DNA of 64,000 bases from Alistipes sp. (GTDB lineage Bacteria; Bacteroidota; Bacteroidia; Bacteroidales; Rikenellaceae). Of this stretch, positions 1 to 64,000 are shown piece after piece. The notes under the pieces were generated by a model. That model ran no database searches, was not told where the DNA came from, and saw only the letters and a list, made by a program, of their open reading frames with translations. Within the stretch, counting starts at the first letter, position 1; each line of letters opens with the position of its first letter. The translations under genes were made by a program, and so were the position numbers. Where the stretch lies: NCBI GenBank assembly GCA_031285345.1, contig JAITWI010000055.1, positions 62,001-126,000 of the forward strand, read 5' to 3'.

Positions 1-385
1 CGCCACCGACTGCCCCGATCTTTTCCCTGCGCTGGCGGCGCTGGCGGCCTCTTGCGAGGGGGTTTCTACTATCGTCGGTACCCGGCGGCTCAGGCATAAG
101 GAGTGCGACCGGGCCGAAGCCATCCGCACCGAATACGGTCGCCTCGGCGTCGAGGTCGATATTTCCGAAGACGACGTGATGCGAATTACCGGCGGCGAAA
201 TACGGGGTGGTGTTTCGTCTTCGCGCAAAGCCATAGTCGTCGATAGCCACGGCGACCACCGCATGGCGATGTCGCTGGCGGTGGCGGCACTCGGAGCGGC
301 GGTGCCCGTGACTATCCTCGACGCGGAGTGCGTGTCGAAATCATACAGCGACTTTTGGACCGATTTCGACAGGATTAAGATATGA
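1..385 (+). CDS. aroA: 3-phosphoshikimate 1-carboxyvinyltransferase (EPSP synthase), C-terminal part, truncated by window edge
   Basis: Frame 2 open from window start; ALAASCEGVSTIVGTRRLRHKECDRAEAIRTEYGRLGVEV...DSHGDHRMAMSLAVAAL is typical of AroA; directly upstream of aroC. Confidence 0.93.
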   Translation, partial: ATDCPDLFPALAALAASCEGVSTIVGTRRLRHKECDRAEAIRTEYGRLGVEVDISEDDVMRITGGEIRGGVSSSRKAIVVDSHGDHRMAMSLAVAALGAAVPVTILDAECVSKSYSDFWTDFDRIKI

Positions 386-1395
386 ACCGTTTCGGACATA
401 ATTTCAGAGTAAGCCTCTTCGGCGAGTCTCACGGTGAGGCGGTCGGCGTTATCGTCGATGGGGTCGCGCCCGGCATCGAGTTGTCGGCTGCCGATTTCGA
501 AGTCGATCTGGCGCGGCGGCGCGGCGGCGGAACCTCTTCGGACGGTTCTGACGGAGGCGGGCTAACGGGCACAACCCCGCGCCGCGAGGCCGACGTTCCC
601 GAGATGGTTTCGGGGGTGTACGAAGGCCACACGACCGGCGCGCCGCTTGCGATAGTTTTTCGCAACTGCGATGTACGCTCCGGGGATTACACGATTTTTG
701 CCGATCATCCGCGCCCGTCGCACGCCGATCTGGTGGCGCGGCAAAAGTTCGGCGGCCACAACGACCCGCGCGGCGGCGGTCATTTTTCGGGTCGGCTGAC
801 GCTCTGCCTTGTGACGGCGGGGGTGGTGGCGAAAAAGGTACTCGCATCGCGTTATTCGGAGATTGAAATTGCCGCAGAAATAGTCGAGATCGGCGGCGGC
901 CGCGACAACACCGAATTCAACAGCATAATCGCCGCCGCCATGGCCGACACAGATTCGGTGGGCGGGGTGATAGAGTGCCGTGCCGCGGGAGTTCCGGCGG
1001 GTCTGGGCGAACCGTTTTTCGATTCGGTGGAGAGCGTGGCGGCCCATTTGCTGTTTTCGATTCCGGGGGTTAAGGGGGTGGAGTTCGGCAGCGGGTTCGC
1101 AGGCGCGGCATCGCGTGGGTCGCAAAACAACGACCCTATAATCGACGCCCAAGGCACTACCGCGACCAACAATTCGGGCGGCGTGGTCGGCGGCATTACG
1201 AACGGAGGCGAGATCGTGGTGCGCGTGGCCGTGAAACCCACCGCCAGCATCGCGCGTCCTCAACGAACCTTCAACTTAGCCACCTGGCGCGTCGAACCTC
1301 TATCGGTGGGTGGCCGCCACGACGCCTGCATAGCCCTGCGCGCGGCTGTGGTGGTCGAAGCGTGCATGGCCATCGCCCTTGCGGATTTGGTCTGA
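382..1395 (+). CDS. aroC: chorismate synthase
   Basis: GHNFRVSLFGESHGEAVGVIVDGVAPGIELS, RPSHADLVARQKFG, GGRHDACIALRAAVVVEACMAIALAD motifs; overlaps aroA by 4 nt. Confidence 0.97.
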   Translation: MNRFGHNFRVSLFGESHGEAVGVIVDGVAPGIELSAADFEVDLARRRGGGTSSDGSDGGGLTGTTPRREADVPEMVSGVYEGHTTGAPLAIVFRNCDVRSGDYTIFADHPRPSHADLVARQKFGGHNDPRGGGHFSGRLTLCLVTAGVVAKKVLASRYSEIEIAAEIVEIGGGRDNTEFNSIIAAAMADTDSVGGVIECRAAGVPAGLGEPFFDSVESVAAHLLFSIPGVKGVEFGSGFAGAASRGSQNNDPIIDAQGTTATNNSGGVVGGITNGGEIVVRVAVKPTASIARPQRTFNLATWRVEPLSVGGRHDACIALRAAVVVEACMAIALADLV

Positions 1396-1510
1396 GTCTT
1401 AACTCAATCCTCCGCCCCGAACATTCCCGACTCCGGCTCGACCCGAACCACCCTCTAAGAAGTATTTTTTCGTCAGAGTGGTGCAGATGACGCGCTGAAC
1501 GCAAATTGAG

Positions 1511-1546
1511 AAGGCGGGGATAGTACATAAAGTACAGCCCCGCCTT
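1511..1546. terminator. hairpin AAGGCGGGG...CCCCGCCTT (9-bp perfect stem) between convergent aroC and infB
   Basis: Perfect 9-bp inverted repeat with inner GTAC/GTAC; no clear U tract, so terminator role is uncertain. Confidence 0.5.
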
Positions 1547-1595
1547 CGAAATAAGTAAGCGCGGCAATGTGTGCCGCTATAATTTTACGCCCTTA

Positions 1596-1718
1596 TTTTG
1601 TGGTCAAAAGTGCGATTCTGCAACGCTGTCGAAGAAAATCGCGAGGGAGTTTACTCGTCGTAAATGACCGAGCGATTTTCGAGACGAAGGAAGCAGAATT
1701 GTGCTTTTCACCGCAAAA
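1596..1718 (+). repeat. Dispersed palindromic structured element, family 1, copy 1 (second copy inside uvrC)
   Basis: Outer stem TTTTGTGGTCAAAAGTGCGATTCTGC / GCAGAATTGTGCTTTTCACCGCAAAA with one C.C mismatch; apical hairpin GAAAATCGC-GAGGGAG-TTTAC-TCGTC-GTAAA-TGACCGA-GCGATTTTC; same architecture in 34734..34857 (minus). Confidence 0.85.
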
Positions 1719-4700
1719 TCAGCGCTTCACCTCAACCGACTCATACCCCTCGACAATATCGCCGATGTGAATGTCGTTGAAGTTGTCGATGTTCAGACCG
1801 CACTCCATGCCCGTGCCCACCTCCTTGGCGTCGTCCTTGAATCGCTTGAGCGAGCCCAGGCGGCCGGTGTGGACCACGATGCCGTCGTGAATGACGCGGA
1901 TGTGGGTGTTGCGGGTGATCTTGCCCTCGCGCACGATACAGCCCGCGATGGTACCCACTTTCGATATCTTGAACGTTTCCAAAACCTCGACCGAGCAGAC
2001 TATCTCCTCCTTCATCACCGGCTCCAACATGCCCTCGATAGCATCCTTGATGTCGTTGATGGCGTCGTAGATGATTGAGTACAAGCGTATTTCGATCTCC
2101 TCCTTTTCGGCCAGCTTGCGCGCCGACTGCGACGGACGCACCTGGAAACCGACGATGATGGCGTTCGAGGCGGCGGCCAGCAGCACGTCCGACTCCGAAA
2201 TTTGCCCCACCGCCTTGTGGATCACGTTCACCTGAACCTCCTCTTTCGACAGCTTGACCAACGAGTCGGTCATGGCCTCGATAGAGCCGTCCACGTCGCC
2301 CTTGACGATAATGTTGAGTTCCTTGAACGAACCGATGGCTATGCGGCGGCCGATCTCGTCGAGCGTGACGTGCTTCTGGGTTCTGAGACCCTGGGCGCGC
2401 TGCAACTGCTCGCGTTTGTTGGCCAACGTGCGGGCGCTCTTGTCGTCGTCCATCACGTTGAAGGTGTCGCCCGCCTGCGGAGCGCCGTTCAGACCCAACA
2501 CCAAAACCGGAGTCGAAGGCCCGGCGGCTTCCACCTTTTGGCCGTGTTCGTTGTACATAGCTTTCACGCGGCCGGTATTGGTTCCAGCCAACAGCACGTC
2601 GCCGATGCGTAGCGTCCCGTTTTCGACCAGCACGGTGGAGACATAGCCGCGCCCCTTATCGAGGGTCGACTCTATCACCGCGCCGCTCGCCTTACGGTTG
2701 GGGTTGGCCTTAAGGTCGAGTATCTCGGCTTCGAGCAGAACTTTTTCCAGCAGTTTGTCGAGGTTCAAGCCCGCCTTGGCCGACACGTCCTGACTCTGGT
2801 ATTTGCCGCCCCAGTCCTCCACCAGATAGTTCATCTGAGCCAACTGCTCTTTGATGCGTTCCGGATCGGCCGAAGGTTTGTCTATCTTGTTGATGGCGAA
2901 CACCATCGGCACACCCGCCGCGACGGCGTGGTTGATAGCCTCGATGGTCTGGGGCATCACGCTGTCGTCCGCCGCGACGATTATGATCGCCACGTCGGTT
3001 ATCTTGGCACCGCGGGCACGCATAGCCGTGAAGGCTTCGTGACCGGGAGTATCCAAAAACGTGATCTTCTGTCCGTTGAGTTCCACACTGTACGCCCCGA
3101 TGTGCTGGGTGATGCCGCCGGCCTCGCCCTCGATGACGTTGGCCTTGCGGATGTTGTCCAGCAGCGAGGTTTTACCGTGGTCGACGTGTCCCATGACCGT
3201 CACGATGGGCGGACGGGGGGTGAGGTCTTCCGGACGGTCGGCCTCTTCCGAGTCGTCGATATGCTCCTGAATCTCGGCGCTTACAAATTCGACCTTGTAG
3301 CCGAACTCCTCGGCGACTATCACCAAAGCCTCGGCGTCGAGACGCTGGTTGATCGACACCATCAGACCCAGATTCATGCACGCCATGATGACGTCGGTCA
3401 CCGAGGCGTTCATCATGGTTGCGAGTTCCGATACGGTCACAAACTCGGTGACTTGCAGCGTCGTCGAAGCCATTTCGTCGCGCTCCATTTCGTCGGCCGC
3501 TCGGGTCGCCGCCAAATCGCGCTTGTCCTTGCGATACTTGGCACCCTTGCCCTTGGTGCCTTTGGCGGTGAGGCGAGCCAGCGTCTCCTTAACCTGCTTC
3601 TGCACCTCCTCGTCGTTCACCTCGGTGCGCACGACCGGCTTTGCGAACAGACCCTTCTTGCCCTTGCCCGCGTCTTTCTTAGGACCGCCGGGGCCACCCG
3701 GGCCTCTGCCTCCGGGACCGCCCTGACCGGGACCGCCCGGTCCTTTGCCGAACGCGCCGCCTTGGCCGCCCTTTCCGAACGTGCCCCTGCTACCCGAGCC
3801 CTGCGTTTGGCCGCCGGGTTGCGGTTTGGTCACATCGACCTTGTCTTTGGTTATGCGTTTGCGTTTCCCTCTGCGGTCGCCCCTGCCGGGGTCGGACGGA
3901 AGCGTCGAAACGTCGATCTTGCCCAACACCACCGGGCCGTTGAGCTTACCCTCGTCCTCGGCGCGGAACACGTTGGTCGTGCTCTCGGCCACCCGCTCGT
4001 CGTAGGTTTTGGTCTGCACCACCACCGGTTCGACAGGCTTGGGTGCGGGCACGGGTCTCTGCGGCGCCACGGCGGCTCTCTGCTGCTGGGTCGGGCGAGG
4101 CTGTTGCTGCGATTGTCCCGACCTGTCGCCCTGTCTGCCACCACCTTCGCCGCCTTGCCTGCGGCCATCGGCGGATCTTTGGTTCGAGGTCGGTTTTTTT
4201 GTCGTCGAAAGGTCTATGCGACCCAAAACTTTGGGCCCCGCGGACTCCTCCGGCGCGACATTAGCCTGAGTCGGCGGCTCGGGTGCGGGCGCTTCCGTTG
4301 CGGGCTTCTGAGCCGGTTCGGGTTCGGCCTTCTGAACAGACGCAGGCGCGACATGTGCTGGCGCCTCGACCGGAACGGCCACTGGAACGGGTGCCGGAGC
4401 GGGAGCCTTGACGGGTTCGGGTGTCGGAGCGGGAACGGGTGCGGGAGCGGGTGTTGCCACGACAGGGGGTGGAGGCCCCGCCGCCGTTTTGGACTTGATC
4501 ACCACCTCGTCCCTGAAGTCGCTCTCCCCCCGTGCGCTCTCGCGCTTATCGCCCAGCGATATGCTCTCTCCTTTGAGTCCGCCCAGCCTTTCGCGGATGA
4601 TCTGCGACGAGCCGGTCGGACGCCCCGCCCCGAACTCCTTCTCGATCACCTCATAGACCTGCGGGCTGATGGATGTGTTGGGCGAATTCTCGATCGTGAT

Positions 4701-4790
4701 CCCCTTGCGCGAAAGCGCGTCGGTGATCGTCGAAAGGCCCACGCCGAACTCCTTGGCCGCCTGCAAAAGTCGTATTTTCTTCTCTATCAT
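1719..4790 (-). CDS. infB: translation initiation factor IF-2
   Basis: [39 protein letters not shown]; Pro/Ala- and Gly-rich N-terminal region; start [21 protein letters not shown] track start at 5351 is an over-extension into nusA. Confidence 0.96.
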
Positions 4791-4879
4791 TGTCTGTTGC
4801 TTTTTTTCTATAAAACCCCTCTCCTCCCGATCCTTTGTTTGCCCCGTTTCCCGCCTTCGGCGAATGGGGCGCCAGGCGC

Positions 4880-6109
4880 CTACTCGAACTCCGACTTGAG
4901 GATATCCATCACCTCTTTGATGGTCTCCTCTTCGAGGTCGGTGCGGGCGGCGAGGCCTTCGACGGTGTTCTCCAACACTCTCTTTGCCGTGTCGCAGCCG
5001 ACGCTCTTGAGGGCGTCGATGATCCACTGTTCGATCTCGTCCGAGAATTCGTCCAGATTGACGTCCTCCTCCTCTATCTCGCGGTACACGTCGATGTCGT
5101 AGCCCGTCAGCATGCTCGCCAGACGGATATTCAAGCCGCCCTTGCCGATCGCCAGCGACACCTCGTTTGGCTTGAGGTACACCGCCGCCGTCTTGCGCTC
5201 CTCGTCCAACACGATGTTGGATATTCTGGCGGGGTTGAGCGCCCGCTGGATGAATAGCGTGGTATTGGTGGTGTAGTTCACCACGTCGATGTTTTCGTTC
5301 TTGAGCTCCTTGACGATCGAGTAGATGCGCGAGCCCTTCATCCCGACGCACGCGCCCACCGGGTCGATGCGGTCGTCGTAAGATTCCACCGCCACCTTCG
5401 CGCGTTCGCCCGGGATGCGCGCGATCTTTTTGATGGTGATAAGGCCGTCGAAAATCTCGGGCACCTCCAACTCGAACAACCTTTCGAGAAACTCGTTGGC
5501 CGTACGGCTCAGCACGATGCGCGGCGAGTTGTTGACCATCTCCACCTTGCTGACGATGGCCCGCACCGTTTCGCCCTTGCGGAAGAAGTCGCCGGGGATC
5601 TGTTCGGTCTTGGGAATCACAAGTTCGTTATCCTCGTCGTCGAACACAACCGTCTCCTTTTTCCACACCTGATACACCTCGGCGTTGATTATGTCGCCCA
5701 CCTTCTCCTTGTACTTCTCATACAGCGCGGCCTTTTCGAGGTCGAGGATGCGCGAGGCGAGGTTTTGACGCAGCGACAGCACCGACCGGCGGCCGAACTG
5801 CGACAGTTTCATCTCGTCGGCGATCTCTTCGCCCACCTCGTAGCTCTCATCTATCTTCTGCGCGTCCGTCAGCGAGATTTGCTGCTGCTCATTCTCCACC
5901 TCGCCGTCGGCCACGATCACGCGATTGCGCCATATCTCAAGGTCGCCCTTGTCGGCGTTGATGATGATGTCGAAGTTGCTGTCGTCCTCGTAGGTCTTCT
6001 GCAACATGTGGCGGAATACATCCTCCAGCACGCCGATCATGGTGCTTTTGTCGATATTTTTAAGCTCTTTGAACTCCGCAAAGTTGCTTATCAGGTTCAG
6101 TGTATCCAT
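4880..6109 (-). CDS. nusA: transcription termination/antitermination protein NusA
   Basis: S1/KH-type sequence [49 protein letters not shown]; rimP-nusA-infB order. Confidence 0.96.
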
Positions 6110-6110
6110 A

Positions 6111-6659
6111 TCACTTGAAATCTATATGTTCCGTTGTCGTTTTTATTTCGGCCAAGGGGAAAGTTTTCGTCACTTTCACGAGTTCCGGCCGCTTTTTGCC
6201 CTCTGTTTTCTGTTTCTCTTCGTACGAGAGCGCTATGCTTGCGGTTTCGAGGTCTTTTTCTATGCCGGCGCTTCCCGTTTCGTTTTTCGCAGGCGCTCCC
6301 TGTTCGAACCCGTCGAGCGCGGCGACTATTTTCACGCCGCTTTTGAGCACTACCTCGACACTCCGGCCGACAAGCTTGCCGTACTGGCGCGCGACCTTGA
6401 GCGGTTGCCCGATACCAGCCGACGACACCGTGAGCGAAAAATCGTCCGTGTCGCGGTCGAATCGCGCCTCGACAGCCTTGGCGAGCCTCACGCAATCGTC
6501 CACCGTCACCCCTTTGGGACGGTCGTTTTCGTCGCGTGCGTCGCTGTCGACAAACACCTCGAACTCGTCCGCACCCGAAGCCTTCACCTCGACCAGAAAC
6601 AGGCCACCTTCGCCCATCTCTTCGCTGACGGCCGCTATAATCTGCTGAATATCAATCAT
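6111..6659 (-). CDS. rimP: ribosome maturation factor RimP
   Basis: GLFLVEVKASGADEFEVFVDSD..GVTVDDCVRLAKAVEARFDRDTDDFSLTVSSAGIGQPLKVARQY; upstream of nusA. Confidence 0.93.
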   Translation of the reverse strand: MIDIQQIIAAVSEEMGEGGLFLVEVKASGADEFEVFVDSDARDENDRPKGVTVDDCVRLAKAVEARFDRDTDDFSLTVSSAGIGQPLKVARQYGKLVGRSVEVVLKSGVKIVAALDGFEQGAPAKNETGSAGIEKDLETASIALSYEEKQKTEGKKRPELVKVTKTFPLAEIKTTTEHIDFK

Positions 6660-6671
6660 ATTCTAAAAAAC

Positions 6672-6691
6672 GAGGGGACTTCCGTCCCCTC
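6672..6691 (-). terminator. rho-independent terminator downstream of recJ
   Basis: GAGGGGAC-GGAA-GTCCCCTC followed by GTTTTTT on minus strand. Confidence 0.8.
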
Positions 6692-6747
6692 AATCACACC
6701 ACAAAGGTATTATAATTATTTGAAAATAAAAACTTTCGCCCGATTAA

Positions 6748-8499
6748 TCACATAGCCGGCTTGATATCCTTGACCCTCAGTTGGGGGGTGACGTTGCCTC
6801 GAAAATGGTTTTCGACCACCGTGTAGCAGACATCCACCTGGCGACCGCTGCGCACCCACTCGTAGTGCCCCGGCTGCTGAAACGCTATGGCGGGGATCGA
6901 CGTGTTGGGCTTTTCCCTCTGCACGAGGTCCGCCTTGAGGTGTTCGCGCTCGGCCCCCACGAGTTTGGCGTCGCCCCTGTTCGAAACCCCGTAGGTGACG
7001 AACACCGGAGCCACGTTGCCCGGGCCAAACGGTTGAAAGCGCAGCAGGTCGCGACGGAACTCGGGAGTGATGTCGCTGAACAGCAACTTCGAGTCGATCT
7101 CCACCATCGGGGTCAGCAGGGCGTCGGTGATGTTCTCCTCGACATAGGCGTTGAACCGGCGGGTGAACTCCTCCACGTTTTCGGGCTTCATGGTCAGACC
7201 CGCGGCGTAGAGGTGGCCGCCGAAGTTCTCCAAAATATCGGCGCACGACTCCACCGCGCCGTAGAGGTCGAATCCTGGGACGCTTCGGGCCGAACCGGTG
7301 GCGAATCCGTTGCTCATCGTCAACACCACCGTGGGGCGGTAGTAGGTTTCGATAAGGCGCGAAGCCACTATGCCCACTATCCCCTTCATCCACTTGGGGT
7401 TGTATATCACCGTGCTCTTGAGGCGCTTCATAGCCGGATTGCTCTCGATAAAGTCGTGCGCCTCCTGGGTGACGGTGCGGTCTATCGACTTGCGGTCGGT
7501 GTTGGCCTCGTCTATCTGGGCGCCGAACAGCCCCGCCGCGTCGGCGTCGCGCTCGATCATAAGGTTGACCGCCGCATGGCCCCCCGAGAACTCGTCGCCC
7601 TCGCCCATGCGCATCCTGCCGGCGGCGTTGATCCTCGGGCCGATCTTGAATACGATGTCGTCGATCGAGATGCGGTGACCCTCCAGTCCGCAGATGTTGA
7701 TTATCGACGCAAGGCCCTTGTTAGGATTGTTGTTGAGCCGCTCAAGTCCATAGTAGGCCAAAATGCGGTTTTCGCCCGTTACCGGCACGATGTCCGACGC
7801 GATCGAGATGACCACCAGATCCAGCAGCCTCTCGATCTCCGAAAACGCTATCCCGTGGCGCTGACAGTAGGCCTGAGCTATTTTGAAGCCCACCCCGCAG
7901 CCCGACAGCTCCTCGAACGGATAGCGGCAGTCGGGACGCTTGGGGTCGAGCACCGCCACCGCGTCGGGCAACTCGCTCCCCGCCAAATGGTGGTCGGTGA
8001 CGATAAAGTCGATCCCCTGCTCCCTGGCGTAGGCCACCTTTTCGACCGCCTTGATGCCGCAGTCGAGCGTAATCACCAGCGTGACCCCGTGGGCCGCCGC
8101 GTAGTCTATCCCTCGCTTGGAGATTCCGTAGCCCTCCTTGTAGCGGTCGGGGATGTAGAACATCAGATTTTCGTGCCCCAGCCGGCGCAGAAAACTGTAC
8201 ATCAACGCCACGGCGCTCGTGCCGTCCACATCGTAGTCGCCCCAGATCATAATCTGCTCCCTGCCCTCCACCGCCTTCGAGATACGGTCGATCGCCTTGT
8301 CCATGTCCTTGAGCAGGAACGGGTCGTGGAGGTCTTCGAGCGACGGATTGAAAAAGCCCTTCGCCTCCTCGGGTGTGGTAACGCCGCGTTGGACAAGCAG
8401 GTTCGCAAGAACGGGCGACAGGCCCAGCGCGGCGGATAGATCCTCCACGCGAGCCGGATCACCCTGATCGAGGATAACCCATGGTTTTTCTATTGGCAT
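6748..8499 (-). CDS. recJ: single-stranded-DNA-specific exonuclease RecJ
   Basis: WGDYDVDGTSAVALMYSFLR, VITLDCGIKA, FIVTDHHLAG, GPRINAAGRM; DHH family. Confidence 0.95.
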   Translation of the reverse strand: MPIEKPWVILDQGDPARVEDLSAALGLSPVLANLLVQRGVTTPEEAKGFFNPSLEDLHDPFLLKDMDKAIDRISKAVEGREQIMIWGDYDVDGTSAVALMYSFLRRLGHENLMFYIPDRYKEGYGISKRGIDYAAAHGVTLVITLDCGIKAVEKVAYAREQGIDFIVTDHHLAGSELPDAVAVLDPKRPDCRYPFEELSGCGVGFKIAQAYCQRHGIAFSEIERLLDLVVISIASDIVPVTGENRILAYYGLERLNNNPNKGLASIINICGLEGHRISIDDIVFKIGPRINAAGRMRMGEGDEFSGGHAAVNLMIERDADAAGLFGAQIDEANTDRKSIDRTVTQEAHDFIESNPAMKRLKSTVIYNPKWMKGIVGIVASRLIETYYRPTVVLTMSNGFATGSARSVPGFDLYGAVESCADILENFGGHLYAAGLTMKPENVEEFTRRFNAYVEENITDALLTPMVEIDSKLLFSDITPEFRRDLLRFQPFGPGNVAPVFVTYGVSNRGDAKLVGAEREHLKADLVQREKPNTSIPAIAFQQPGHYEWVRSGRQVDVCYTVVENHFRGNVTPQLRVKDIKPAM

Positions 8500-8530
8500 T
8501 CTTTATATATTTTATGTTTTTTTTCATAAA

Positions 8531-9244
8531 CTATCGGTATGTCGCACCCAGATTCTCCGCCAGACGGGCGGCGAGAAGTTTTTTGACGCGCTCCATCGAC
8601 TGTTTGCGCCCCACCTCGAAACATATCGAGGTGACGCTGCCGCCGGCCATACCGCAGGGATTGATCAGACGGAACCATTCGAGGTCGGTCGACACGTTGA
8701 GCGCCAGCCCGTGCATCGTCACGTATTGAGAACTGCGCACCCCGATGGCGCATATCTTGCGCTCGCAGCAGTCGTCGACCACCCACACGCCCGTTCTGCC
8801 CTCGACGCGCGTCGCCTCTATGCCGAACTCCGCCAGGGTCTCGATCACGCTGCGTTCCAGCACGTCCACATAATCCCGCAGGCCCATCCCGAGTTTTTCC
8901 AAATCGACGATCGGGTAGCACACCAACTGGCCGGGGCCGTGATAGGTGATATCGCCGCCGCGATCGGTGCGGTGAAACTCGGCTCCGCGGTCGCGCAAAA
9001 ACCGTTCGCTAACCAACAGGTTCTCGACTCGCCCGCTTTTACCCATCGTGTAGACATGCGGATGCTCGCACATGACGATCGTACCCGCTTCTTTTACGGC
9101 ACCGTCGCCGTTCCCATTAGCGTCCGCGCCTGCTTTCGCGTCTTTTTTTGTCGCGACAAGGGCGTCGAACAGCTCTTTCTGTCGGGCGAGAGCTTCGGTG
9201 TACGGGATTATCCCCCAATCGACTAATTCCGCACGGGGCTTCAT
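8531..9244 (-). CDS. lipB: octanoyltransferase LipB
   Basis: VMCEHPHVYTMGKSGRVENLL, DRGGDITYHGPGQLVCYPIVDL, ICAIGVRSSQYVTMHGLALNVSTDL; carries an Ala/Gly/Asp-rich loop (KDAKAGADANGNGDGAVKEAG). Confidence 0.94.
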   Translation of the reverse strand: MKPRAELVDWGIIPYTEALARQKELFDALVATKKDAKAGADANGNGDGAVKEAGTIVMCEHPHVYTMGKSGRVENLLVSERFLRDRGAEFHRTDRGGDITYHGPGQLVCYPIVDLEKLGMGLRDYVDVLERSVIETLAEFGIEATRVEGRTGVWVVDDCCERKICAIGVRSSQYVTMHGLALNVSTDLEWFRLINPCGMAGGSVTSICFEVGRKQSMERVKKLLAARLAENLGATYR

Positions 9245-10152
9245 CGCGACTCGTTTTTAATGTTTACGGAGCTCTGCCCCGCTATGTTCGCCAACGCCTG
9301 CTCGGCCAGGTACGACGAGCGCACCATCGGCCCGCTGGCCACGTGCGCGAATCCGCGGACGAGCGCCTCTGTTCGGTAAAATTCAAACGTCTCGGGAGTC
9401 ACATACTCCGCCACCTCGACGTGGGTGCGGGTGGGGCGCAGATATTGCCCCAAGGTAACGATGCTCGCGCCGGCTTCGCGCAGATCGTCCAGCGCCCGCA
9501 AAACCTCGTCCCGCGTCTCGCCCAGCCCCACCATTATGCCGCTCTTGGCCACGGCACCCTGCAACGCGATGTGGCGCAACACGCCGAGGCTGGTGCGATA
9601 CGACGCCCGCGAGCGCACAAGCGGAGTGAGTCTCTCCACCGTCTCGATGTTGTGGCCCGTGATGTCGGGACGGGCGGCGAGCACGGTGTTCAACCGCTCC
9701 TCGTCGCCCCCGAAGTCGGGAATGAGCACCTCGATGGTGGTGTGGGGATTTTGTGCGCGCACGGCCTCGATGACCCGGGCCCAATGCGCGGCGCCCCCGT
9801 CGGCAAGGTCGTCCCTTGTTACGGAGGTGATAACGGCGTGGCGCAACTCCATCAGGGCGATGGAACGCGCGACCCTTTCGGGCTCGCCGGCGTCGATAGG
9901 TAAAGGTCGGCCGGTGGCTGTGGCGCAAAAACGGCATCCGCGCGTACAAACGTCGCCCAGCACCATGAAGGTGGCTGTTTTTCTGCTCCAGCATTCAGCT
10001 TTATTGGGACATTTGCCACTGTCGCATATCGTGTGCAGTTTGTGCTGCTGGACGATCTGCGCAACAGAGGCGAACTCCTTGTCGCTGTGTAACTTAATCT
10101 TTAGCCAATCCGGTTTTTGTTTAACATTTACCCTGTCATAATGATCAGGCAT
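9241..10152 (-). CDS. lipA: lipoyl synthase
   Basis: CDSGKCPNKAECWSRKTATFMVLGDVCTRGCRFCATATGRP; overlaps lipB by 4 nt; start chosen at MPDHYDRVNVKQKPDWLK. Confidence 0.95.
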   Translation of the reverse strand: MPDHYDRVNVKQKPDWLKIKLHSDKEFASVAQIVQQHKLHTICDSGKCPNKAECWSRKTATFMVLGDVCTRGCRFCATATGRPLPIDAGEPERVARSIALMELRHAVITSVTRDDLADGGAAHWARVIEAVRAQNPHTTIEVLIPDFGGDEERLNTVLAARPDITGHNIETVERLTPLVRSRASYRTSLGVLRHIALQGAVAKSGIMVGLGETRDEVLRALDDLREAGASIVTLGQYLRPTRTHVEVAEYVTPETFEFYRTEALVRGFAHVASGPMVRSSYLAEQALANIAGQSSVNIKNESR

Positions 10153-10197
10153 ATGTTTTTTGTTTATTTTTCCAATTGGTGCAAAGATATACAAAAA

Positions 10198-10236
10198 AAC
10201 AGAACCGGGCACGATACCGGGTCCTGTTTTTTTATT
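10198..10236 (-). terminator. hairpin terminator between small ORF and lipA
   Basis: AACAGGACCCGGT...ACCCGGTTCTGTT-type imperfect stem with flanking poly-T/poly-A. Confidence 0.65.
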
Positions 10237-10247
10237 ACGATAGTCTT

Positions 10248-10451
10248 TTACGCGGCCGGGCACGTTGTCGCGTCGAGGGCGGCGCTTCCGTTGCGGGCGA
10301 TGATGTCGGGGCTCGTCTTTTCGCACGAACGGACACTCAACAGCGCCGCCAACGCGAGTAGGAGGACGCCGGACGACCAATACAGCCAGCCTGTGGGGTG
10401 TGTTTTCTTCGGCGCGTCGGGGGTGAGGTCGGAGTCGTTGATCTCTGTCAT
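10248..10451 (-). CDS. small membrane-anchored hypothetical protein
   Basis: MTEINDSDLTPDAPKKTHPTGWLYWSSGVLLLALAALLSVRSCEKT...; one predicted TM segment. Confidence 0.55.
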   Translation of the reverse strand: MTEINDSDLTPDAPKKTHPTGWLYWSSGVLLLALAALLSVRSCEKTSPDIIARNGSAALDATTCPAA

Positions 10452-10616
10452 AACCGTGATTTTACAGTAAGGTCGTTTCCCGAAATCACGGACAATTTTC
10501 GTACCAAACTGCGCGCCGCGAAGGCTATAAAATCCGCCACGGTTCTTTGCGATTCGAGGCGGACGACAATACTGACGGCAATCTGTTCGCGCCGAAGACC
10601 ACGACAACGACAGGGG

Positions 10617-11861
10617 CTACACCTTCAATCTCACTTTAAGGTATTTACCCGCCGCTCCCGCGATCGCCACGCACAGCCACGCGAACAGCAGCGAACCGGC
10701 GAGCCCGAGCCATCCCGACTGCAAAACCTCCGGGCGGGCCACGCCGAGCAATCCGCGCACGGCATACCAGACGTAAGGCACCATGTAGCAGGTGAGGGTG
10801 AGAGTTCCGGCGGGGGCGATGAAGTCGAACCAACGAGCCTTGCCGCGGATTTCGGTCAAAAAGTAGACTATCCCCAGCAGCGGCAAAAATATAGCCAGGC
10901 ACCAGAACAACCATGTCGGCGTGGCCTCTATCTTCGAGACTATCCAGTGCCCGTGGGCCAAAATCCCCGCGACGGCCATAACCGCCGCCAAGCCGGCCAA
11001 CCAGCCGAAGAACCGCCAGGGCACGGCATGGGTAGCGGCCGTCGTCGAGGTGGTTTTCAAGGTCATTTTCGAGGTGGGCACGGCCCAACGCCTCATCAGC
11101 GACGACACCAACAGCCCCGAGACGCCCAACGCGTGCAGGGCGACACTACCCGGAACGGGGTTGCCCACAATGCCCGCCGAGTCGAGGACGCACCATACGA
11201 CGAACGCTCCCCACGCGACGAAATTCCACACCACCCGATCGCGAACCACAAGGTAGACCGCCGCACTCACAAGATATGTCCAGCCTATGAGCCCCAATAT
11301 TCCCCACCAACGGACGCCGAAGCCCGAGCCTCCCCGCCCCTGGTACGTCACCGCCAGACAAATTAGAATCCCCACCCCGATCACCTTCATGGCTGCAAAC
11401 AACGTTCGCTTCCATCTTTTGTCCGTGCGCGGATAGACAGCCCATACGAGAAAGAACGCCGCCGTCATGGCGATCGCCCACCAAGCCCCTCCGATGGGAG
11501 TCGACGCCCAATCCAACGACTCTAAATTGACCGTAAACAGCCCCATCGCGACGAGGGCGACGCTCCGCAGCGCTATGTGAGCGGCGATCCGCGGCAGGCG
11601 GCCCCCCCTCCTCCGGCGGGCGTGCACGGCTAACGGGATCGACATCCCCATAATGAAGAGGAACGCCGGAAAAATGGTGTCCGAAAAACCCATCATATCC
11701 TCCGACGCGGCCGCGTGCTCCAGTCGGTGCGGAATGTTTTCGAGCCCGGCCATGTCGTTGACGAACAGCATGAAAAACATCGTCAACGCGCGAAACACGT
11801 CGATGGCCGCTATGCGGGTCGGGGCTTGGGTCGCGGTGCACTCTTGCCGGAGCGTTGCCAT
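10617..11861 (-). CDS. DUF5009 / heparan-alpha-glucosaminide N-acetyltransferase-like membrane acyltransferase
   Basis: IAAIDVFRALTMFFMLFVNDMAGL...DTIFPAFLFIMGMSIPLA; about 10 TM segments. Confidence 0.8.
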   Translation of the reverse strand: MATLRQECTATQAPTRIAAIDVFRALTMFFMLFVNDMAGLENIPHRLEHAAASEDMMGFSDTIFPAFLFIMGMSIPLAVHARRRRGGRLPRIAAHIALRSVALVAMGLFTVNLESLDWASTPIGGAWWAIAMTAAFFLVWAVYPRTDKRWKRTLFAAMKVIGVGILICLAVTYQGRGGSGFGVRWWGILGLIGWTYLVSAAVYLVVRDRVVWNFVAWGAFVVWCVLDSAGIVGNPVPGSVALHALGVSGLLVSSLMRRWAVPTSKMTLKTTSTTAATHAVPWRFFGWLAGLAAVMAVAGILAHGHWIVSKIEATPTWLFWCLAIFLPLLGIVYFLTEIRGKARWFDFIAPAGTLTLTCYMVPYVWYAVRGLLGVARPEVLQSGWLGLAGSLLFAWLCVAIAGAAGKYLKVRLKV

Positions 11862-11871
11862 CTCTGTTTCG

Positions 11872-12891
11872 CTACCTCAAAATCTCTTCCACGCGGTCCA
11901 ACTCGGCGGTGGTGAAATCCGGAGCGTGTAGGGCGCGCAGGTTGGCGCGAAGCTGACCGACGGAGCTCGCCCCCACAAGCACACTCGTCACGCGCGAATC
12001 TTTGAGCAGCCACGCGAGAGCCATTTCGGCGAGGGTCTGACCTCGCTCGGCGGCGATGGCGTTGAGTGCGGCTATCTGCCTCAGGCGCTCGGGGGTGAGT
12101 TCGTTTTGCTGCAAAAAACCGGTGGGTTTAGCCGCGCGCGAATCTTCCGGTATTCCGTGCAAGTACCTGTCTGTCAGCATCCCCTGCGCCAGCGGCGAGT
12201 AGGCTATGAGCCCCACCCCTTCGCGTTCGAGAGTCTCCAACAGACCCTGTTCGGCGGCACGCACAAACATCGAATATTTGGGCTGGTGGATCAGGCAGGG
12301 GGTACCGTTGCGGCGCAAAATTTCCACGGCGGCGCGGGTTTGCTCGTCGTCGTAGTTGGAGATGCCCACATACAACGCCTTGCCCTGCCTTACCGCGTCG
12401 GACAGCGCGCCCATAGTCTCCTCCAACGGGGTTTCGGGATCGGGGCGATGGGAGTAGAAAATGTCGACGTACTCCAGCCCCATGCGTTTTAGGCTCTGGT
12501 CGAGGCTGGCCGTCAAATATTTACGGCTGCCCCACTCGCCATAGGGACCGTCCCACATCAAATAGCCTGCTTTGGTGGAGATTATCATCTCGTCGCGATG
12601 GGTGCCGAGACCCGTTTCGCGCAGTATGCGGCCGAAATTACTCTCCGCCGAACCCGGCACGGGGCCGTAGTTGTTGGCCAGGTCGAAGTGGGTGACGCCC
12701 GCGTCGAAGGCCTCCAACGCGATCGCGCTGTAATTTTCGTAGCGGTCGACGCTGCCGAAGTTGTGCCACAGGCCGAGCGAAACGGCGGGCAACTTGATGC
12801 CGCTCCGTCCGCAGCGGCGGTACTCCATTTTGGTGTAGCGGTCTGATGCCGCAACGTAGCGGTCGGGTGCCGCGGTGTAGCTCTTTTCCAT
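11872..12891 (-). CDS. aldo/keto reductase (glyceraldehyde-3-phosphate reductase-like)
   Basis: MEYRRCGRSGIKLPAVSLGLWHNFG, VTHFDLANNYGPVPGSAE, YSHRPDPETPLEET. Confidence 0.92.
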   Translation of the reverse strand: MEKSYTAAPDRYVAASDRYTKMEYRRCGRSGIKLPAVSLGLWHNFGSVDRYENYSAIALEAFDAGVTHFDLANNYGPVPGSAESNFGRILRETGLGTHRDEMIISTKAGYLMWDGPYGEWGSRKYLTASLDQSLKRMGLEYVDIFYSHRPDPETPLEETMGALSDAVRQGKALYVGISNYDDEQTRAAVEILRRNGTPCLIHQPKYSMFVRAAEQGLLETLEREGVGLIAYSPLAQGMLTDRYLHGIPEDSRAAKPTGFLQQNELTPERLRQIAALNAIAAERGQTLAEMALAWLLKDSRVTSVLVGASSVGQLRANLRALHAPDFTTAELDRVEEILR

Positions 12892-13000
12892 AGCAAGTCA
12901 GGTGTTTTCACAAATTTACGAAAATATTTGGATGATTGGAAATTTGTTCTTTCCTTTGTCACTCAAAGGTTACAAAAAGAAACGTCAACAACCTATTCAA

Positions 13001-13657
13001 ATGAAACTATTTGGGATAATCTTATTGCTTTGCTTCGCGTTGCCGACGATAGCGCAAGGGCAGGAATGGGAACAGTCAAACGAGCAAGAACCGGTGCGCG
13101 AACATCTGATCGACTCGATCACCGTCTCTGGCGGCAAAACTCGTCTCGTAAAATTGGGGCGCAGTTCAGGTGGGACGCGAATGTTTGCCACTCCGTTCTT
13201 TTTTCCTCACGAAATCAGCAGAGGCGATCGCACGGGATTGGAACTCGGAACTCCCATAAAGATTAAACACGACTCGAAGATACTATCTTTCAAAATGCTC
13301 ATTGCAAACAACGAATACACGTCGGCAAAGTTCAGGATCTCTTTTTACTCGTTCGACGGCGAGACTCCCGGAGCGAAAATCGTGGACGAAGAGATCGCAT
13401 TCGAGCTGAAAGAGGGGGCAAAAGGGTGGTTCGAGCTCGACCTTACCCCCTACAATATATGGTTTGCCGGCGGGCAGGAGATTATTCTGTCGCTGACACT
13501 GACGGACGACGGCTACGGCGAAGGGCCAAACATTTTTTGGTTGAACAGCGCGTTTGGCAAAACTCTGTTCAGGCGGGTCGAGGGGAGTGAACGGTGGGAA
13601 ACCTTAGCCGGAACCGTGGCACTGACAATGTTCCTTAACGCTAAAATGTATTTATAA
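13001..13657 (+). CDS. secreted hypothetical protein
   Basis: Signal peptide MKLFGIILLLCFALPTIAQGQ; no family recognised. Confidence 0.7.
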   Translation: MKLFGIILLLCFALPTIAQGQEWEQSNEQEPVREHLIDSITVSGGKTRLVKLGRSSGGTRMFATPFFFPHEISRGDRTGLELGTPIKIKHDSKILSFKMLIANNEYTSAKFRISFYSFDGETPGAKIVDEEIAFELKEGAKGWFELDLTPYNIWFAGGQEIILSLTLTDDGYGEGPNIFWLNSAFGKTLFRRVEGSERWETLAGTVALTMFLNAKMYL

Positions 13658-13659
13658 CT

Positions 13660-14148
13660 ATGGAAGCAAAACTTATCGAAAAACTCGACCGCCGGCGCTA
13701 CCGGGCGATGGCGCTGATGGTGGTCGCGCAGGTGATGTGCCTTATCTTATCCTTGACGGCCATGGTTTTTAAGGTTGGCTTTCCGCGCGTTTTGTTCGGA
13801 CTGAGCCTACTGCTGTTGGCTGTCTCCATCGTCTGGTTTCTGGCGATCAAACGCCGCATCGGACGCGACAAGGATCTTCGCGCCGCCCTGCGCAACGAGA
13901 TGTACGAGACCTACAACAACCTCTCGCAACGGATTGCCTTTGTGGTGGTTATGTGCGCGTTGTCCTTGGTTGCTCTCTCCTATGTGCTGTCGGTTATTCT
14001 CGGCAACACACAAACGCTCCCCGTCGATTATCTCACCATAGGCCACATGCAGGGGATTCCTTTGGCGGCGTTTTTCGAATCGATATTTTGGCTCGGACTG
14101 TTAGCCTTTTCAATCTCGTGGCTCGTGTTGAACCGCAATCGCAAATAG
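13660..14148 (+). CDS. hypothetical integral membrane protein paired with XRE regulator
   Basis: Four hydrophobic segments; immediately upstream of small HTH gene. Confidence 0.75.
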   Translation: MEAKLIEKLDRRRYRAMALMVVAQVMCLILSLTAMVFKVGFPRVLFGLSLLLLAVSIVWFLAIKRRIGRDKDLRAALRNEMYETYNNLSQRIAFVVVMCALSLVALSYVLSVILGNTQTLPVDYLTIGHMQGIPLAAFFESIFWLGLLAFSISWLVLNRNRK

Positions 14149-14150
14149 CT

Positions 14151-14360
14151 ATGGGACAGGGAGAATTGAAGAACACCCTGAAGGTGCAGCGGGCGATCCG
14201 CGACATCACACAGGAGGAGCTGGCGGCGGCGATCGGCGTCACGCGCAAGACTATCAACACCATCGAAAACGGCGTCTACACTCCCTCGTCGGTGCTGGCT
14301 TTGAAGTTGGCGCGATATTTCGACGTGCCGGTCGAGCAGATATTTCAGCTGACGGAATAA
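14151..14360 (+). CDS. small XRE-family HTH transcriptional regulator
   Basis: LKVQRAIRDITQEELAAAIGVTRKTINTIENGVYTPSSVLALKLARYFDVPVEQIFQL. Confidence 0.93.
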   Translation: MGQGELKNTLKVQRAIRDITQEELAAAIGVTRKTINTIENGVYTPSSVLALKLARYFDVPVEQIFQLTE

Positions 14361-14365
14361 AGAAA

Positions 14366-14387
14366 AGGCCGCTCAAGTGAGCGGCCT
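14366..14387. terminator. bidirectional hairpin between XRE gene and pckA
   Basis: AGGCCGCTC-AAGT-GAGCGGCCT perfect 9-bp stem. Confidence 0.8.
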
Positions 14388-14399
14388 CTCTTCGGTTAC

Positions 14400-14456
14400 C
14401 TCCCTCACAAGACGCCTCCACAGCCCATGGCGACGGTCGGCGTTCGGTCGGTGAAC
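14400..14456 (-). repeat. Dispersed repeat family 2, copy c (3' of pckA)
   Basis: Minus strand CACCGACCGAACGCCGACCGTCGCCATGGGCTGTGGAGGCGTCTTGTGAGGGAG; matches copies at 27195, 30118 and 49275. Confidence 0.85.
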
Positions 14457-14473
14457 TTTGCCGGCTTCGCCGA

Positions 14474-16060
<1,587 letters not shown>

Positions 16061-16239
16061 TGTTGTTTGTGTTTTTATGTTCGATTAAATTTAGCCAATA
16101 AACCACAAAGGTAGCAAACATTTATATTGTTACCAAAATAACAGCTCTTTTTTAAGATTTCTTAATAATATTTTAGCGGTCGGTTTTTTATGCCGCTGCC
16201 GGTTTTATATAAATTTTACCTATCTTGCGTTTTCAAACC

Positions 16240-17433
16240 ATGGCCGGACTCTATATACACATCCCCTTCTGCGGGCAAAAATGCGCCTACTGCGACTTTT
16301 ACAGCCGCCCGGCTCGGGGCTGCGAGGTGGCTTTTTTGGACGCGTTGGAGCGGGAGATGGCGTTTCGGCGCGATTTTCTGCCGGCGCGGCGGTTGGACAC
16401 TATATATATAGGAGGGGGCACGCCGTCGCTCCTTGAGCCCGAACGGTTGCAGGGGGTGTTGGATCGCGCGGCCGGACTGTGGGACTGCTCGGGGCTGCGG
16501 GAGGTGACCATGGAGGCCAATCCGGAGGATCTGACGGACGAATATATCGAGCGGCTGGCCGAAACGCGCTTTGACCGCCTGAGCATCGGCATCCAGAGTT
16601 TCGACAACGGCCTGCTGCGGCTGATGAACCGCCGACACTCGGCGGCGCGGGCGCGGGATGCGGTGAGGGCGGCGCAGCGAAACGGCTTCGACAACATCTC
16701 GATAGACCTGATCTTCGGCATCCCCGGGATGACGGCCGCACAGTGGGAGCGTTCGCTGGACGAGGCGATCGGGCTGGGCGTGCAGCACATTTCGGCCTAC
16801 CACCTGACGATAGAGCCGGGGACGACGTTCGGTAAAATGGCGCGCAAAGGCGATCTGAGACCCATCCCCGAGGCGGAGAGCGAGCGGCAGTACGAAACCT
16901 TGCGGCGGCGGTTGACAGAGGCGGGATTCGAGCACTACGAGATTTCGAACTTCGCGCAGCCGGGTCGCCGGGCGGTGCACAACTCGGCCTACTGGAGCGG
17001 CGCACCCTACCTTGGCGTCGGCCCCTCGGCCCACTCGTTCGACGGAGGCAGGCGCCGCGAATGGGTCGCCCCCGATGTCGAAAAATATATTGCCGCGGCC
17101 GGAACCGACGCGAAAACGGAAGGGATTTCGGGCGGCATTTACGACGGCGAGACCCTCTCCGACACCGACCTTGCCAACGAGCGGGTGATGACGGCGCTGA
17201 GAACCGTCGACGGCATTGCGGCGGAAGAGTTGCGCGAGGATAAAAATCTCGAAAAACTTCTGTCCGACGGCCTGCTTGTGCGGCGCGACATGAGTGGAGA
17301 AAGCGGTAGCCGAGAAGACCGCGGCGGGGAAGGAGAAGGCTGCGGCGGGGGCGGAAAAAACGGCAGCCGCATCGCCATCCCGCCCGACAAATTCCTGCTG
17401 TCGGACTACATTATCGGCGCGCTGTTCGAATGA
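16240..17433 (+). CDS. hemW: HemW-like radical SAM protein (coproporphyrinogen III oxidase-like)
   Basis: AGLYIHIPFCGQKCAYCDFYS, YIGGGTPSLL, SIGIQSFDNGLLRLMNR. Confidence 0.92.
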   Translation: MAGLYIHIPFCGQKCAYCDFYSRPARGCEVAFLDALEREMAFRRDFLPARRLDTIYIGGGTPSLLEPERLQGVLDRAAGLWDCSGLREVTMEANPEDLTDEYIERLAETRFDRLSIGIQSFDNGLLRLMNRRHSAARARDAVRAAQRNGFDNISIDLIFGIPGMTAAQWERSLDEAIGLGVQHISAYHLTIEPGTTFGKMARKGDLRPIPEAESERQYETLRRRLTEAGFEHYEISNFAQPGRRAVHNSAYWSGAPYLGVGPSAHSFDGGRRREWVAPDVEKYIAAAGTDAKTEGISGGIYDGETLSDTDLANERVMTALRTVDGIAAEELREDKNLEKLLSDGLLVRRDMSGESGSREDRGGEGEGCGGGGKNGSRIAIPPDKFLLSDYIIGALFE

Positions 17434-17584
17434 CCGAAAACCACATTCCGGCTCTATTAAAAACGCCCGAAGAAACACCCATCCATCTCCGCCGAAGCCG
17501 CTTTGCAGATGATTTCGAACAATTTTTTGAGCAAATAACCGTTATAACGTAGAACTAAAACAACCCTTAAAAAACCATTTTGAA

Positions 17585-19309
17585 ATGAAAAAAATCTTTA
17601 CCCTCGCGCTCGCCGCACTCTCCTTGGGCCTCGCCTCGTGCAGCCCCGAAGACAACAACCCTACGCCGCCCGAACCCGGCAAACCGACTCTCGAAGTTTC
17701 CATCGAGGGGGGGGGTAATTCATTGATAGTCAATGATATGGTCGCAGAGGGCGACGAATACACACTCACCGTGTCGTCGAATCTCGACTGGACGGCCGCC
17801 GGCACCGCCGACGAATGGCTGACCGTCGCTCCCGCCGAGGGCTTTGCCGACGAAGACGCCGAGGGCGACACCGAAACCACGGTCACCATCACCGTCGCCG
17901 CCAACGACAGCGAAGAGACCCGCACCGCCGAGGTTGTCTTCACCACCACGGGCGACGAACCTCTCACCAAGACAGTAACTTTCTCCCAGCTGGCCAAAAC
18001 CGAAGAGGAGCCCGAGCCCGATGAACCGATCGCCATCACCGAGGCGCGTATGGATCACGTGGGCAAAAACGGAAGCTTCAACATCTACGGCCTGATGTTC
18101 CACTTCGACAACCAAGACGGAACCCGCTCCGAGATCCGCCTCGAATTGACGGGCGAAGAGTTCGACGACTTTTTGAACGATGTGCCCGCCGCCGGAACCT
18201 ACGAATACACCGAAAGCTTCGAGGCGCGCGGCCTCGCTCCCTCTTCTTATTTCTATCCCGACGCCGACCTCGACACCGGCTCTTTGGACTACCCCATCGT
18301 CGGCGGTAAGGCCGTCATCGCGGCCGAAGGCGACCAGTACACTATCGAGATGGAACTCTCGGTGGCCGGCGGTACTGAAATCCAGGCAATATACGAAGGC
18401 CCGCTCCGTTCGCACGTATGGCCCGAAGGGGTCGAGGGCGACACCGCGACGACCGACTGGAGCGACGTGACCGCCGAAAAATATCTCGGCCGCAACAACA
18501 TGTGGCGCGTGGCTTTCGAAAACGCCTCCGGAATCTCGGTCGACCTTGTCGTCAACACCGCCGCCGACCTCGAAGAGCTCCCCGTTGGCAACTACGCCAT
18601 GGCTTCGGCAGCCCGCGCGGGTGTGGCCGGAACCGCCGAACCGGCATCCGAACCGAGCCGCGGCAACTTCCAGGGCTGCTGGCTGCGCGGCGACTACGAC
18701 TGGCAGTGGAACCCCGACTTCTCGGCCGACAAAGCCGGACAGTGGGCCATCGCGGGCGAGGGCTTCGTCAACATAACCAAAGAGGATAACGACTACACCA
18801 TCGCCTATGAATTCCGGGACGTCGACGGCAACACCATCTCGGGCAGCTGGACGGGCGAACTCTACGAGGCGCAGGTGGAGGAGTTCGGCATCGAATTCTC
18901 CAACCGCAACTTCAACATATCGGACAACTCTTACGGCGAAGGAACGGCGGGATTGAGCCTGTCTTTCAGCCACTGGGATTCGGCCACTCAATATAGCTAC
19001 ACTCTAAACATAGAGGCTGCATCCACGCTCATGGATTGGAACGACTCCGACGTTATGAATGGACTTACCACCATTCCCGCCGGCAACTACTCCTTCGACG
19101 AGAATTTCGCCGCCAACCATACCCTGGGAACGTTCGGAACGTTCACGGTGAGCGCCTCCGACGATCGTCTAAATTCCCTGTACAACCTCTCCCCCACAGG
19201 CGGTTCGTTCACCGTAACGCACACCGAAGCGGGAATGCTGTTCGAGTTCGACGTGTTGATGAACGACGGTCGCAGGTTCGTATGCGACTGGGAGGGCATG
19301 GCTTGGTAG
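17585..19309 (+). CDS. BACON-domain lipoprotein
   Basis: Lipobox LGLASCS; EYTLTVSSNLDWTAAGTADEWLTVAPAEG... BACON-like; 9-nt G tract at 17707-17715 near N-terminus. Confidence 0.75.
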   Translation: MKKIFTLALAALSLGLASCSPEDNNPTPPEPGKPTLEVSIEGGGNSLIVNDMVAEGDEYTLTVSSNLDWTAAGTADEWLTVAPAEGFADEDAEGDTETTVTITVAANDSEETRTAEVVFTTTGDEPLTKTVTFSQLAKTEEEPEPDEPIAITEARMDHVGKNGSFNIYGLMFHFDNQDGTRSEIRLELTGEEFDDFLNDVPAAGTYEYTESFEARGLAPSSYFYPDADLDTGSLDYPIVGGKAVIAAEGDQYTIEMELSVAGGTEIQAIYEGPLRSHVWPEGVEGDTATTDWSDVTAEKYLGRNNMWRVAFENASGISVDLVVNTAADLEELPVGNYAMASAARAGVAGTAEPASEPSRGNFQGCWLRGDYDWQWNPDFSADKAGQWAIAGEGFVNITKEDNDYTIAYEFRDVDGNTISGSWTGELYEAQVEEFGIEFSNRNFNISDNSYGEGTAGLSLSFSHWDSATQYSYTLNIEAASTLMDWNDSDVMNGLTTIPAGNYSFDENFAANHTLGTFGTFTVSASDDRLNSLYNLSPTGGSFTVTHTEAGMLFEFDVLMNDGRRFVCDWEGMAW

Positions 19310-19337
19310 CGCTCCCTATATAATAGACTCCTAAATG

Positions 19338-19367
19338 AAGAGGGCCCTGCTTCGGCGAGGCCCTCTT
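19338..19367. terminator. bidirectional terminator between BACON lipoprotein and sppA
   Basis: GAGGGCC ctgcttcggcga GGCCCTC with A/T flanks. Confidence 0.75.
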
Positions 19368-19395
19368 TTACAACCGCTGTGTTAGATAAGCGGAG

Positions 19396-21171
19396 TTACC
19401 TGATGTCGATGGCGTAGGGCATGCGCGCCTGAACACCTTTTTCGTCCAGCATTTGACGCAGATGCTCATACTCTTCGAACGCCGCGCCCAACTCATCCTG
19501 CATAACATAGTTGCGAACCGTGGCGCCCAAACCGCCGAACAGCGCTTCCAGACCTGTGGGGGTGTCCATCACCTCGCGAACGCGGAAGTCGTCGGCAACA
19601 CCCACTCTGTCCGCGGCCAGCGCAACCGCGTCGACAAGGCCTCCGAAACCGTCGATAAGACCGATTTCAAGGGCGTTCACTCCCGACCACACGCGACCCT
19701 GACCGATGTTGTCCACCGCCTCGACCGTCATGTTGCGACCGGCGGCGACGTGACCCGTGAAGGTGGCGTACACATCCTCAACCGACTTTTGCAGATATGC
19801 CATTTCGGCCTCCGAAGGAGAATGCAGCATCGTACCCAGATCGGAGTAGCGGTTGGTATTCACCACGTCGACCGTGATGCCGGCGTTGGTTTTGAGTGCA
19901 TCCGACAGGTTGGCGAACAGGCCGAACACGCCTATCGAGCCAGTCAATGTAGTGCGGTTGGCCATAATGGCATCTCCCGGGGCGGCGATGTAGTACCCGC
20001 CCGAAGCGGCCATCGAGCCCATCGAAACGACCAACGGCTTTTCGGCCTTCAGCAGCTCCAGTTCGCGCCACATAACTTCTGACGCCAAGGCGCTACCGCC
20101 CGGAGAGTTGATGCGCAGCACCACCGCTTTGATGTCGTCGTCTTCGCGCACCTCTTTGATCTTTTCTACCAGCGAGGCGCTGCCTATCTGACCCTGCGAA
20201 CCCGAGCCCGAAACGATGTCGCCCTCGGCGTATACGATCGCGATCTCGTTGTCGGACTTCGATTCGTCGAACACCTGCGCGGCGTAGTCGCCGAACGAAA
20301 CGATTTTGGGTTCTTCGGTCGTCTCTTTCATGCGCGAGCCCATGTCGGCCAATACCTGATCTTCGTACATCGTGCCGTCGATCATCTTGTTGTCCACCGC
20401 CGCCTGCGGAGAGTCGATGGTCAGCTCATTGGCCATACGCTGAAGTTCGTCGACAGTGATCCCGCGCGAGGCGGCGATGTCGGACACCATCACGTTCCAG
20501 ATCGAGCCGAACAGGGTTTCGTATTGCAGGCGGTTCTCGGGGCTCATGCCGTCGAGGATGAACGGTTCGACCGCGCTCTTGAACTGCCCGTGGCGCACGA
20601 CGATCGGTTCGATGTCTAACTTGTCCAACAGCCCTTTGTAGAACATCATCTGGGTGCTCAGACCCTGCCACTGCAACCCGCCGGCGGGGTTGGCGTAGAC
20701 CTTGTCGGCCACCGAGGCGAACCAGTAGCCGATCTGCGCCCAGCTCTCCTGATAGGCGACGATAAATTTGCCGCTCTCCTTAAATTTCACCAACTCGGCG
20801 CGAAGTTCCTCCAGTCCCGTGAGCGAGATCGAGGTGTTTTCGTCGAAGTTGATGTAGATGCCCTCGATGCGGTCGTCGGTAGTGGCGGATTGGATGGCGC
20901 GCACGGCTTGCAACAACGACACGCCCGGAGTGGACGACATGGTGGCGAAATCGAATCCGCCGAACGGGCTGCCACTCGGAGCGTCGGTCACCGTGCCCAT
21001 GTCGAGCCTCAACACCGATTCGCCCATAACCGGAGCGGGCATCGAGCCGCCGAAAGAGGAGCCCAGCGAGGCCATCATGCCCACCATAACGAGGGTCCAC
21101 ATGATGACCATTGCGCCGAAACCGACTACAATGGCGAGCAACGCCGCCAAAAAAGTTTTAAAAAAGTTCAT
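19396..21171 (-). CDS. sppA: signal peptide peptidase SppA, 67K type
   Basis: IKAVVLRINSPGGSALASEVMWRELELLKAEKPLVVSMGSMAASGGYYIAAPGDAIMANRTTLTGSIGVFG. Confidence 0.95.
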   Translation of the reverse strand: MNFFKTFLAALLAIVVGFGAMVIMWTLVMVGMMASLGSSFGGSMPAPVMGESVLRLDMGTVTDAPSGSPFGGFDFATMSSTPGVSLLQAVRAIQSATTDDRIEGIYINFDENTSISLTGLEELRAELVKFKESGKFIVAYQESWAQIGYWFASVADKVYANPAGGLQWQGLSTQMMFYKGLLDKLDIEPIVVRHGQFKSAVEPFILDGMSPENRLQYETLFGSIWNVMVSDIAASRGITVDELQRMANELTIDSPQAAVDNKMIDGTMYEDQVLADMGSRMKETTEEPKIVSFGDYAAQVFDESKSDNEIAIVYAEGDIVSGSGSQGQIGSASLVEKIKEVREDDDIKAVVLRINSPGGSALASEVMWRELELLKAEKPLVVSMGSMAASGGYYIAAPGDAIMANRTTLTGSIGVFGLFANLSDALKTNAGITVDVVNTNRYSDLGTMLHSPSEAEMAYLQKSVEDVYATFTGHVAAGRNMTVEAVDNIGQGRVWSGVNALEIGLIDGFGGLVDAVALAADRVGVADDFRVREVMDTPTGLEALFGGLGATVRNYVMQDELGAAFEEYEHLRQMLDEKGVQARMPYAIDIR

Positions 21172-21281
21172 AATTATGATTGTTTTAGAGGTTATTTGGT
21201 CTTTTGTCGCGGCTATTGTCGAGCCGCTGTGGGCAAAGGTAATTTATTTTTTATATTTTTGTTTCGCCTAATCGTTTGAAT

Positions 21282-22397
21282 ATGATAAATAAAAATAGCG
21301 TCGAAGAGCTGTTGGACACCGTGATCCATCCCGAAAGCGGGCATGGACTCCACTCCGGAGGGTTCGTTAATGACATTTCGGTCGTGGCCGCGGATCGCGA
21401 AGACTCGCCGTCGAAGTCGCGGATCGAGATATCGCTGAAATTTCGACGTCCGCGGGAGCCGTTCGCCGCTTCGTTAAGGCGACGCGCCTTGCAGGCGCTG
21501 GGCGAGGCGTTCCCCGACGCGGAGGTTACGGTCGAGGTCGTGCAGCCCGCTCCGAAGACCGCCGTGGTCGAGAGCGAGGTTTCGCGCCGCCTGCCTGGCG
21601 TTAATCGCGTTGTGGCGGTGGCGAGCGGCAAGGGGGGCGTGGGAAAGAGCACCGTCGCCGCGAACCTTGCCGTAGCCCTTGCCGAGTCCGGTTTTCGTGT
21701 CGGAGTGCTCGACGCCGACATCCACGGCCCGTCGCAACCGGCGCTGTTCGGGGTCGAGGGTTATCAGCCACCCGCAACCGGAGAGGGAGCCGACGCTCTG
21801 ATAGAGCCCGCTTTTAGTCGCGGCGTTAAGATTATGTCGATCGGATTTTTTATCGGCGCGTCGGACGCTCTGGTGTGGCGCGGGCCGATGGCCGTGAACG
21901 CGCTTCGGCAACTTGTCCGGCAGACGGCCTGGGGAGAGTTGGATTATCTTTTGATAGACCTGCCACCCGGAACGGGCGACGTTCTGCTGTCGGTGGCGCA
22001 CGAGCTTGCAATTGACGGGGCGGTCGTGGTCTCCACTCCCGGCGAACTCGCCATTGCGGACGTCAGGCGCGGAGTGAAGATGTTTAGGACTCAAGGTATA
22101 GACATCCCACTGTTGGGGATTGTTGAAAACATGTCCTGGTTTTCGCCAGCGGAGTTGCCCGACAACCGATACTATGTTTTCGGCCGTGGCGGAGTGAGCA
22201 AATTCGCGCAGGAGGAGCGCTTGGATATTTTGGGTGAAATACCGTTGGTTCTTCAGGCCATGGCGGCGGACGGCTTCGAAAGCGAAAACACCACACAAAG
22301 TGCCTCTCGCGGCATTAACGACGAGGTTAAACCATACTACACCCCAGTCGCCAAGAAGATTGTCGATAAACTCTCAAGTGTCTGTTGGAAACCTTAA
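21282..22397 (+). CDS. Mrp/NBP35-family P-loop ATPase (Fe-S carrier)
   Basis: VVAVASGKGGVGKSTVAANLAVALAESGFRVGVLDADIHGPSQPALFG, LIDLPPGTGDVLLS; TTG at 21276 is an alternative start. Confidence 0.93.
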   Translation: MINKNSVEELLDTVIHPESGHGLHSGGFVNDISVVAADREDSPSKSRIEISLKFRRPREPFAASLRRRALQALGEAFPDAEVTVEVVQPAPKTAVVESEVSRRLPGVNRVVAVASGKGGVGKSTVAANLAVALAESGFRVGVLDADIHGPSQPALFGVEGYQPPATGEGADALIEPAFSRGVKIMSIGFFIGASDALVWRGPMAVNALRQLVRQTAWGELDYLLIDLPPGTGDVLLSVAHELAIDGAVVVSTPGELAIADVRRGVKMFRTQGIDIPLLGIVENMSWFSPAELPDNRYYVFGRGGVSKFAQEERLDILGEIPLVLQAMAADGFESENTTQSASRGINDEVKPYYTPVAKKIVDKLSSVCWKP

Positions 22398-22717
22398 AAC
22401 AACATGTCGATAACTCTTAGCAACGGCGTCGACATCTGTTTTTGTTGATTTTTTTGAACAGAAATAAACATTTTGGCGGTTGGAGTGTTATTATAAATTT
22501 TGGTGTTTATATGTTTATAACAAACGTAAACAGTGTTTATAAATGTATCGCATGAATGCATAAGTCTCAAGTATCTACAACAAAAATAAGAATGATGGTT
22601 TGTTCGCGCTTTTCGACAAGTCGTTTTGAGATGGGAGGGAGAATAGTTATTGAGGATATGAACGACCATTATTATTTATATTGAATATATATTTATTATA
22701 AAGTAAAAAATAAAATA

Positions 22718-23656
22718 GTGGAGATGGTTGCGGAGATGACCGAAAAGATAAAAGATTTGAAGAGCCGTAAGAGGGCTGTGATCTTGGCTCACTACTATAC
22801 GAGACCCGAGGTGCAGGCGGTGGCCGATTTTGTGGGCGACTCGCTGGCGCTGTCGATAGAGGCGGCGCGAACCCAGGCGGATATCATAGTGTTCGCCGGC
22901 GTCTACTTCATGGCCGAGACTGCGAAGATTCTCTCGCCGACCAAAAAAGTGCTCATACCGGATCCGGAAGCGGGCTGTTCGTTGGCCGACTCGTGCGGGG
23001 CGGACGATTTTGCGGCGTTCAAGAAGCAGCATCCGGAGGCGTTGGTAGTATCTTACGTGAATACGACCGCCGAGATAAAGGCTCTGACCGACATATGCTG
23101 CACCTCGTCGAACGCGTTGGAGGTGATCCGCTCGATTCCGGCGGACAGGGAGATAATATTCGCGCCCGACAGGAATCTCGGCTCGTGGTTGAAGAGGCAG
23201 ACAGGTAGGGAGAATATGATACTTTGGAACGGGGCATGTCACGTTCACGAGGAGTTTTCGTTGGAAGGTATTCTCGCTTTGAAGGCCGCCCACCCGGAGG
23301 CTCCTGTGTTGGCCCACCCCGAGTGCAAGGAGCCGATACTTATGGTGGCCGATTTTGTCGGCAGTACGGCGGCGATACTCGATTATGCGGGTCGCAGTTC
23401 GGCGACAGAGTTTATAGTCGTCACCGAATCGGGCATTCTGCACGAAATGAACAAAAAATATCCGGACAAAACGTTTATTCCAGCCCCTCCCGTCGATTCT
23501 ACCTGCGGATGCAACGATTGCGCCTATATGAAGCTCGTGACGCTTGAGAAGATCGTCGCGGCGCTCGAAACAGAACGGCCAGAGGTTGTGGTCGAAGAGT
23601 CGGTGCGCTCAGCTGCCGAGCGGAGTATTCGCGCTATGTTGGAACTTAATAGATAA
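22718..23656 (+). CDS. nadA: quinolinate synthase NadA
   Basis: KRAVILAHYYTRPEVQAVADFVGDSLALSIEAA, PDRNLGSWLKRQTG, STCGCNDCAYMKLVTLEK; GTG at 22718 or ATG at 22724. Confidence 0.95.
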   Translation: MEMVAEMTEKIKDLKSRKRAVILAHYYTRPEVQAVADFVGDSLALSIEAARTQADIIVFAGVYFMAETAKILSPTKKVLIPDPEAGCSLADSCGADDFAAFKKQHPEALVVSYVNTTAEIKALTDICCTSSNALEVIRSIPADREIIFAPDRNLGSWLKRQTGRENMILWNGACHVHEEFSLEGILALKAAHPEAPVLAHPECKEPILMVADFVGSTAAILDYAGRSSATEFIVVTESGILHEMNKKYPDKTFIPAPPVDSTCGCNDCAYMKLVTLEKIVAALETERPEVVVEESVRSAAERSIRAMLELNR

Positions 23657-23677
23657 TAACAACGCCGGATTTAGAAA

Positions 23678-23704
23678 TTGTTTAGTTTTTTAATAGTACA
23701 TTTG
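23678..23704 (+). promoter_or_regulatory. Bacteroidota-type promoter (TTG ... TACATTTG)
   Basis: TTG plus TAnnTTTG -7 box 40 nt upstream of the S46 peptidase start. Confidence 0.6.
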
Positions 23705-23743
23705 CATTTTGCTAATCATATTGACAAAACAACCGGATAAAAA

Positions 23744-25879
23744 ATGAAAAAACTGTTTGTGGCCGCTCTCGCGGTTATGTTTGTACTACCCGCTGTCGCG
23801 GATGAAGGTATGTGGCTGTTGCCGTACCTCAATAAACTGAACATCAAAGATATGAAGGCCAAGGGGCTGAAGCTCGACGCCGAGGATATCTACAACGTCA
23901 ACGGATCGTCTTTGAAGGACGCGATCGTGATTTTCGGCGGGGGTTGCACCGGCGAAGTCGTTTCGGCCGAAGGACTTCTGCTTACCAACCACCATTGCGG
24001 CTATCCCAACATTCAGAGCGTCAGCACCGTGGAGCACGACTACCTTAACGACGGCTTTTGGGCAATGTCGCGCGAGGAAGAGATTCCCGCTCCGGGTCTT
24101 GCGGTGACTTTCGTCAGGCGAATGGACGACGTGACGGCTGAGGTGTTGGGCGAAGCGGCGGGTATGGGTGTCGGCGCAGAGCGCGATGAGATCGTGAAGG
24201 CCAATCTGGCGCGCGTGACCGAGGAGAGGAAGGCGGCGAATCCCGAATACAACGTCGAGATCCGTTCATTCATGGGCGGCAATCAGTACTTCGCCTTAGT
24301 GACCGAGGTTTTTCGCGACGTGCGTCTGGTGGGCACTCCCCCGAACTCGATGGGTAAGTTCGGCGGCGACACCGACAACTGGATGTGGCCGCGCCACACC
24401 GACGACTTCTCGATGTTCCGCATCTACGCCGGAGCGGACAATAAGCCGGCCGAGTACTCGCCCGAAAACAAACCCTATCAGGCTTCGAGGCATCTCGAAA
24501 TCTCTATTAAAGGGATAAAGGAGAATGACTTCTCGATGGTGATGGGCTTCCCCGGCAGCACCAACCGCTACATGACCACCTCGCAGATGGAGCACATGAT
24601 AGATGTGGAAAACACCAACCGCATCTACATCCGTGGCGAGCGTCAGGCTATCATCATGGAGGATATGTTGGCGGATCCGGCGGTGAGGCTCAAATACGCG
24701 TCGAAATATGCACAGTCGGCCAACTATTGGAAGAACTCAATCGGCATGAACAAGGCTCTCGCCGATAACAACATTCCGGAGCGTAAAGCTGAGCTTGAGG
24801 CGCGCTTTCAGGCGTGGGCCGACGGTGTGGAGTCTGAGCAGCAATATAAACTGGCTCTGCCGTCGATAAAGGCCGCAGTGGAGGCCTCGTCGAAGGCCGA
24901 CGGCATAGTTCAGTATCTCTACGAAGCTCTCTGGGCAGGTTCCGAGATTGTATCCTCGCCGGCGCGGATTATGAACGCCATGAAGATGGGTGAAGACGGC
25001 GCTATCGCAAATATCGACGAGGTGAAGGCCGCCGCCGCAAAATTCTATAACGACTACAACGAACCGACCGATCGCCGTGTGGCCAAGCGCATGTTTACCA
25101 TAGTTCGCGAAAACCTTGAGGCCGAAAACCTTCCGTCGCTCTATGCTGATATCGACTCTTTGTTTGGCGGCAATGTGGAGGCGTGGGTAGACAACATGTT
25201 CGACAACTCGGTGTTTGCTTCGCAGGAGAAACTTTTCGCATCGCTCGACGATTACAGTCAGGAGGTGTTCGTGTCGGATCCGGCCGTGCAGGCGATGATG
25301 TCGGTGCAGCAGTCGGTGATGGGGCTCTCGATGGGCGCCATGGCGCACGCGAAAGCCATAGAAGATTGGCACAGGGTGTATATCAAAGGTTTGGGCGAGA
25401 TGGATCCGGCGGCTAAACTCTATCCGGACGCCAACTTTTCGTTGCGTCTTACCTACGGCCAGGTGCTGCCCTACTCTCCGCGCGACGGGGTGGATTATCG
25501 TTACTACACCACCCTGGCCGGCGTGATCGAGAAGGAGGATCCGTCGAACGCGCTTGAGTTTACGGTCGAGCAGAAGATCAAGGACGCCTACGCCGCTTCG
25601 GACTACGGAATCTATGGTCAGGATGGCGAATTGAGGATCAACTTCCTGAGCAACAACGATATAACAGGCGGAAACAGCGGTTCGCCGGTGTTGAACGCGC
25701 ACGGTCAGCTCATCGGGCTCGCTTTCGACGGCAACTGGGAGGCTATGAGCGGCGACGTGGTGTTCGAGCCCGAATTGCAGCGCTGCATCAACCTCGATAT
25801 CCGTTACGTGCTCTGGACGATCGACAACTTCGCCGGAGCGGGATATCTGCTCGACGAGATGACTATCGTGAAGAAGTAA
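23744..25879 (+). CDS. S46 family serine peptidase (DPP7/DPP11-like)
   Basis: GGGCTGEVVSAEGLLLTNHHCGYPNIQ, NNDITGGNSGSPVLNAHGQLIGLAFDGNWEAMSGD. Confidence 0.95.
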   Translation: MKKLFVAALAVMFVLPAVADEGMWLLPYLNKLNIKDMKAKGLKLDAEDIYNVNGSSLKDAIVIFGGGCTGEVVSAEGLLLTNHHCGYPNIQSVSTVEHDYLNDGFWAMSREEEIPAPGLAVTFVRRMDDVTAEVLGEAAGMGVGAERDEIVKANLARVTEERKAANPEYNVEIRSFMGGNQYFALVTEVFRDVRLVGTPPNSMGKFGGDTDNWMWPRHTDDFSMFRIYAGADNKPAEYSPENKPYQASRHLEISIKGIKENDFSMVMGFPGSTNRYMTTSQMEHMIDVENTNRIYIRGERQAIIMEDMLADPAVRLKYASKYAQSANYWKNSIGMNKALADNNIPERKAELEARFQAWADGVESEQQYKLALPSIKAAVEASSKADGIVQYLYEALWAGSEIVSSPARIMNAMKMGEDGAIANIDEVKAAAAKFYNDYNEPTDRRVAKRMFTIVRENLEAENLPSLYADIDSLFGGNVEAWVDNMFDNSVFASQEKLFASLDDYSQEVFVSDPAVQAMMSVQQSVMGLSMGAMAHAKAIEDWHRVYIKGLGEMDPAAKLYPDANFSLRLTYGQVLPYSPRDGVDYRYYTTLAGVIEKEDPSNALEFTVEQKIKDAYAASDYGIYGQDGELRINFLSNNDITGGNSGSPVLNAHGQLIGLAFDGNWEAMSGDVVFEPELQRCINLDIRYVLWTIDNFAGAGYLLDEMTIVKK

Positions 25880-25968
25880 CGATAAACGACCACAGCTTCT
25901 AAGCGATAAATTAGCAGATCGGAGGGGTTTGATAGCCCCTTCGATCACGAATATTAAATGACAGAACA

Positions 25969-27894
25969 ATGGAAGAGAAATATATTGAAGGTGTGGCGGA
26001 CGCGGCGAATAACACACCTGAGCGTTCGCTCAACTTCATCGAAGAGATCGTCGAGAAATATATAGCGGACGGAGGGACGGAGTTGACGACCCGTTTTCCG
26101 CCAGAACCCAACGGCTACCTGCATATCGGTCACGCCAAGAGCATTTGTCTGAACTTCGGGCTGGCCGCGAGATATGGCGGCAAGTGCAACTTGCGCTTCG
26201 ACGACACAAATCCGGTGAAGGAGGATGTGGAGTATGTGGACTCGATTAAGGAGGATATCAAGTGGCTCGGCTTCGATTGGGCCGAGGAACGATATGCGTC
26301 GGACTACTTCGAGCAGCTGTACGACTGGGCGGTGATGTTGATCCGTAAGGGGCTGGCATATGTGGACGACCAGACTCAGGAGCAGATACGCACCACCCGG
26401 GGGACGATTACCGAACCCGGTGCGAATAGTCCTTTTCGCGACCGTTCCGTTGAGGATAACCTGCGGCTTTTTGCGGCGATGCGTGCCGGCGAATTTGCCG
26501 ACGGGTCGTGCGTGTTGCGCGCCAAGATCGACATGGGGCACTCGAATATGCTCTTTCGCGACCCGATTTTGTACCGAATTATCCACACCTCACACCACCG
26601 CACGGACGATAAGTGGTGCATCTATCCGATGTACGACTTTGCACACGGCGAGAGCGACAGCATCGAGCGCATAACCCATTCGATATGTACGCTTGAGTTT
26701 GCGGTGCACAGGCCGCTGTACGATTGGTTTATTGAGAAGCTGGAGATATTCCCGTCCCATCAGTATGAGTTCGCGCGCCTTAATCTCACGCACACCATAA
26801 TGAGTAAGCGCAAACTTTTGCAGTTGGTGCAGGAGGGTGTAGTGAATGGTTGGGACGACCCGCGGATGCCGACCATTTCGGGTATGCGGCGCAGGGGGTA
26901 CACTCCGACGGCGATTCGCGCGTTTGCCGAACGGGTGGGCGTTGCCAAGCGCGATAATGTGATCGACCTGGGACTGTTGGAATTTTCGGTGCGCGAAGAT
27001 TTGAATAAGACGGCCGAGCGCCGAATGGTTGTGATGGATCCGTTGAAGGTTATTATTACTAATTTTGGGGTTTCTGCTTCGAGTGATACGGGTTGTTCCG
27101 GCGCGGAATGTTCCACGGGGAACAAAGCAGGTTTGGGTGATAAAGGTGTGGCTTCCGGATGTTCCACGGGGAACAAAGCGAGCGCGGAGTGCGAGCGATT
27201 TCATCGACTGAGCGCCGACCGTCAGAGCGTCGAGGCTCTGGCGGAGGCGTCTTGCGAGGGAGACAACAAAAAAGAGGACGTAAAGCATAGTGTGGATGGG
27301 TGCGTTGAGATGATTACGTGCGTAAACAATCCGGAGGACGAGAGTGCCGGAACGCGCGAAGTGCCGCTGACGCGCGAAATTTACATCGAGCGTGGTGACT
27401 TCATGGAAGATCCCCCTAAGAAATACTATCGACTGTCGCCGGGCGGAGAGGTTCGTCTTCGTTACGGTTATTTGATTCGATGTGACGAAGTGGTGCGTGA
27501 TCCGGCCACGGGTGAGATTGTTGAATTGCGTTGTTCTTATGATCCGGAGTCGGCCGGAGGAGGTTCTTCGGACGGGCGTCGCGTTAAGGGGGTGATTCAT
27601 TGGGTGTCGGTGCCGCATGCGGTGAAGGCGGAAGCGCGCCTCTACTCCACCCTGTTTTCGAAGGAAAATCCTGACGATTGCTCCGAGGGAGAGACGTTTT
27701 TATCGCATCTCAATCCCGAATCGTTGGTCACTACGACCGTTTATATGGAGCCATCGCTCGCCTCGGCGGCCGTGGGCGAGAAATTTCAGTTCGAGAGGAT
27801 CGGTTATTTTTGCAAGGACGCCGACTCTGTGGATGGCGCGCCGGTGTTTAACAGGACGGTGACGTTGAAGGATTCTTTTGCCAAAACGCTTTGA
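25969..27894 (+). CDS. glnS: glutaminyl-tRNA synthetase with an in-frame insertion in the anticodon-binding region
   Basis: [68 protein letters not shown]; roughly 90 extra residues between VIITNFG and EMITCVNNP. Confidence 0.95.
27109..27124. promoter_or_regulatory. parS-like 16-bp palindrome TGTTCCACGGGGAACA (site 1)
   Basis: One substitution from the perfect palindrome TGTTCCACGTGGAACA; inside glnS insertion. Confidence 0.5.
27160..27175. promoter_or_regulatory. parS-like 16-bp palindrome TGTTCCACGGGGAACA (site 2)
   Basis: Identical to site 1, 51 bp downstream; also shares following AAGC. Confidence 0.5.
27195..27262 (+). repeat. Dispersed repeat family 2, copy a (inside glnS insertion)
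   Basis: GCGATTTCATCGACTGAGCGCCGACCGTCAGAGCGTCGAGGCTCTGGCGGAGGCGTCTTGCGAGGGAG; 68 nt, ungapped match to 49275..49342. Confidence 0.85.
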
Positions 27895-27923
27895 GCGAAA
27901 GGCTGCGACTTGATTTTGTGTTG

Positions 27924-27960
27924 AAAAGCGGATTGTTCCACGAGGAACAATCCGCTTTTT
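27924..27960. terminator. glnS/mnmG bidirectional terminator whose apex is a parS-like palindrome
   Basis: AAAAGCGGATTGTTCC-ACGA-GGAACAATCCGCTTTTT; contains TGTTCCACGAGGAACA. Confidence 0.85.
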
Positions 27961-28014
27961 CTTGCGCGTGATGGATGTGTGGGATGGAGGTCGCGGAGAC
28001 AATGGCGAGGTGGG

Positions 28015-30099
28015 TTATCTTCCGAAAGAAACCAACAGCACGTTGATGTCGGCCGGAGATACTCCGGGGATTCGCGAGGCTTGGCCGATGGTTGCAGGGC
28101 GGATGTGGGATAGCTTTTGACGGGCCTCCATGGTTAGGGATGCGAGGGAGTTGAAGTTGAAGTCAGCCGGAATGACTACATCTTCGAGACGACGAAGTTT
28201 TTCAGCGATCATTTTTTCACGCTCTATATAGCCTCGATACTTGATCTCTATCTCCACCTGCTCGATCTCCCCGTCGGAAATTGATTGTGTCGAGATGAAA
28301 TCGCCCAACGCGGGAAGCGCGGCAGCAACCTCTTTTAGAAGAATTTCTCCGCGCGAAAGTATGAAACTTAGCTTGCGGCCTTGGGTCAGAGGCGCCGAAT
28401 TGACCGAAAAAAGATAGTCGCGTAGATCGTTCGGAGCGATGCTCAGTCCATGAACGAAACTTTTAAGCGATTCTACGTTCGTTCTTTTTTGCTCGAACGC
28501 CAGCCATCTTCCGTCATCTATCAGACCGATCGAACGTCCTCGCGGAGTCAAGCGAAGGTCGGCGTTGTCGCCGCGCAGCAGTATGCGGTATTCGGCCCTC
28601 GAAGTAAACATCCTATACGGCTCGTCTACCCCCTTCGTCACCAAGTCGTCGATCAGCACCCCGATGTATGCCTCGTCTCGACGCAAAATAAAATCTTCGT
28701 GGTGTTCGGGAGAAGTAGACTCAATGGGTGTCTCTTTTTTTGAGTCCACTTTGAAGTCCACCTCGGTAGTTTTGTCGGTTGTCGCGTTTTCGAAAACTCC
28801 CACACAAGACGCACAAGTAGCGCGGGCCGCATTGGCCGCATGAACCGCGCGCACCGCTGCTTTTGAGCCGACCGCGCGCGCCGTCGCGATATGCGCATTT
28901 ATTCCTGCTACAAGCCCCTGCGCCGCCGCCTCCTCATAGCCGGTGGTGCCGTTTATCTGGCCCGCGAAATAGAGACCGCGCACCAATTTGGTCTCCAGCG
29001 TGTGCCGCAGTTGCGTGGGCGGAAAATAGTCGTACTCGATGGCGTATCCGGGGCGGAGAATGTGGGCGTTTTCTAAGCCGTCGATTCGCCGCAAAGCCTC
29101 CGCCTGCACACTCCATGGGAGCGACGAAGAAAACCCGTTCAGATAGTACTCGTTGGTTGTAAATCCCTCGGGCTCAAGGAAAAGCTGGTGAGAATCCTTG
29201 TCCGCAAAGGTGCGAAGTTTATCCTCGATGCTGGGACAGTACCTGGGCCCCACTCCGCGGATCGTGCCGTTGAAAAGCGGGGAAAAGGCAAATCCGGAAC
29301 GCAAAATGTCGTGCACCTCCGGCGACGTGGTTGCGATGTAGCACGGAAGTTGGCGATCGACAGGCGAAGTTTCGGGCGAAAACGAAAATTTCGACGGCAC
29401 GGTATCGCCTTCTTGCCTCTCCAAGCGCGAGAAATCTATTGTGCGGCCGTCCAACCTCGCCGGAGTTCCGGTCTTCATGCGTCCGGCATCGAACCCGAGC
29501 GCGATCAACCGTTCTGTCAGCCCGCGCGACGGAGCATCTCCGAGACGCCCCCCCTCTACCTTCGATCCTCCTACGTGGATAAGGCCGTTCAAAAAAGTAC
29601 CAGCCGTCAATATCACAGCCCGAGCCGTAAATTCCACTCCCAAAGCGGTTTTTACGCCGGTAACGCGTCGCGTCGCACGATTCGCGCCCCCATCGTCCCC
29701 ACTGCTTTCGTCGACTACGGCGATGTCCGCCACACTGTCCTGCCAAAGGAACAGGTTCGGGGTGTTTTCCACCTTCCGGCGCCACAACTCCGAAAACAGT
29801 GCCTTGTCGCACTGCGCACGAGGGCTCCACATGGCGGCACCCTTCGAGCGACCCAACATGCGAAATTGAATGGTCGAAAGGTCGGTGATGATTCCCATCT
29901 GCCCGCCCAAAGCGTCGATTTCGCGCACGATCTGTCCCTTAGCAACACCGCCCACAGCCGGATTACACGACATGGCAGCCAGTTTCGACAGATCCATCGT
30001 CACTAACAACACTCGCGAACCAAGGCGCGCCGCCGCCACAGCCGCCTCGCATCCCGCGTGGCCGCCGCCGACCACGATTATATCGTAATTCAAAGTCAT
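28015..30099 (-). CDS. mnmG: tRNA uridine-5-carboxymethylaminomethyl modification enzyme MnmG (GidA)
   Basis: [72 protein letters not shown]; insertion before [21 protein letters not shown]. Confidence 0.96.
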
Positions 30100-30119
30100 T
30101 TTTGAATTACGACATAATC
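30076..30119. repeat. near-perfect inverted repeat (19-bp arms) with the mnmG start codon in its 6-nt loop
   Basis: GATTATATCGTAATTCAAA-GTCATT-TTTGAATTACGACATAATC; one non-WC position, G.U in the mnmG mRNA. Confidence 0.85.
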
Positions 30120-30174
30120 ACCGACCGAACGTCTGTCGTCGCGCACGGCGCGGTGGAGACATTTCGAGAAGGAG
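30118..30174 (+). repeat. Dispersed repeat family 2, copy d (divergent member, between sufD and mnmG)
   Basis: TCACCGACCGAACGTCTGTCGTCGCGCACGGCGCGGTGGAGACATTTCGAGAAGGAG. Confidence 0.65.
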
Positions 30175-30183
30175 ATAATTATA

Positions 30184-30891
30184 TTACAACGCGAGAACAC
30201 GGTCGGATACTGTTTTGCGAACGGATTCAGCCGCCCCTGCCAAGCCCGCGACACTTGCCTCGGTCGGGCAGCGGTCGATAATTTCGGCGGCAAACCCCTG
30301 CAACTGCATCCGGCGCGCCGCCTCCTCCGAGATGCCCCGCTGACGCATATAATAGAGCGCCTCGGCGTCTAATTGCCCCACGGTGGCACCGTGACTACAC
30401 TTCACGTCGTCGGCGTAAATTTCGAGCCCCGGACGGGTGAAAATGTGCGCCGCGTCGGTCAATTGCAAGTTGCGGTTTTGCTGCACGGCGTCGGTGCGTT
30501 GAGCCCCGGGCGCCACATAAACCATTCCTGAGAACGTTCCGGTGGCTTCGTCCGTCGCTATGCCTTTGACGAGTTGGCGGCTCACGGTGTCGGGGTGCAG
30601 ATGGCGCACATTCACGTCGATCGAGGCACTACCCCGCCCCGAGGCGACGAACAGGCCGTCGAGCTCGAATGAAGCCCGTGGCCCGGCCAGTTCGACCTCC
30701 AAAGAGAGCTGCGCACTCCCCTCGCCCGAGAGCACAAACGTGCAAAGATGCAGGCGCGCCCCCTCCGAAAGCGAGATGCGAACGCTCCGGGAGCCCGATT
30801 CGACAAGCAGCGGTTCGCCGATGTGCTCCCCTGCCGGGAAGCTCAATTTTTCCGCGGCGCCCTCTTTAAGATCGGGAAATAAGCTCGTCAT
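30184..30891 (-). CDS. sufD: SufD-like Fe-S cluster assembly protein (short)
   Basis: LQLTDAAHIFTRPGLEIYADDVKCSHGATVGQLDAEALYYMRQRGISEEAARRMQLQGFAAEII; shorter than typical SufD. Confidence 0.85.
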   Translation of the reverse strand: MTSLFPDLKEGAAEKLSFPAGEHIGEPLLVESGSRSVRISLSEGARLHLCTFVLSGEGSAQLSLEVELAGPRASFELDGLFVASGRGSASIDVNVRHLHPDTVSRQLVKGIATDEATGTFSGMVYVAPGAQRTDAVQQNRNLQLTDAAHIFTRPGLEIYADDVKCSHGATVGQLDAEALYYMRQRGISEEAARRMQLQGFAAEIIDRCPTEASVAGLAGAAESVRKTVSDRVLAL

Positions 30892-31648
30892 AGCCCTCTT
30901 TTTCGAGTTTAAGTGCCAATGTGCGGTCGCCCGAGGCGATTATGCGCCCCTTATAGAGCACGTGCACGAAGTCGGGCACGATGTAGTCCAACAGCCTCTG
31001 ATGGTGGGTGATGAGCACGATGGCGTTGTCCGGCCTGCGCAACTTCGACACCCCCTCGCCCACTATGCGCAGCGCGTCGATGTCGAGTCCGCTGTCGGTC
31101 TCGTCGAGAAACGCCACCCGCGGCTCCAGCATCGCCATCTGGAATATCTCGTTCTTTTTCTTCTCGCCGCCCGAAAAACCCTCGTTCACCGAGCGTGACA
31201 GCATCGCCGGATCGAGCCCGACGAGAGCGGCCTTTTCGCGCGAAAGCTTCAGGAACTCGGCGGCAGACAAGGGGTCGAGACCTTCATGCTTGCGTTTTTC
31301 GGCCATCGCCGCCTTCATAAAGGCCGCCATCGACACCCCGGGGATCTCCACCGGATACTGAAATCCTAAAAACAACCCTTCGCGGGCGCGCTCCTCGATG
31401 CTCAGTTCGGCTATATTGCGCCCATCCAGCAGCATCTCACCGCCCGTCACGAAGAAGCGCGGATTGCCCGCCAGCACCGACGCGAGGGTCGATTTTCCCG
31501 AGCCGTTGGGGCCCATAATGGCGTGCACCTCGCCCGCGCCGACGCTCAGCGAAAGGCCGTGCAGAATCTCGCGAGCTCCTTTCTGTTCGCCGTCGCCATT
31601 CCGGCCGCCCCCCGCCACCGAGGCGTGTAAATCTTTTATTTCAAGCAT
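30866..31648 (-). CDS. sufC: Fe-S cluster assembly ATPase SufC
   Basis: AIMGPNGSGKSTLASVLAGNP, GFSGGEKKKNEIFQMAMLEPRVAFLDETDSGLDIDALRIV. Confidence 0.96.
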   Translation of the reverse strand: MLEIKDLHASVAGGGRNGDGEQKGAREILHGLSLSVGAGEVHAIMGPNGSGKSTLASVLAGNPRFFVTGGEMLLDGRNIAELSIEERAREGLFLGFQYPVEIPGVSMAAFMKAAMAEKRKHEGLDPLSAAEFLKLSREKAALVGLDPAMLSRSVNEGFSGGEKKKNEIFQMAMLEPRVAFLDETDSGLDIDALRIVGEGVSKLRRPDNAIVLITHHQRLLDYIVPDFVHVLYKGRIIASGDRTLALKLEKEGYDELISRS

Positions 31649-31651
31649 AAT

Positions 31652-32359
31652 TTATTCTTCTATATGTTTCCTAAATCGGTAGGTGAGGTCGTTAATCCTC
31701 GCCTCTAATTCGGGTGTAAATTCTATGTCTTCGTCTTTTTCGTCCTTCATCAGAGTTATAACCTCTTTGAGAATGATAATAAGCTCTCTCGGTGCGGAAT
31801 CGCGCGGAGGAGACCACGCAGTGGCAGTTTTAGTATCGAAGCCAAAAGGGGACGTTGAAAAAAAGTAGGAAGCGCCGTCGAGTCCCATCGTGACGTTAAT
31901 ACAATCCTTATCGGACAGGATTTTCTGTTCGAAACGGGCGCTCACAACAGCAACCTCGATAAGCAAATTAAGAAGCAGTACATCGTGCTCGGATATGCGT
32001 CGCGTTATCTCGACAATTTGCGGAATGTAATTTTCATTTTCAAGGCGGCCCATATCGGCCGATATCTGTTGTTCGGGCTCGCGACAGATCACGACAAAAT
32101 CGTCTCCATCCTGCATTGTGCCCAGGAAATACTCGTTGGAGAATGAAGGCAACGCCCAAAAACGCGATAGAAACCGATCTTCTTCGGAAGATATCAGGTG
32201 ATTTTTGACAATCGTATAATAATTTTCTGCCCAAGATCCCACATCGTAGAAGTTCTCCGCCGGCGTAAGCCTATCTTGTTCTTCCGAAGCGCTAATTTGC
32301 GATGTCGCGATTCCGTGAAGCGAGACAAAAAAAGACAACAATAATAAAAATCGTTTCAT
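31652..32359 (-). CDS. secreted hypothetical protein encoded between sufB and sufC
   Basis: Signal peptide MKRFLLLLSFFVSLHGIATSQ; 235 aa; no family recognised. Confidence 0.75.
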   Translation of the reverse strand: MKRFLLLLSFFVSLHGIATSQISASEEQDRLTPAENFYDVGSWAENYYTIVKNHLISSEEDRFLSRFWALPSFSNEYFLGTMQDGDDFVVICREPEQQISADMGRLENENYIPQIVEITRRISEHDVLLLNLLIEVAVVSARFEQKILSDKDCINVTMGLDGASYFFSTSPFGFDTKTATAWSPPRDSAPRELIIILKEVITLMKDEKDEDIEFTPELEARINDLTYRFRKHIEE

Positions 32360-32371
32360 AGTCGTAATGGT

Positions 32372-33814
32372 TTAACCGACAGACCCTTCGAGGCTGATCG
32401 CAAGCAGTTTTTGCGCTTCGACGGCAAACTCCATCGGCAGTTTGTTCAACACCTCGCGGGCATAGCCGTTCACTATCAACCCCACGGCGTCCTCGGGCGC
32501 GATGCCCCGCTGGCCGCAGTAAAAGAGTTGATCCTCGTTTATTTTCGACGTCGTGGCCTCGTGTTCCACCTCGGCCGACGAGTTGTGGGTCTCGACATAA
32601 GGGAACGTATGCGCGCCGCAACTGTCGCCCACCAACAGCGAGTCGCACTGAGAGTGGTTGCGCGCACCCTCGGCACCCCGTGCCACGCGCACTAAGCCGC
32701 GATAGGAGTTCTGCGACTCCCCCGCCGAAATGCCCTTCGAGACGATGCGCGAGCGGGTGTTGCGCCCGATGTGGATCATCTTGGTACCGGTGTCGGCCTG
32801 CTGCTTACCCGCCGTCATCGCCACCGAGTAGAACTCGCCCGACGACCCCTCGCCCGCCAGCACGCATGACGGATATTTCCACGTCACGGCCGAGCCCGTT
32901 TCGACCTGCGTCCACGACAGGCGCGCCCGGTCGCCCTTGCATAATCCCCTCTTGGTTACGAAGTTGAACACCCCTCCCCTGCCCTCTTTGTCGCCGGGAT
33001 ACCAGTTCTGCACGGTCGAATATTTGACCTCGGCGTCCCTCATAACCACTATCTCCACCACCGCCGCGTGCAGCTGATTTTCATCGCGCTGCGGAGCAGT
33101 GCAGCCCTCCAGATACGAAACGTAGCTCTCGTCGTCGGCCACGATCAGCGTCCTCTCGAACTGCCCGGTTCCGGCGGCGTTGATGCGGAAATAGGTCGAA
33201 AGTTCCATCGGACAGCGTACTCCCCGCGGGATGTAGCAAAATGAGCCATCGGAAAACACGGCGGCGTTCAACGCGGCGTAAAAGTTGTCGGTATGGGGCA
33301 CTACGCTGCCCAAGTACTTTTGTATCAACTCGGGATAGTCGCGAATCGCCTCACTCATCGAGCAGAAGACGATCCCCTTTTCGGCCAGAGTCTCCTTGAA
33401 CGTCGTCTTGACCGACACCGAGTCCATCACCGCGTCGACCGCCACTCCGGCCAGCATCATCTGCTCTTCCAACGGGACGCCCAACTTTTCGAAGGTTTTT
33501 AGAAGCTCGGGATCGACCTCGTCCATGGATTTTTTCGCGGCCGTTTTGGGCGCAGCGTAGTAGATAATGTCTTGAAAATCAATCTCCGGAATGTCCAAAT
33601 GCGCCCATGTGGGCGGCGTTAGCGTCAGCCAGTGTCGGAACGCGCGAAGGCGATATTCGAGCATCCACCCGGGCTCGCCCTTTCGCGCCGAGATCATCCG
33701 CACGGTCTCTTCGCCGAGCCCTTTCGGAATGGTCTCGGTTTCGACGTCGGTGGTGAACCCCCACTCATACTCGCGGTCGGCAAGTTCGTCTATTATTTTG
33801 TTGTTGTCGCTCAT
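32372..33814 (-). CDS. sufB: Fe-S cluster assembly protein SufB
   Basis: [67 protein letters not shown]. Confidence 0.96.
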
Positions 33815-33877
33815 AGCATTACTTCATAGCCCCGCAAAGGTACGAATTACGATTCGTGATTCGCAAACGGCGGATCG

Positions 33878-35824
33878 TCAATCGTCGTTTTTGGGGTGAA
33901 AATAGGCATGAATACCCATCGCTTTTGCGCGCCCGACGACGGCAGTTAAAGCCTCGGGAGTTGCGGCACGGATGGCGGCGACGGTCTTGAACGCCTTCAA
34001 CAATGCCGTAACGCTCTTGGGCCCCACTCCGGGAATCTTTTCGAGCTCCGTGTGGATGAAGTCGGCCGACCGCTTGTCGCGGTGGAACGTGATGCCGAAA
34101 CGGTGCGCTTCGTCGCGAATGTGCATCATCACCTTGAGCGGCTCGCCGTTGCGCTTGAGGTAGTATGGCGCCGGATCGTTCGGAAAAAATACCTCCTCGA
34201 TTCGCTCGGCAAGCCCCACTAACGGCACGCGCTCCGTTATCCCCAACTCCTTGAAAACCGGCATCGCCGCACTTAATTGCCCCTTTCCGCCATCCACGAT
34301 CACCAAATCCGGAAGTTCCGTCCCCTCCTCCAACAACCTCGTAAACCGCCTGAAAATAATCTCGCGCATGGTGGCGAAGTCGTCCGCACCGACCACCGTT
34401 CGCACGTTGAAGTGGCGATATTCGCGCTTCGAAGGCTTGCCGTCGCGAAAAACCACACACGCCGCCACCGGGTAGGCTCCGCCGAGGTTCGAGTTGTCGA
34501 AACACTCTATGTGGTGCGGCTCGCGGGGCAGGTGCAGCTCGCGCATCATAGCCTCCATCACCCGCCCGACGGCCTTTTCCGGGTCTTTGATTTCGAGGTT
34601 TTTGAGCTGCTCGGCGCGATACATGCGGGCGTTCTTTTCGGCGAACTCCAACAGACGTAGCTTGTCGCCGCGCTGCGGAACGGTAAACCGCAAATCGGGG
34701 AACAGTGCCTCTTCGGGCAAAAACGGCACTATAATTTGTCGTGAAAAGCAGGCATTTGCCGCGTTTCGCTCGTTGCCCAACTCGTCATTTACGTCAGAGT
34801 AAACTCCTCGTTGGGCTCCGTCGCAAGCCTTGCAACTACCTACTTTTGACGACAAAAGATTATCCGGTGCCGATTTAGGAGTTATTTTTTCGGCAATTTG
34901 AATGATGGCCGCGGTCAGAATCGCCCGCGGATCCTCTTCGGCACCGAGCGACAGCCTCACGGTGAACGAATTGACGATATTCCCACCCACTATTCGCGCG
35001 AAGTTGCAGTAGGCGGTGTCGTCGTCCTGGACCAGCGCGAAAACATCCACATCTCCCAAAGAGGGCGAAACGATCACCGAGCGTGACGAGTAGCCCTCTA
35101 ACAGATCCAACCGATGTTTGAAAATCGCCGCCTCCTCGAACCGCAACGCCGCCGCCGCCTCCTTCATCGAAACCGTCAAGGCGCGCCGGGTGGGGCCGAG
35201 TTCACCCCGCAACATAGCCCGAGCCATCTCCACCGACGCGTCGTAATCCTCGACGGTCTGCTTACCCGCACACGGTGCAAGACAGTTGCCGATATGATAC
35301 TTCAAACATGGTCGAGAGCGACCCCGCGCGATTTCGCCCGCCGCAAGGTTCAGCGAGCAGGTGCGGAACTGAAACACGGCGTGGAGAATTTCCAGCAAAT
35401 TGCGTTGCACACCGATCGACGCGTAGGGCCCGAAGTAGGTCGATCCGTCGCGCACCATCTGCCGCGTGGAGCGGATTCGCGGAAAGGGCTCGCGGCGAAT
35501 GACGATCCACGGATAGGTCTTGTCGTCCTTCAACATGGCGTTGTAGCGCGGCTGAAGGGTCTTTATCAGCGAGTTTTCGAGCAGCAGGGCGTCGGTCTCG
35601 GTGTCGGTCACTATGTGGCGGATTTCGACAGCCTTGCGCACCATTACGCGAATCTTAGACGGCAGGCGACTCTCGACGAAGTAGTTGGCCACGCGGCGGC
35701 GCAACACCTTGGCCTTGCCCACGTAGAGCACAGTTCCGTCGGGGTCGACGAATTGGTACACCCCCGGCACAAGAGGCAGCGCCGCCGCCTGCCGCCGCAA
35801 ATCGGTATCGTTTTTGACAGACAT
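33878..35824 (-). CDS. uvrC: excinuclease ABC subunit C, carrying an in-frame family-1 repeat element
   Basis: PGVYQFVDPDGTVLYVGKAKVLRRRVANYF, HIECFDNSNLGGAYPVAACVVFRDGKPSKREYRHFNV; extra segment SAPDNLLSSKVGSCKACDGAQRGVYSDVNDELGNERNAANACFSR. Confidence 0.95.
   Translation of the reverse strand: MSVKNDTDLRRQAAALPLVPGVYQFVDPDGTVLYVGKAKVLRRRVANYFVESRLPSKIRVMVRKAVEIRHIVTDTETDALLLENSLIKTLQPRYNAMLKDDKTYPWIVIRREPFPRIRSTRQMVRDGSTYFGPYASIGVQRNLLEILHAVFQFRTCSLNLAAGEIARGRSRPCLKYHIGNCLAPCAGKQTVEDYDASVEMARAMLRGELGPTRRALTVSMKEAAAALRFEEAAIFKHRLDLLEGYSSRSVIVSPSLGDVDVFALVQDDDTAYCNFARIVGGNIVNSFTVRLSLGAEEDPRAILTAAIIQIAEKITPKSAPDNLLSSKVGSCKACDGAQRGVYSDVNDELGNERNAANACFSRQIIVPFLPEEALFPDLRFTVPQRGDKLRLLEFAEKNARMYRAEQLKNLEIKDPEKAVGRVMEAMMRELHLPREPHHIECFDNSNLGGAYPVAACVVFRDGKPSKREYRHFNVRTVVGADDFATMREIIFRRFTRLLEEGTELPDLVIVDGGKGQLSAAMPVFKELGITERVPLVGLAERIEEVFFPNDPAPYYLKRNGEPLKVMMHIRDEAHRFGITFHRDKRSADFIHTELEKIPGVGPKSVTALLKAFKTVAAIRAATPEALTAVVGRAKAMGIHAYFHPKNDD
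34734..34857 (-). repeat. Dispersed palindromic structured element, family 1, copy 2 (inside uvrC)
   Basis: Minus strand TTTTGTCGTCAAAAGTAGGTAGTTGC...GCCCAAC-GAGGAG-TTTAC-TCTGAC-GTAAA-TGACGA-GTTGGGC...GCAAATGCCTGCTTTTCACGACAAAT. Confidence 0.85.
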
Positions 35825-35879
35825 TACGCAAAACTACAAAAAACCGGCGAATCGTGCCCCGAATTTCGTAAATACTTCA

Positions 35880-35887
35880 TATCTTTG
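35880..35887 (+). promoter_or_regulatory. Bacteroidota -7 box TATCTTTG upstream of pheS
   Basis: TAnnTTTG consensus about 30 nt upstream of the start codon. Confidence 0.6.
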
Positions 35888-35917
35888 TTACTTGGAATAG
35901 ATGTTTTACAGAACGAT

Positions 35918-36949
35918 ATGAGAAACCGAATAGACGAAATTCTTGCTCAAATAGAGACCTTCTCGTCGCGGGCGGCCGGCGAAATCGAGGAGTTCCGCGT
36001 GCGAATGCTCGGCAAAAAAGGCGTGGTGACCGAGATGATGGAGGAGTTCAAAACCGTCGCCCCCGAACTGAAACGCGAGTTAGGGCAAAAACTCAACGAA
36101 CTCAAAGCCCGCGCCACCCAAAAAGTGAGCGAGCTGAAGGCCGTCGCCGAAGGAGGTGGGGGAGTGAAGATCGCCGCCGAGGACGACATGACCCGCCCGG
36201 GAGCCGGCACTGCCGAACCCGCGGGAAGCAGACACCCCATATCGCTTGTGCGAGGCGAGATCGCGGCTATATTTTCGCGTCTGGGCTACACCGTGGCCGA
36301 CGGGCCCGAGATAGAGGACGACCGCCACGTGTTCGGCGCTTTGAACTTTCCGGCCGAGCATCCGGCTCGCGACATGCAGGACACGTTTTTTATCGAAAAG
36401 GATCCAGACGTGCTCCTTCGCACCCACACCAGTTCGATTCAGGTGCGCACCATGCTCGCCGGCCGGCCTCCGTTCCGCGTGATATGCCCGGGTAGGGTGT
36501 TCCGCAACGAGGCCATATCGTATCGCGCCCACTGCATTTTCCACCAGGTGGAGGGGCTCTATGTAGACGAAGGGGTGTCGTTCGCCGACCTCAAACAGAC
36601 GCTTTTATATTTTGCGCGCGAAATGTTCGGCGAAGATTCCAAGATCCGCCTTCGCCCGTCGTATTTTCCGTTCACCGAGCCGAGCGCCGAGATGGACGTA
36701 TCGTGCAACCTGTGCGGCGGTGGTGGGTGTCCGGTGTGCAAGGGAACGGGTTGGCTCGAAATCATGGGCTGCGGCATGGTCGACCCCAACGTGCTGGATG
36801 AGTGCGGCATCGACAGCAAGAAGTACACCGGATTCGCCTTCGGGATGGGCATAGAGCGCATCGCGATGCTCAAATACGGAGTGGGGGACTTGAGGCTCTA
36901 CTTTGAGAACGACGTGAGATTCCTGCGACAGTTCGACTCGGCGATATAA
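35918..36949 (+). CDS. pheS: phenylalanyl-tRNA synthetase alpha subunit
   Basis: GSRHPISLVRGEIAAIFSRLGYTVADGPEIEDDRHVFGALNFPAEHPARDMQDTFF, GFAFGMGIERIAMLKYGVGDLR. Confidence 0.97.
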   Translation: MRNRIDEILAQIETFSSRAAGEIEEFRVRMLGKKGVVTEMMEEFKTVAPELKRELGQKLNELKARATQKVSELKAVAEGGGGVKIAAEDDMTRPGAGTAEPAGSRHPISLVRGEIAAIFSRLGYTVADGPEIEDDRHVFGALNFPAEHPARDMQDTFFIEKDPDVLLRTHTSSIQVRTMLAGRPPFRVICPGRVFRNEAISYRAHCIFHQVEGLYVDEGVSFADLKQTLLYFAREMFGEDSKIRLRPSYFPFTEPSAEMDVSCNLCGGGGCPVCKGTGWLEIMGCGMVDPNVLDECGIDSKKYTGFAFGMGIERIAMLKYGVGDLRLYFENDVRFLRQFDSAI

Positions 36950-36966
36950 TTCGACTCTGCGAGATA

Positions 36967-38703
36967 ATGAAACCGCGCCACATACTGCTTGCTTTGGCGT
37001 TGCCTTCGGTGGCGACGGTTGCCGTCGCGCAGCAGGATGTCACGGCGCAGCAGAATGTTTCAGCATCACAAAACCCGATAGCGCTCGACTCGTTGGCGGT
37101 GGTATACTACACCGACGGGGTGAGGCTGGCGGCCGAGGAGCGGTACGGCGAGGCGCTGTCGCGGTTCGAAAAGGCTCTGGAGGTCGATCCCGACCACGCG
37201 CCGTCGATGTACGGGGCGGCGGGAGTGTTGGCGCGTCCCGGCGGCGATCTTGAAGAGGGCCTCGGATATTCGTCGCGCGCGGTGGAACTCGACCCCGCGA
37301 ACAGATGGTACAAACGGCAAAAGGGATTGCTGTTGAGGTTCGGCGGCCGTACCGACGAAGCCATCGCCCTGTATGAGGAGATGACTCGCGACGCCGAACG
37401 GTTCGACATCGAAAATTTCGGCGCGCTTGCGAGCCTCTACTACCAAAAAGGGCGCACTGACGACGCGCTGGCCGTGCTCGATTCCGCCGCTATGCACACA
37501 GGCAAAAACCCCGCCATATTGGAGGCTCGTCGCGGCATTCTCATGGACGCCGGCAGGTTCGACGAGGCGGTGGAGGAGACCGAAAAATATGTCGCCGCCA
37601 CCCCTTTCGACGAGATCAACCGCCTCGCGCTGGCCGAAATGTACGCGTACGGTAGGCGCGATTCGCTGGCGGTGGAGACGCTCAAAGAGGTGGTCGCCAT
37701 AAATCCGGACAATGCCGCCGCCCTCGATCGCTTAGCGGGACTCTACCGCGACAGAGGCGATACGCGGCTCTTTTTCTCGACCCTCAGGCAGCTGTTCCTG
37801 TTGGACGGCGTGACGCTCGAAGAGAAGATCGGCCGTTTCGAATCGCTGGCTCAAAACACCCCTCTCTATCGCCGCCACTTTCTCGAAATGGGCGACTTGG
37901 CGCTTGCGCTCGTGACGTGTCATCCGGGACGCGACGAGGTGTTGGAACTCTATTCCGGCCACCTGATGCGCACCGGCGACGTCGAGGGGGCTCTCGGACT
38001 GCTTAAAACGCGGCTCGACGGGGAGAGGCCTCCTCTGAGCGCCTTTATGCGGGTGATAGAGGTCGAAGCGTGGCTCCGGCGGCCCGATTCGGTGGTCGTG
38101 TACAGCGACCGTGCACTTGCGGCATACCCCGATCAGACGCAGGTATATCTGTTCCGCGCGAATGTCGAGCAATATCTGGGGCGGATGGAGGATGCTCGCA
38201 AAACCCTCGACAGGGCTCTGAAATCGGCCGACACAGACTCCCTCCGCAGCGAGATCCATGGCGCGGTCGGTTCGTTGTGGCACGAGGAGGGCGACGACCG
38301 AAAGGCGTTCAAGGCCTACGACAAGGCGTTGCGATACGACCCCGACAACGCGATGGTGCTCAACAACTACGCCTACTATTTGGCCGAGGCCGACAGGGAA
38401 CTCTCCCGCGCGCTGGGGATGGCTTTGCGGGCGGTGAATCTGCGCGAAAACGACGCGACTCTGCTCGACACCTACGCCTGGGTGCTGTACAAAACCGGCG
38501 ATTTCGCGGAGGCGAAAAAAATAATGCAGCGCGCCTTGCCGTTGGACGAGGATGGCGGGAGCGCCGAACTGCTGATTCACTACGGCGACATACTGTGGGC
38601 ATTGGGCGAGGATTTTATGGCTACGGTGTACTGGAAACGGGCGCGCGATGCAGGATACGAACCCGCCGCCGAGATAGAGGAGCGGCTTTCGAGAACGAAA
38701 TGA
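36967..38703 (+). CDS. tetratricopeptide repeat protein, secreted
   Basis: Signal peptide MKPRHILLALALPSVATVAVA; multiple TPR units. Confidence 0.88.
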   Translation: MKPRHILLALALPSVATVAVAQQDVTAQQNVSASQNPIALDSLAVVYYTDGVRLAAEERYGEALSRFEKALEVDPDHAPSMYGAAGVLARPGGDLEEGLGYSSRAVELDPANRWYKRQKGLLLRFGGRTDEAIALYEEMTRDAERFDIENFGALASLYYQKGRTDDALAVLDSAAMHTGKNPAILEARRGILMDAGRFDEAVEETEKYVAATPFDEINRLALAEMYAYGRRDSLAVETLKEVVAINPDNAAALDRLAGLYRDRGDTRLFFSTLRQLFLLDGVTLEEKIGRFESLAQNTPLYRRHFLEMGDLALALVTCHPGRDEVLELYSGHLMRTGDVEGALGLLKTRLDGERPPLSAFMRVIEVEAWLRRPDSVVVYSDRALAAYPDQTQVYLFRANVEQYLGRMEDARKTLDRALKSADTDSLRSEIHGAVGSLWHEEGDDRKAFKAYDKALRYDPDNAMVLNNYAYYLAEADRELSRALGMALRAVNLRENDATLLDTYAWVLYKTGDFAEAKKIMQRALPLDEDGGSAELLIHYGDILWALGEDFMATVYWKRARDAGYEPAAEIEERLSRTK

Positions 38704-39893
38704 GATTACGAGGGGCGATATCGACAGGGATTTTGGTGATGGCGGGAGTCGTCGCAATGGTCTTCGTGGCCATGGCTCAGGGGGGCTCAGTGCGAGAACA
38801 GGAGGCCCGCCGACTCCGTGCCGAACAAAACCTCAGGGAGGTGAACGCGCTGCTCGGCGGCAACTACAAGGAGATGCAGGCTTCGGAGCAGGGGCTCAAA
38901 CTGATACGCAACCGCATGTCGGCCCAGCGCGACATTGTGCAGGGTCTGGCCGATCGGGTCGGCGGCATCGAAGGCGAGATAGCCGTCGTTACCCGGCAGG
39001 TGGACGAATTGAGCCGCAGACTCGACGCCCTGAAGGGCGAATACGCCGAATTTGTATATCGGCAGTGGAAAGACCGGCGCAAGAACACCGCCACGGCGTT
39101 CCTGCTGTCGGCAAAGGATTTCAACACCGCCACCAGAAGGCTCGCCTGGCTGCGTAGCTACAATCGCGCGAGGGTGAACATGGGAGCCGACATAGATTCG
39201 CTTTCCGCCGCGCTGAGGGTCGGACTCGACACCCTGGGGAGCCGCAGGGCCGAACTCGAAATAGTTAAATCGCTGCAGGACGAAGAACTGTCGCTGCTTT
39301 CGGGCGACGAGGCCGCCCACAGCGCCGCGCTACGTGAGCTCCAAAAAGATCGCGGTAAACTTGAGGCGCAGGCCAAAAGGGAGCGCGAAACCATCGCCGC
39401 CGCCCAAAGAGAGATCGACCGCATAATAGCGGCGCAGGTGGCCGCCAACAGAAACGCTCGTACCGGTGCCGACGCCGCTCTCTCGGGTCGATTCGAGGAC
39501 AACAAGGGGCACATGCCGTGGCCGGTGGGCGGAGCGGGGACGGTGATAGACCACTTCGGGCTGAACCGCATGGCCGACGGCGTGTCCAAGGAGTCGAGCG
39601 GGCTGTCGATCGCCGCCCCGCGCGGAGCTGAGGTGAGGGCGATATTCGAGGGCAAGGTGACGGGAGTCTACAACATAGGCCGGTTCGACAGATGCATCTC
39701 GGTGCGTTCGGGGAGCTACATAGTGGTGTACGGCAACATCGCGGCCACAAACCTCAAAACGGGCGACGCGGTGGCGACGGGTCAGACGATAGGCCGCCTG
39801 AACGACGGCGGCGACGCCACAGAACACTCGTTGTTGCTGCAGATTTGGCGAGAAACCACACCCTTGGATCCCGAGCAGTGGCTCCGAAAATAA
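38700..39893 (+). CDS. murein hydrolase activator EnvC-like, M23 peptidase-family protein
   Basis: Coiled coil, then IDHFGLNRMADGVSKESSGLSIAAPRGAEVRAIFEGKVTGVYNI...GDAVATGQTIGRLND; overlaps TPR gene stop by 4 nt. Confidence 0.87.
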   Translation: MRLRGAISTGILVMAGVVAMVFVAMAQGGSVREQEARRLRAEQNLREVNALLGGNYKEMQASEQGLKLIRNRMSAQRDIVQGLADRVGGIEGEIAVVTRQVDELSRRLDALKGEYAEFVYRQWKDRRKNTATAFLLSAKDFNTATRRLAWLRSYNRARVNMGADIDSLSAALRVGLDTLGSRRAELEIVKSLQDEELSLLSGDEAAHSAALRELQKDRGKLEAQAKRERETIAAAQREIDRIIAAQVAANRNARTGADAALSGRFEDNKGHMPWPVGGAGTVIDHFGLNRMADGVSKESSGLSIAAPRGAEVRAIFEGKVTGVYNIGRFDRCISVRSGSYIVVYGNIAATNLKTGDAVATGQTIGRLNDGGDATEHSLLLQIWRETTPLDPEQWLRK

Positions 39894-39902
39894 CTTAAGA
39901 CC

Positions 39903-40328
39903 ATGGCGATAAAGTACTATAACGACGGAACGGATTACAGGTTGCAAGCCAAAGGAAGGACGGCGGCGTGGGTGCGTCGCGCGGTGGAGGCGGAGGGTCT
40001 GCGGCTCGGTCCGGTTAACTACATCTTCTGCTCGCCGGAAAAACATCTCGAAATCAACAGGCGGTTTTTGGGGCACGACTACGCCACCGACGTCATCACG
40101 TTCGACTACACGGCGAACGGCAGCGTGAGCGGCGACGTGTTTATAGACCCCGCCACCGTGAACGACAACGCCGCCGAACGCTGCATAGCCCCCGAGGTGG
40201 AGATGCGGCGGGTGATGATCCACGGCGTGTTGCACCTGTGCGGCTACGGCGACGGCACCCCAAAAGAGCAAAAAACCATGCGCGAAAGGGAAGACCTTTA
40301 CCTAAACAAATATTATGAGAGCATTTGA
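39903..40328 (+). CDS. ybeY: endoribonuclease YbeY
   Basis: FLGHDYATDVITFDY...RRVMIHGVLHLCGYGDGTPKEQKTMREREDLYL. Confidence 0.94.
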   Translation: MAIKYYNDGTDYRLQAKGRTAAWVRRAVEAEGLRLGPVNYIFCSPEKHLEINRRFLGHDYATDVITFDYTANGSVSGDVFIDPATVNDNAAERCIAPEVEMRRVMIHGVLHLCGYGDGTPKEQKTMREREDLYLNKYYESI

Positions 40329-41571
40329 TATAGAGAGTATCAGGAACGATTTCCCGATACTCGCCCGCAACGTCTACGGGCGGCCGCTGGTCTATCTTGA
40401 CAGCGGAGCCACGGCCCAAAAACCCAAATGCGTGTCGGAGGCGGTGCGCGGCATGTGCCTCGAAAACAACGCCAACATCCATCGTGGGGCGCATCGGTTG
40501 GCCTCGGAGAGCACCACCCGCTACGAGGAGGCGCGCGAAACGGTCAGGGCGTTCATAGGCGCGGAGTGCCCCCAGGAGATTATCTTCACCTCGGGCGCTA
40601 CGGCGGGGCTCAACGTGGCGGCCTCGTCGCTGTGTCGGCTGTTGGTGGGCGAAGGCGACAACATAGTCGTCAGCCAGATGGAGCACCACTCCAACATCGT
40701 GCCGTGGCAGATGGGGATGGAGAACGTCTCCACGGGACGCGGGTGGAGAGGCTCGAAGGGCAATATCCGCGTGCTGCCGTTCGACGACAGTGGCGCTATG
40801 GATATCGACGCGCTCGAAAAAGGACTCGTCGACGATCGGACGAAGGTGGTGGCGCTGACCCAATGTTCCAACGTGCTGGGTACCCGACCCGACATCGGCA
40901 GGGTGGTCGAAATCGCCCACCGGCACGGAGCCGTGGTGGTGGTGGACGGCTGCCAGGGGGCGGTGCACGGCGACACCAACGTGCGCGATCTGGACTGCGA
41001 CCTGTACGCGTTTTCGGGTCACAAACTCTACGGCCCCACCGGAGTGGGAGTGCTCTACGGCAAAAAAGAGCTGCTCGAAAAGATGCCGCCGCTGTTGGGG
41101 GGAGGCGACATGATAGCCACCGTCTCGTTCGGCGAAACATCATGGGCCGAGTTGCCGTTCAAGTTCGAAGCCGGTACCTCCAACTACATCGGCGCGGTGG
41201 GGATGGCCGAAGGGATCAAATATCTGTCCCAGTTCGACCGCGCGGATGTAGCGCGCCACGAACAGTCGCTGCTTGACGCCGCCACCGAGGCTCTGTCGAA
41301 GATCGACGGCCTGCGCATCTACGGCACCGCGCCGGGCAAAGCCTCGATAGTGTCGTTCACCGTCGAGGGCACCCACGCCTCCGACATAGGGGCGGTGTTG
41401 GACAAATTGGGCATAGCAGTCCGCACCGGCACCCACTGCGCCCAGCCGCTGCTGTCGCACTACGGCGTTCAGTCGGTGTGCCGGGCGTCGTTCGCGCTCT
41501 ACAACACCCTCGAAGAGGTGGACGCTCTGGCCGCGGGAGTCGAAAGGGCGGTGAAAATGTTGAGAAAATAG
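40315..41571 (+). CDS. sufS: cysteine desulfurase SufS
   Basis: YLDSGATAQKPKCVSEAV, GQMEHHSNIVPWQ-type motif, FSGHKLYGPTGVGVLYGKKELLEKMPPLLGGGDMI, RTGTHCAQPLL. Confidence 0.95.
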   Translation: MRAFDIESIRNDFPILARNVYGRPLVYLDSGATAQKPKCVSEAVRGMCLENNANIHRGAHRLASESTTRYEEARETVRAFIGAECPQEIIFTSGATAGLNVAASSLCRLLVGEGDNIVVSQMEHHSNIVPWQMGMENVSTGRGWRGSKGNIRVLPFDDSGAMDIDALEKGLVDDRTKVVALTQCSNVLGTRPDIGRVVEIAHRHGAVVVVDGCQGAVHGDTNVRDLDCDLYAFSGHKLYGPTGVGVLYGKKELLEKMPPLLGGGDMIATVSFGETSWAELPFKFEAGTSNYIGAVGMAEGIKYLSQFDRADVARHEQSLLDAATEALSKIDGLRIYGTAPGKASIVSFTVEGTHASDIGAVLDKLGIAVRTGTHCAQPLLSHYGVQSVCRASFALYNTLEEVDALAAGVERAVKMLRK

Positions 41572-41583
41572 ACAAGGAAAGTT

Positions 41584-42264
41584 ATGCCGCTGATAGTTTT
41601 GGAGGGACTCGACGGAGCGGGCAAATCGACCCAGCTGAGGTTGTTGCGCGAACGTGCCGCCGCCGGGGGCCACGCGACCGAGTTCATGCACTTCCCGCGA
41701 ACCGACGCTCCGCTCTACGGAGAGACTATAGCCCGCTTCCTGAGGGGCGATTTCGGCGACGCGGCGGCGGTAGATCCCTACACCGTGGCGCTGCTTTTCG
41801 CGGGAGACAGAGCCCAGGTCGCCCCGACGCTCCGAAGGTGGCTCGCCGATGGTAGATACGTCTTTCTCGATCGCTACGTCTACTCCAACGTGGGGTTCCA
41901 GTGCGCTAAAGTGGCCGACGCGCAGGCTCGCGAAAGGCTGAAAAACTGGATTGTGGAGTTGGAGTTCGAAATTTACGCCATCCCGAGGCCCGACGTGTCG
42001 CTGTTTTTGGACGTGCCGTTCCGGTTCACCGAGCAACGCCTCTCTTCGCGCCGGGGCGGGGCCGATCGCGACTACTTGCAGGGGGCGGACGACGTGCACG
42101 AAACCTCGCTCGACCTTCAGCGTCGCGTTCGCGAGGTCTATCTGGCCGCCGCCGCCGAAGACCCCTCGCTCAGGGTGGTCGATTGCTCGGACGGAGAAGG
42201 GAATATGCTTGCGCCCGAGACGATATCGGCAAAGATATTATTCCTGTTGGAGGGCCTTTTATGA
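41584..42264 (+). CDS. tmk: thymidylate kinase
   Basis: MPLIVLEGLDGAGKSTQLRLLRE, FLDRYVYSNVGFQCAKV. Confidence 0.9.
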   Translation: MPLIVLEGLDGAGKSTQLRLLRERAAAGGHATEFMHFPRTDAPLYGETIARFLRGDFGDAAAVDPYTVALLFAGDRAQVAPTLRRWLADGRYVFLDRYVYSNVGFQCAKVADAQARERLKNWIVELEFEIYAIPRPDVSLFLDVPFRFTEQRLSSRRGGADRDYLQGADDVHETSLDLQRRVREVYLAAAAEDPSLRVVDCSDGEGNMLAPETISAKILFLLEGLL

Positions 42265-42282
42265 CGATTGGGCGCAGATTTT

Positions 42283-42312
42283 TTTGGTGATTCGATAATA
42301 GTGCTATATTTG
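42283..42312 (+). promoter_or_regulatory. Bacteroidota-type promoter (TTTG-N18-TATATTTG) upstream of envelope cluster
   Basis: TTTG and TAnnTTTG boxes 36 nt upstream of the 42349 start. Confidence 0.6.
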
Positions 42313-42348
42313 CAACCACAGACAGCAATCTGATAAAAAAACCAAATT

Positions 42349-42867
42349 ATGAAGAAAATCGCAATTCTATTGACCCTCGCAGCCACGGTGGCGGTGGTTT
42401 TCGGAGCGCAGGGGCAAAGGCGCGCCCAACGCAGGGCCGACGAAGCCACCGCCGCCTGGAAGTATGAGATCGAGTACGCTCGCACCGGCGGCAACAACAT
42501 GCTTTTGGTGAAGGTGTGGAGCTACGCCGAAAAGCCGGAGATCGCCACCTCGCAGGCGACCAAAAACGCCGTCCACGGGGTGTTGTTCAAGGGCTACACC
42601 TCGTCCGGGGCGGGCACCATCTCTCAGCGGCCGCTGGTTCAGGAGCCCGACGCGGCGACCCGTCACCAGGCCTTTTTCGATGAGTTCTTCGGCGAAGGGG
42701 GCGACTACATGAAGTATGTGTCGGCCACGGTCGACGGCAGCACCAGCGTGGTGAAGGTCGGCAAGAAGGAGTACAAAGCCGGTGTGGTGGTGACGGTCAA
42801 CAAAGACCTGCTCCGAAGCGACCTCGAAGCGGCCGGTATAATCCGCGGTCTGGGATCCGGATTCTAA
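42349..42867 (+). CDS. secreted hypothetical protein, paralogue of the 43874 product
   Basis: Signal peptide; NAVHGVLFKG...FFDEFFGEGGDYMKYVS...GVVVTVNKDLLRSDLEAAGII shared with 43874 product. Confidence 0.8.
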   Translation: MKKIAILLTLAATVAVVFGAQGQRRAQRRADEATAAWKYEIEYARTGGNNMLLVKVWSYAEKPEIATSQATKNAVHGVLFKGYTSSGAGTISQRPLVQEPDAATRHQAFFDEFFGEGGDYMKYVSATVDGSTSVVKVGKKEYKAGVVVTVNKDLLRSDLEAAGIIRGLGSGF

Positions 42868-43030
42868 GAAGTTGTTTAAAAATTTCCACTCTCGCTCTTT
42901 CCCGCTCTTTTTGCCCCGTTTTTTCACCCGAAACTCGTTACGTATTCCCGATATGCGCCTCGCTCCGGGCGAAAAAACGGAACAAAAATAGCTGCAAAAT
43001 AGCTTCGATAGAAAAATTCAAACAACTTCT
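42867..43030. repeat. MITE-like palindromic element, 164 bp
   Basis: Perfect 11-bp terminal inverted repeats AGAAGTTGTTT...AAACAACTTCT; inner inverted repeat CCGTTTTTTCACCCG / CGGGCGAAAAAACGG with one mismatch. Confidence 0.8.
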
Positions 43031-43066
43031 AAACGACATCTTAATAATCAAACGAATAATAACGCC

Positions 43067-43831
43067 ATGAAAAAACTTGTCATTATTTGCTTCGTGTGCC
43101 TCTTTCCGTTAGTGGCCTCGGCCCAGAAGAGGATGGTGGTCTACCTCAACAACGGCAACACCGTCAGGGGCGAGATCGTCGAAAAAAAGATTAACGGCGA
43201 CATAACCCTCGTTTCGGACGAGGGGCAGACGCTGGAGTACTCGCAGTTCGACTACTACAAACTCGAACAGGGTCGCGAACCGAAGTACAAAGAGCAGAGG
43301 CGCTACGTGTCGTTCGAGGATCGCACAGGACGCGCCTACTTCTTCGCCGCCGAACTGTCGGGTGCCGCGACGATCGAACAGGACCTCAAACCCGCCGTGC
43401 CCATTCAATTATCGGTGGTGAACGGCATCCGCCTGGGGCAATTCCTTCAGGTAGGCGTCGGGGTGGGGGTGCGTTACTACGCCTCCAACGGCAACGTGCG
43501 CTACTACGAAGAGATTGTCGGCGGAGATCAGGTTGTGCAGCACGAATACAGCCCTTGGGCGTTTCCGATATACGCCAGCCTTAGGGGCAACTTCATCTCG
43601 CACGACGGCCGCAACCTCGTTCCCTACTGGTCTTTGGACGCGGGCTACACTTTGGGCGACAAGCAGTTCTACGTATCGCCCACGCTGGGGGTGAGCATCG
43701 GCGGCTATCGCAACAACGTCCTGGTGGGGGTGTTCTACATGGGGCAGTTCATGAAGGAACCGTTCGGTACGTCGCTCAAAGAGAACTCCATGCTGGACGG
43801 CCTCGGTCTCAAAGTGGGATTTCAGTTCTAA
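43067..43831 (+). CDS. secreted hypothetical protein, probable outer-membrane beta-barrel
   Basis: Signal peptide; alternating beta-strand-like C-terminal half ending in aromatic residue (LGLKVGFQF). Confidence 0.75.
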   Translation: MKKLVIICFVCLFPLVASAQKRMVVYLNNGNTVRGEIVEKKINGDITLVSDEGQTLEYSQFDYYKLEQGREPKYKEQRRYVSFEDRTGRAYFFAAELSGAATIEQDLKPAVPIQLSVVNGIRLGQFLQVGVGVGVRYYASNGNVRYYEEIVGGDQVVQHEYSPWAFPIYASLRGNFISHDGRNLVPYWSLDAGYTLGDKQFYVSPTLGVSIGGYRNNVLVGVFYMGQFMKEPFGTSLKENSMLDGLGLKVGFQF

Positions 43832-43873
43832 GCGGTCGAAAGACTTTCAAACGACATTAAAAATTTTAGAAAA

Positions 43874-44359
43874 ATGAAAAGGATTTTACTTATCATGTCG
43901 GCCCTCGCGATGATCGCTACGGCCGGCTCGTGCGGCAAAAGGGCCAACGTGAGCATGGCCTACGACTATCCGGCCGAGGTGATCGGCGTGGAGCTCGACG
44001 GCTCGGTGACGATGCAGGTGTGGGGCACGGGGCGCAACCGTACCGACGCCATCGAACAGGCCCACAAGGACGCGGTGCACACCGTGCTGTTCAAGGGGGT
44101 GACTGCCGACGGAATGAGGGCGTCGCTCACCCGCGCGCTCGTGTTGGAGAACAACGCCGAGGTCAAATACCGGATGTTCTTCAACGAATTCTTCTCCGAC
44201 CGCGGCGACTACACCAAATTCGTGAGCAGGGAAGACACCCGCGGCGGCACCAACACCCGCCAGAGGACGGACAACCAGGTGCGCTACGGCGTGGTGGTGC
44301 GCGTGCTCCGTTCCGAATTAGAACAGTACCTGATAGACGAAGGTATCCTCAAACCGTAA
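43874..44359 (+). CDS. lipoprotein, LPP20/FlgP-like fold possible; paralogue of the 42349 product
   Basis: Lipobox ATAGSC; AIEQAHKDAVHTVLFKG...MFFNEFFSDRGDYTKFVS. Confidence 0.78.
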   Translation: MKRILLIMSALAMIATAGSCGKRANVSMAYDYPAEVIGVELDGSVTMQVWGTGRNRTDAIEQAHKDAVHTVLFKGVTADGMRASLTRALVLENNAEVKYRMFFNEFFSDRGDYTKFVSREDTRGGTNTRQRTDNQVRYGVVVRVLRSELEQYLIDEGILKP

Positions 44360-44365
44360 AAAAAC

Positions 44366-44419
44366 CGGCTCCGGAAAACGAAGACCCCAGCAAATAGGGA
44401 TCGCCGGGAACCGGAGCCG
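44366..44419. terminator. intergenic hairpin CGGCTCCGG...CCGGAGCCG flanked by A runs
   Basis: 9-bp perfect arms; long structured loop; between consecutive cluster genes. Confidence 0.5.
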
Positions 44420-44436
44420 CAAAAAAGCATAAAAAA

Positions 44437-45384
44437 ATGAAGAAAACAACGCTATTCGCCCTCGCCCTGCTTGTCGCCGCTTCGGCTTTCGGGCAGGCCA
44501 AGAAACCCACCCTTATGGTCGTGCCGAGTGACAACTGGTGCTCGCAGAACGGCTACATGATGGAGTTCGACAATATGGGAAGCACCACCCGCATTCCCGA
44601 CTACACGCTCGCCATTCAGGACGATCCGGATCTCATCAACGTGGTATCCAAGATCAACATTCTGATGGCCGACCGCGGTTTTCCGCTCAAAGACCTCGAC
44701 GCCGAGACCAAAAACCTCGCCCGCAGCCGTGCCGAGGCGAGCATGATGACGAGCCGCTCCACCGGTGGCGAAGTGAGCGTCAGTCCCATCCAACAACTCC
44801 GCGATCAGGCGCGCGCCGACATCATTATGCAGATCACCTGGAAGGTGAACGTGACGGGCCCCAAGCGCTCTATCACCTACAACCTTCAGGGCCTCGACTC
44901 CTACACCAACAAACAGGTGGCGGGAGCTCAGGGCACGGGAGCGCAGTCGTTCTCGGCCGAGGTGCCGGTGCTGTTGGAAGAGGCGGTGATGGCGCACATG
45001 GATAACTTCAGCGACCAGCTGCAACGCCATTTCGACGACCTGCTGACCAACGGGCGCGAGATTTCGATCAGCCTAAGGATGTTCGACACGTCGGACGTCG
45101 ACTTCGAGACCTCGTACGGCGACGAGGAGCTGTTGGACATCATCGACAACTGGATGGAGGCCAACACCGTCGAGGGACGTTACAGCCTCTCCGACTCGTC
45201 GTACGACTACATGGACTTCGAGCAGGTGCGCATTCCGGTCTACAACGAACGCGGTCAGGCTATGGACGCCAACCGTTTCGCCCGCGAATTGCGTTCGTTC
45301 CTCAGCCGCGCGCCCTACAACATCCCGTGCCGGGTCGAAAACCAGGGACTGGGGCAGGCGATGATAATTTTAGGAGAAAAGTAA
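44437..45384 (+). CDS. secreted DUF6175-like protein
   Basis: KPTLMVVPSDNWCSQNGYMMEFDNMGSTTRIPDYTLAIQDDPDL...ILMADRGFPLKDL. Confidence 0.75.
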   Translation: MKKTTLFALALLVAASAFGQAKKPTLMVVPSDNWCSQNGYMMEFDNMGSTTRIPDYTLAIQDDPDLINVVSKINILMADRGFPLKDLDAETKNLARSRAEASMMTSRSTGGEVSVSPIQQLRDQARADIIMQITWKVNVTGPKRSITYNLQGLDSYTNKQVAGAQGTGAQSFSAEVPVLLEEAVMAHMDNFSDQLQRHFDDLLTNGREISISLRMFDTSDVDFETSYGDEELLDIIDNWMEANTVEGRYSLSDSSYDYMDFEQVRIPVYNERGQAMDANRFARELRSFLSRAPYNIPCRVENQGLGQAMIILGEK

Positions 45385-45397
45385 ATCTTTCGAAAAA

Positions 45398-46369
45398 ATG
45401 AAAAACTTCAAAACATATTTGGCCGCCGCAGCCATGTTGACGGCCGCGGCATTGACGGTCGATAAGGCGTCGGCACAAGCGGCTCAAGGCTCCGACGACG
45501 CCTCGACGATAGCGATAATGGCCGTCGCCCCCACCGAAGCCGACGGACTTCCCGCAGGAGCTGGACAGGCGCTCAAAAACAAGATGGATCAGATCGCCTC
45601 GGCCACCGGTCTGGGTTCGATGAGCGACTACGCCCAATTCTGCATGGTGGTGGCGGTAGACACCGAATCGAAGGATGTGCTCGCCGGTTCTCCTCCCAAG
45701 ATCGCCCAAACGCTCAACTTCAACTTTCGCATCATCGACCGCTTCGACGGCAAGGTGTTCTCCTCGACCAGCGTCAGGGCAAAGGCGGTGGGCGACAATG
45801 AGACCCGCTCCTACGTGCAGGCCATCCGCCAACTCAACGCCCGCTCGTCGGAGCTGGCCTCGTTCGTGGATGCCGGTCGGCAGAAGATAATCGAGTACTA
45901 CAACGCCAACTGCGACCGCATCATCGCCAAGTCGCGCTCGCTCGCCACGCAGGAGCAGTACGGAGAGGCGCTGTTTCTGTTGACGCAAATCCCCGACGTG
46001 TGCGAGGAGTGCTACATGAAGTCGATGGCGGCCGCCGGGGAGATTTTTCAGGCCTACATGGACAAGATGTGCAGCGTGAACCTTGCCAAGGCGCGCTCGA
46101 TATGGTCGGCCACCCAAACCTCCGAAGGCGGTCTGGCGGCGGGAGTGTTCCTGGCCGAGATATATCCCGACGCGGCGTGCTATCCCGAGGCCGAGCAGCT
46201 ATATAAGGAGATCACGGCGCGCATAGGCAAGAACCTCGACTTCGAGATGAAAAAGTGGGACGATCTGGTGTCGCTCGAATCGCAACGCATCGAGGCCGTC
46301 CGCGCAATAGGCGTCACCTGGGGCGAGAATCAGCAGCCGGTGAACTACTCCGCCACGATTGTGGAGTAG
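45398..46369 (+). CDS. secreted hypothetical protein with helical repeat region
   Basis: Signal peptide; ATQEQYGEALFLLTQIPDVCEECYMKSMAAAGEIFQAYMD. Confidence 0.75.
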   Translation: MKNFKTYLAAAAMLTAAALTVDKASAQAAQGSDDASTIAIMAVAPTEADGLPAGAGQALKNKMDQIASATGLGSMSDYAQFCMVVAVDTESKDVLAGSPPKIAQTLNFNFRIIDRFDGKVFSSTSVRAKAVGDNETRSYVQAIRQLNARSSELASFVDAGRQKIIEYYNANCDRIIAKSRSLATQEQYGEALFLLTQIPDVCEECYMKSMAAAGEIFQAYMDKMCSVNLAKARSIWSATQTSEGGLAAGVFLAEIYPDAACYPEAEQLYKEITARIGKNLDFEMKKWDDLVSLESQRIEAVRAIGVTWGENQQPVNYSATIVE

Positions 46370-46411
46370 GTTGAATTTTTAGATACTGCAATCGAAAAAA
46401 CAGAAAAACAG

Positions 46412-47809
46412 ATGAAGAAACTTTGTTGCGCCATATTGGCGGTGGCGGCTGCCGTTGTCGTCATGCCCGCCATGGCTCAGGAGCCCGAAAACATCGAGGC
46501 TCCCGAGGCTGTCGAAGCCACCGAAACCCCCGAAACGGTCGAGGCGGCAGAAACTCCCGAGGACAACACGATCTCCAGGTATCGCCGTTCGTCGCTCTAC
46601 ACCATGCTCATCGCCCACCCCGATCAGGAGTTCGGCGGCGAGATAGGCGAGGTGTTCCTTGCGATGCCCACTCCCGACAAGTTCGACGACCACTCGATAG
46701 GCGCGGAGTATAAAACCATCACCTCGACTACCGGCAGCAAGAGGAAAAAAAGGGGGTCGGACGCCAACTTCCCCGACATCGAGAACCACCTCGCCTCGGG
46801 CAGGGTGCCCGCCCGCATGGTCGCCCGCTGGTTCAATCGCCATCCCGAGACCGGAGCGTTCGACATGACGCTGATTCAGGAGCGCGGTAACTACGACGCG
46901 ACGCTGGCCGACGTGGCTCTGGCCGATATGGGCGCCAGGGGTCGAGCCGTGCTTGCAGACGCGGGTGAAGAGCTCATCGGCAAGACCTTCCTCATGGTCA
47001 ACGACATCACCTATTACGACAAGAGCAAGGCGACCAAAGCCGCGGGTACCGGTCTGCGTGTCCTGGGCGTTTTGGGGGCGTTGGCCACGGGAGATAGCAG
47101 CTATATAGACCTTGGAGAGACGGCCGGCGGCATTACCGAGGCGTTCGGCGGGTTCTCGGTGCGCATCACCTCCTACCTCTATCGCCTCGACTGGAGCGAA
47201 GAGGTGGCGGCGACCTTCTATCAGGATCTATGGACGGACTCCTCGAACCTCGATGCGGCGCGTGTGGCGGCGTTCGACACGAGTGACCTGTTTCGCCTCA
47301 CATACATCGGATCGCACAGCGCCAACGCCGGCAACGTGACGGTGGAGGGCTTTCAGGAGCAGACCGACGCCGCGCTCATCAGCAAGGTGTGCGTCCGTGC
47401 CCTCGACCGCTCTATCGTCGAGTTGCAGCGCACTTACGACGAATTCAAGGTCAACACCCCCATCCACGCGATCGACCAGAGCGGCGACGTGATGGTGCAG
47501 ATCGGCCTCAAGGAAGGCATCAACGAGCGCTCGCAGTTCGAGGTGCTGGAGCAGATTGAAAACGAGGAGGGCCGTACCGAATATCGCCGTGTGGGTGTGA
47601 TCGCCCCCGTCAAGGGCCAGATTTGGGACAACCGCTACATGGCAGCCGAGGAGGCCGCCGAAATGGAGGCTCAGGGTGTCGAGAATACCGACGAGGAGGC
47701 CAAGGAGGGTAACGTTAACCTCTCCGCCACCCGTTTCCGCAAGGTGAGCGGCCGCGACTTCTACCCCGGGCTTTTGGTGCGCGAAATGACCATCAGGGCG
47801 CAGAAGTAA
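46412..47809 (+). CDS. secreted hypothetical protein with Glu/Pro/Thr-rich N-terminus
   Basis: MKKLCCAILAVAAAVVVMPAMAQEPENIEAPEAVEATETPETVEAAETPED...; last gene of cluster. Confidence 0.75.
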   Translation: MKKLCCAILAVAAAVVVMPAMAQEPENIEAPEAVEATETPETVEAAETPEDNTISRYRRSSLYTMLIAHPDQEFGGEIGEVFLAMPTPDKFDDHSIGAEYKTITSTTGSKRKKRGSDANFPDIENHLASGRVPARMVARWFNRHPETGAFDMTLIQERGNYDATLADVALADMGARGRAVLADAGEELIGKTFLMVNDITYYDKSKATKAAGTGLRVLGVLGALATGDSSYIDLGETAGGITEAFGGFSVRITSYLYRLDWSEEVAATFYQDLWTDSSNLDAARVAAFDTSDLFRLTYIGSHSANAGNVTVEGFQEQTDAALISKVCVRALDRSIVELQRTYDEFKVNTPIHAIDQSGDVMVQIGLKEGINERSQFEVLEQIENEEGRTEYRRVGVIAPVKGQIWDNRYMAAEEAAEMEAQGVENTDEEAKEGNVNLSATRFRKVSGRDFYPGLLVREMTIRAQK

Positions 47810-47830
47810 CCGGAGGATGTCGGTTTAGTA

Positions 47831-47862
47831 AAAGAGAGGTGCCGATTTGCGCGCCTCTCTTT
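47831..47862 (+). terminator. terminator ending the envelope cluster
   Basis: AAAGAGAGG...CCTCTCTTT followed by T run. Confidence 0.8.
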
Positions 47863-47892
47863 TTTTGCGTGAAAAAGATTATCTTTGCCTCA

Positions 47893-49011
47893 ATGAACGG
47901 ACAGACAAAAAACATAATAGCCGCCCTTTGTCGTGTGGCGCTCGGGCTGACGTTCGTCTTTTCGGGATTTGTCAAGACCATCGACCCGTGGGGCACGGCG
48001 TTCAAAATAGGCGAGTATCTGAGCGTGTACGGCGCGGTTTGGGTTCCGGATTGGTTGCGAATTTCGCTGGCTGTCGCGTTTTGCGCCGCCGAACTCGCAC
48101 TGGGGCTGTTGCTCGTTTTTCGTGTGGTGCCGCGGATGATTTCGTTGGCGGCTTTTTGGGTGATGAGCGTTTTTCTGGTGGTGACGTTGTTGTCGGCCAC
48201 GGTGTTGCCGGTGGAGGATTGCGGCTGTTTCGGCGACGCGCTCCATCTGTCGGCATGGGGCTCGTTCGGCAAAAACGTGGTGCTGTGGGCGCTGGCTGTG
48301 GTGGTTTGGCTTTCGACGAGGCGGTTGGGCTGGTTGGCTTTCCCGAAGCGGCATTGGATTTTTGCGGCCGTTTTTGCGGGCCTCTCGGGCGGACTGGGGC
48401 TGTGGTGCTATACGCATCTGCCGCTCGTCGACTTTTTGCCCTACAAAGAGGGGGTGAACCTGCGCGAGGCGGTGTTGGGCCTTCGGGACGAAGCGCGGGA
48501 CGACAGAATGATATACCGCGACCTTACGGACGGCTCGACGAGGGAATTCGCCGTCAGTGACACCACCTGGTGGGACTCGTCGCGCTGGGAGTTTGTCGAG
48601 ATGGCGCCCTCATCCGGGGATGCTCCGGACGGCGATGTTTCGCTGCGGGAGTTCGCGGTGTTCAACGCCGCGGGAGACGCCACGAGAGAGATATTGGAGC
48701 ACCCGGGCAGGGTCTACATGCTCTGTGCGGTGCGGCTCGAACAGGTCGGGGAGCGTTGCGGCGAAAGATTTGCGGAGGTTGTCGAACGTGCCGCCGCCGA
48801 ACGAGACGCGCGGGTGATTTTGATCACCTCGTCGCCCATTTCGGATGGTGAAACGGCAACGTTCGGAGCTGCTGAGAGCGACGATGCCGCCCCGGTGGAG
48901 GTGTACAACGTTGACGCGACGACCATGATGACCATGCTTCGCGCCCGAACGGGGATGGTGGTGTTGGAGGACGGAATGATAATTGATAAAAAGAGTTGCA
49001 GGGATATATGA
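47893..49011 (+). CDS. DoxX-like membrane protein (BT_3928-type)
   Basis: IIAALCRVALGLTFVFSGFVKTIDPWGTAFKIGEYL...; TATCTTTG box just upstream. Confidence 0.8.
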   Translation: MNGQTKNIIAALCRVALGLTFVFSGFVKTIDPWGTAFKIGEYLSVYGAVWVPDWLRISLAVAFCAAELALGLLLVFRVVPRMISLAAFWVMSVFLVVTLLSATVLPVEDCGCFGDALHLSAWGSFGKNVVLWALAVVVWLSTRRLGWLAFPKRHWIFAAVFAGLSGGLGLWCYTHLPLVDFLPYKEGVNLREAVLGLRDEARDDRMIYRDLTDGSTREFAVSDTTWWDSSRWEFVEMAPSSGDAPDGDVSLREFAVFNAAGDATREILEHPGRVYMLCAVRLEQVGERCGERFAEVVERAAAERDARVILITSSPISDGETATFGAAESDDAAPVEVYNVDATTMMTMLRARTGMVVLEDGMIIDKKSCRDI

Positions 49012-49313
49012 TCAAGTTTTTTACGGTATTGGTTTTTATAATCGCCGGTTTTTGGCTGTTCGGGGTGATTGTGCGGGCGCTTTTTACTCGTTGGTTGCGC
49101 CGTCGGGCGGAGGAGTTCGACCGAGCCGCCGCCGAGGCTCAAAAAGAGGCTCGGCGGCGCGGCCGCCGCGAGGGAGACGTCACAGTGGAGACCACATCCG
49201 ATGCCGCCACCGACAAAAAAGTGAGCCGCGGGGTGGGGGAGTATGTCGAGTTTGAAGAACTAAGCGTCGAAGACGCGATCTCATCGACCGAACGCCGACC
49301 GTCGGAGTTGTAA
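49008..49313 (+). CDS. DUF4834-like small membrane protein
   Basis: IKFFTVLVFIIAGFWLFGVIVRALFTRWLRRRAEEFDR...EYVEFEEL; overlaps preceding gene by 4 nt. Confidence 0.72.
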   Translation: MIKFFTVLVFIIAGFWLFGVIVRALFTRWLRRRAEEFDRAAAEAQKEARRRGRREGDVTVETTSDAATDKKVSRGVGEYVEFEELSVEDAISSTERRPSEL

Positions 49314-49342
49314 GGCTCCGGTGTAGGCATCTTGTGAGGTAG
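49275..49342 (+). repeat. Dispersed repeat family 2, copy b (across the stop codon of the DUF4834 gene)
   Basis: GCGATCTCATCGACCGAACGCCGACCGTCGGAGTTGTAAGGCTCCGGTGTAGGCATCTTGTGAGGTAG. Confidence 0.85.
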
Positions 49343-49424
49343 CTAAGATCTTCCGAAACCTCCTCCGACGTTTAACGCTTTTTCAAAGCTCGGGTCTTTC
49401 CCGCATAAACGAAAAGATAAAAGC

Positions 49425-50171
49425 ATGTTAAAAAAATTCTTCGGCGAGATAGGCCGCTATTTCTTGTTGATGGGGAAGGTGTTTTCCCGTCCGGAGAAGA
49501 TGCGCATATACCGCCGGCGGGTGATGGTCGAGATGGAGGCGATAGGCTTAGGGTCGATTGTCATCACGGCGATAATATCGGTGTTCATCGGCGCTGTGGT
49601 GACGTTGCAGATGGCCATCAACCTCGACGAAGGGTTTATTCCGCAGTCGCTAATCGGTTTCGCCACGCGCGAGACGATGATTCTGGAGTTTTCGTCGACT
49701 GTGGTGGCGCTCATTTTGGCGGGCAAAGTCGGGTCGAGCATTGCGTCTGAAATAGGCACCATGCGCATCACCGAGCAGATCGACGCGCTGGAACTTATGG
49801 GTGTCAATTCGGCGAGCTACCTGATACTGCCGAAGATCGTGGCGGGGGTGTTCTTCTTTCCGTTTTTGTGTATAATGAGCATTCTGATCGGCACGGCGGG
49901 GGGGTATATGATCTCGGCGGTGACGGGAGTGGTGATGCCGGGCGACTTTTTGGAGGGGCTGCACCTCGACTTCAACACCTGGTCGATCACCTACACGCTC
50001 ATCAAGATGGCCGTTTTCGCGTTCATCATCACCTCCGTGTCGTCGTTCTATGGTTATTGGGCACGCGGCAACTCGCTGGAGGTTGCCCGTTCGAGCACCC
50101 GGGCGGTTGTGGCCAGCTCGATCACGGTGTTGGTATTTAACCTCATTCTCACTCAGTGGTTGTTGATATGA
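49425..50171 (+). CDS. mlaE: MlaE-type ABC transporter permease
   Basis: SIVITAIISVFIGAVVTLQMAINLDEGFIP, KVGSSIASEIGTMRITEQIDALELMGVN. Confidence 0.92.
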   Translation: MLKKFFGEIGRYFLLMGKVFSRPEKMRIYRRRVMVEMEAIGLGSIVITAIISVFIGAVVTLQMAINLDEGFIPQSLIGFATRETMILEFSSTVVALILAGKVGSSIASEIGTMRITEQIDALELMGVNSASYLILPKIVAGVFFFPFLCIMSILIGTAGGYMISAVTGVVMPGDFLEGLHLDFNTWSITYTLIKMAVFAFIITSVSSFYGYWARGNSLEVARSSTRAVVASSITVLVFNLILTQWLLI

Positions 50172-50920
50172 TCCGGGCGGAAAATATAGTCAAGAGTTTC
50201 GATGGTCGGCGGGTGCTGGACGACGTGTCGGTGACATTCGAGCAGGGCAAAACCAACCTCATCATCGGCCGCAGCGGCTCGGGCAAAACGGTGCTGATGA
50301 AGTGCCTGGTGGGCCTCATGCCGACCGACGGGGGCGAGGTGTGGTATGGCGACACCTGCTTCTCGCGGCTCGACTTTCGGCAGGTGAAGGCCGTGAGGCA
50401 GGAGATGGGGATGATTTTTCAGGGTGGGGCGCTGTTAGACAGCTCGACGGTGGAGGAGAACGTACGCCTGCCGCTCGACCTGTTCACCGACCGAAGCGAG
50501 GCCGACAAGCGCGACAGAGTTGATTTTTGCCTCGAAAGGGTGGCGCTCACCGATGCCAACCGCCTCTACCCGTCGGAACTCAGCGGCGGGATGATAAAGC
50601 GCGTGGCCATCGCCCGCGCCATCGTGATGAACCCGCGATTTTTGTTCTGCGACGAGCCCAACTCGGGGCTAGACCCGATTACGAGCGGCGTTATCGACCG
50701 CCTGATAGCCGAGATCACCCGCGAATATGACATCACCACCGTCATCAACACCCACGACATGAACTCGGTGCTGGAGATCGGCGATAAGGTGGTGTTCCTG
50801 CACGAGGGGCGCAAGTGGTGGGAGGGGTCGCGCCACGACATCATGACCGCCGACAACCCCGAACTGGGCGACTTCGTGTTCGCATCCCCCATGGCCCGCC
50901 GAACCAGACAACCGAAATAG
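50168..50920 (+). CDS. mlaF: MlaF-type ABC transporter ATPase
   Basis: IIGRSGSGKTVLMKCLVGL, LSGGMIKRVAIARAIVMNPRFLFCDEPNSGLDP; overlaps mlaE by 4 nt. Confidence 0.92.
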   Translation: MIRAENIVKSFDGRRVLDDVSVTFEQGKTNLIIGRSGSGKTVLMKCLVGLMPTDGGEVWYGDTCFSRLDFRQVKAVRQEMGMIFQGGALLDSSTVEENVRLPLDLFTDRSEADKRDRVDFCLERVALTDANRLYPSELSGGMIKRVAIARAIVMNPRFLFCDEPNSGLDPITSGVIDRLIAEITREYDITTVINTHDMNSVLEIGDKVVFLHEGRKWWEGSRHDIMTADNPELGDFVFASPMARRTRQPK

Positions 50921-50954
50921 CATCGAGCTCGAAGCGGATATGCGGACTAAACAG

Positions 50955-50982
50955 AAGCCCCGACCACGCGCGGCCGGGGCTT
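50955..50982. terminator. bidirectional terminator
   Basis: AAGCCCCG...CGGGGCTT. Confidence 0.75.
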
Positions 50983-51003
50983 GTTGTTCTCAAAAAACGG
51001 AAA

Positions 51004-51579
51004 CTATTTCTTTGTGTTCTGAGCGATGTTGACCAGCGCGCGGATCTGCTCCGACAGGAAGCGCGAGAACAGCACGATCAAAAATCCGATAACCGGCATC
51101 ATAAACACCGTCGCCCAGCTGCCTCCTGCCAATCCCGGCACCGACGAGAGCAAAGAGCCCCCCTGCGATCCGGCGAAGATGAGCATGATCAGCAGAACCA
51201 GGAACATCACGCCACCCACGATCACGCCGCCGCTCTCGCCGCTGGTGCGCAGAAAATGGACGAAAACGGGGGTTACGGGGTATTCGTCGCCCGAGGGAGC
51301 CAGGTCGCGAAGTTGGTCGGCGCGAGTCCACCAGATGACCGCCACGACGAGAAAACCCGCCAGCATGACCAGCCACGCCAGCACGATGCCGATGATCATG
51401 CCCGCCTCGGCGAACTTGAACACGCCCGAGTCGATGATGCCATAGAGCGCCAGGAACGGAACGAGCGCGCTGGCCACCGCGATCACCAGATAGAGGATGC
51501 GGAACGGAGCGCGGAAAAAGTTGCCGTTGTCGATGTAGTCCAACAGCGGCCTGACGAAGGATTGAGGTTTGTTTGTCAT
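51004..51579 (-). CDS. hypothetical membrane protein
   Basis: MTNKPQSFVRPLLDYIDNGNFFRAPFRILYLVIAVASALVPFLALYG; four TM segments. Confidence 0.78.
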   Translation of the reverse strand: MTNKPQSFVRPLLDYIDNGNFFRAPFRILYLVIAVASALVPFLALYGIIDSGVFKFAEAGMIIGIVLAWLVMLAGFLVVAVIWWTRADQLRDLAPSGDEYPVTPVFVHFLRTSGESGGVIVGGVMFLVLLIMLIFAGSQGGSLLSSVPGLAGGSWATVFMMPVIGFLIVLFSRFLSEQIRALVNIAQNTKK

Positions 51580-51715
51580 AACAATATTAAGTTAAAGGGT
51601 TTGATGGTCGGTCGACGAGCGTTCTTGTGAGCAGCGATTTTTTCAGCTATAAAGATACGGCATAATGTTTGGAAAAACAAACAGTGTGAATTATTAAAAT
51701 ATTTTAATAAGCCGC

Positions 51716-51746
51716 TTGCACGATAATCGTAAGTTTTGTATCTTTG
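51716..51746 (+). promoter_or_regulatory. Bacteroidota-type promoter of gapA (TTG-N20-TATCTTTG)
   Basis: Both boxes match the TTG / TAnnTTTG consensus. Confidence 0.65.
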
Positions 51747-51805
51747 CACGGTGAAAGTGGGGGCGAGAGGATTCGAACAGCTCCTGCGGCCACTCGAACA
51801 TATGA

Positions 51806-52840
<1,035 letters not shown>

Positions 52841-52857
52841 CAAGAGCCCATCTAAGC

Positions 52858-52895
52858 AAAAAATGCCGACCTCTTTTCCGAGGTCGGCATTTTTT
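52858..52895. terminator. bidirectional terminator between gapA and der
   Basis: AAAAAATGCCGACCTC-TTTTCC-GAGGTCGGCATTTTTT. Confidence 0.9.
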
Positions 52896-52915
52896 TGCTT
52901 GACGCGCGCGACAGT

Positions 52916-54220
52916 CTATTTCTGCCTAAAGAATATCTGCAACGGCACGCCCGAAAAGTCCCACTGGGCGCGGAGCTTGTTCTCCAAGAAGCGACGGTAG
53001 GGCTCCTTGATGTACTGCGGCAGGTTGACGAAAAACGCGAAAGTGGGGGTGGGCGAGGCCAGCTGGGTGGCGTATTTTATGCGGATGTACTTGCCCTTGA
53101 TCGACGGCGGCGGGGTATCCTCAATGATGGGCAGGATGTAGTCGTTGAGCGCCGACGTGGCCACTTTTCGCACGCGGTTGTCGTACACCTTCATCGCCTC
53201 CTGCAACACCTCCATGATGCGCTGTTTATTCATCACAGAGGTGAAGATGATGGGCACGTCGCTCCACGGGGCGATCTTCTTTTCGAGAAACTCGCGCCAC
53301 TCCTTCATCGTGTTGTTCGACTTTTCGATCAGGTCCCACTTGTTGACCACGATCACGCACCCCTTTTTGTTGCGCTCCACGAGGCGGAAGATGTTCATAT
53401 CCTGCGCTTCGATTCCCTGCTCGGCGTCCAACATCAACACGCACACGTCCGAAGCTTCGATGGCGCGGATGGAGCGCATCACCGAGTAGAACTCAAGGTC
53501 GTCCATCGTCTTGCCCTTTTTGCGCATACCGGCGGTGTCGACCAGATAGAAATCCATCCCGAACTTGTTGTAGCGGGTGTAGATCGAGTCGCGCGTGGTG
53601 CCGGCGGTGGGGTTCACGATGTTGCGCTCCTGACCCAGCAGGGCGTTGGTGAGCGACGATTTGCCCACGTTGGGGCGGCCGACTATGGTTATGCGCGGCA
53701 GATCGTCCAACTCGTCGGCCTTGGCGTCCTCGGGCAGCGCCTTCAGCACCTCGTCCAACAGGTCGCCCGTGCCGCTGCCCGACATGGAGCAGACGGGGAA
53801 CGGATCGCCCAGACCGAACGCGTAGAACTCGTGGGTGGCGTAGAGCTGGTCGTTGTTGTCCACCTTGTTGACCACCAGCAGCACCTTTTTGCCCGACTTG
53901 CGGAGCTGAGCCGCCACCGCCTCGTCGAGGTCGGTGATGCCGGTGCCCACCTCCACCATGAACAGTATCACGTCGGCCTCGTCGATGGCCAGCACCACTT
54001 GCTTACGGATGTCGTCCTCGAACACGTCGTCGCTTCCGACCGACCATCCGCCGGTGTCGATCACCGAAAATTCGCGCCCGTTCCAATCGGTCTTGCCGTA
54101 GTGGCGATCGCGGGTTGTGCCTGCGGTGGCGTCGACTATGGCCGCCCTGCCACCCACAAGGCGGTTGAACAGCGTACTTTTGCCCACGTTGGGGCGGCCT
54201 ACTATTGCGACTAAACTCAT
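52916..54220 (-). CDS. der: ribosome biogenesis GTPase Der
   Basis: Two GTPase domains: [21 protein letters not shown] and [21 protein letters not shown]. Confidence 0.97.
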
Positions 54221-54491
54221 AATTTGCTATTATTTAGGGCGCAAAGGTAGTGAATTTTTGACGAACCGAGTGCAATCGTGCTTGCACGAATTGCCGAGGG
54301 CGTAGGTTTTTTCGCCGGGAGCGATTAGCGAGCGGCGGAAAACCGAGCTGAAAGCACATCGCTATCCGGCGATGTGGCCATAAACGGTGAGGATAAAAAT
54401 GCGCGAAGAGAAAGGTGAGAGCAATCGAAAATTTATTTTCGGATTGCCGAACCGCCTCCTACCTTGGACAAGTGAAACGCAGTCAACGGTA

Positions 54492-56189
54492 CTACAAATT
54501 CCCGAGAACCCAATCGACGATCTTGCGACGGACATGGAGGGCTCCGTCGGGGCGCATCGAGTGGTTGTCGTCGGGGTAGATCATCATGTCGAAATTCTTG
54601 CCCTCGGCCACCAACGCCCGAGCCATCTCGTAGCTGTTCTGCACGTGCACGTTGTCGTCGCCCGAGCCGTGAACCAAAAACAGCTTTCCTTTCAAGAGGT
54701 GCGCGTAGTTGATGGGCGAGTTGTCGTCGTATCCGGCGGGATTGTCGGCGGGCAGGCCGTTGTAAATCTCGGTGTAGATCGAGTCGTAGAACCGCCACGA
54801 GGTGACGGGAGCGACGGCCACGGCGGCGGCGAACACGTCGGCACCCTTCAAAACGCTGTTCAGGGCTATGAACCCGCCGTAGCTCCAGCCGTAGATGCCG
54901 ATGCGCTCGGAGTCGACCCAGGGCTGTTCTGCGAGGTGGCGGGCGGCGGCGATCTGGTCTTCGGTTTCGAGGCGACCGAGCTGCCCGTAGGTGCACTTTT
55001 TGAACGCCTCGCCCCGTCCGCCCGTACCGCGGGGATCGACGCACACAACGATGTAGCCCTTGTCGAGCAACGGCCGGTAGATCATCATGTCGCCCGGATG
55101 TATCTCTTCCACGAACACGCTCTCGGAGCCGGGGCCGCTGTACTGGGTCATGAAGACCGGATATTTTGTCGCGCCGGAGGGGTCGAAGTCTTTCGGAGTC
55201 ATCGTCCAGCCGAAAATCTCGACACCGCCTTCGGGCGTGAAAGAGAAAAACTCGCGGCCATCCTTTACGGTGGCGTTCCATTCGGCAACGGAGATGTGGC
55301 TGTCCTCATCGGTGTTGTAGGTCTCCACAAATCCTGTCTCTACGCTGTAAAGATAGGTTTCCCAATAACCCGTTCGTGTTTCGTTACGCACGGCAAAATG
55401 CTCGCCGTCTTCGAGGAACGTCACCGTCTCGTCGGTCGGCCGCTCGACGTAGGTCGGCGACGATTCGTCGTAAATAACGCGGGTTGCGACGCTCGCATCC
55501 GCTTCGGTTGCAGCATCCGCTCCCGTGCCGCCGTTTTCGGCCAACACCACCTCGAAATGGTTTTGCAAGCGGTTCACGCGGTAGAAAAACAGTTCGCCCG
55601 CGGGGTTTTGGTCTGTCGCCGGCGTCCAGTCGATGCGCGGAATGTATTGATCGGTCTCGGCGCCAGTGTCCACCTGCTGCGTCGTGCCATCCGAAAGGTC
55701 GTACACATGCAGCGTCACCACCGAGTTTGCCTCGCCCGCCTTGGGGTATTTGAACGTGTAGGGCTCGGGGTAGAGCCGCCCGCCGAAGCGCATCATCGTG
55801 AACTCGGGCACGGCCCTCTCGTCGAAGCGCAGCCATGCAATGCGGCGGCTGTCGGGCGACCACCGCCACGCGCGGGTGAACATATACTCCTCCTCGTAGA
55901 CCCAGTCCGTCGCGCCGTTGATTATCTCGTTGCGTCGGCCGTCTCGCGTGATTTGGGTCTCTTTACCCGAGGCCACGTCGCGCACGAACAGATTGTTGCC
56001 CCTCACGAACCCCACGTAAGTGCCGTCGGGCGACATCGCCGCCTCGCGCACCGGTTCCGCTCCCGTGAGCTCATACACCGCCGTGAACGACCGACGGTAG
56101 ATCGGCTCGATGTCGGTCGGGGTGAGTTCCTGCGCCGCCGCGCCTGCCGCAATAAAAGCCGCAATGGCGACTAAAGCTAATCTCTTCAT
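54492..56189 (-). CDS. S9 family peptidase (DPP IV / prolyl oligopeptidase-like), short propeller region
   Basis: YGWSYGGFIALNSVL catalytic Ser; LVHGSGDDNVHVQNS; signal peptide; 565 aa. Confidence 0.9.
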   Translation of the reverse strand: MKRLALVAIAAFIAAGAAAQELTPTDIEPIYRRSFTAVYELTGAEPVREAAMSPDGTYVGFVRGNNLFVRDVASGKETQITRDGRRNEIINGATDWVYEEEYMFTRAWRWSPDSRRIAWLRFDERAVPEFTMMRFGGRLYPEPYTFKYPKAGEANSVVTLHVYDLSDGTTQQVDTGAETDQYIPRIDWTPATDQNPAGELFFYRVNRLQNHFEVVLAENGGTGADAATEADASVATRVIYDESSPTYVERPTDETVTFLEDGEHFAVRNETRTGYWETYLYSVETGFVETYNTDEDSHISVAEWNATVKDGREFFSFTPEGGVEIFGWTMTPKDFDPSGATKYPVFMTQYSGPGSESVFVEEIHPGDMMIYRPLLDKGYIVVCVDPRGTGGRGEAFKKCTYGQLGRLETEDQIAAARHLAEQPWVDSERIGIYGWSYGGFIALNSVLKGADVFAAAVAVAPVTSWRFYDSIYTEIYNGLPADNPAGYDDNSPINYAHLLKGKLFLVHGSGDDNVHVQNSYEMARALVAEGKNFDMMIYPDDNHSMRPDGALHVRRKIVDWVLGNL

Positions 56190-57079
56190 ATGGCTTTGAG
56201 ACTCAAATCGACACTCTTGATTTGATGGGTCAGCGCGCCGATGGAGATGAAGTCGACCCCGCAGTCGGCGTACTCGCGCAGATTCTCGTAGCGAATGCCG
56301 CCCGACGACTCGGTTTCGACTCGCTCTTGAAGCCCGTTACGTCGGCTCAGTGCCGCCACACGCTCCACGCCGAGGCGCGTCATCTCGGGGTCGAAGTTGT
56401 CGAACATTATCCTGTCCACCCGTCCACCCGAAGAGGCCATCTCGCTGAACACTAAGTCGATGTCCTCCAGCGAGCGCACCTCCACCTCGATGGGCAACGA
56501 CAGCCCTTTCGAGGCCATATAGCGCCGTACACCCGTTATGGCCTCGACGATGCCTCCCGCGAAATCGACGTGGTTGTCCTTCAGCAAAATCATATCGAAC
56601 AGCCCCATTCGGTGGTTCTGCCCGCCGCCGATAGTGACCGCCATTTTGTCCAACACGCGGTTGCCGGGGGTGGTCTTGCGGGTGTCGAGAATGCGGCAGC
56701 CCGTGCCCGCGACGCGCTCGACATATCGCGCGGTTTCCGTCGCCACGCCCGTCATTCGCTGCATGATGTTGAGGATCACCCGCTCCGACTGCAGCAGCGT
56801 CCGCACCGTTCCCGAGACGTAGAAAACGATATCTCCGACCTCTACGGGGGTGCCGTCGGGAATGAACACCTCCAACCGCACCAGAGGGTCGAGCCGGCGG
56901 AACACCATCTCGGCCACCTCCACTCCGGCGATTATTCCGCGCTCCTTGACCAGCAGTTTCATCCGCCCCTGCGCATCGGCGGGGATGGAGGCGAGCGAGG
57001 TGTGGTCGCCGTCGCCTATGTCTTCTCTAATGGCGAGGTCTATCAACCCCTCCACAAATGGTATGTACTCTTTTTTCAT
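56186..57079 (-). CDS. nadC: nicotinate-nucleotide pyrophosphorylase (carboxylating)
   Basis: EDIGDGDHTSLASIPADAQGRMKLLVKERGIIAGVEVAE, DTRKTTPGNRVLDKMAVTIGGGQNHRMGLFDMILLKDNH; start at MKKEYIPF. Confidence 0.95.
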   Translation of the reverse strand: MKKEYIPFVEGLIDLAIREDIGDGDHTSLASIPADAQGRMKLLVKERGIIAGVEVAEMVFRRLDPLVRLEVFIPDGTPVEVGDIVFYVSGTVRTLLQSERVILNIMQRMTGVATETARYVERVAGTGCRILDTRKTTPGNRVLDKMAVTIGGGQNHRMGLFDMILLKDNHVDFAGGIVEAITGVRRYMASKGLSLPIEVEVRSLEDIDLVFSEMASSGGRVDRIMFDNFDPEMTRLGVERVAALSRRNGLQERVETESSGGIRYENLREYADCGVDFISIGALTHQIKSVDLSLKAI

Positions 57080-57084
57080 ATTGT

Positions 57085-57103
57085 GCAAATGTAGTACATT
57101 TGC
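57085..57103. promoter_or_regulatory. perfect palindrome of two back-to-back divergent -7 boxes (nadC / DAHP synthase)
   Basis: GCAAATGTA-G-TACATTTGC in a 34-bp divergent intergenic region. Confidence 0.65.
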
Positions 57104-57113
57104 AAAAGATTTT

Positions 57114-58208
57114 ATGCAAAAGACTGCGAATTTCAAGTTGGGAGCGCACCGTCCTCTCGTAATTTCGGGCCCGTGCAGCGCCGAGACGCGCACCCAGACC
57201 CTCGAAACGTGCCTTGCGTTGGCGGCGACGGGGCTGGTCGACATGTTCCGTGCGGGCATATGGAAGCCTCGCACCTCGCCCGGTTCGTTCGAGGGGGTGG
57301 GCGCTGAGGGGCTTGAGTGGATGGCCGAGGCCAAGCGGCTGACGGGCATTCCGTTCGGGGTGGAGGTGGCCTCGGCGCGCCATGTCGAACAGGCTCTCGC
57401 GGCGGGGGCCGACGCCGTGTGGACCGGTGCGCGAACCACCGTGAGCCCCTTCGCCGTGCAGGAGGTGGCCGACGCCCTGCGCGCGTTTTCCGGAGGAGAC
57501 AGGGTGGCCGTGTTGGTGAAAAACCCCATCAATCCCGACATCGCCTTGTGGACCGGAGCGGTGGAGCGTTTTCTTGCGGCGGGCATTCCCGGGCAAAATA
57601 TCGGACTGATCCACAGGGGTTTTTCGCACTTCGGGCAGGGCAAATACCGCAACGCGCCGATGTGGCCCCTGACGTTCGACATGCGCGGCCGTTTTCCGGG
57701 CATGACGATGATAGCCGACCCGTCGCACATAGCCGGCCGCCGCGAGTATCTACGCGAGATATCCCAAACGGCGGCCGACTTGCGCTACGACGGTCTGATA
57801 ATAGAGAGCCACTGCCGACCCGCCGAGGCTCTGAGCGACGCCGCGCAACAGATTACGCCTGAGGAGTTCGCCGAGCTCATAAAGAGCATCAACTGGCGCG
57901 CCGCCGCCACCGACGATCCCGAATTCATGCAGTCGCTGGAGCTGTTTCGCGAGCAGATAGACAACATCGACGACGCCATATTCGATCTGTTGTCGCGCCG
58001 AATGAAGATCAGCGAGCGGATCGGCGACGTGAAAAAGGCGGGCGACGTGGCCATCCTGCAAAGCGACCGCTGGGGGGCCATACGCGAACGGGTGTTGTCG
58101 CAGAGCCTCGACCTCGATCTGTCCGCCGAATTTCTGAATCAGATTCTCGACGCCATCCATGTCGAGAGCATCCACAGGCAAAACCGGGTGATGAACAGGG
58201 GCGAGTGA
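57114..58208 (+). CDS. bifunctional 3-deoxy-7-phosphoheptulonate synthase / chorismate mutase type II
   Basis: LVISGPCSAETRTQTLETCLALA...FRAGIWKPRTSPGSFEGVG; C-terminal FREQIDNIDDAIFDLLSRRMKISERIGDVKK. Confidence 0.95.
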   Translation: MQKTANFKLGAHRPLVISGPCSAETRTQTLETCLALAATGLVDMFRAGIWKPRTSPGSFEGVGAEGLEWMAEAKRLTGIPFGVEVASARHVEQALAAGADAVWTGARTTVSPFAVQEVADALRAFSGGDRVAVLVKNPINPDIALWTGAVERFLAAGIPGQNIGLIHRGFSHFGQGKYRNAPMWPLTFDMRGRFPGMTMIADPSHIAGRREYLREISQTAADLRYDGLIIESHCRPAEALSDAAQQITPEEFAELIKSINWRAAATDDPEFMQSLELFREQIDNIDDAIFDLLSRRMKISERIGDVKKAGDVAILQSDRWGAIRERVLSQSLDLDLSAEFLNQILDAIHVESIHRQNRVMNRGE

Positions 58209-58283
58209 GCCTCCGCTTTCCCCGCCGCCGAAATGATTATTTTGCGGCGTAAGGCAGGATTTGCGGATCTTGGCTGGAATGGT

Positions 58284-58313
58284 GGCGCGGAGCCGGGTCA
58301 GGGGCCCCGCGCC
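58284..58313. terminator. hairpin between convergent genes
   Basis: GGCGCGG...CCGCGCC. Confidence 0.6.
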
Positions 58314-58322
58314 GGAAAATGG

Positions 58323-58988
58323 TTAGTCGATTTTGTTATCCATCAGTCCGTCGTCCGGATTGCCGCCCGGCGGATCGAGCTGATATCCCGGATTAATCGG
58401 GTGATTTGGAGGCGTCGGAGCCGTGATCCGTTGACTCCAAAAGAGTCGGAAGAAATTCATTCTCAATCCGGCCGCCGTCGAGGTTAAGCTAAATGTCTCT
58501 TTAAGAGCAAGTTCGATGCTTCTGTAAGTGTCGACTGAAATATTCACGAAGGGACTGTGTCGCGGGAAGATAAAGTATACATCGACGATCTTTCCGGTCG
58601 GAGGATCCACCCGCGCGCCGACAAATATCATCTCCCCGTCAAGGGATTTTCTTTGCGAATTCGTAAACGTGCTTTCGACCAGCCTTTGGAGTTCCCGGGT
58701 GTTGTGGCTTTGATAGCTGGCGTAGTATGGTTCGCGATGCCCGACGATGGCTTCGTCGTACGTCAACGGGGTTCCGTCTTCGTGGCCCCACTCGACGTCG
58801 GTGTGGATGTTGGAGGAGTTGTAGAGTTCAATGTCGCCCAATACGTTATTCGCTAATAAAAAATTACGATACTTGTATGTGTACTCCGATTTTACTACTG
58901 TTCCCGAGATATTTGGATAATGGTTTGTTTGAGCCGAAGCTGTTGCGAGCGCAAACAACACTACCGTTAAAACGATTGATTTTTTCAT
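58323..58988 (-). CDS. secreted hypothetical protein
   Basis: Signal peptide MKKSIVLTVVLFALATASAQ; just downstream of the metallopeptidase-like ORF. Confidence 0.72.
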   Translation of the reverse strand: MKKSIVLTVVLFALATASAQTNHYPNISGTVVKSEYTYKYRNFLLANNVLGDIELYNSSNIHTDVEWGHEDGTPLTYDEAIVGHREPYYASYQSHNTRELQRLVESTFTNSQRKSLDGEMIFVGARVDPPTGKIVDVYFIFPRHSPFVNISVDTYRSIELALKETFSLTSTAAGLRMNFFRLFWSQRITAPTPPNHPINPGYQLDPPGGNPDDGLMDNKID

Positions 58989-58990
58989 GG

Positions 58991-60513
58991 TTAACATCCT
59001 TTACTTAAATGTTGAAGGTTTTTGAAGTTTTCGGTAAACGATCTGTTAGGATCGAATGGAGTCGGGTTCCCATAGCCATGCTCATACACCTGCTGTATTT
59101 GCAAGGCCGTGCTTGTATAAACATGGTTGAATATAGCCTGTCCCGTGGCACTTGAATCTATCAAACCTCCGTTTTTTGAAAGGAATCTATCGGAGAGATA
59201 CACAACCTGCTGATCGTAACTATTACCAGTCAGGCTACCGAAATATCGGTATTCTGCAATGTTGGCTTCAACTTCGCGGTTGGCCGACGATGACCCGAAA
59301 GATCCCGCGCTCTCCTGATAGGCCTGATAGGCGTGGAACATTTCATGAAACAGCGCGCCGGAGTTGTTGAGGTCGGTTATCGTAATGCCGCCATTTCCAA
59401 AGCCTCCGTTGATGAGGGAATTGTCGATCACATTAATATTAAGCGTCCCATCGCCCATTGCGGCGTCGAGGCCGTTGAAAAGGTTGCCGCCCATGCAGTC
59501 GTCGATGATTTTTTTGAGCAGGTTTTCGAGCTTTTTCCAGTCGTCCTCGTCCAATCCGTTGTTGCGAAACAGTTTTTTTGCATTGGGAGCTACCGGGGGC
59601 GGTGGTCCGGGTGTGCCACCGCCTCCGGGGATTATGTCGACGCCGCCACCACCACCTCCCACAACCACATAGTTATCATAATAATAGATATAGACATAGA
59701 GGATATACCCATGCTTCGCCTTGCAGGTGCAGGTAATTGGTTCGGCTATCGTGTCGCCTGGATACGGCCCATTTATGTGGACGCAATCATCTGAGCAATC
59801 GCAGAATTTTAGCCCGTCGACATTCCTCGTCGCCGCACCCGCATCTATGGCCATCGCCACGCTGATGTTCGGATCCGATTCGGCGTGGGCATCGGGGTCG
59901 AAATGCAGAGTGCCTGCAAACTCGCCCCGCTCATACATCCAACCCCATTGGGGTGTGCCGTCGGGCAACGAATAGAGCGTGATGCCCGAGTAGTCGCTCC
60001 CCTCGGGGTCGTTGCCGAGCGTCGTGAGGTCGCTTTCGTAGCCCTCGTTCGGCAAAAAAGTCACCAAAAGGGCGCCGATCGAATCGTTGTCCTTGCGCTC
60101 GGCCAACAGGATTCGAGTAAGTGGAGCCTGCGTAACAAGGCTGACCGTGTCGATCCCGTTTTCAACCAACGTGGTGTAGAGGATTCGACGTGTCAGACGG
60201 GTGGGAACCTCGGTGACGTAGGCCAGTTCGTTCTCCCAAGTCGACGCGCCCGACCAGTCGGGCTCAATGGCGTCCCAAAGTTCGAGTGCCGCCGCCTCCG
60301 CCCTCGTCGTGGGCGAGGTCGCATTGCGATAGATGTTTGGCAGCGCCGGAATGCCGATCTGTTTTTCAAAGAACGCCATTGCTCGCTCAATGCGTTTGTT
60401 TTCAGCTACTTGCGACGGGGGGGGGGGTAAACTTCCTGCGAGCAGCTGTGGACGATGGCTGTCAACCCGAGAACTCCGCAGATCCCGAGGTGGAGCAGTT
60501 TTGCTTTTTTCAT
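58991..60513 (-). pseudogene. putative zinc-metallopeptidase-like lipoprotein, frame-disrupted at an 11-nt poly-C (coding strand) tract; candidate phase-variable gene
   Basis: Signal frame MKKAKLLHLGICGVLGLTAIVHSCSQEVYPPPRRK* (60513..60406); main frame PPPPSQVAENKRIERAMAFFEKQIGIPAL...LFHEMFHAYQAYQESAG...NREVEANIAEYRYFG to 58991. Confidence 0.75.
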
Positions 60514-60643
60514 AAGCGTTAAGATTTAGGTGGTTGGTCTGTTTGCCGACGTGCCGGGTCCCGCGTTGGCGTTGCAATGTAGCAAAAATCCGCGACCACA
60601 ACAAACAAAATGCGCAAAGGCCCTCGCAAGCAGACACAAAAAA

Positions 60644-60665
60644 GCGGGAGACAATCGCCTCCCGC
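60644..60665 (-). terminator. terminator downstream of lipoprotein gene
   Basis: GCGGGAG-GCGATTGT-CTCCCGC followed by TTTTTT on minus strand. Confidence 0.8.
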
Positions 60666-60716
60666 CCTCTGATACGGCTTAAAAAGCCTAATAGTGTTTG
60701 TCGTAATATTATCGGA

Positions 60717-61234
60717 TCAGTGTTCCCACTGAAGATTGCTCGTGTCGAAGGTGATCGTTTTGGTGCCCTCGTTGAAAAAGTTGCACTGGATAAGCGTGGT
60801 GCCGGCCGTCTTCAGGTTTTCGATAAACAGCTGGGCGTCCACGATAAAGATAAGTTCGGAGCTATAATCGGACGGGCTCACGTAGTAATAATATTCGGCC
60901 TCCCGTTCGCCGAAGCGCACCAAAATGGTCTCGCTTCCGACGGCGTAGCTGGGTATGAATTGTCCCTTGTTTTCGGTGATGCTCAACGCAACGCTGTTTT
61001 CGCCGGCGATGTTGCGAACCGTCAGCCATACATTCGTACCGCCCGAATAGGGGAAATTGAACTCGAACTCCTCCTGAGCCATTACTTGAGCAAAAAGTTC
61101 TTGCTGTCGTCCATCGGGTTTGCGGTCTCGCTGTACGACCACCCGGCCTCGGCGGCGCCATCTTTTTTCGATCCGGAGCCGAAGCATCCCACAAGCGTGA
61201 AGGCCACCGCGGCCAAAAGTAAATGTTTCATCAT
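60717..61234 (-). pseudogene. lipoprotein with apparent 1-nt frameshift at a T5 run
   Basis: MMKHLLLAAVAFTLVGCFGSGSKKDGAAEAGWSYSETANPMDDSKNFLLK* then, +1 frame, FAQVMAQEEFEFNFPYSGGTNVWLTVRNIAGENSVALSITENKGQF...NLQWEH. Confidence 0.75.
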
Positions 61235-61280
61235 AATAATTAGTTAAAGTTTAGTTAAAAGTAGTTTTTGTTCTTTATGT

Positions 61281-61847
61281 TTATTTCTGCCTCTCGTAGT
61301 ATTCGCGGGTACGGGTGTCGACGCGGATTTTGTCGCCGGTGTTGATAAACAGCGGCACCCTCACCGTAGCTCCGGTGTTGACTGTGGCGGGTTTGAGCGA
61401 GTTGGTCGAGGCGGTGTCGCCCTTGATGCCCGGCTCGGTGTAGGTCACCTCCATATCGACGATCGGGGGCAATTCGGCCGTCATGGGGATATCTTTGTCG
61501 GCGTGGTAGAGCACTTCGAGAATCTGTCCGTCGACCATCAAATCGGCGTTGTTGACCATCGTCTTGGGCACGGTGATCTCCTCGAACGACTCGGTGTGCA
61601 TCAGGTGCAACCCCAGGTCGTCCTCGTAGGTGTACTGATAGGGTCGGCGCTCGATGCGAACCGGTTCGATGCGCACGCCCGACGAGAAGGTGTTGTCGAT
61701 GGTGCGACCGTTCTCCAGGTTTTTGAGTTTGGTGCGCACGAAAGCGGGGCCCTTGCCCGGTTTGACGTGCTGAAAGTCGATGATCTGGAGCGTCTTGCCA
61801 TCCATCTCGATGCACATTCCGATCTTTATGTCTGCCGTTGTTGCCAT
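61281..61847 (-). CDS. efp: elongation factor P
   Basis: DGKTLQIIDFQHVKPGKGPAFVRTKLKNLENGRTIDNTFSSG; VDTRTREYYERQK. Confidence 0.96.
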   Translation of the reverse strand: MATTADIKIGMCIEMDGKTLQIIDFQHVKPGKGPAFVRTKLKNLENGRTIDNTFSSGVRIEPVRIERRPYQYTYEDDLGLHLMHTESFEEITVPKTMVNNADLMVDGQILEVLYHADKDIPMTAELPPIVDMEVTYTEPGIKGDTASTNSLKPATVNTGATVRVPLFINTGDKIRVDTRTREYYERQK

Positions 61848-61888
61848 ATTTATAGCGATTAGTTATCTGATTTCGAGCGCAAAGGTAG

Positions 61889-62446
61889 TTAAATATTTTT
61901 ATTTCCCCACTCATAACGAGCGGTCTCGATGCCCAAGCGTGCAAGGATGCGGTCGGTGACGGTGCGGCAGGCGGCTTCGAGATCGGCGGGGCGCGAGTAA
62001 AACGAAGGCGAGGCGGGCATAACCACCGCTCCGGCCTCGGCGAGGGTGGTCAGGTTGCGCAGATGTATGAGGTTCAGCGGCGTTTCGCGCGGCACCACTA
62101 TCAGCGTGCGACCCTCTTTGAGCATCACGTCGGCCGCGCGGGCAATGAGGTCGCCGCTGATGCCCGCCGCTGTCCGCCCCACGCAACCCATCGAGCAGGG
62201 CACGATCACCATAGCGTCCCACCGTGCCGAACCGCTTGCCGGCGAAGAGAACATGTCGTCGTTGTCGAACCGTTCTATTCGAGGGTCTTGCGGGAACTCG
62301 ATTCCTTCCCACGCGGCCACCTCCTTGCCGCGTCGGCTGACGATCAACCCTATGCGCTCCACTTCGCGAGAAGCCAAAAGCCCCTCCAACACGAGCCTCG
62401 CATAGATACTTCCGCTCGCGCCCGTAACAGCAACTATTATCCTCAT
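61889..62446 (-). CDS. ubiX: UbiX family flavin prenyltransferase
   Basis: IIVAVTGASGSIYARLVLEGL, MVIVPCSMGCVGRTAAGISGDLIARAADVMLKEGRTLIVVPRETPLNLIHLRNLTTLAEAGAVVMP. Confidence 0.95.
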   Translation of the reverse strand: MRIIVAVTGASGSIYARLVLEGLLASREVERIGLIVSRRGKEVAAWEGIEFPQDPRIERFDNDDMFSSPASGSARWDAMVIVPCSMGCVGRTAAGISGDLIARAADVMLKEGRTLIVVPRETPLNLIHLRNLTTLAEAGAVVMPASPSFYSRPADLEAACRTVTDRILARLGIETARYEWGNKNI

Positions 62447-63069
62447 AACTCTATCGTTTTCGAACTCATTCCCTGTTCTTGTAAAAACCGCAGCACCCGC
62501 GGCAGGGCGTACTCCAGATTGCGGAACGCCTTCTGCGAGTCGTGAAACACCACTATGTCGCCCGGCCGCACGTGCCGCACGACGTTACGAAGGCACTTCT
62601 CGGGGGCCACGCGACGCGAATAGTCGCGGCTGATGACGTTCCACATCACGATCCGGTAGTGCAGTGCCAGCAGACGAGCCTCCCGCCGTGTTATGCGGCC
62701 GTAGGGTGGGCGGAACAGGTCGCTGTCGATGAATTCCCGTGCGTGCTCCACGCTTCTCGCGTAGTTGCCGGCCGACATCTCCCACCCCCGGGCGTGATCG
62801 TAGCTATGGTTGCCGATCCGGTGGCCGGCCTCCAAAATCCGCCGACATAGTTCGGGGTGCCGCTCCACGTTTTTGCCCAGACAAAAAAAGGTCGCCCGTG
62901 CACCGTATTCGTCGAGCTGCGAAAGTATCCACTCGGTGACGCCCGGCGTGGGGCCGTCGTCGAAGGTGAGGAACACCTCTCCGGAGTCCTGTTTCGAGGT
63001 CGAACCGGGGATGCTCCACACGAGCGAGGGGAAGAGGCGGCGCAATAGGAGCGGTGGTTTGAAACGCAT
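62443..63069 (-). CDS. polysaccharide deacetylase family protein
   Basis: VFLTFDDGPTPGVTEWILSQLDEYGARATFFCLGKNVERHPELCRRILEAGHRIGNHSYDH. Confidence 0.93.
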   Translation of the reverse strand: MRFKPPLLLRRLFPSLVWSIPGSTSKQDSGEVFLTFDDGPTPGVTEWILSQLDEYGARATFFCLGKNVERHPELCRRILEAGHRIGNHSYDHARGWEMSAGNYARSVEHAREFIDSDLFRPPYGRITRREARLLALHYRIVMWNVISRDYSRRVAPEKCLRNVVRHVRPGDIVVFHDSQKAFRNLEYALPRVLRFLQEQGMSSKTIEL

Positions 63070-63179
63070 TTGCTTCGGGCGATTTTAGGGCGTAAAGATA
63101 GCGATTTGCACGGTCGCCGCAAAATGATTAGCTTTGCGTTGTCGCCACATCCGACGACAACCTCTAAACTTTAATCGAG

Positions 63180-64000
63180 ATGGCAAAGTTTTCGAAAACT
63201 ATCGCGGCGGTGCTTCTGGTCGCGGGAGCCGCGGGGATCGCAAGCTGCGGCGGCGGCAAAGGCGGCGATGGCGGGTTTAAGCCCGAGTCCCAGGGGGCGC
63301 CCTACGAAATAGTGGTGGTGGCCGACCATGCCGAGTGGGACGGTCCGGTCGGGGATACGCTCCGGGCCATGTTCTACGCGCCCGTGCCGATGGTCAACCG
63401 TCAGGAGACGGTGTTCGACGTGTTGCGCACCTTGCCCGACGGATTCCGCAAGCTCGTCACCCGCCACCCCAACGTCCTGATAGTCGACATAGACGAAAAA
63501 TACGCCGAGCCGGCGATCAAAATGGCCGAAAACGTGTACGCCGCTCCGCAGATGGTGATATCGGCCACCGCTCCCGACGAGGCCTCGATGGCGGTCTTGG
63601 TCGACGCCAACCGCAGCGATATCATGGACCTGCTGGAGAACGCCGAGAGGGCCCGCGACGTGGCCGACGCACGCGACCATACGCCCGAGGAGGTCGCCGA
63701 ACTTATCCGCACAAAGTTCGGTTTCGAGATGGGCATGGGGCCGGGTTACACCGTGCGTAAGGAGGCCGACGACTTTCTGTGGATATCCTACGAAACCCCC
63801 ACCGGCAGCCAGGGCATAATAATCTACACCTATCCGTTTTCGGGGATTAAAGACTTCGATCTTGAAAATCTCGTGACGCGCCGCGACCGGTTCGCGGGAC
63901 TTATTCCGGGCGAAAACCCGGGCTCGCACATGAGCACCAATCCCGATTTCACGGAGTTGGTTTACAGGCGTATAAACGATCGTCAATGGTCGGAGATGCG
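63180..64000 (+). CDS. DUF4837 family lipoprotein, truncated by window end
   Basis: MAKFSKTIAAVLLVAGAAGIASCGGGKGG; SQGAPYEIVVVADHAEWDGPVGDTLRAMF; open to window end. Confidence 0.82.
   Translation, partial: MAKFSKTIAAVLLVAGAAGIASCGGGKGGDGGFKPESQGAPYEIVVVADHAEWDGPVGDTLRAMFYAPVPMVNRQETVFDVLRTLPDGFRKLVTRHPNVLIVDIDEKYAEPAIKMAENVYAAPQMVISATAPDEASMAVLVDANRSDIMDLLENAERARDVADARDHTPEEVAELIRTKFGFEMGMGPGYTVRKEADDFLWISYETPTGSQGIIIYTYPFSGIKDFDLENLVTRRDRFAGLIPGENPGSHMSTNPDFTELVYRRINDRQWSEM

What the first reader, a model, noticed from the sequence alone, without database searches (positions are those of the whole stretch)
60406..60513. Candidate phase-variable switch: 11-nt poly-G/C tract between a lipoprotein signal and a metallopeptidase-like ORF
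Seen directly on the minus strand: ATG at 60513 gives MKKAKLLHLGICGVLGLTAIVHSCSQEVY (good lipoprotein signal), then C11. At length 11 it runs into RRK-stop; the main ORF (PPPPSQVAENKR...) is in another frame. A tract of 9 or 12 would fuse signal and body. Slipped-strand mispairing at such tracts is an established ON/OFF mechanism (e.g. Neisseria, Campylobacter). A homopolymer assembly error is the main alternative.
Basis: partly seen in the sequence, partly recalled or inferred. Interest (0 to 1): 0.85.

Follow-up and report, generated by a model that had tools for sequence, protein, structure and literature searches.

The report
Poly-C switch in a lipoprotein gene
A run of 11 Cs sits between the export signal and the body of a probable surface peptidase or toxin in a gut-type bacterium (family Rikenellaceae, order Bacteroidales), and similar repeats sit at the same joint of related and unrelated genes in sister species, so the gene is very probably switched on and off at random by slippage of the repeat.

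Summary
Observation confirmed. C11 lies at 60417-60427 (minus strand). The ATG at 60513 encodes a lipoprotein signal ending in RRK-stop; the 474-aa body is in another frame, and only tract lengths divisible by 3 join the two. The genome is a Rikenellaceae MAG in which G/C tracts >=11 are expected 0.09 times but occur 3 times, all in 5' ends of lipoprotein genes. A species with a 47%-identical body has C12 at the same joint, also out of frame; a third species has no tract and a direct in-frame fusion. Two other lipoprotein peptidase families (C10/streptopain-like and zincin-like) carry G15, G11, G10, C10, G9, C8, C7 or (GA)6 at their 5' ends. Across the three families 11 of 12 repeat-bearing genes are out of frame, against 0 of 5 without repeats (P=0.001), and bodies stay intact. 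Outside Rikenellaceae the pattern is rare. Phase variation by slippage is the best explanation (0.8); switching itself could not be observed, as no reads or isolates were available. The body looks like a polymorphic toxin: constant N-terminal domain, exchangeable C-terminal peptidase-like domain (HEMFHAYQ), and a small secreted DUF5043 protein 2 nt downstream. The mechanism is known; its use in this family was not found in the held literature.

The parts
60511..60513 (-). start codon of the lipoprotein signal
   Evidence: read directly
60406..60513 (-). short frame as assembled (OFF): lipoprotein signal MKKAKLLHLGICGVLGLTAIVHSCSQEVY, then PPPRRK-stop
60417..60427 (-). C11 tract, the proposed slippage switch
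60574..60581 (-). TACATTGC, similar to the Bacteroidales -7 box (TAnnTTTG), with TTG 20 and 23 nt before it; similar boxes precede 8 of 10 such genes
   Evidence: consensus from general knowledge
58991..60415 (-). body frame, 474 aa: N-terminal domain, G/P-rich linker, C-terminal HEMFHAYQ domain
59810..60412 (-). constant N-terminal domain, shared with L014 (49%), L015 (47%) and L018 (38%)
58991..59545 (-). C-terminal peptidase-like domain, motif [HE]ExxHxxQ ... NxExE, shared by about 17 further Rikenellaceae loci on diverged N-terminal parts
58323..58988 (-). small secreted DUF5043 protein, starts 2 nt after the body's stop; candidate immunity protein or inhibitor
17707..17715 (+). G9 in a second lipoprotein gene (MKKIFTLALAALSLGLASCSPEDNN..., BACON domain), in frame; possible weaker member of the same class

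Best explanation
The C11 tract is a contingency (phase-variation) switch. Slipped-strand mispairing during replication adds or removes C residues between the lipoprotein signal and the mature protein. Lengths divisible by 3 give an exported surface lipoprotein; all others, including the assembled 11, end in a short peptide (OFF). The bacterium runs such switches on several lipoprotein genes, mostly peptidase-like. Shown: anatomy, frame, excess over chance, recurrence at the same joint in an ortholog and in two unrelated families, and intact bodies. Inferred: length change in the population, reversibility, and advantage. The switched protein is probably a lipoprotein toxin with a neighbouring immunity protein, or a surface peptidase with its inhibitor (inferred from architecture only).
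For: G/C tracts are far over-represented and concentrated in lipoprotein 5' ends. An ortholog in G008 has C12 at the same joint, OFF; an ortholog in G007 has no tract and a direct fusion. Two other families, C10-peptidase-like and zincin-like, carry G15, G11, G10, C10, G9, C8, C7 or (GA)6 between the start and the body, before the signal in some species and after the lipobox in others. Repeat-bearing genes are OFF in 11 of 12 cases, repeat-free homologs in 0 of 5 (Fisher P=0.001; poly-A case left out, P=0.0014). OFF bodies have no stops, and second codon positions are best conserved (0.58/0.69/0.44 against G008). The signal-plus-tract pattern occurs in 115 (G9) and 100 (C9) of 268 Rikenellaceae genomes, against about 52 and 57 for the reversed control (counted by hand from the tables). 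In a Bacteroidales sample of 149 genomes, nearly all from other families, it occurs in 25, mostly not in signal peptides.
Against: No read-level or strain-level length variation could be examined. Some G tracts in related genomes lie at contig ends and may be sequencing artefacts. A T5-associated frame break in the neighbouring gene (61092-61096) shows that single-base indels, real or erroneous, exist here. MutS and MutL are present, so mismatch repair may slow slippage.
Confidence: 0.8

Rival explanations
1. Assembly or sequencing error: the true tract has an in-frame length, the gene is constitutively on, and the OFF state is a homopolymer miscall.
For: Single draft MAG in 82 contigs; tracts in relatives often lie at contig ends; the neighbouring gene also has a frame break.
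Against: The same out-of-frame state occurs at independent loci in several assemblies with different units, including (GA)6 and C7, which short reads call well. Repeat-free homologs are all in frame. An error cannot create the tract itself.
Confidence: 0.08
2. Transcriptional slippage or programmed ribosomal frameshifting at the tract produces a fixed small share of full-length protein from an 'OFF' gene, without DNA change.
For: Long homopolymers can be slippery for RNA polymerase and ribosomes (general knowledge; PMC3711429); intact bodies despite OFF frames.
Against: No stimulatory RNA structure (z=0.35). Unit (G, C, GA), length and position vary among homologs, sometimes before the signal, which is unlike a conserved recoding site.
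Confidence: 0.08
3. Gene decay: the tract arose by chance and the gene is a recent pseudogene.
For: Out of frame in this assembly; no Pfam or NCBIfam model matches the body.
Against: The 474-aa body has no stop; motif residues are kept; orthologs in two species are OFF yet intact as far as held; the downstream partner is intact.
Confidence: 0.04
4. About what is switched: an ordinary secreted peptidase with a specific inhibitor (DUF5043) used for feeding or host contact, not an antibacterial toxin. (This concerns the cargo and is compatible with the best explanation of the switch.)
For: Other switched genes are peptidases (C10 with Inhibitor_I69 prodomain).
Against: C-terminal domains are exchanged on one N-terminal domain, each with a different small secreted neighbour; downstream genes are often doubled; one locus has a second C-terminal cassette followed by DUF5043 genes.
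Confidence: 0.45

Closest known systems
Poly-G/C contingency loci of Neisseria, Campylobacter and Helicobacter (e.g. PMC6321876, PMC2823697)
   Same: Long G/C tract in the 5' coding part of surface-protein genes; frame-shifting ON/OFF logic; several loci per genome; small genome.
   Different: A Bacteroidales family with MutS and MutL; targets are lipoprotein peptidases or candidate toxins; switching not yet observed.
Phase variation in Bacteroides by DNA invertases (PMC11868660)
   Same: Same order; surface components switched.
   Different: Slippage in coding repeats instead of promoter or gene inversion.
Polymorphic toxin systems (PMC3482391); lipoprotein polymorphic toxins delivered by outer-membrane exchange in myxobacteria (PMC5562445, abstract only)
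   Same: Constant N-terminal part, exchangeable C-terminal domains, adjacent small genes, tandem cassettes; in the myxobacterial case also lipoprotein toxins (from general knowledge).
   Different: Toxicity untested; no known secretion marker; C-terminal domain matches no Pfam or NCBIfam family; phase variation is not mentioned in the held text of PMC3482391.

Membership tests
Simple-sequence-repeat contingency locus | Long mononucleotide repeat within the 5' coding region, beyond chance | tested here: met
Simple-sequence-repeat contingency locus | Unit gain or loss moves the gene between an open and a truncated frame | tested here: met
Simple-sequence-repeat contingency locus | Downstream body kept intact although out of frame | tested here: met
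Simple-sequence-repeat contingency locus | Tract length varies among related genomes | tested here: met
   C11 against C12 against none in orthologs; 7-15 in the two other families; between species only
Simple-sequence-repeat contingency locus | Frequent reversible length change within one population | not testable with these tools
   no reads or isolates of the species held
Polymorphic toxin system | Constant export-competent N-terminal part with exchanged C-terminal domains | tested here: met
   HEMFH domain here, M23 in L014, another domain in L018
Polymorphic toxin system | Small immunity-type gene directly downstream, matched to the C-terminal domain | tested here: met
   DUF5043-like protein after most HEMFH domains, at offset -1 to +14 nt where measured; different proteins after the other C-terminal domains
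Polymorphic toxin system | C-terminal domain belongs to a known toxin family | tested here: not met
   no Pfam, NCBIfam or PDB match
Polymorphic toxin system | Toxicity neutralised by the cognate partner | not testable with these tools
   needs bench work
PVC-metallopeptidase (HExxHxxQ-E) | Signature HExxHxxQ with a downstream Glu | tested here: inconclusive
   HEMFHAYQ ... NxEVE present here, but the first His is Glu in several relatives
PVC-metallopeptidase (HExxHxxQ-E) | Match to a described profile | tested here: not met
   no Pfam match to the body at E<=1
Programmed frameshift site | Conserved slippery site with stimulatory structure | tested here: not met
   no structure above shuffles; unit and position vary

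The most novel reading that the evidence does not exclude
Rikenellaceae carry a slippage-driven switchboard for lipoprotein toxins and peptidases: a new toxin-immunity pair (HEMFHAYQ domain with DUF5043) on an exchangeable-tip lipoprotein whose export is turned on in a random minority of cells, while immunity remains available in the rest.
Probability: 0.35. Interest if true: 0.78.

Novelty: new member of a known kind. Interest (0 to 1): 0.6.

Why it matters
Phase variation by coding repeats is best described in small-genome pathogens; in gut Bacteroidales the reviewed cases are invertase-based (PMC11868660). Here one lineage of the order seems to rely on repeats, at exported proteins, with several independent gains at one joint. 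It is testable at once from existing metagenomes by counting tract lengths. If the protein is a toxin, cells would diversify in attack while possibly keeping immunity.

Tried and rejected
Profile scan of genome contigs: alignment not conserved enough; single-protein scan gave one relative, Alistipes sp. C.6_1. Scan of viral contigs for the tract flank gave no answer. PDB profile search: only chance matches. PADLOC: nothing. Loss of mismatch repair as the cause of the tracts: rejected, MutS and MutL present. RNA structure around the tract: none beyond shuffles. A significant bias towards OFF was considered but not claimed: about 2 in 3 OFF is expected from random lengths, and the sample is small.

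Full report
Observation. The signal frame starts at 60513, has a clear lipobox, meets C11 at 60417-60427 and stops at 60406. The body frame runs from 60415 to 58991 without a stop.

Chance. The window is 64 kb of a 1.72-Mb, 82-contig draft genome (81% complete). In 464 kb of that genome, G/C runs fall about five-fold per added base; the extrapolation predicts 0.48 runs of 10 or more and 0.09 of 11 or more in the whole genome. Observed are 7 and 3. The three longest, 15, 14 and 11, all lie in the first part of lipoprotein genes. Of the four of length 10, one lies between the ATG and the signal of a lipoprotein gene, one in frame inside a long ORF, and two are intergenic.

Homologs. The body's N-terminal domain has orthologs in the same genus: G008 (L015, 47%) with C12 at the same joint and the body again out of frame, and G007 (L014, 49%) with no tract and a direct in-frame fusion of lipoprotein signal to body. 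The latter shows what the ON product looks like. The contig of L015 ends inside the gene, so only its first 139 residues are seen.

Other families. Two unrelated lipoprotein peptidase families in the genus show the same thing. Zincin-like family (HELGH/HEIGH motif): G15 after the lipobox (L012), G11 before the signal (L055), C8 (L200) and C7 (L201), all out of frame; G8 in frame (L195); no repeat and in frame (L194, L202). C10-peptidase family (PF01640): C10 before the signal (L003), G10 (L078), G9 (L216) and a (GA)6 repeat (L222) after the lipobox, all out of frame; no repeat and in frame (L219, L227). L226 of the same family has A8 at its start and is out of frame. In all, repeats go with the OFF state in 11 of 12, no repeat with ON in 5 of 5. 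The repeats differ in unit and place, so they arose more than once. The loci were partly found through their tracts, so the P value is indicative only.

Wider survey. A pattern for ATG, a Cys codon and then G9 or C9 is found in 115 and 100 of 268 genomes of the family (Rikenellaceae; contig identity with Alistipes sp. C.6_1), against about 52 and 57 for reversed controls (hand counts). In a sample of 149 Bacteroidales genomes, one of them Rikenellaceae, it is found in 25, mostly not in signal peptides. The literature library gave no report of repeat-driven phase variation in Alistipes or Rikenellaceae; that library lacks most subscription papers.

What is switched. The body has three parts: an N-terminal domain, a glycine/proline linker and a C-terminal domain with [HE]ExxH(A/V)(Y/F)Q and NxExE, the motif Glu, the second His and the distal residues at 90% or more. 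The first His is Glu in four relatives, so zinc peptidase activity is a guess. The C-terminal domain occurs in about 17 further Rikenellaceae loci. Where it was measured, a small secreted protein starts -1 to +14 nt from its stop; in most loci that protein is DUF5043-like (PF16446), often followed by a second copy. In L014 the C-terminal domain is M23 and in L018 a third one, each with a different small secreted neighbour. In G033 a second C-terminal cassette follows the first gene, with more DUF5043 genes. This is the architecture of polymorphic toxins with immunity genes (PMC3482391), but no member was tested and no known toxin profile matches.

Mechanism. Mismatch repair is present, as in some other phase-variable bacteria (general knowledge), so slippage in long tracts is still expected. 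Promoter-like boxes are kept upstream of 8 of 10 such genes. Recoding at the RNA or ribosome level is not excluded but gets no support. The remaining gap is direct proof of length change in a population.

Verdict. Known mechanism, new place and probably new cargo.

Noticed in passing
window 61232-60720, minus strand: The gene upstream of the switch also has a broken frame: a lipoprotein signal (MMKHLLLAAVAFTLVGC...) ends in a stop after T5 at 61092-61096, while the rest (MAQEEFEFNFPYSGG...) is open in another frame. Assembly indel, decay or another switch cannot be told apart here.
   Followed up: partly
window 17707-17715, plus strand: G9 in frame in a BACON-domain lipoprotein gene; possibly another member of the same class.
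   Followed up: partly
L222 (G005:C32): A (GA)6 dinucleotide repeat takes the place of the homopolymer in a C10-peptidase-like lipoprotein gene whose neighbour of the same family (L216) has G9 there; both are out of frame.
   Followed up: yes
L226 (G005:C20): A8 directly after the ATG of a C10-peptidase-like lipoprotein gene gives MKKN-stop while the signal and body are in another frame.
   Followed up: partly
L006:4210-4219 and neighbours: C10 directly followed by A9 just downstream of what reads like the 4.5S (SRP) RNA gene; intergenic, no explanation.
   Followed up: no
G065, G067, G199, G204, G217, G231, G232, G239: C9 at the signal-peptidase end of exported proteins (e.g. ...TCLITPPPAFAQ) is conserved across species of a large Rikenellaceae genus; in frame in the two examined (L161, L163).
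   Followed up: no
L128:4002-8578 (Alistipes sp. C.6_1): A full gene with the HEMFHAYQ domain is followed by a second C-terminal cassette without signal and by several DUF5043-like genes, like orphan cassettes of polymorphic toxins.
   Followed up: partly
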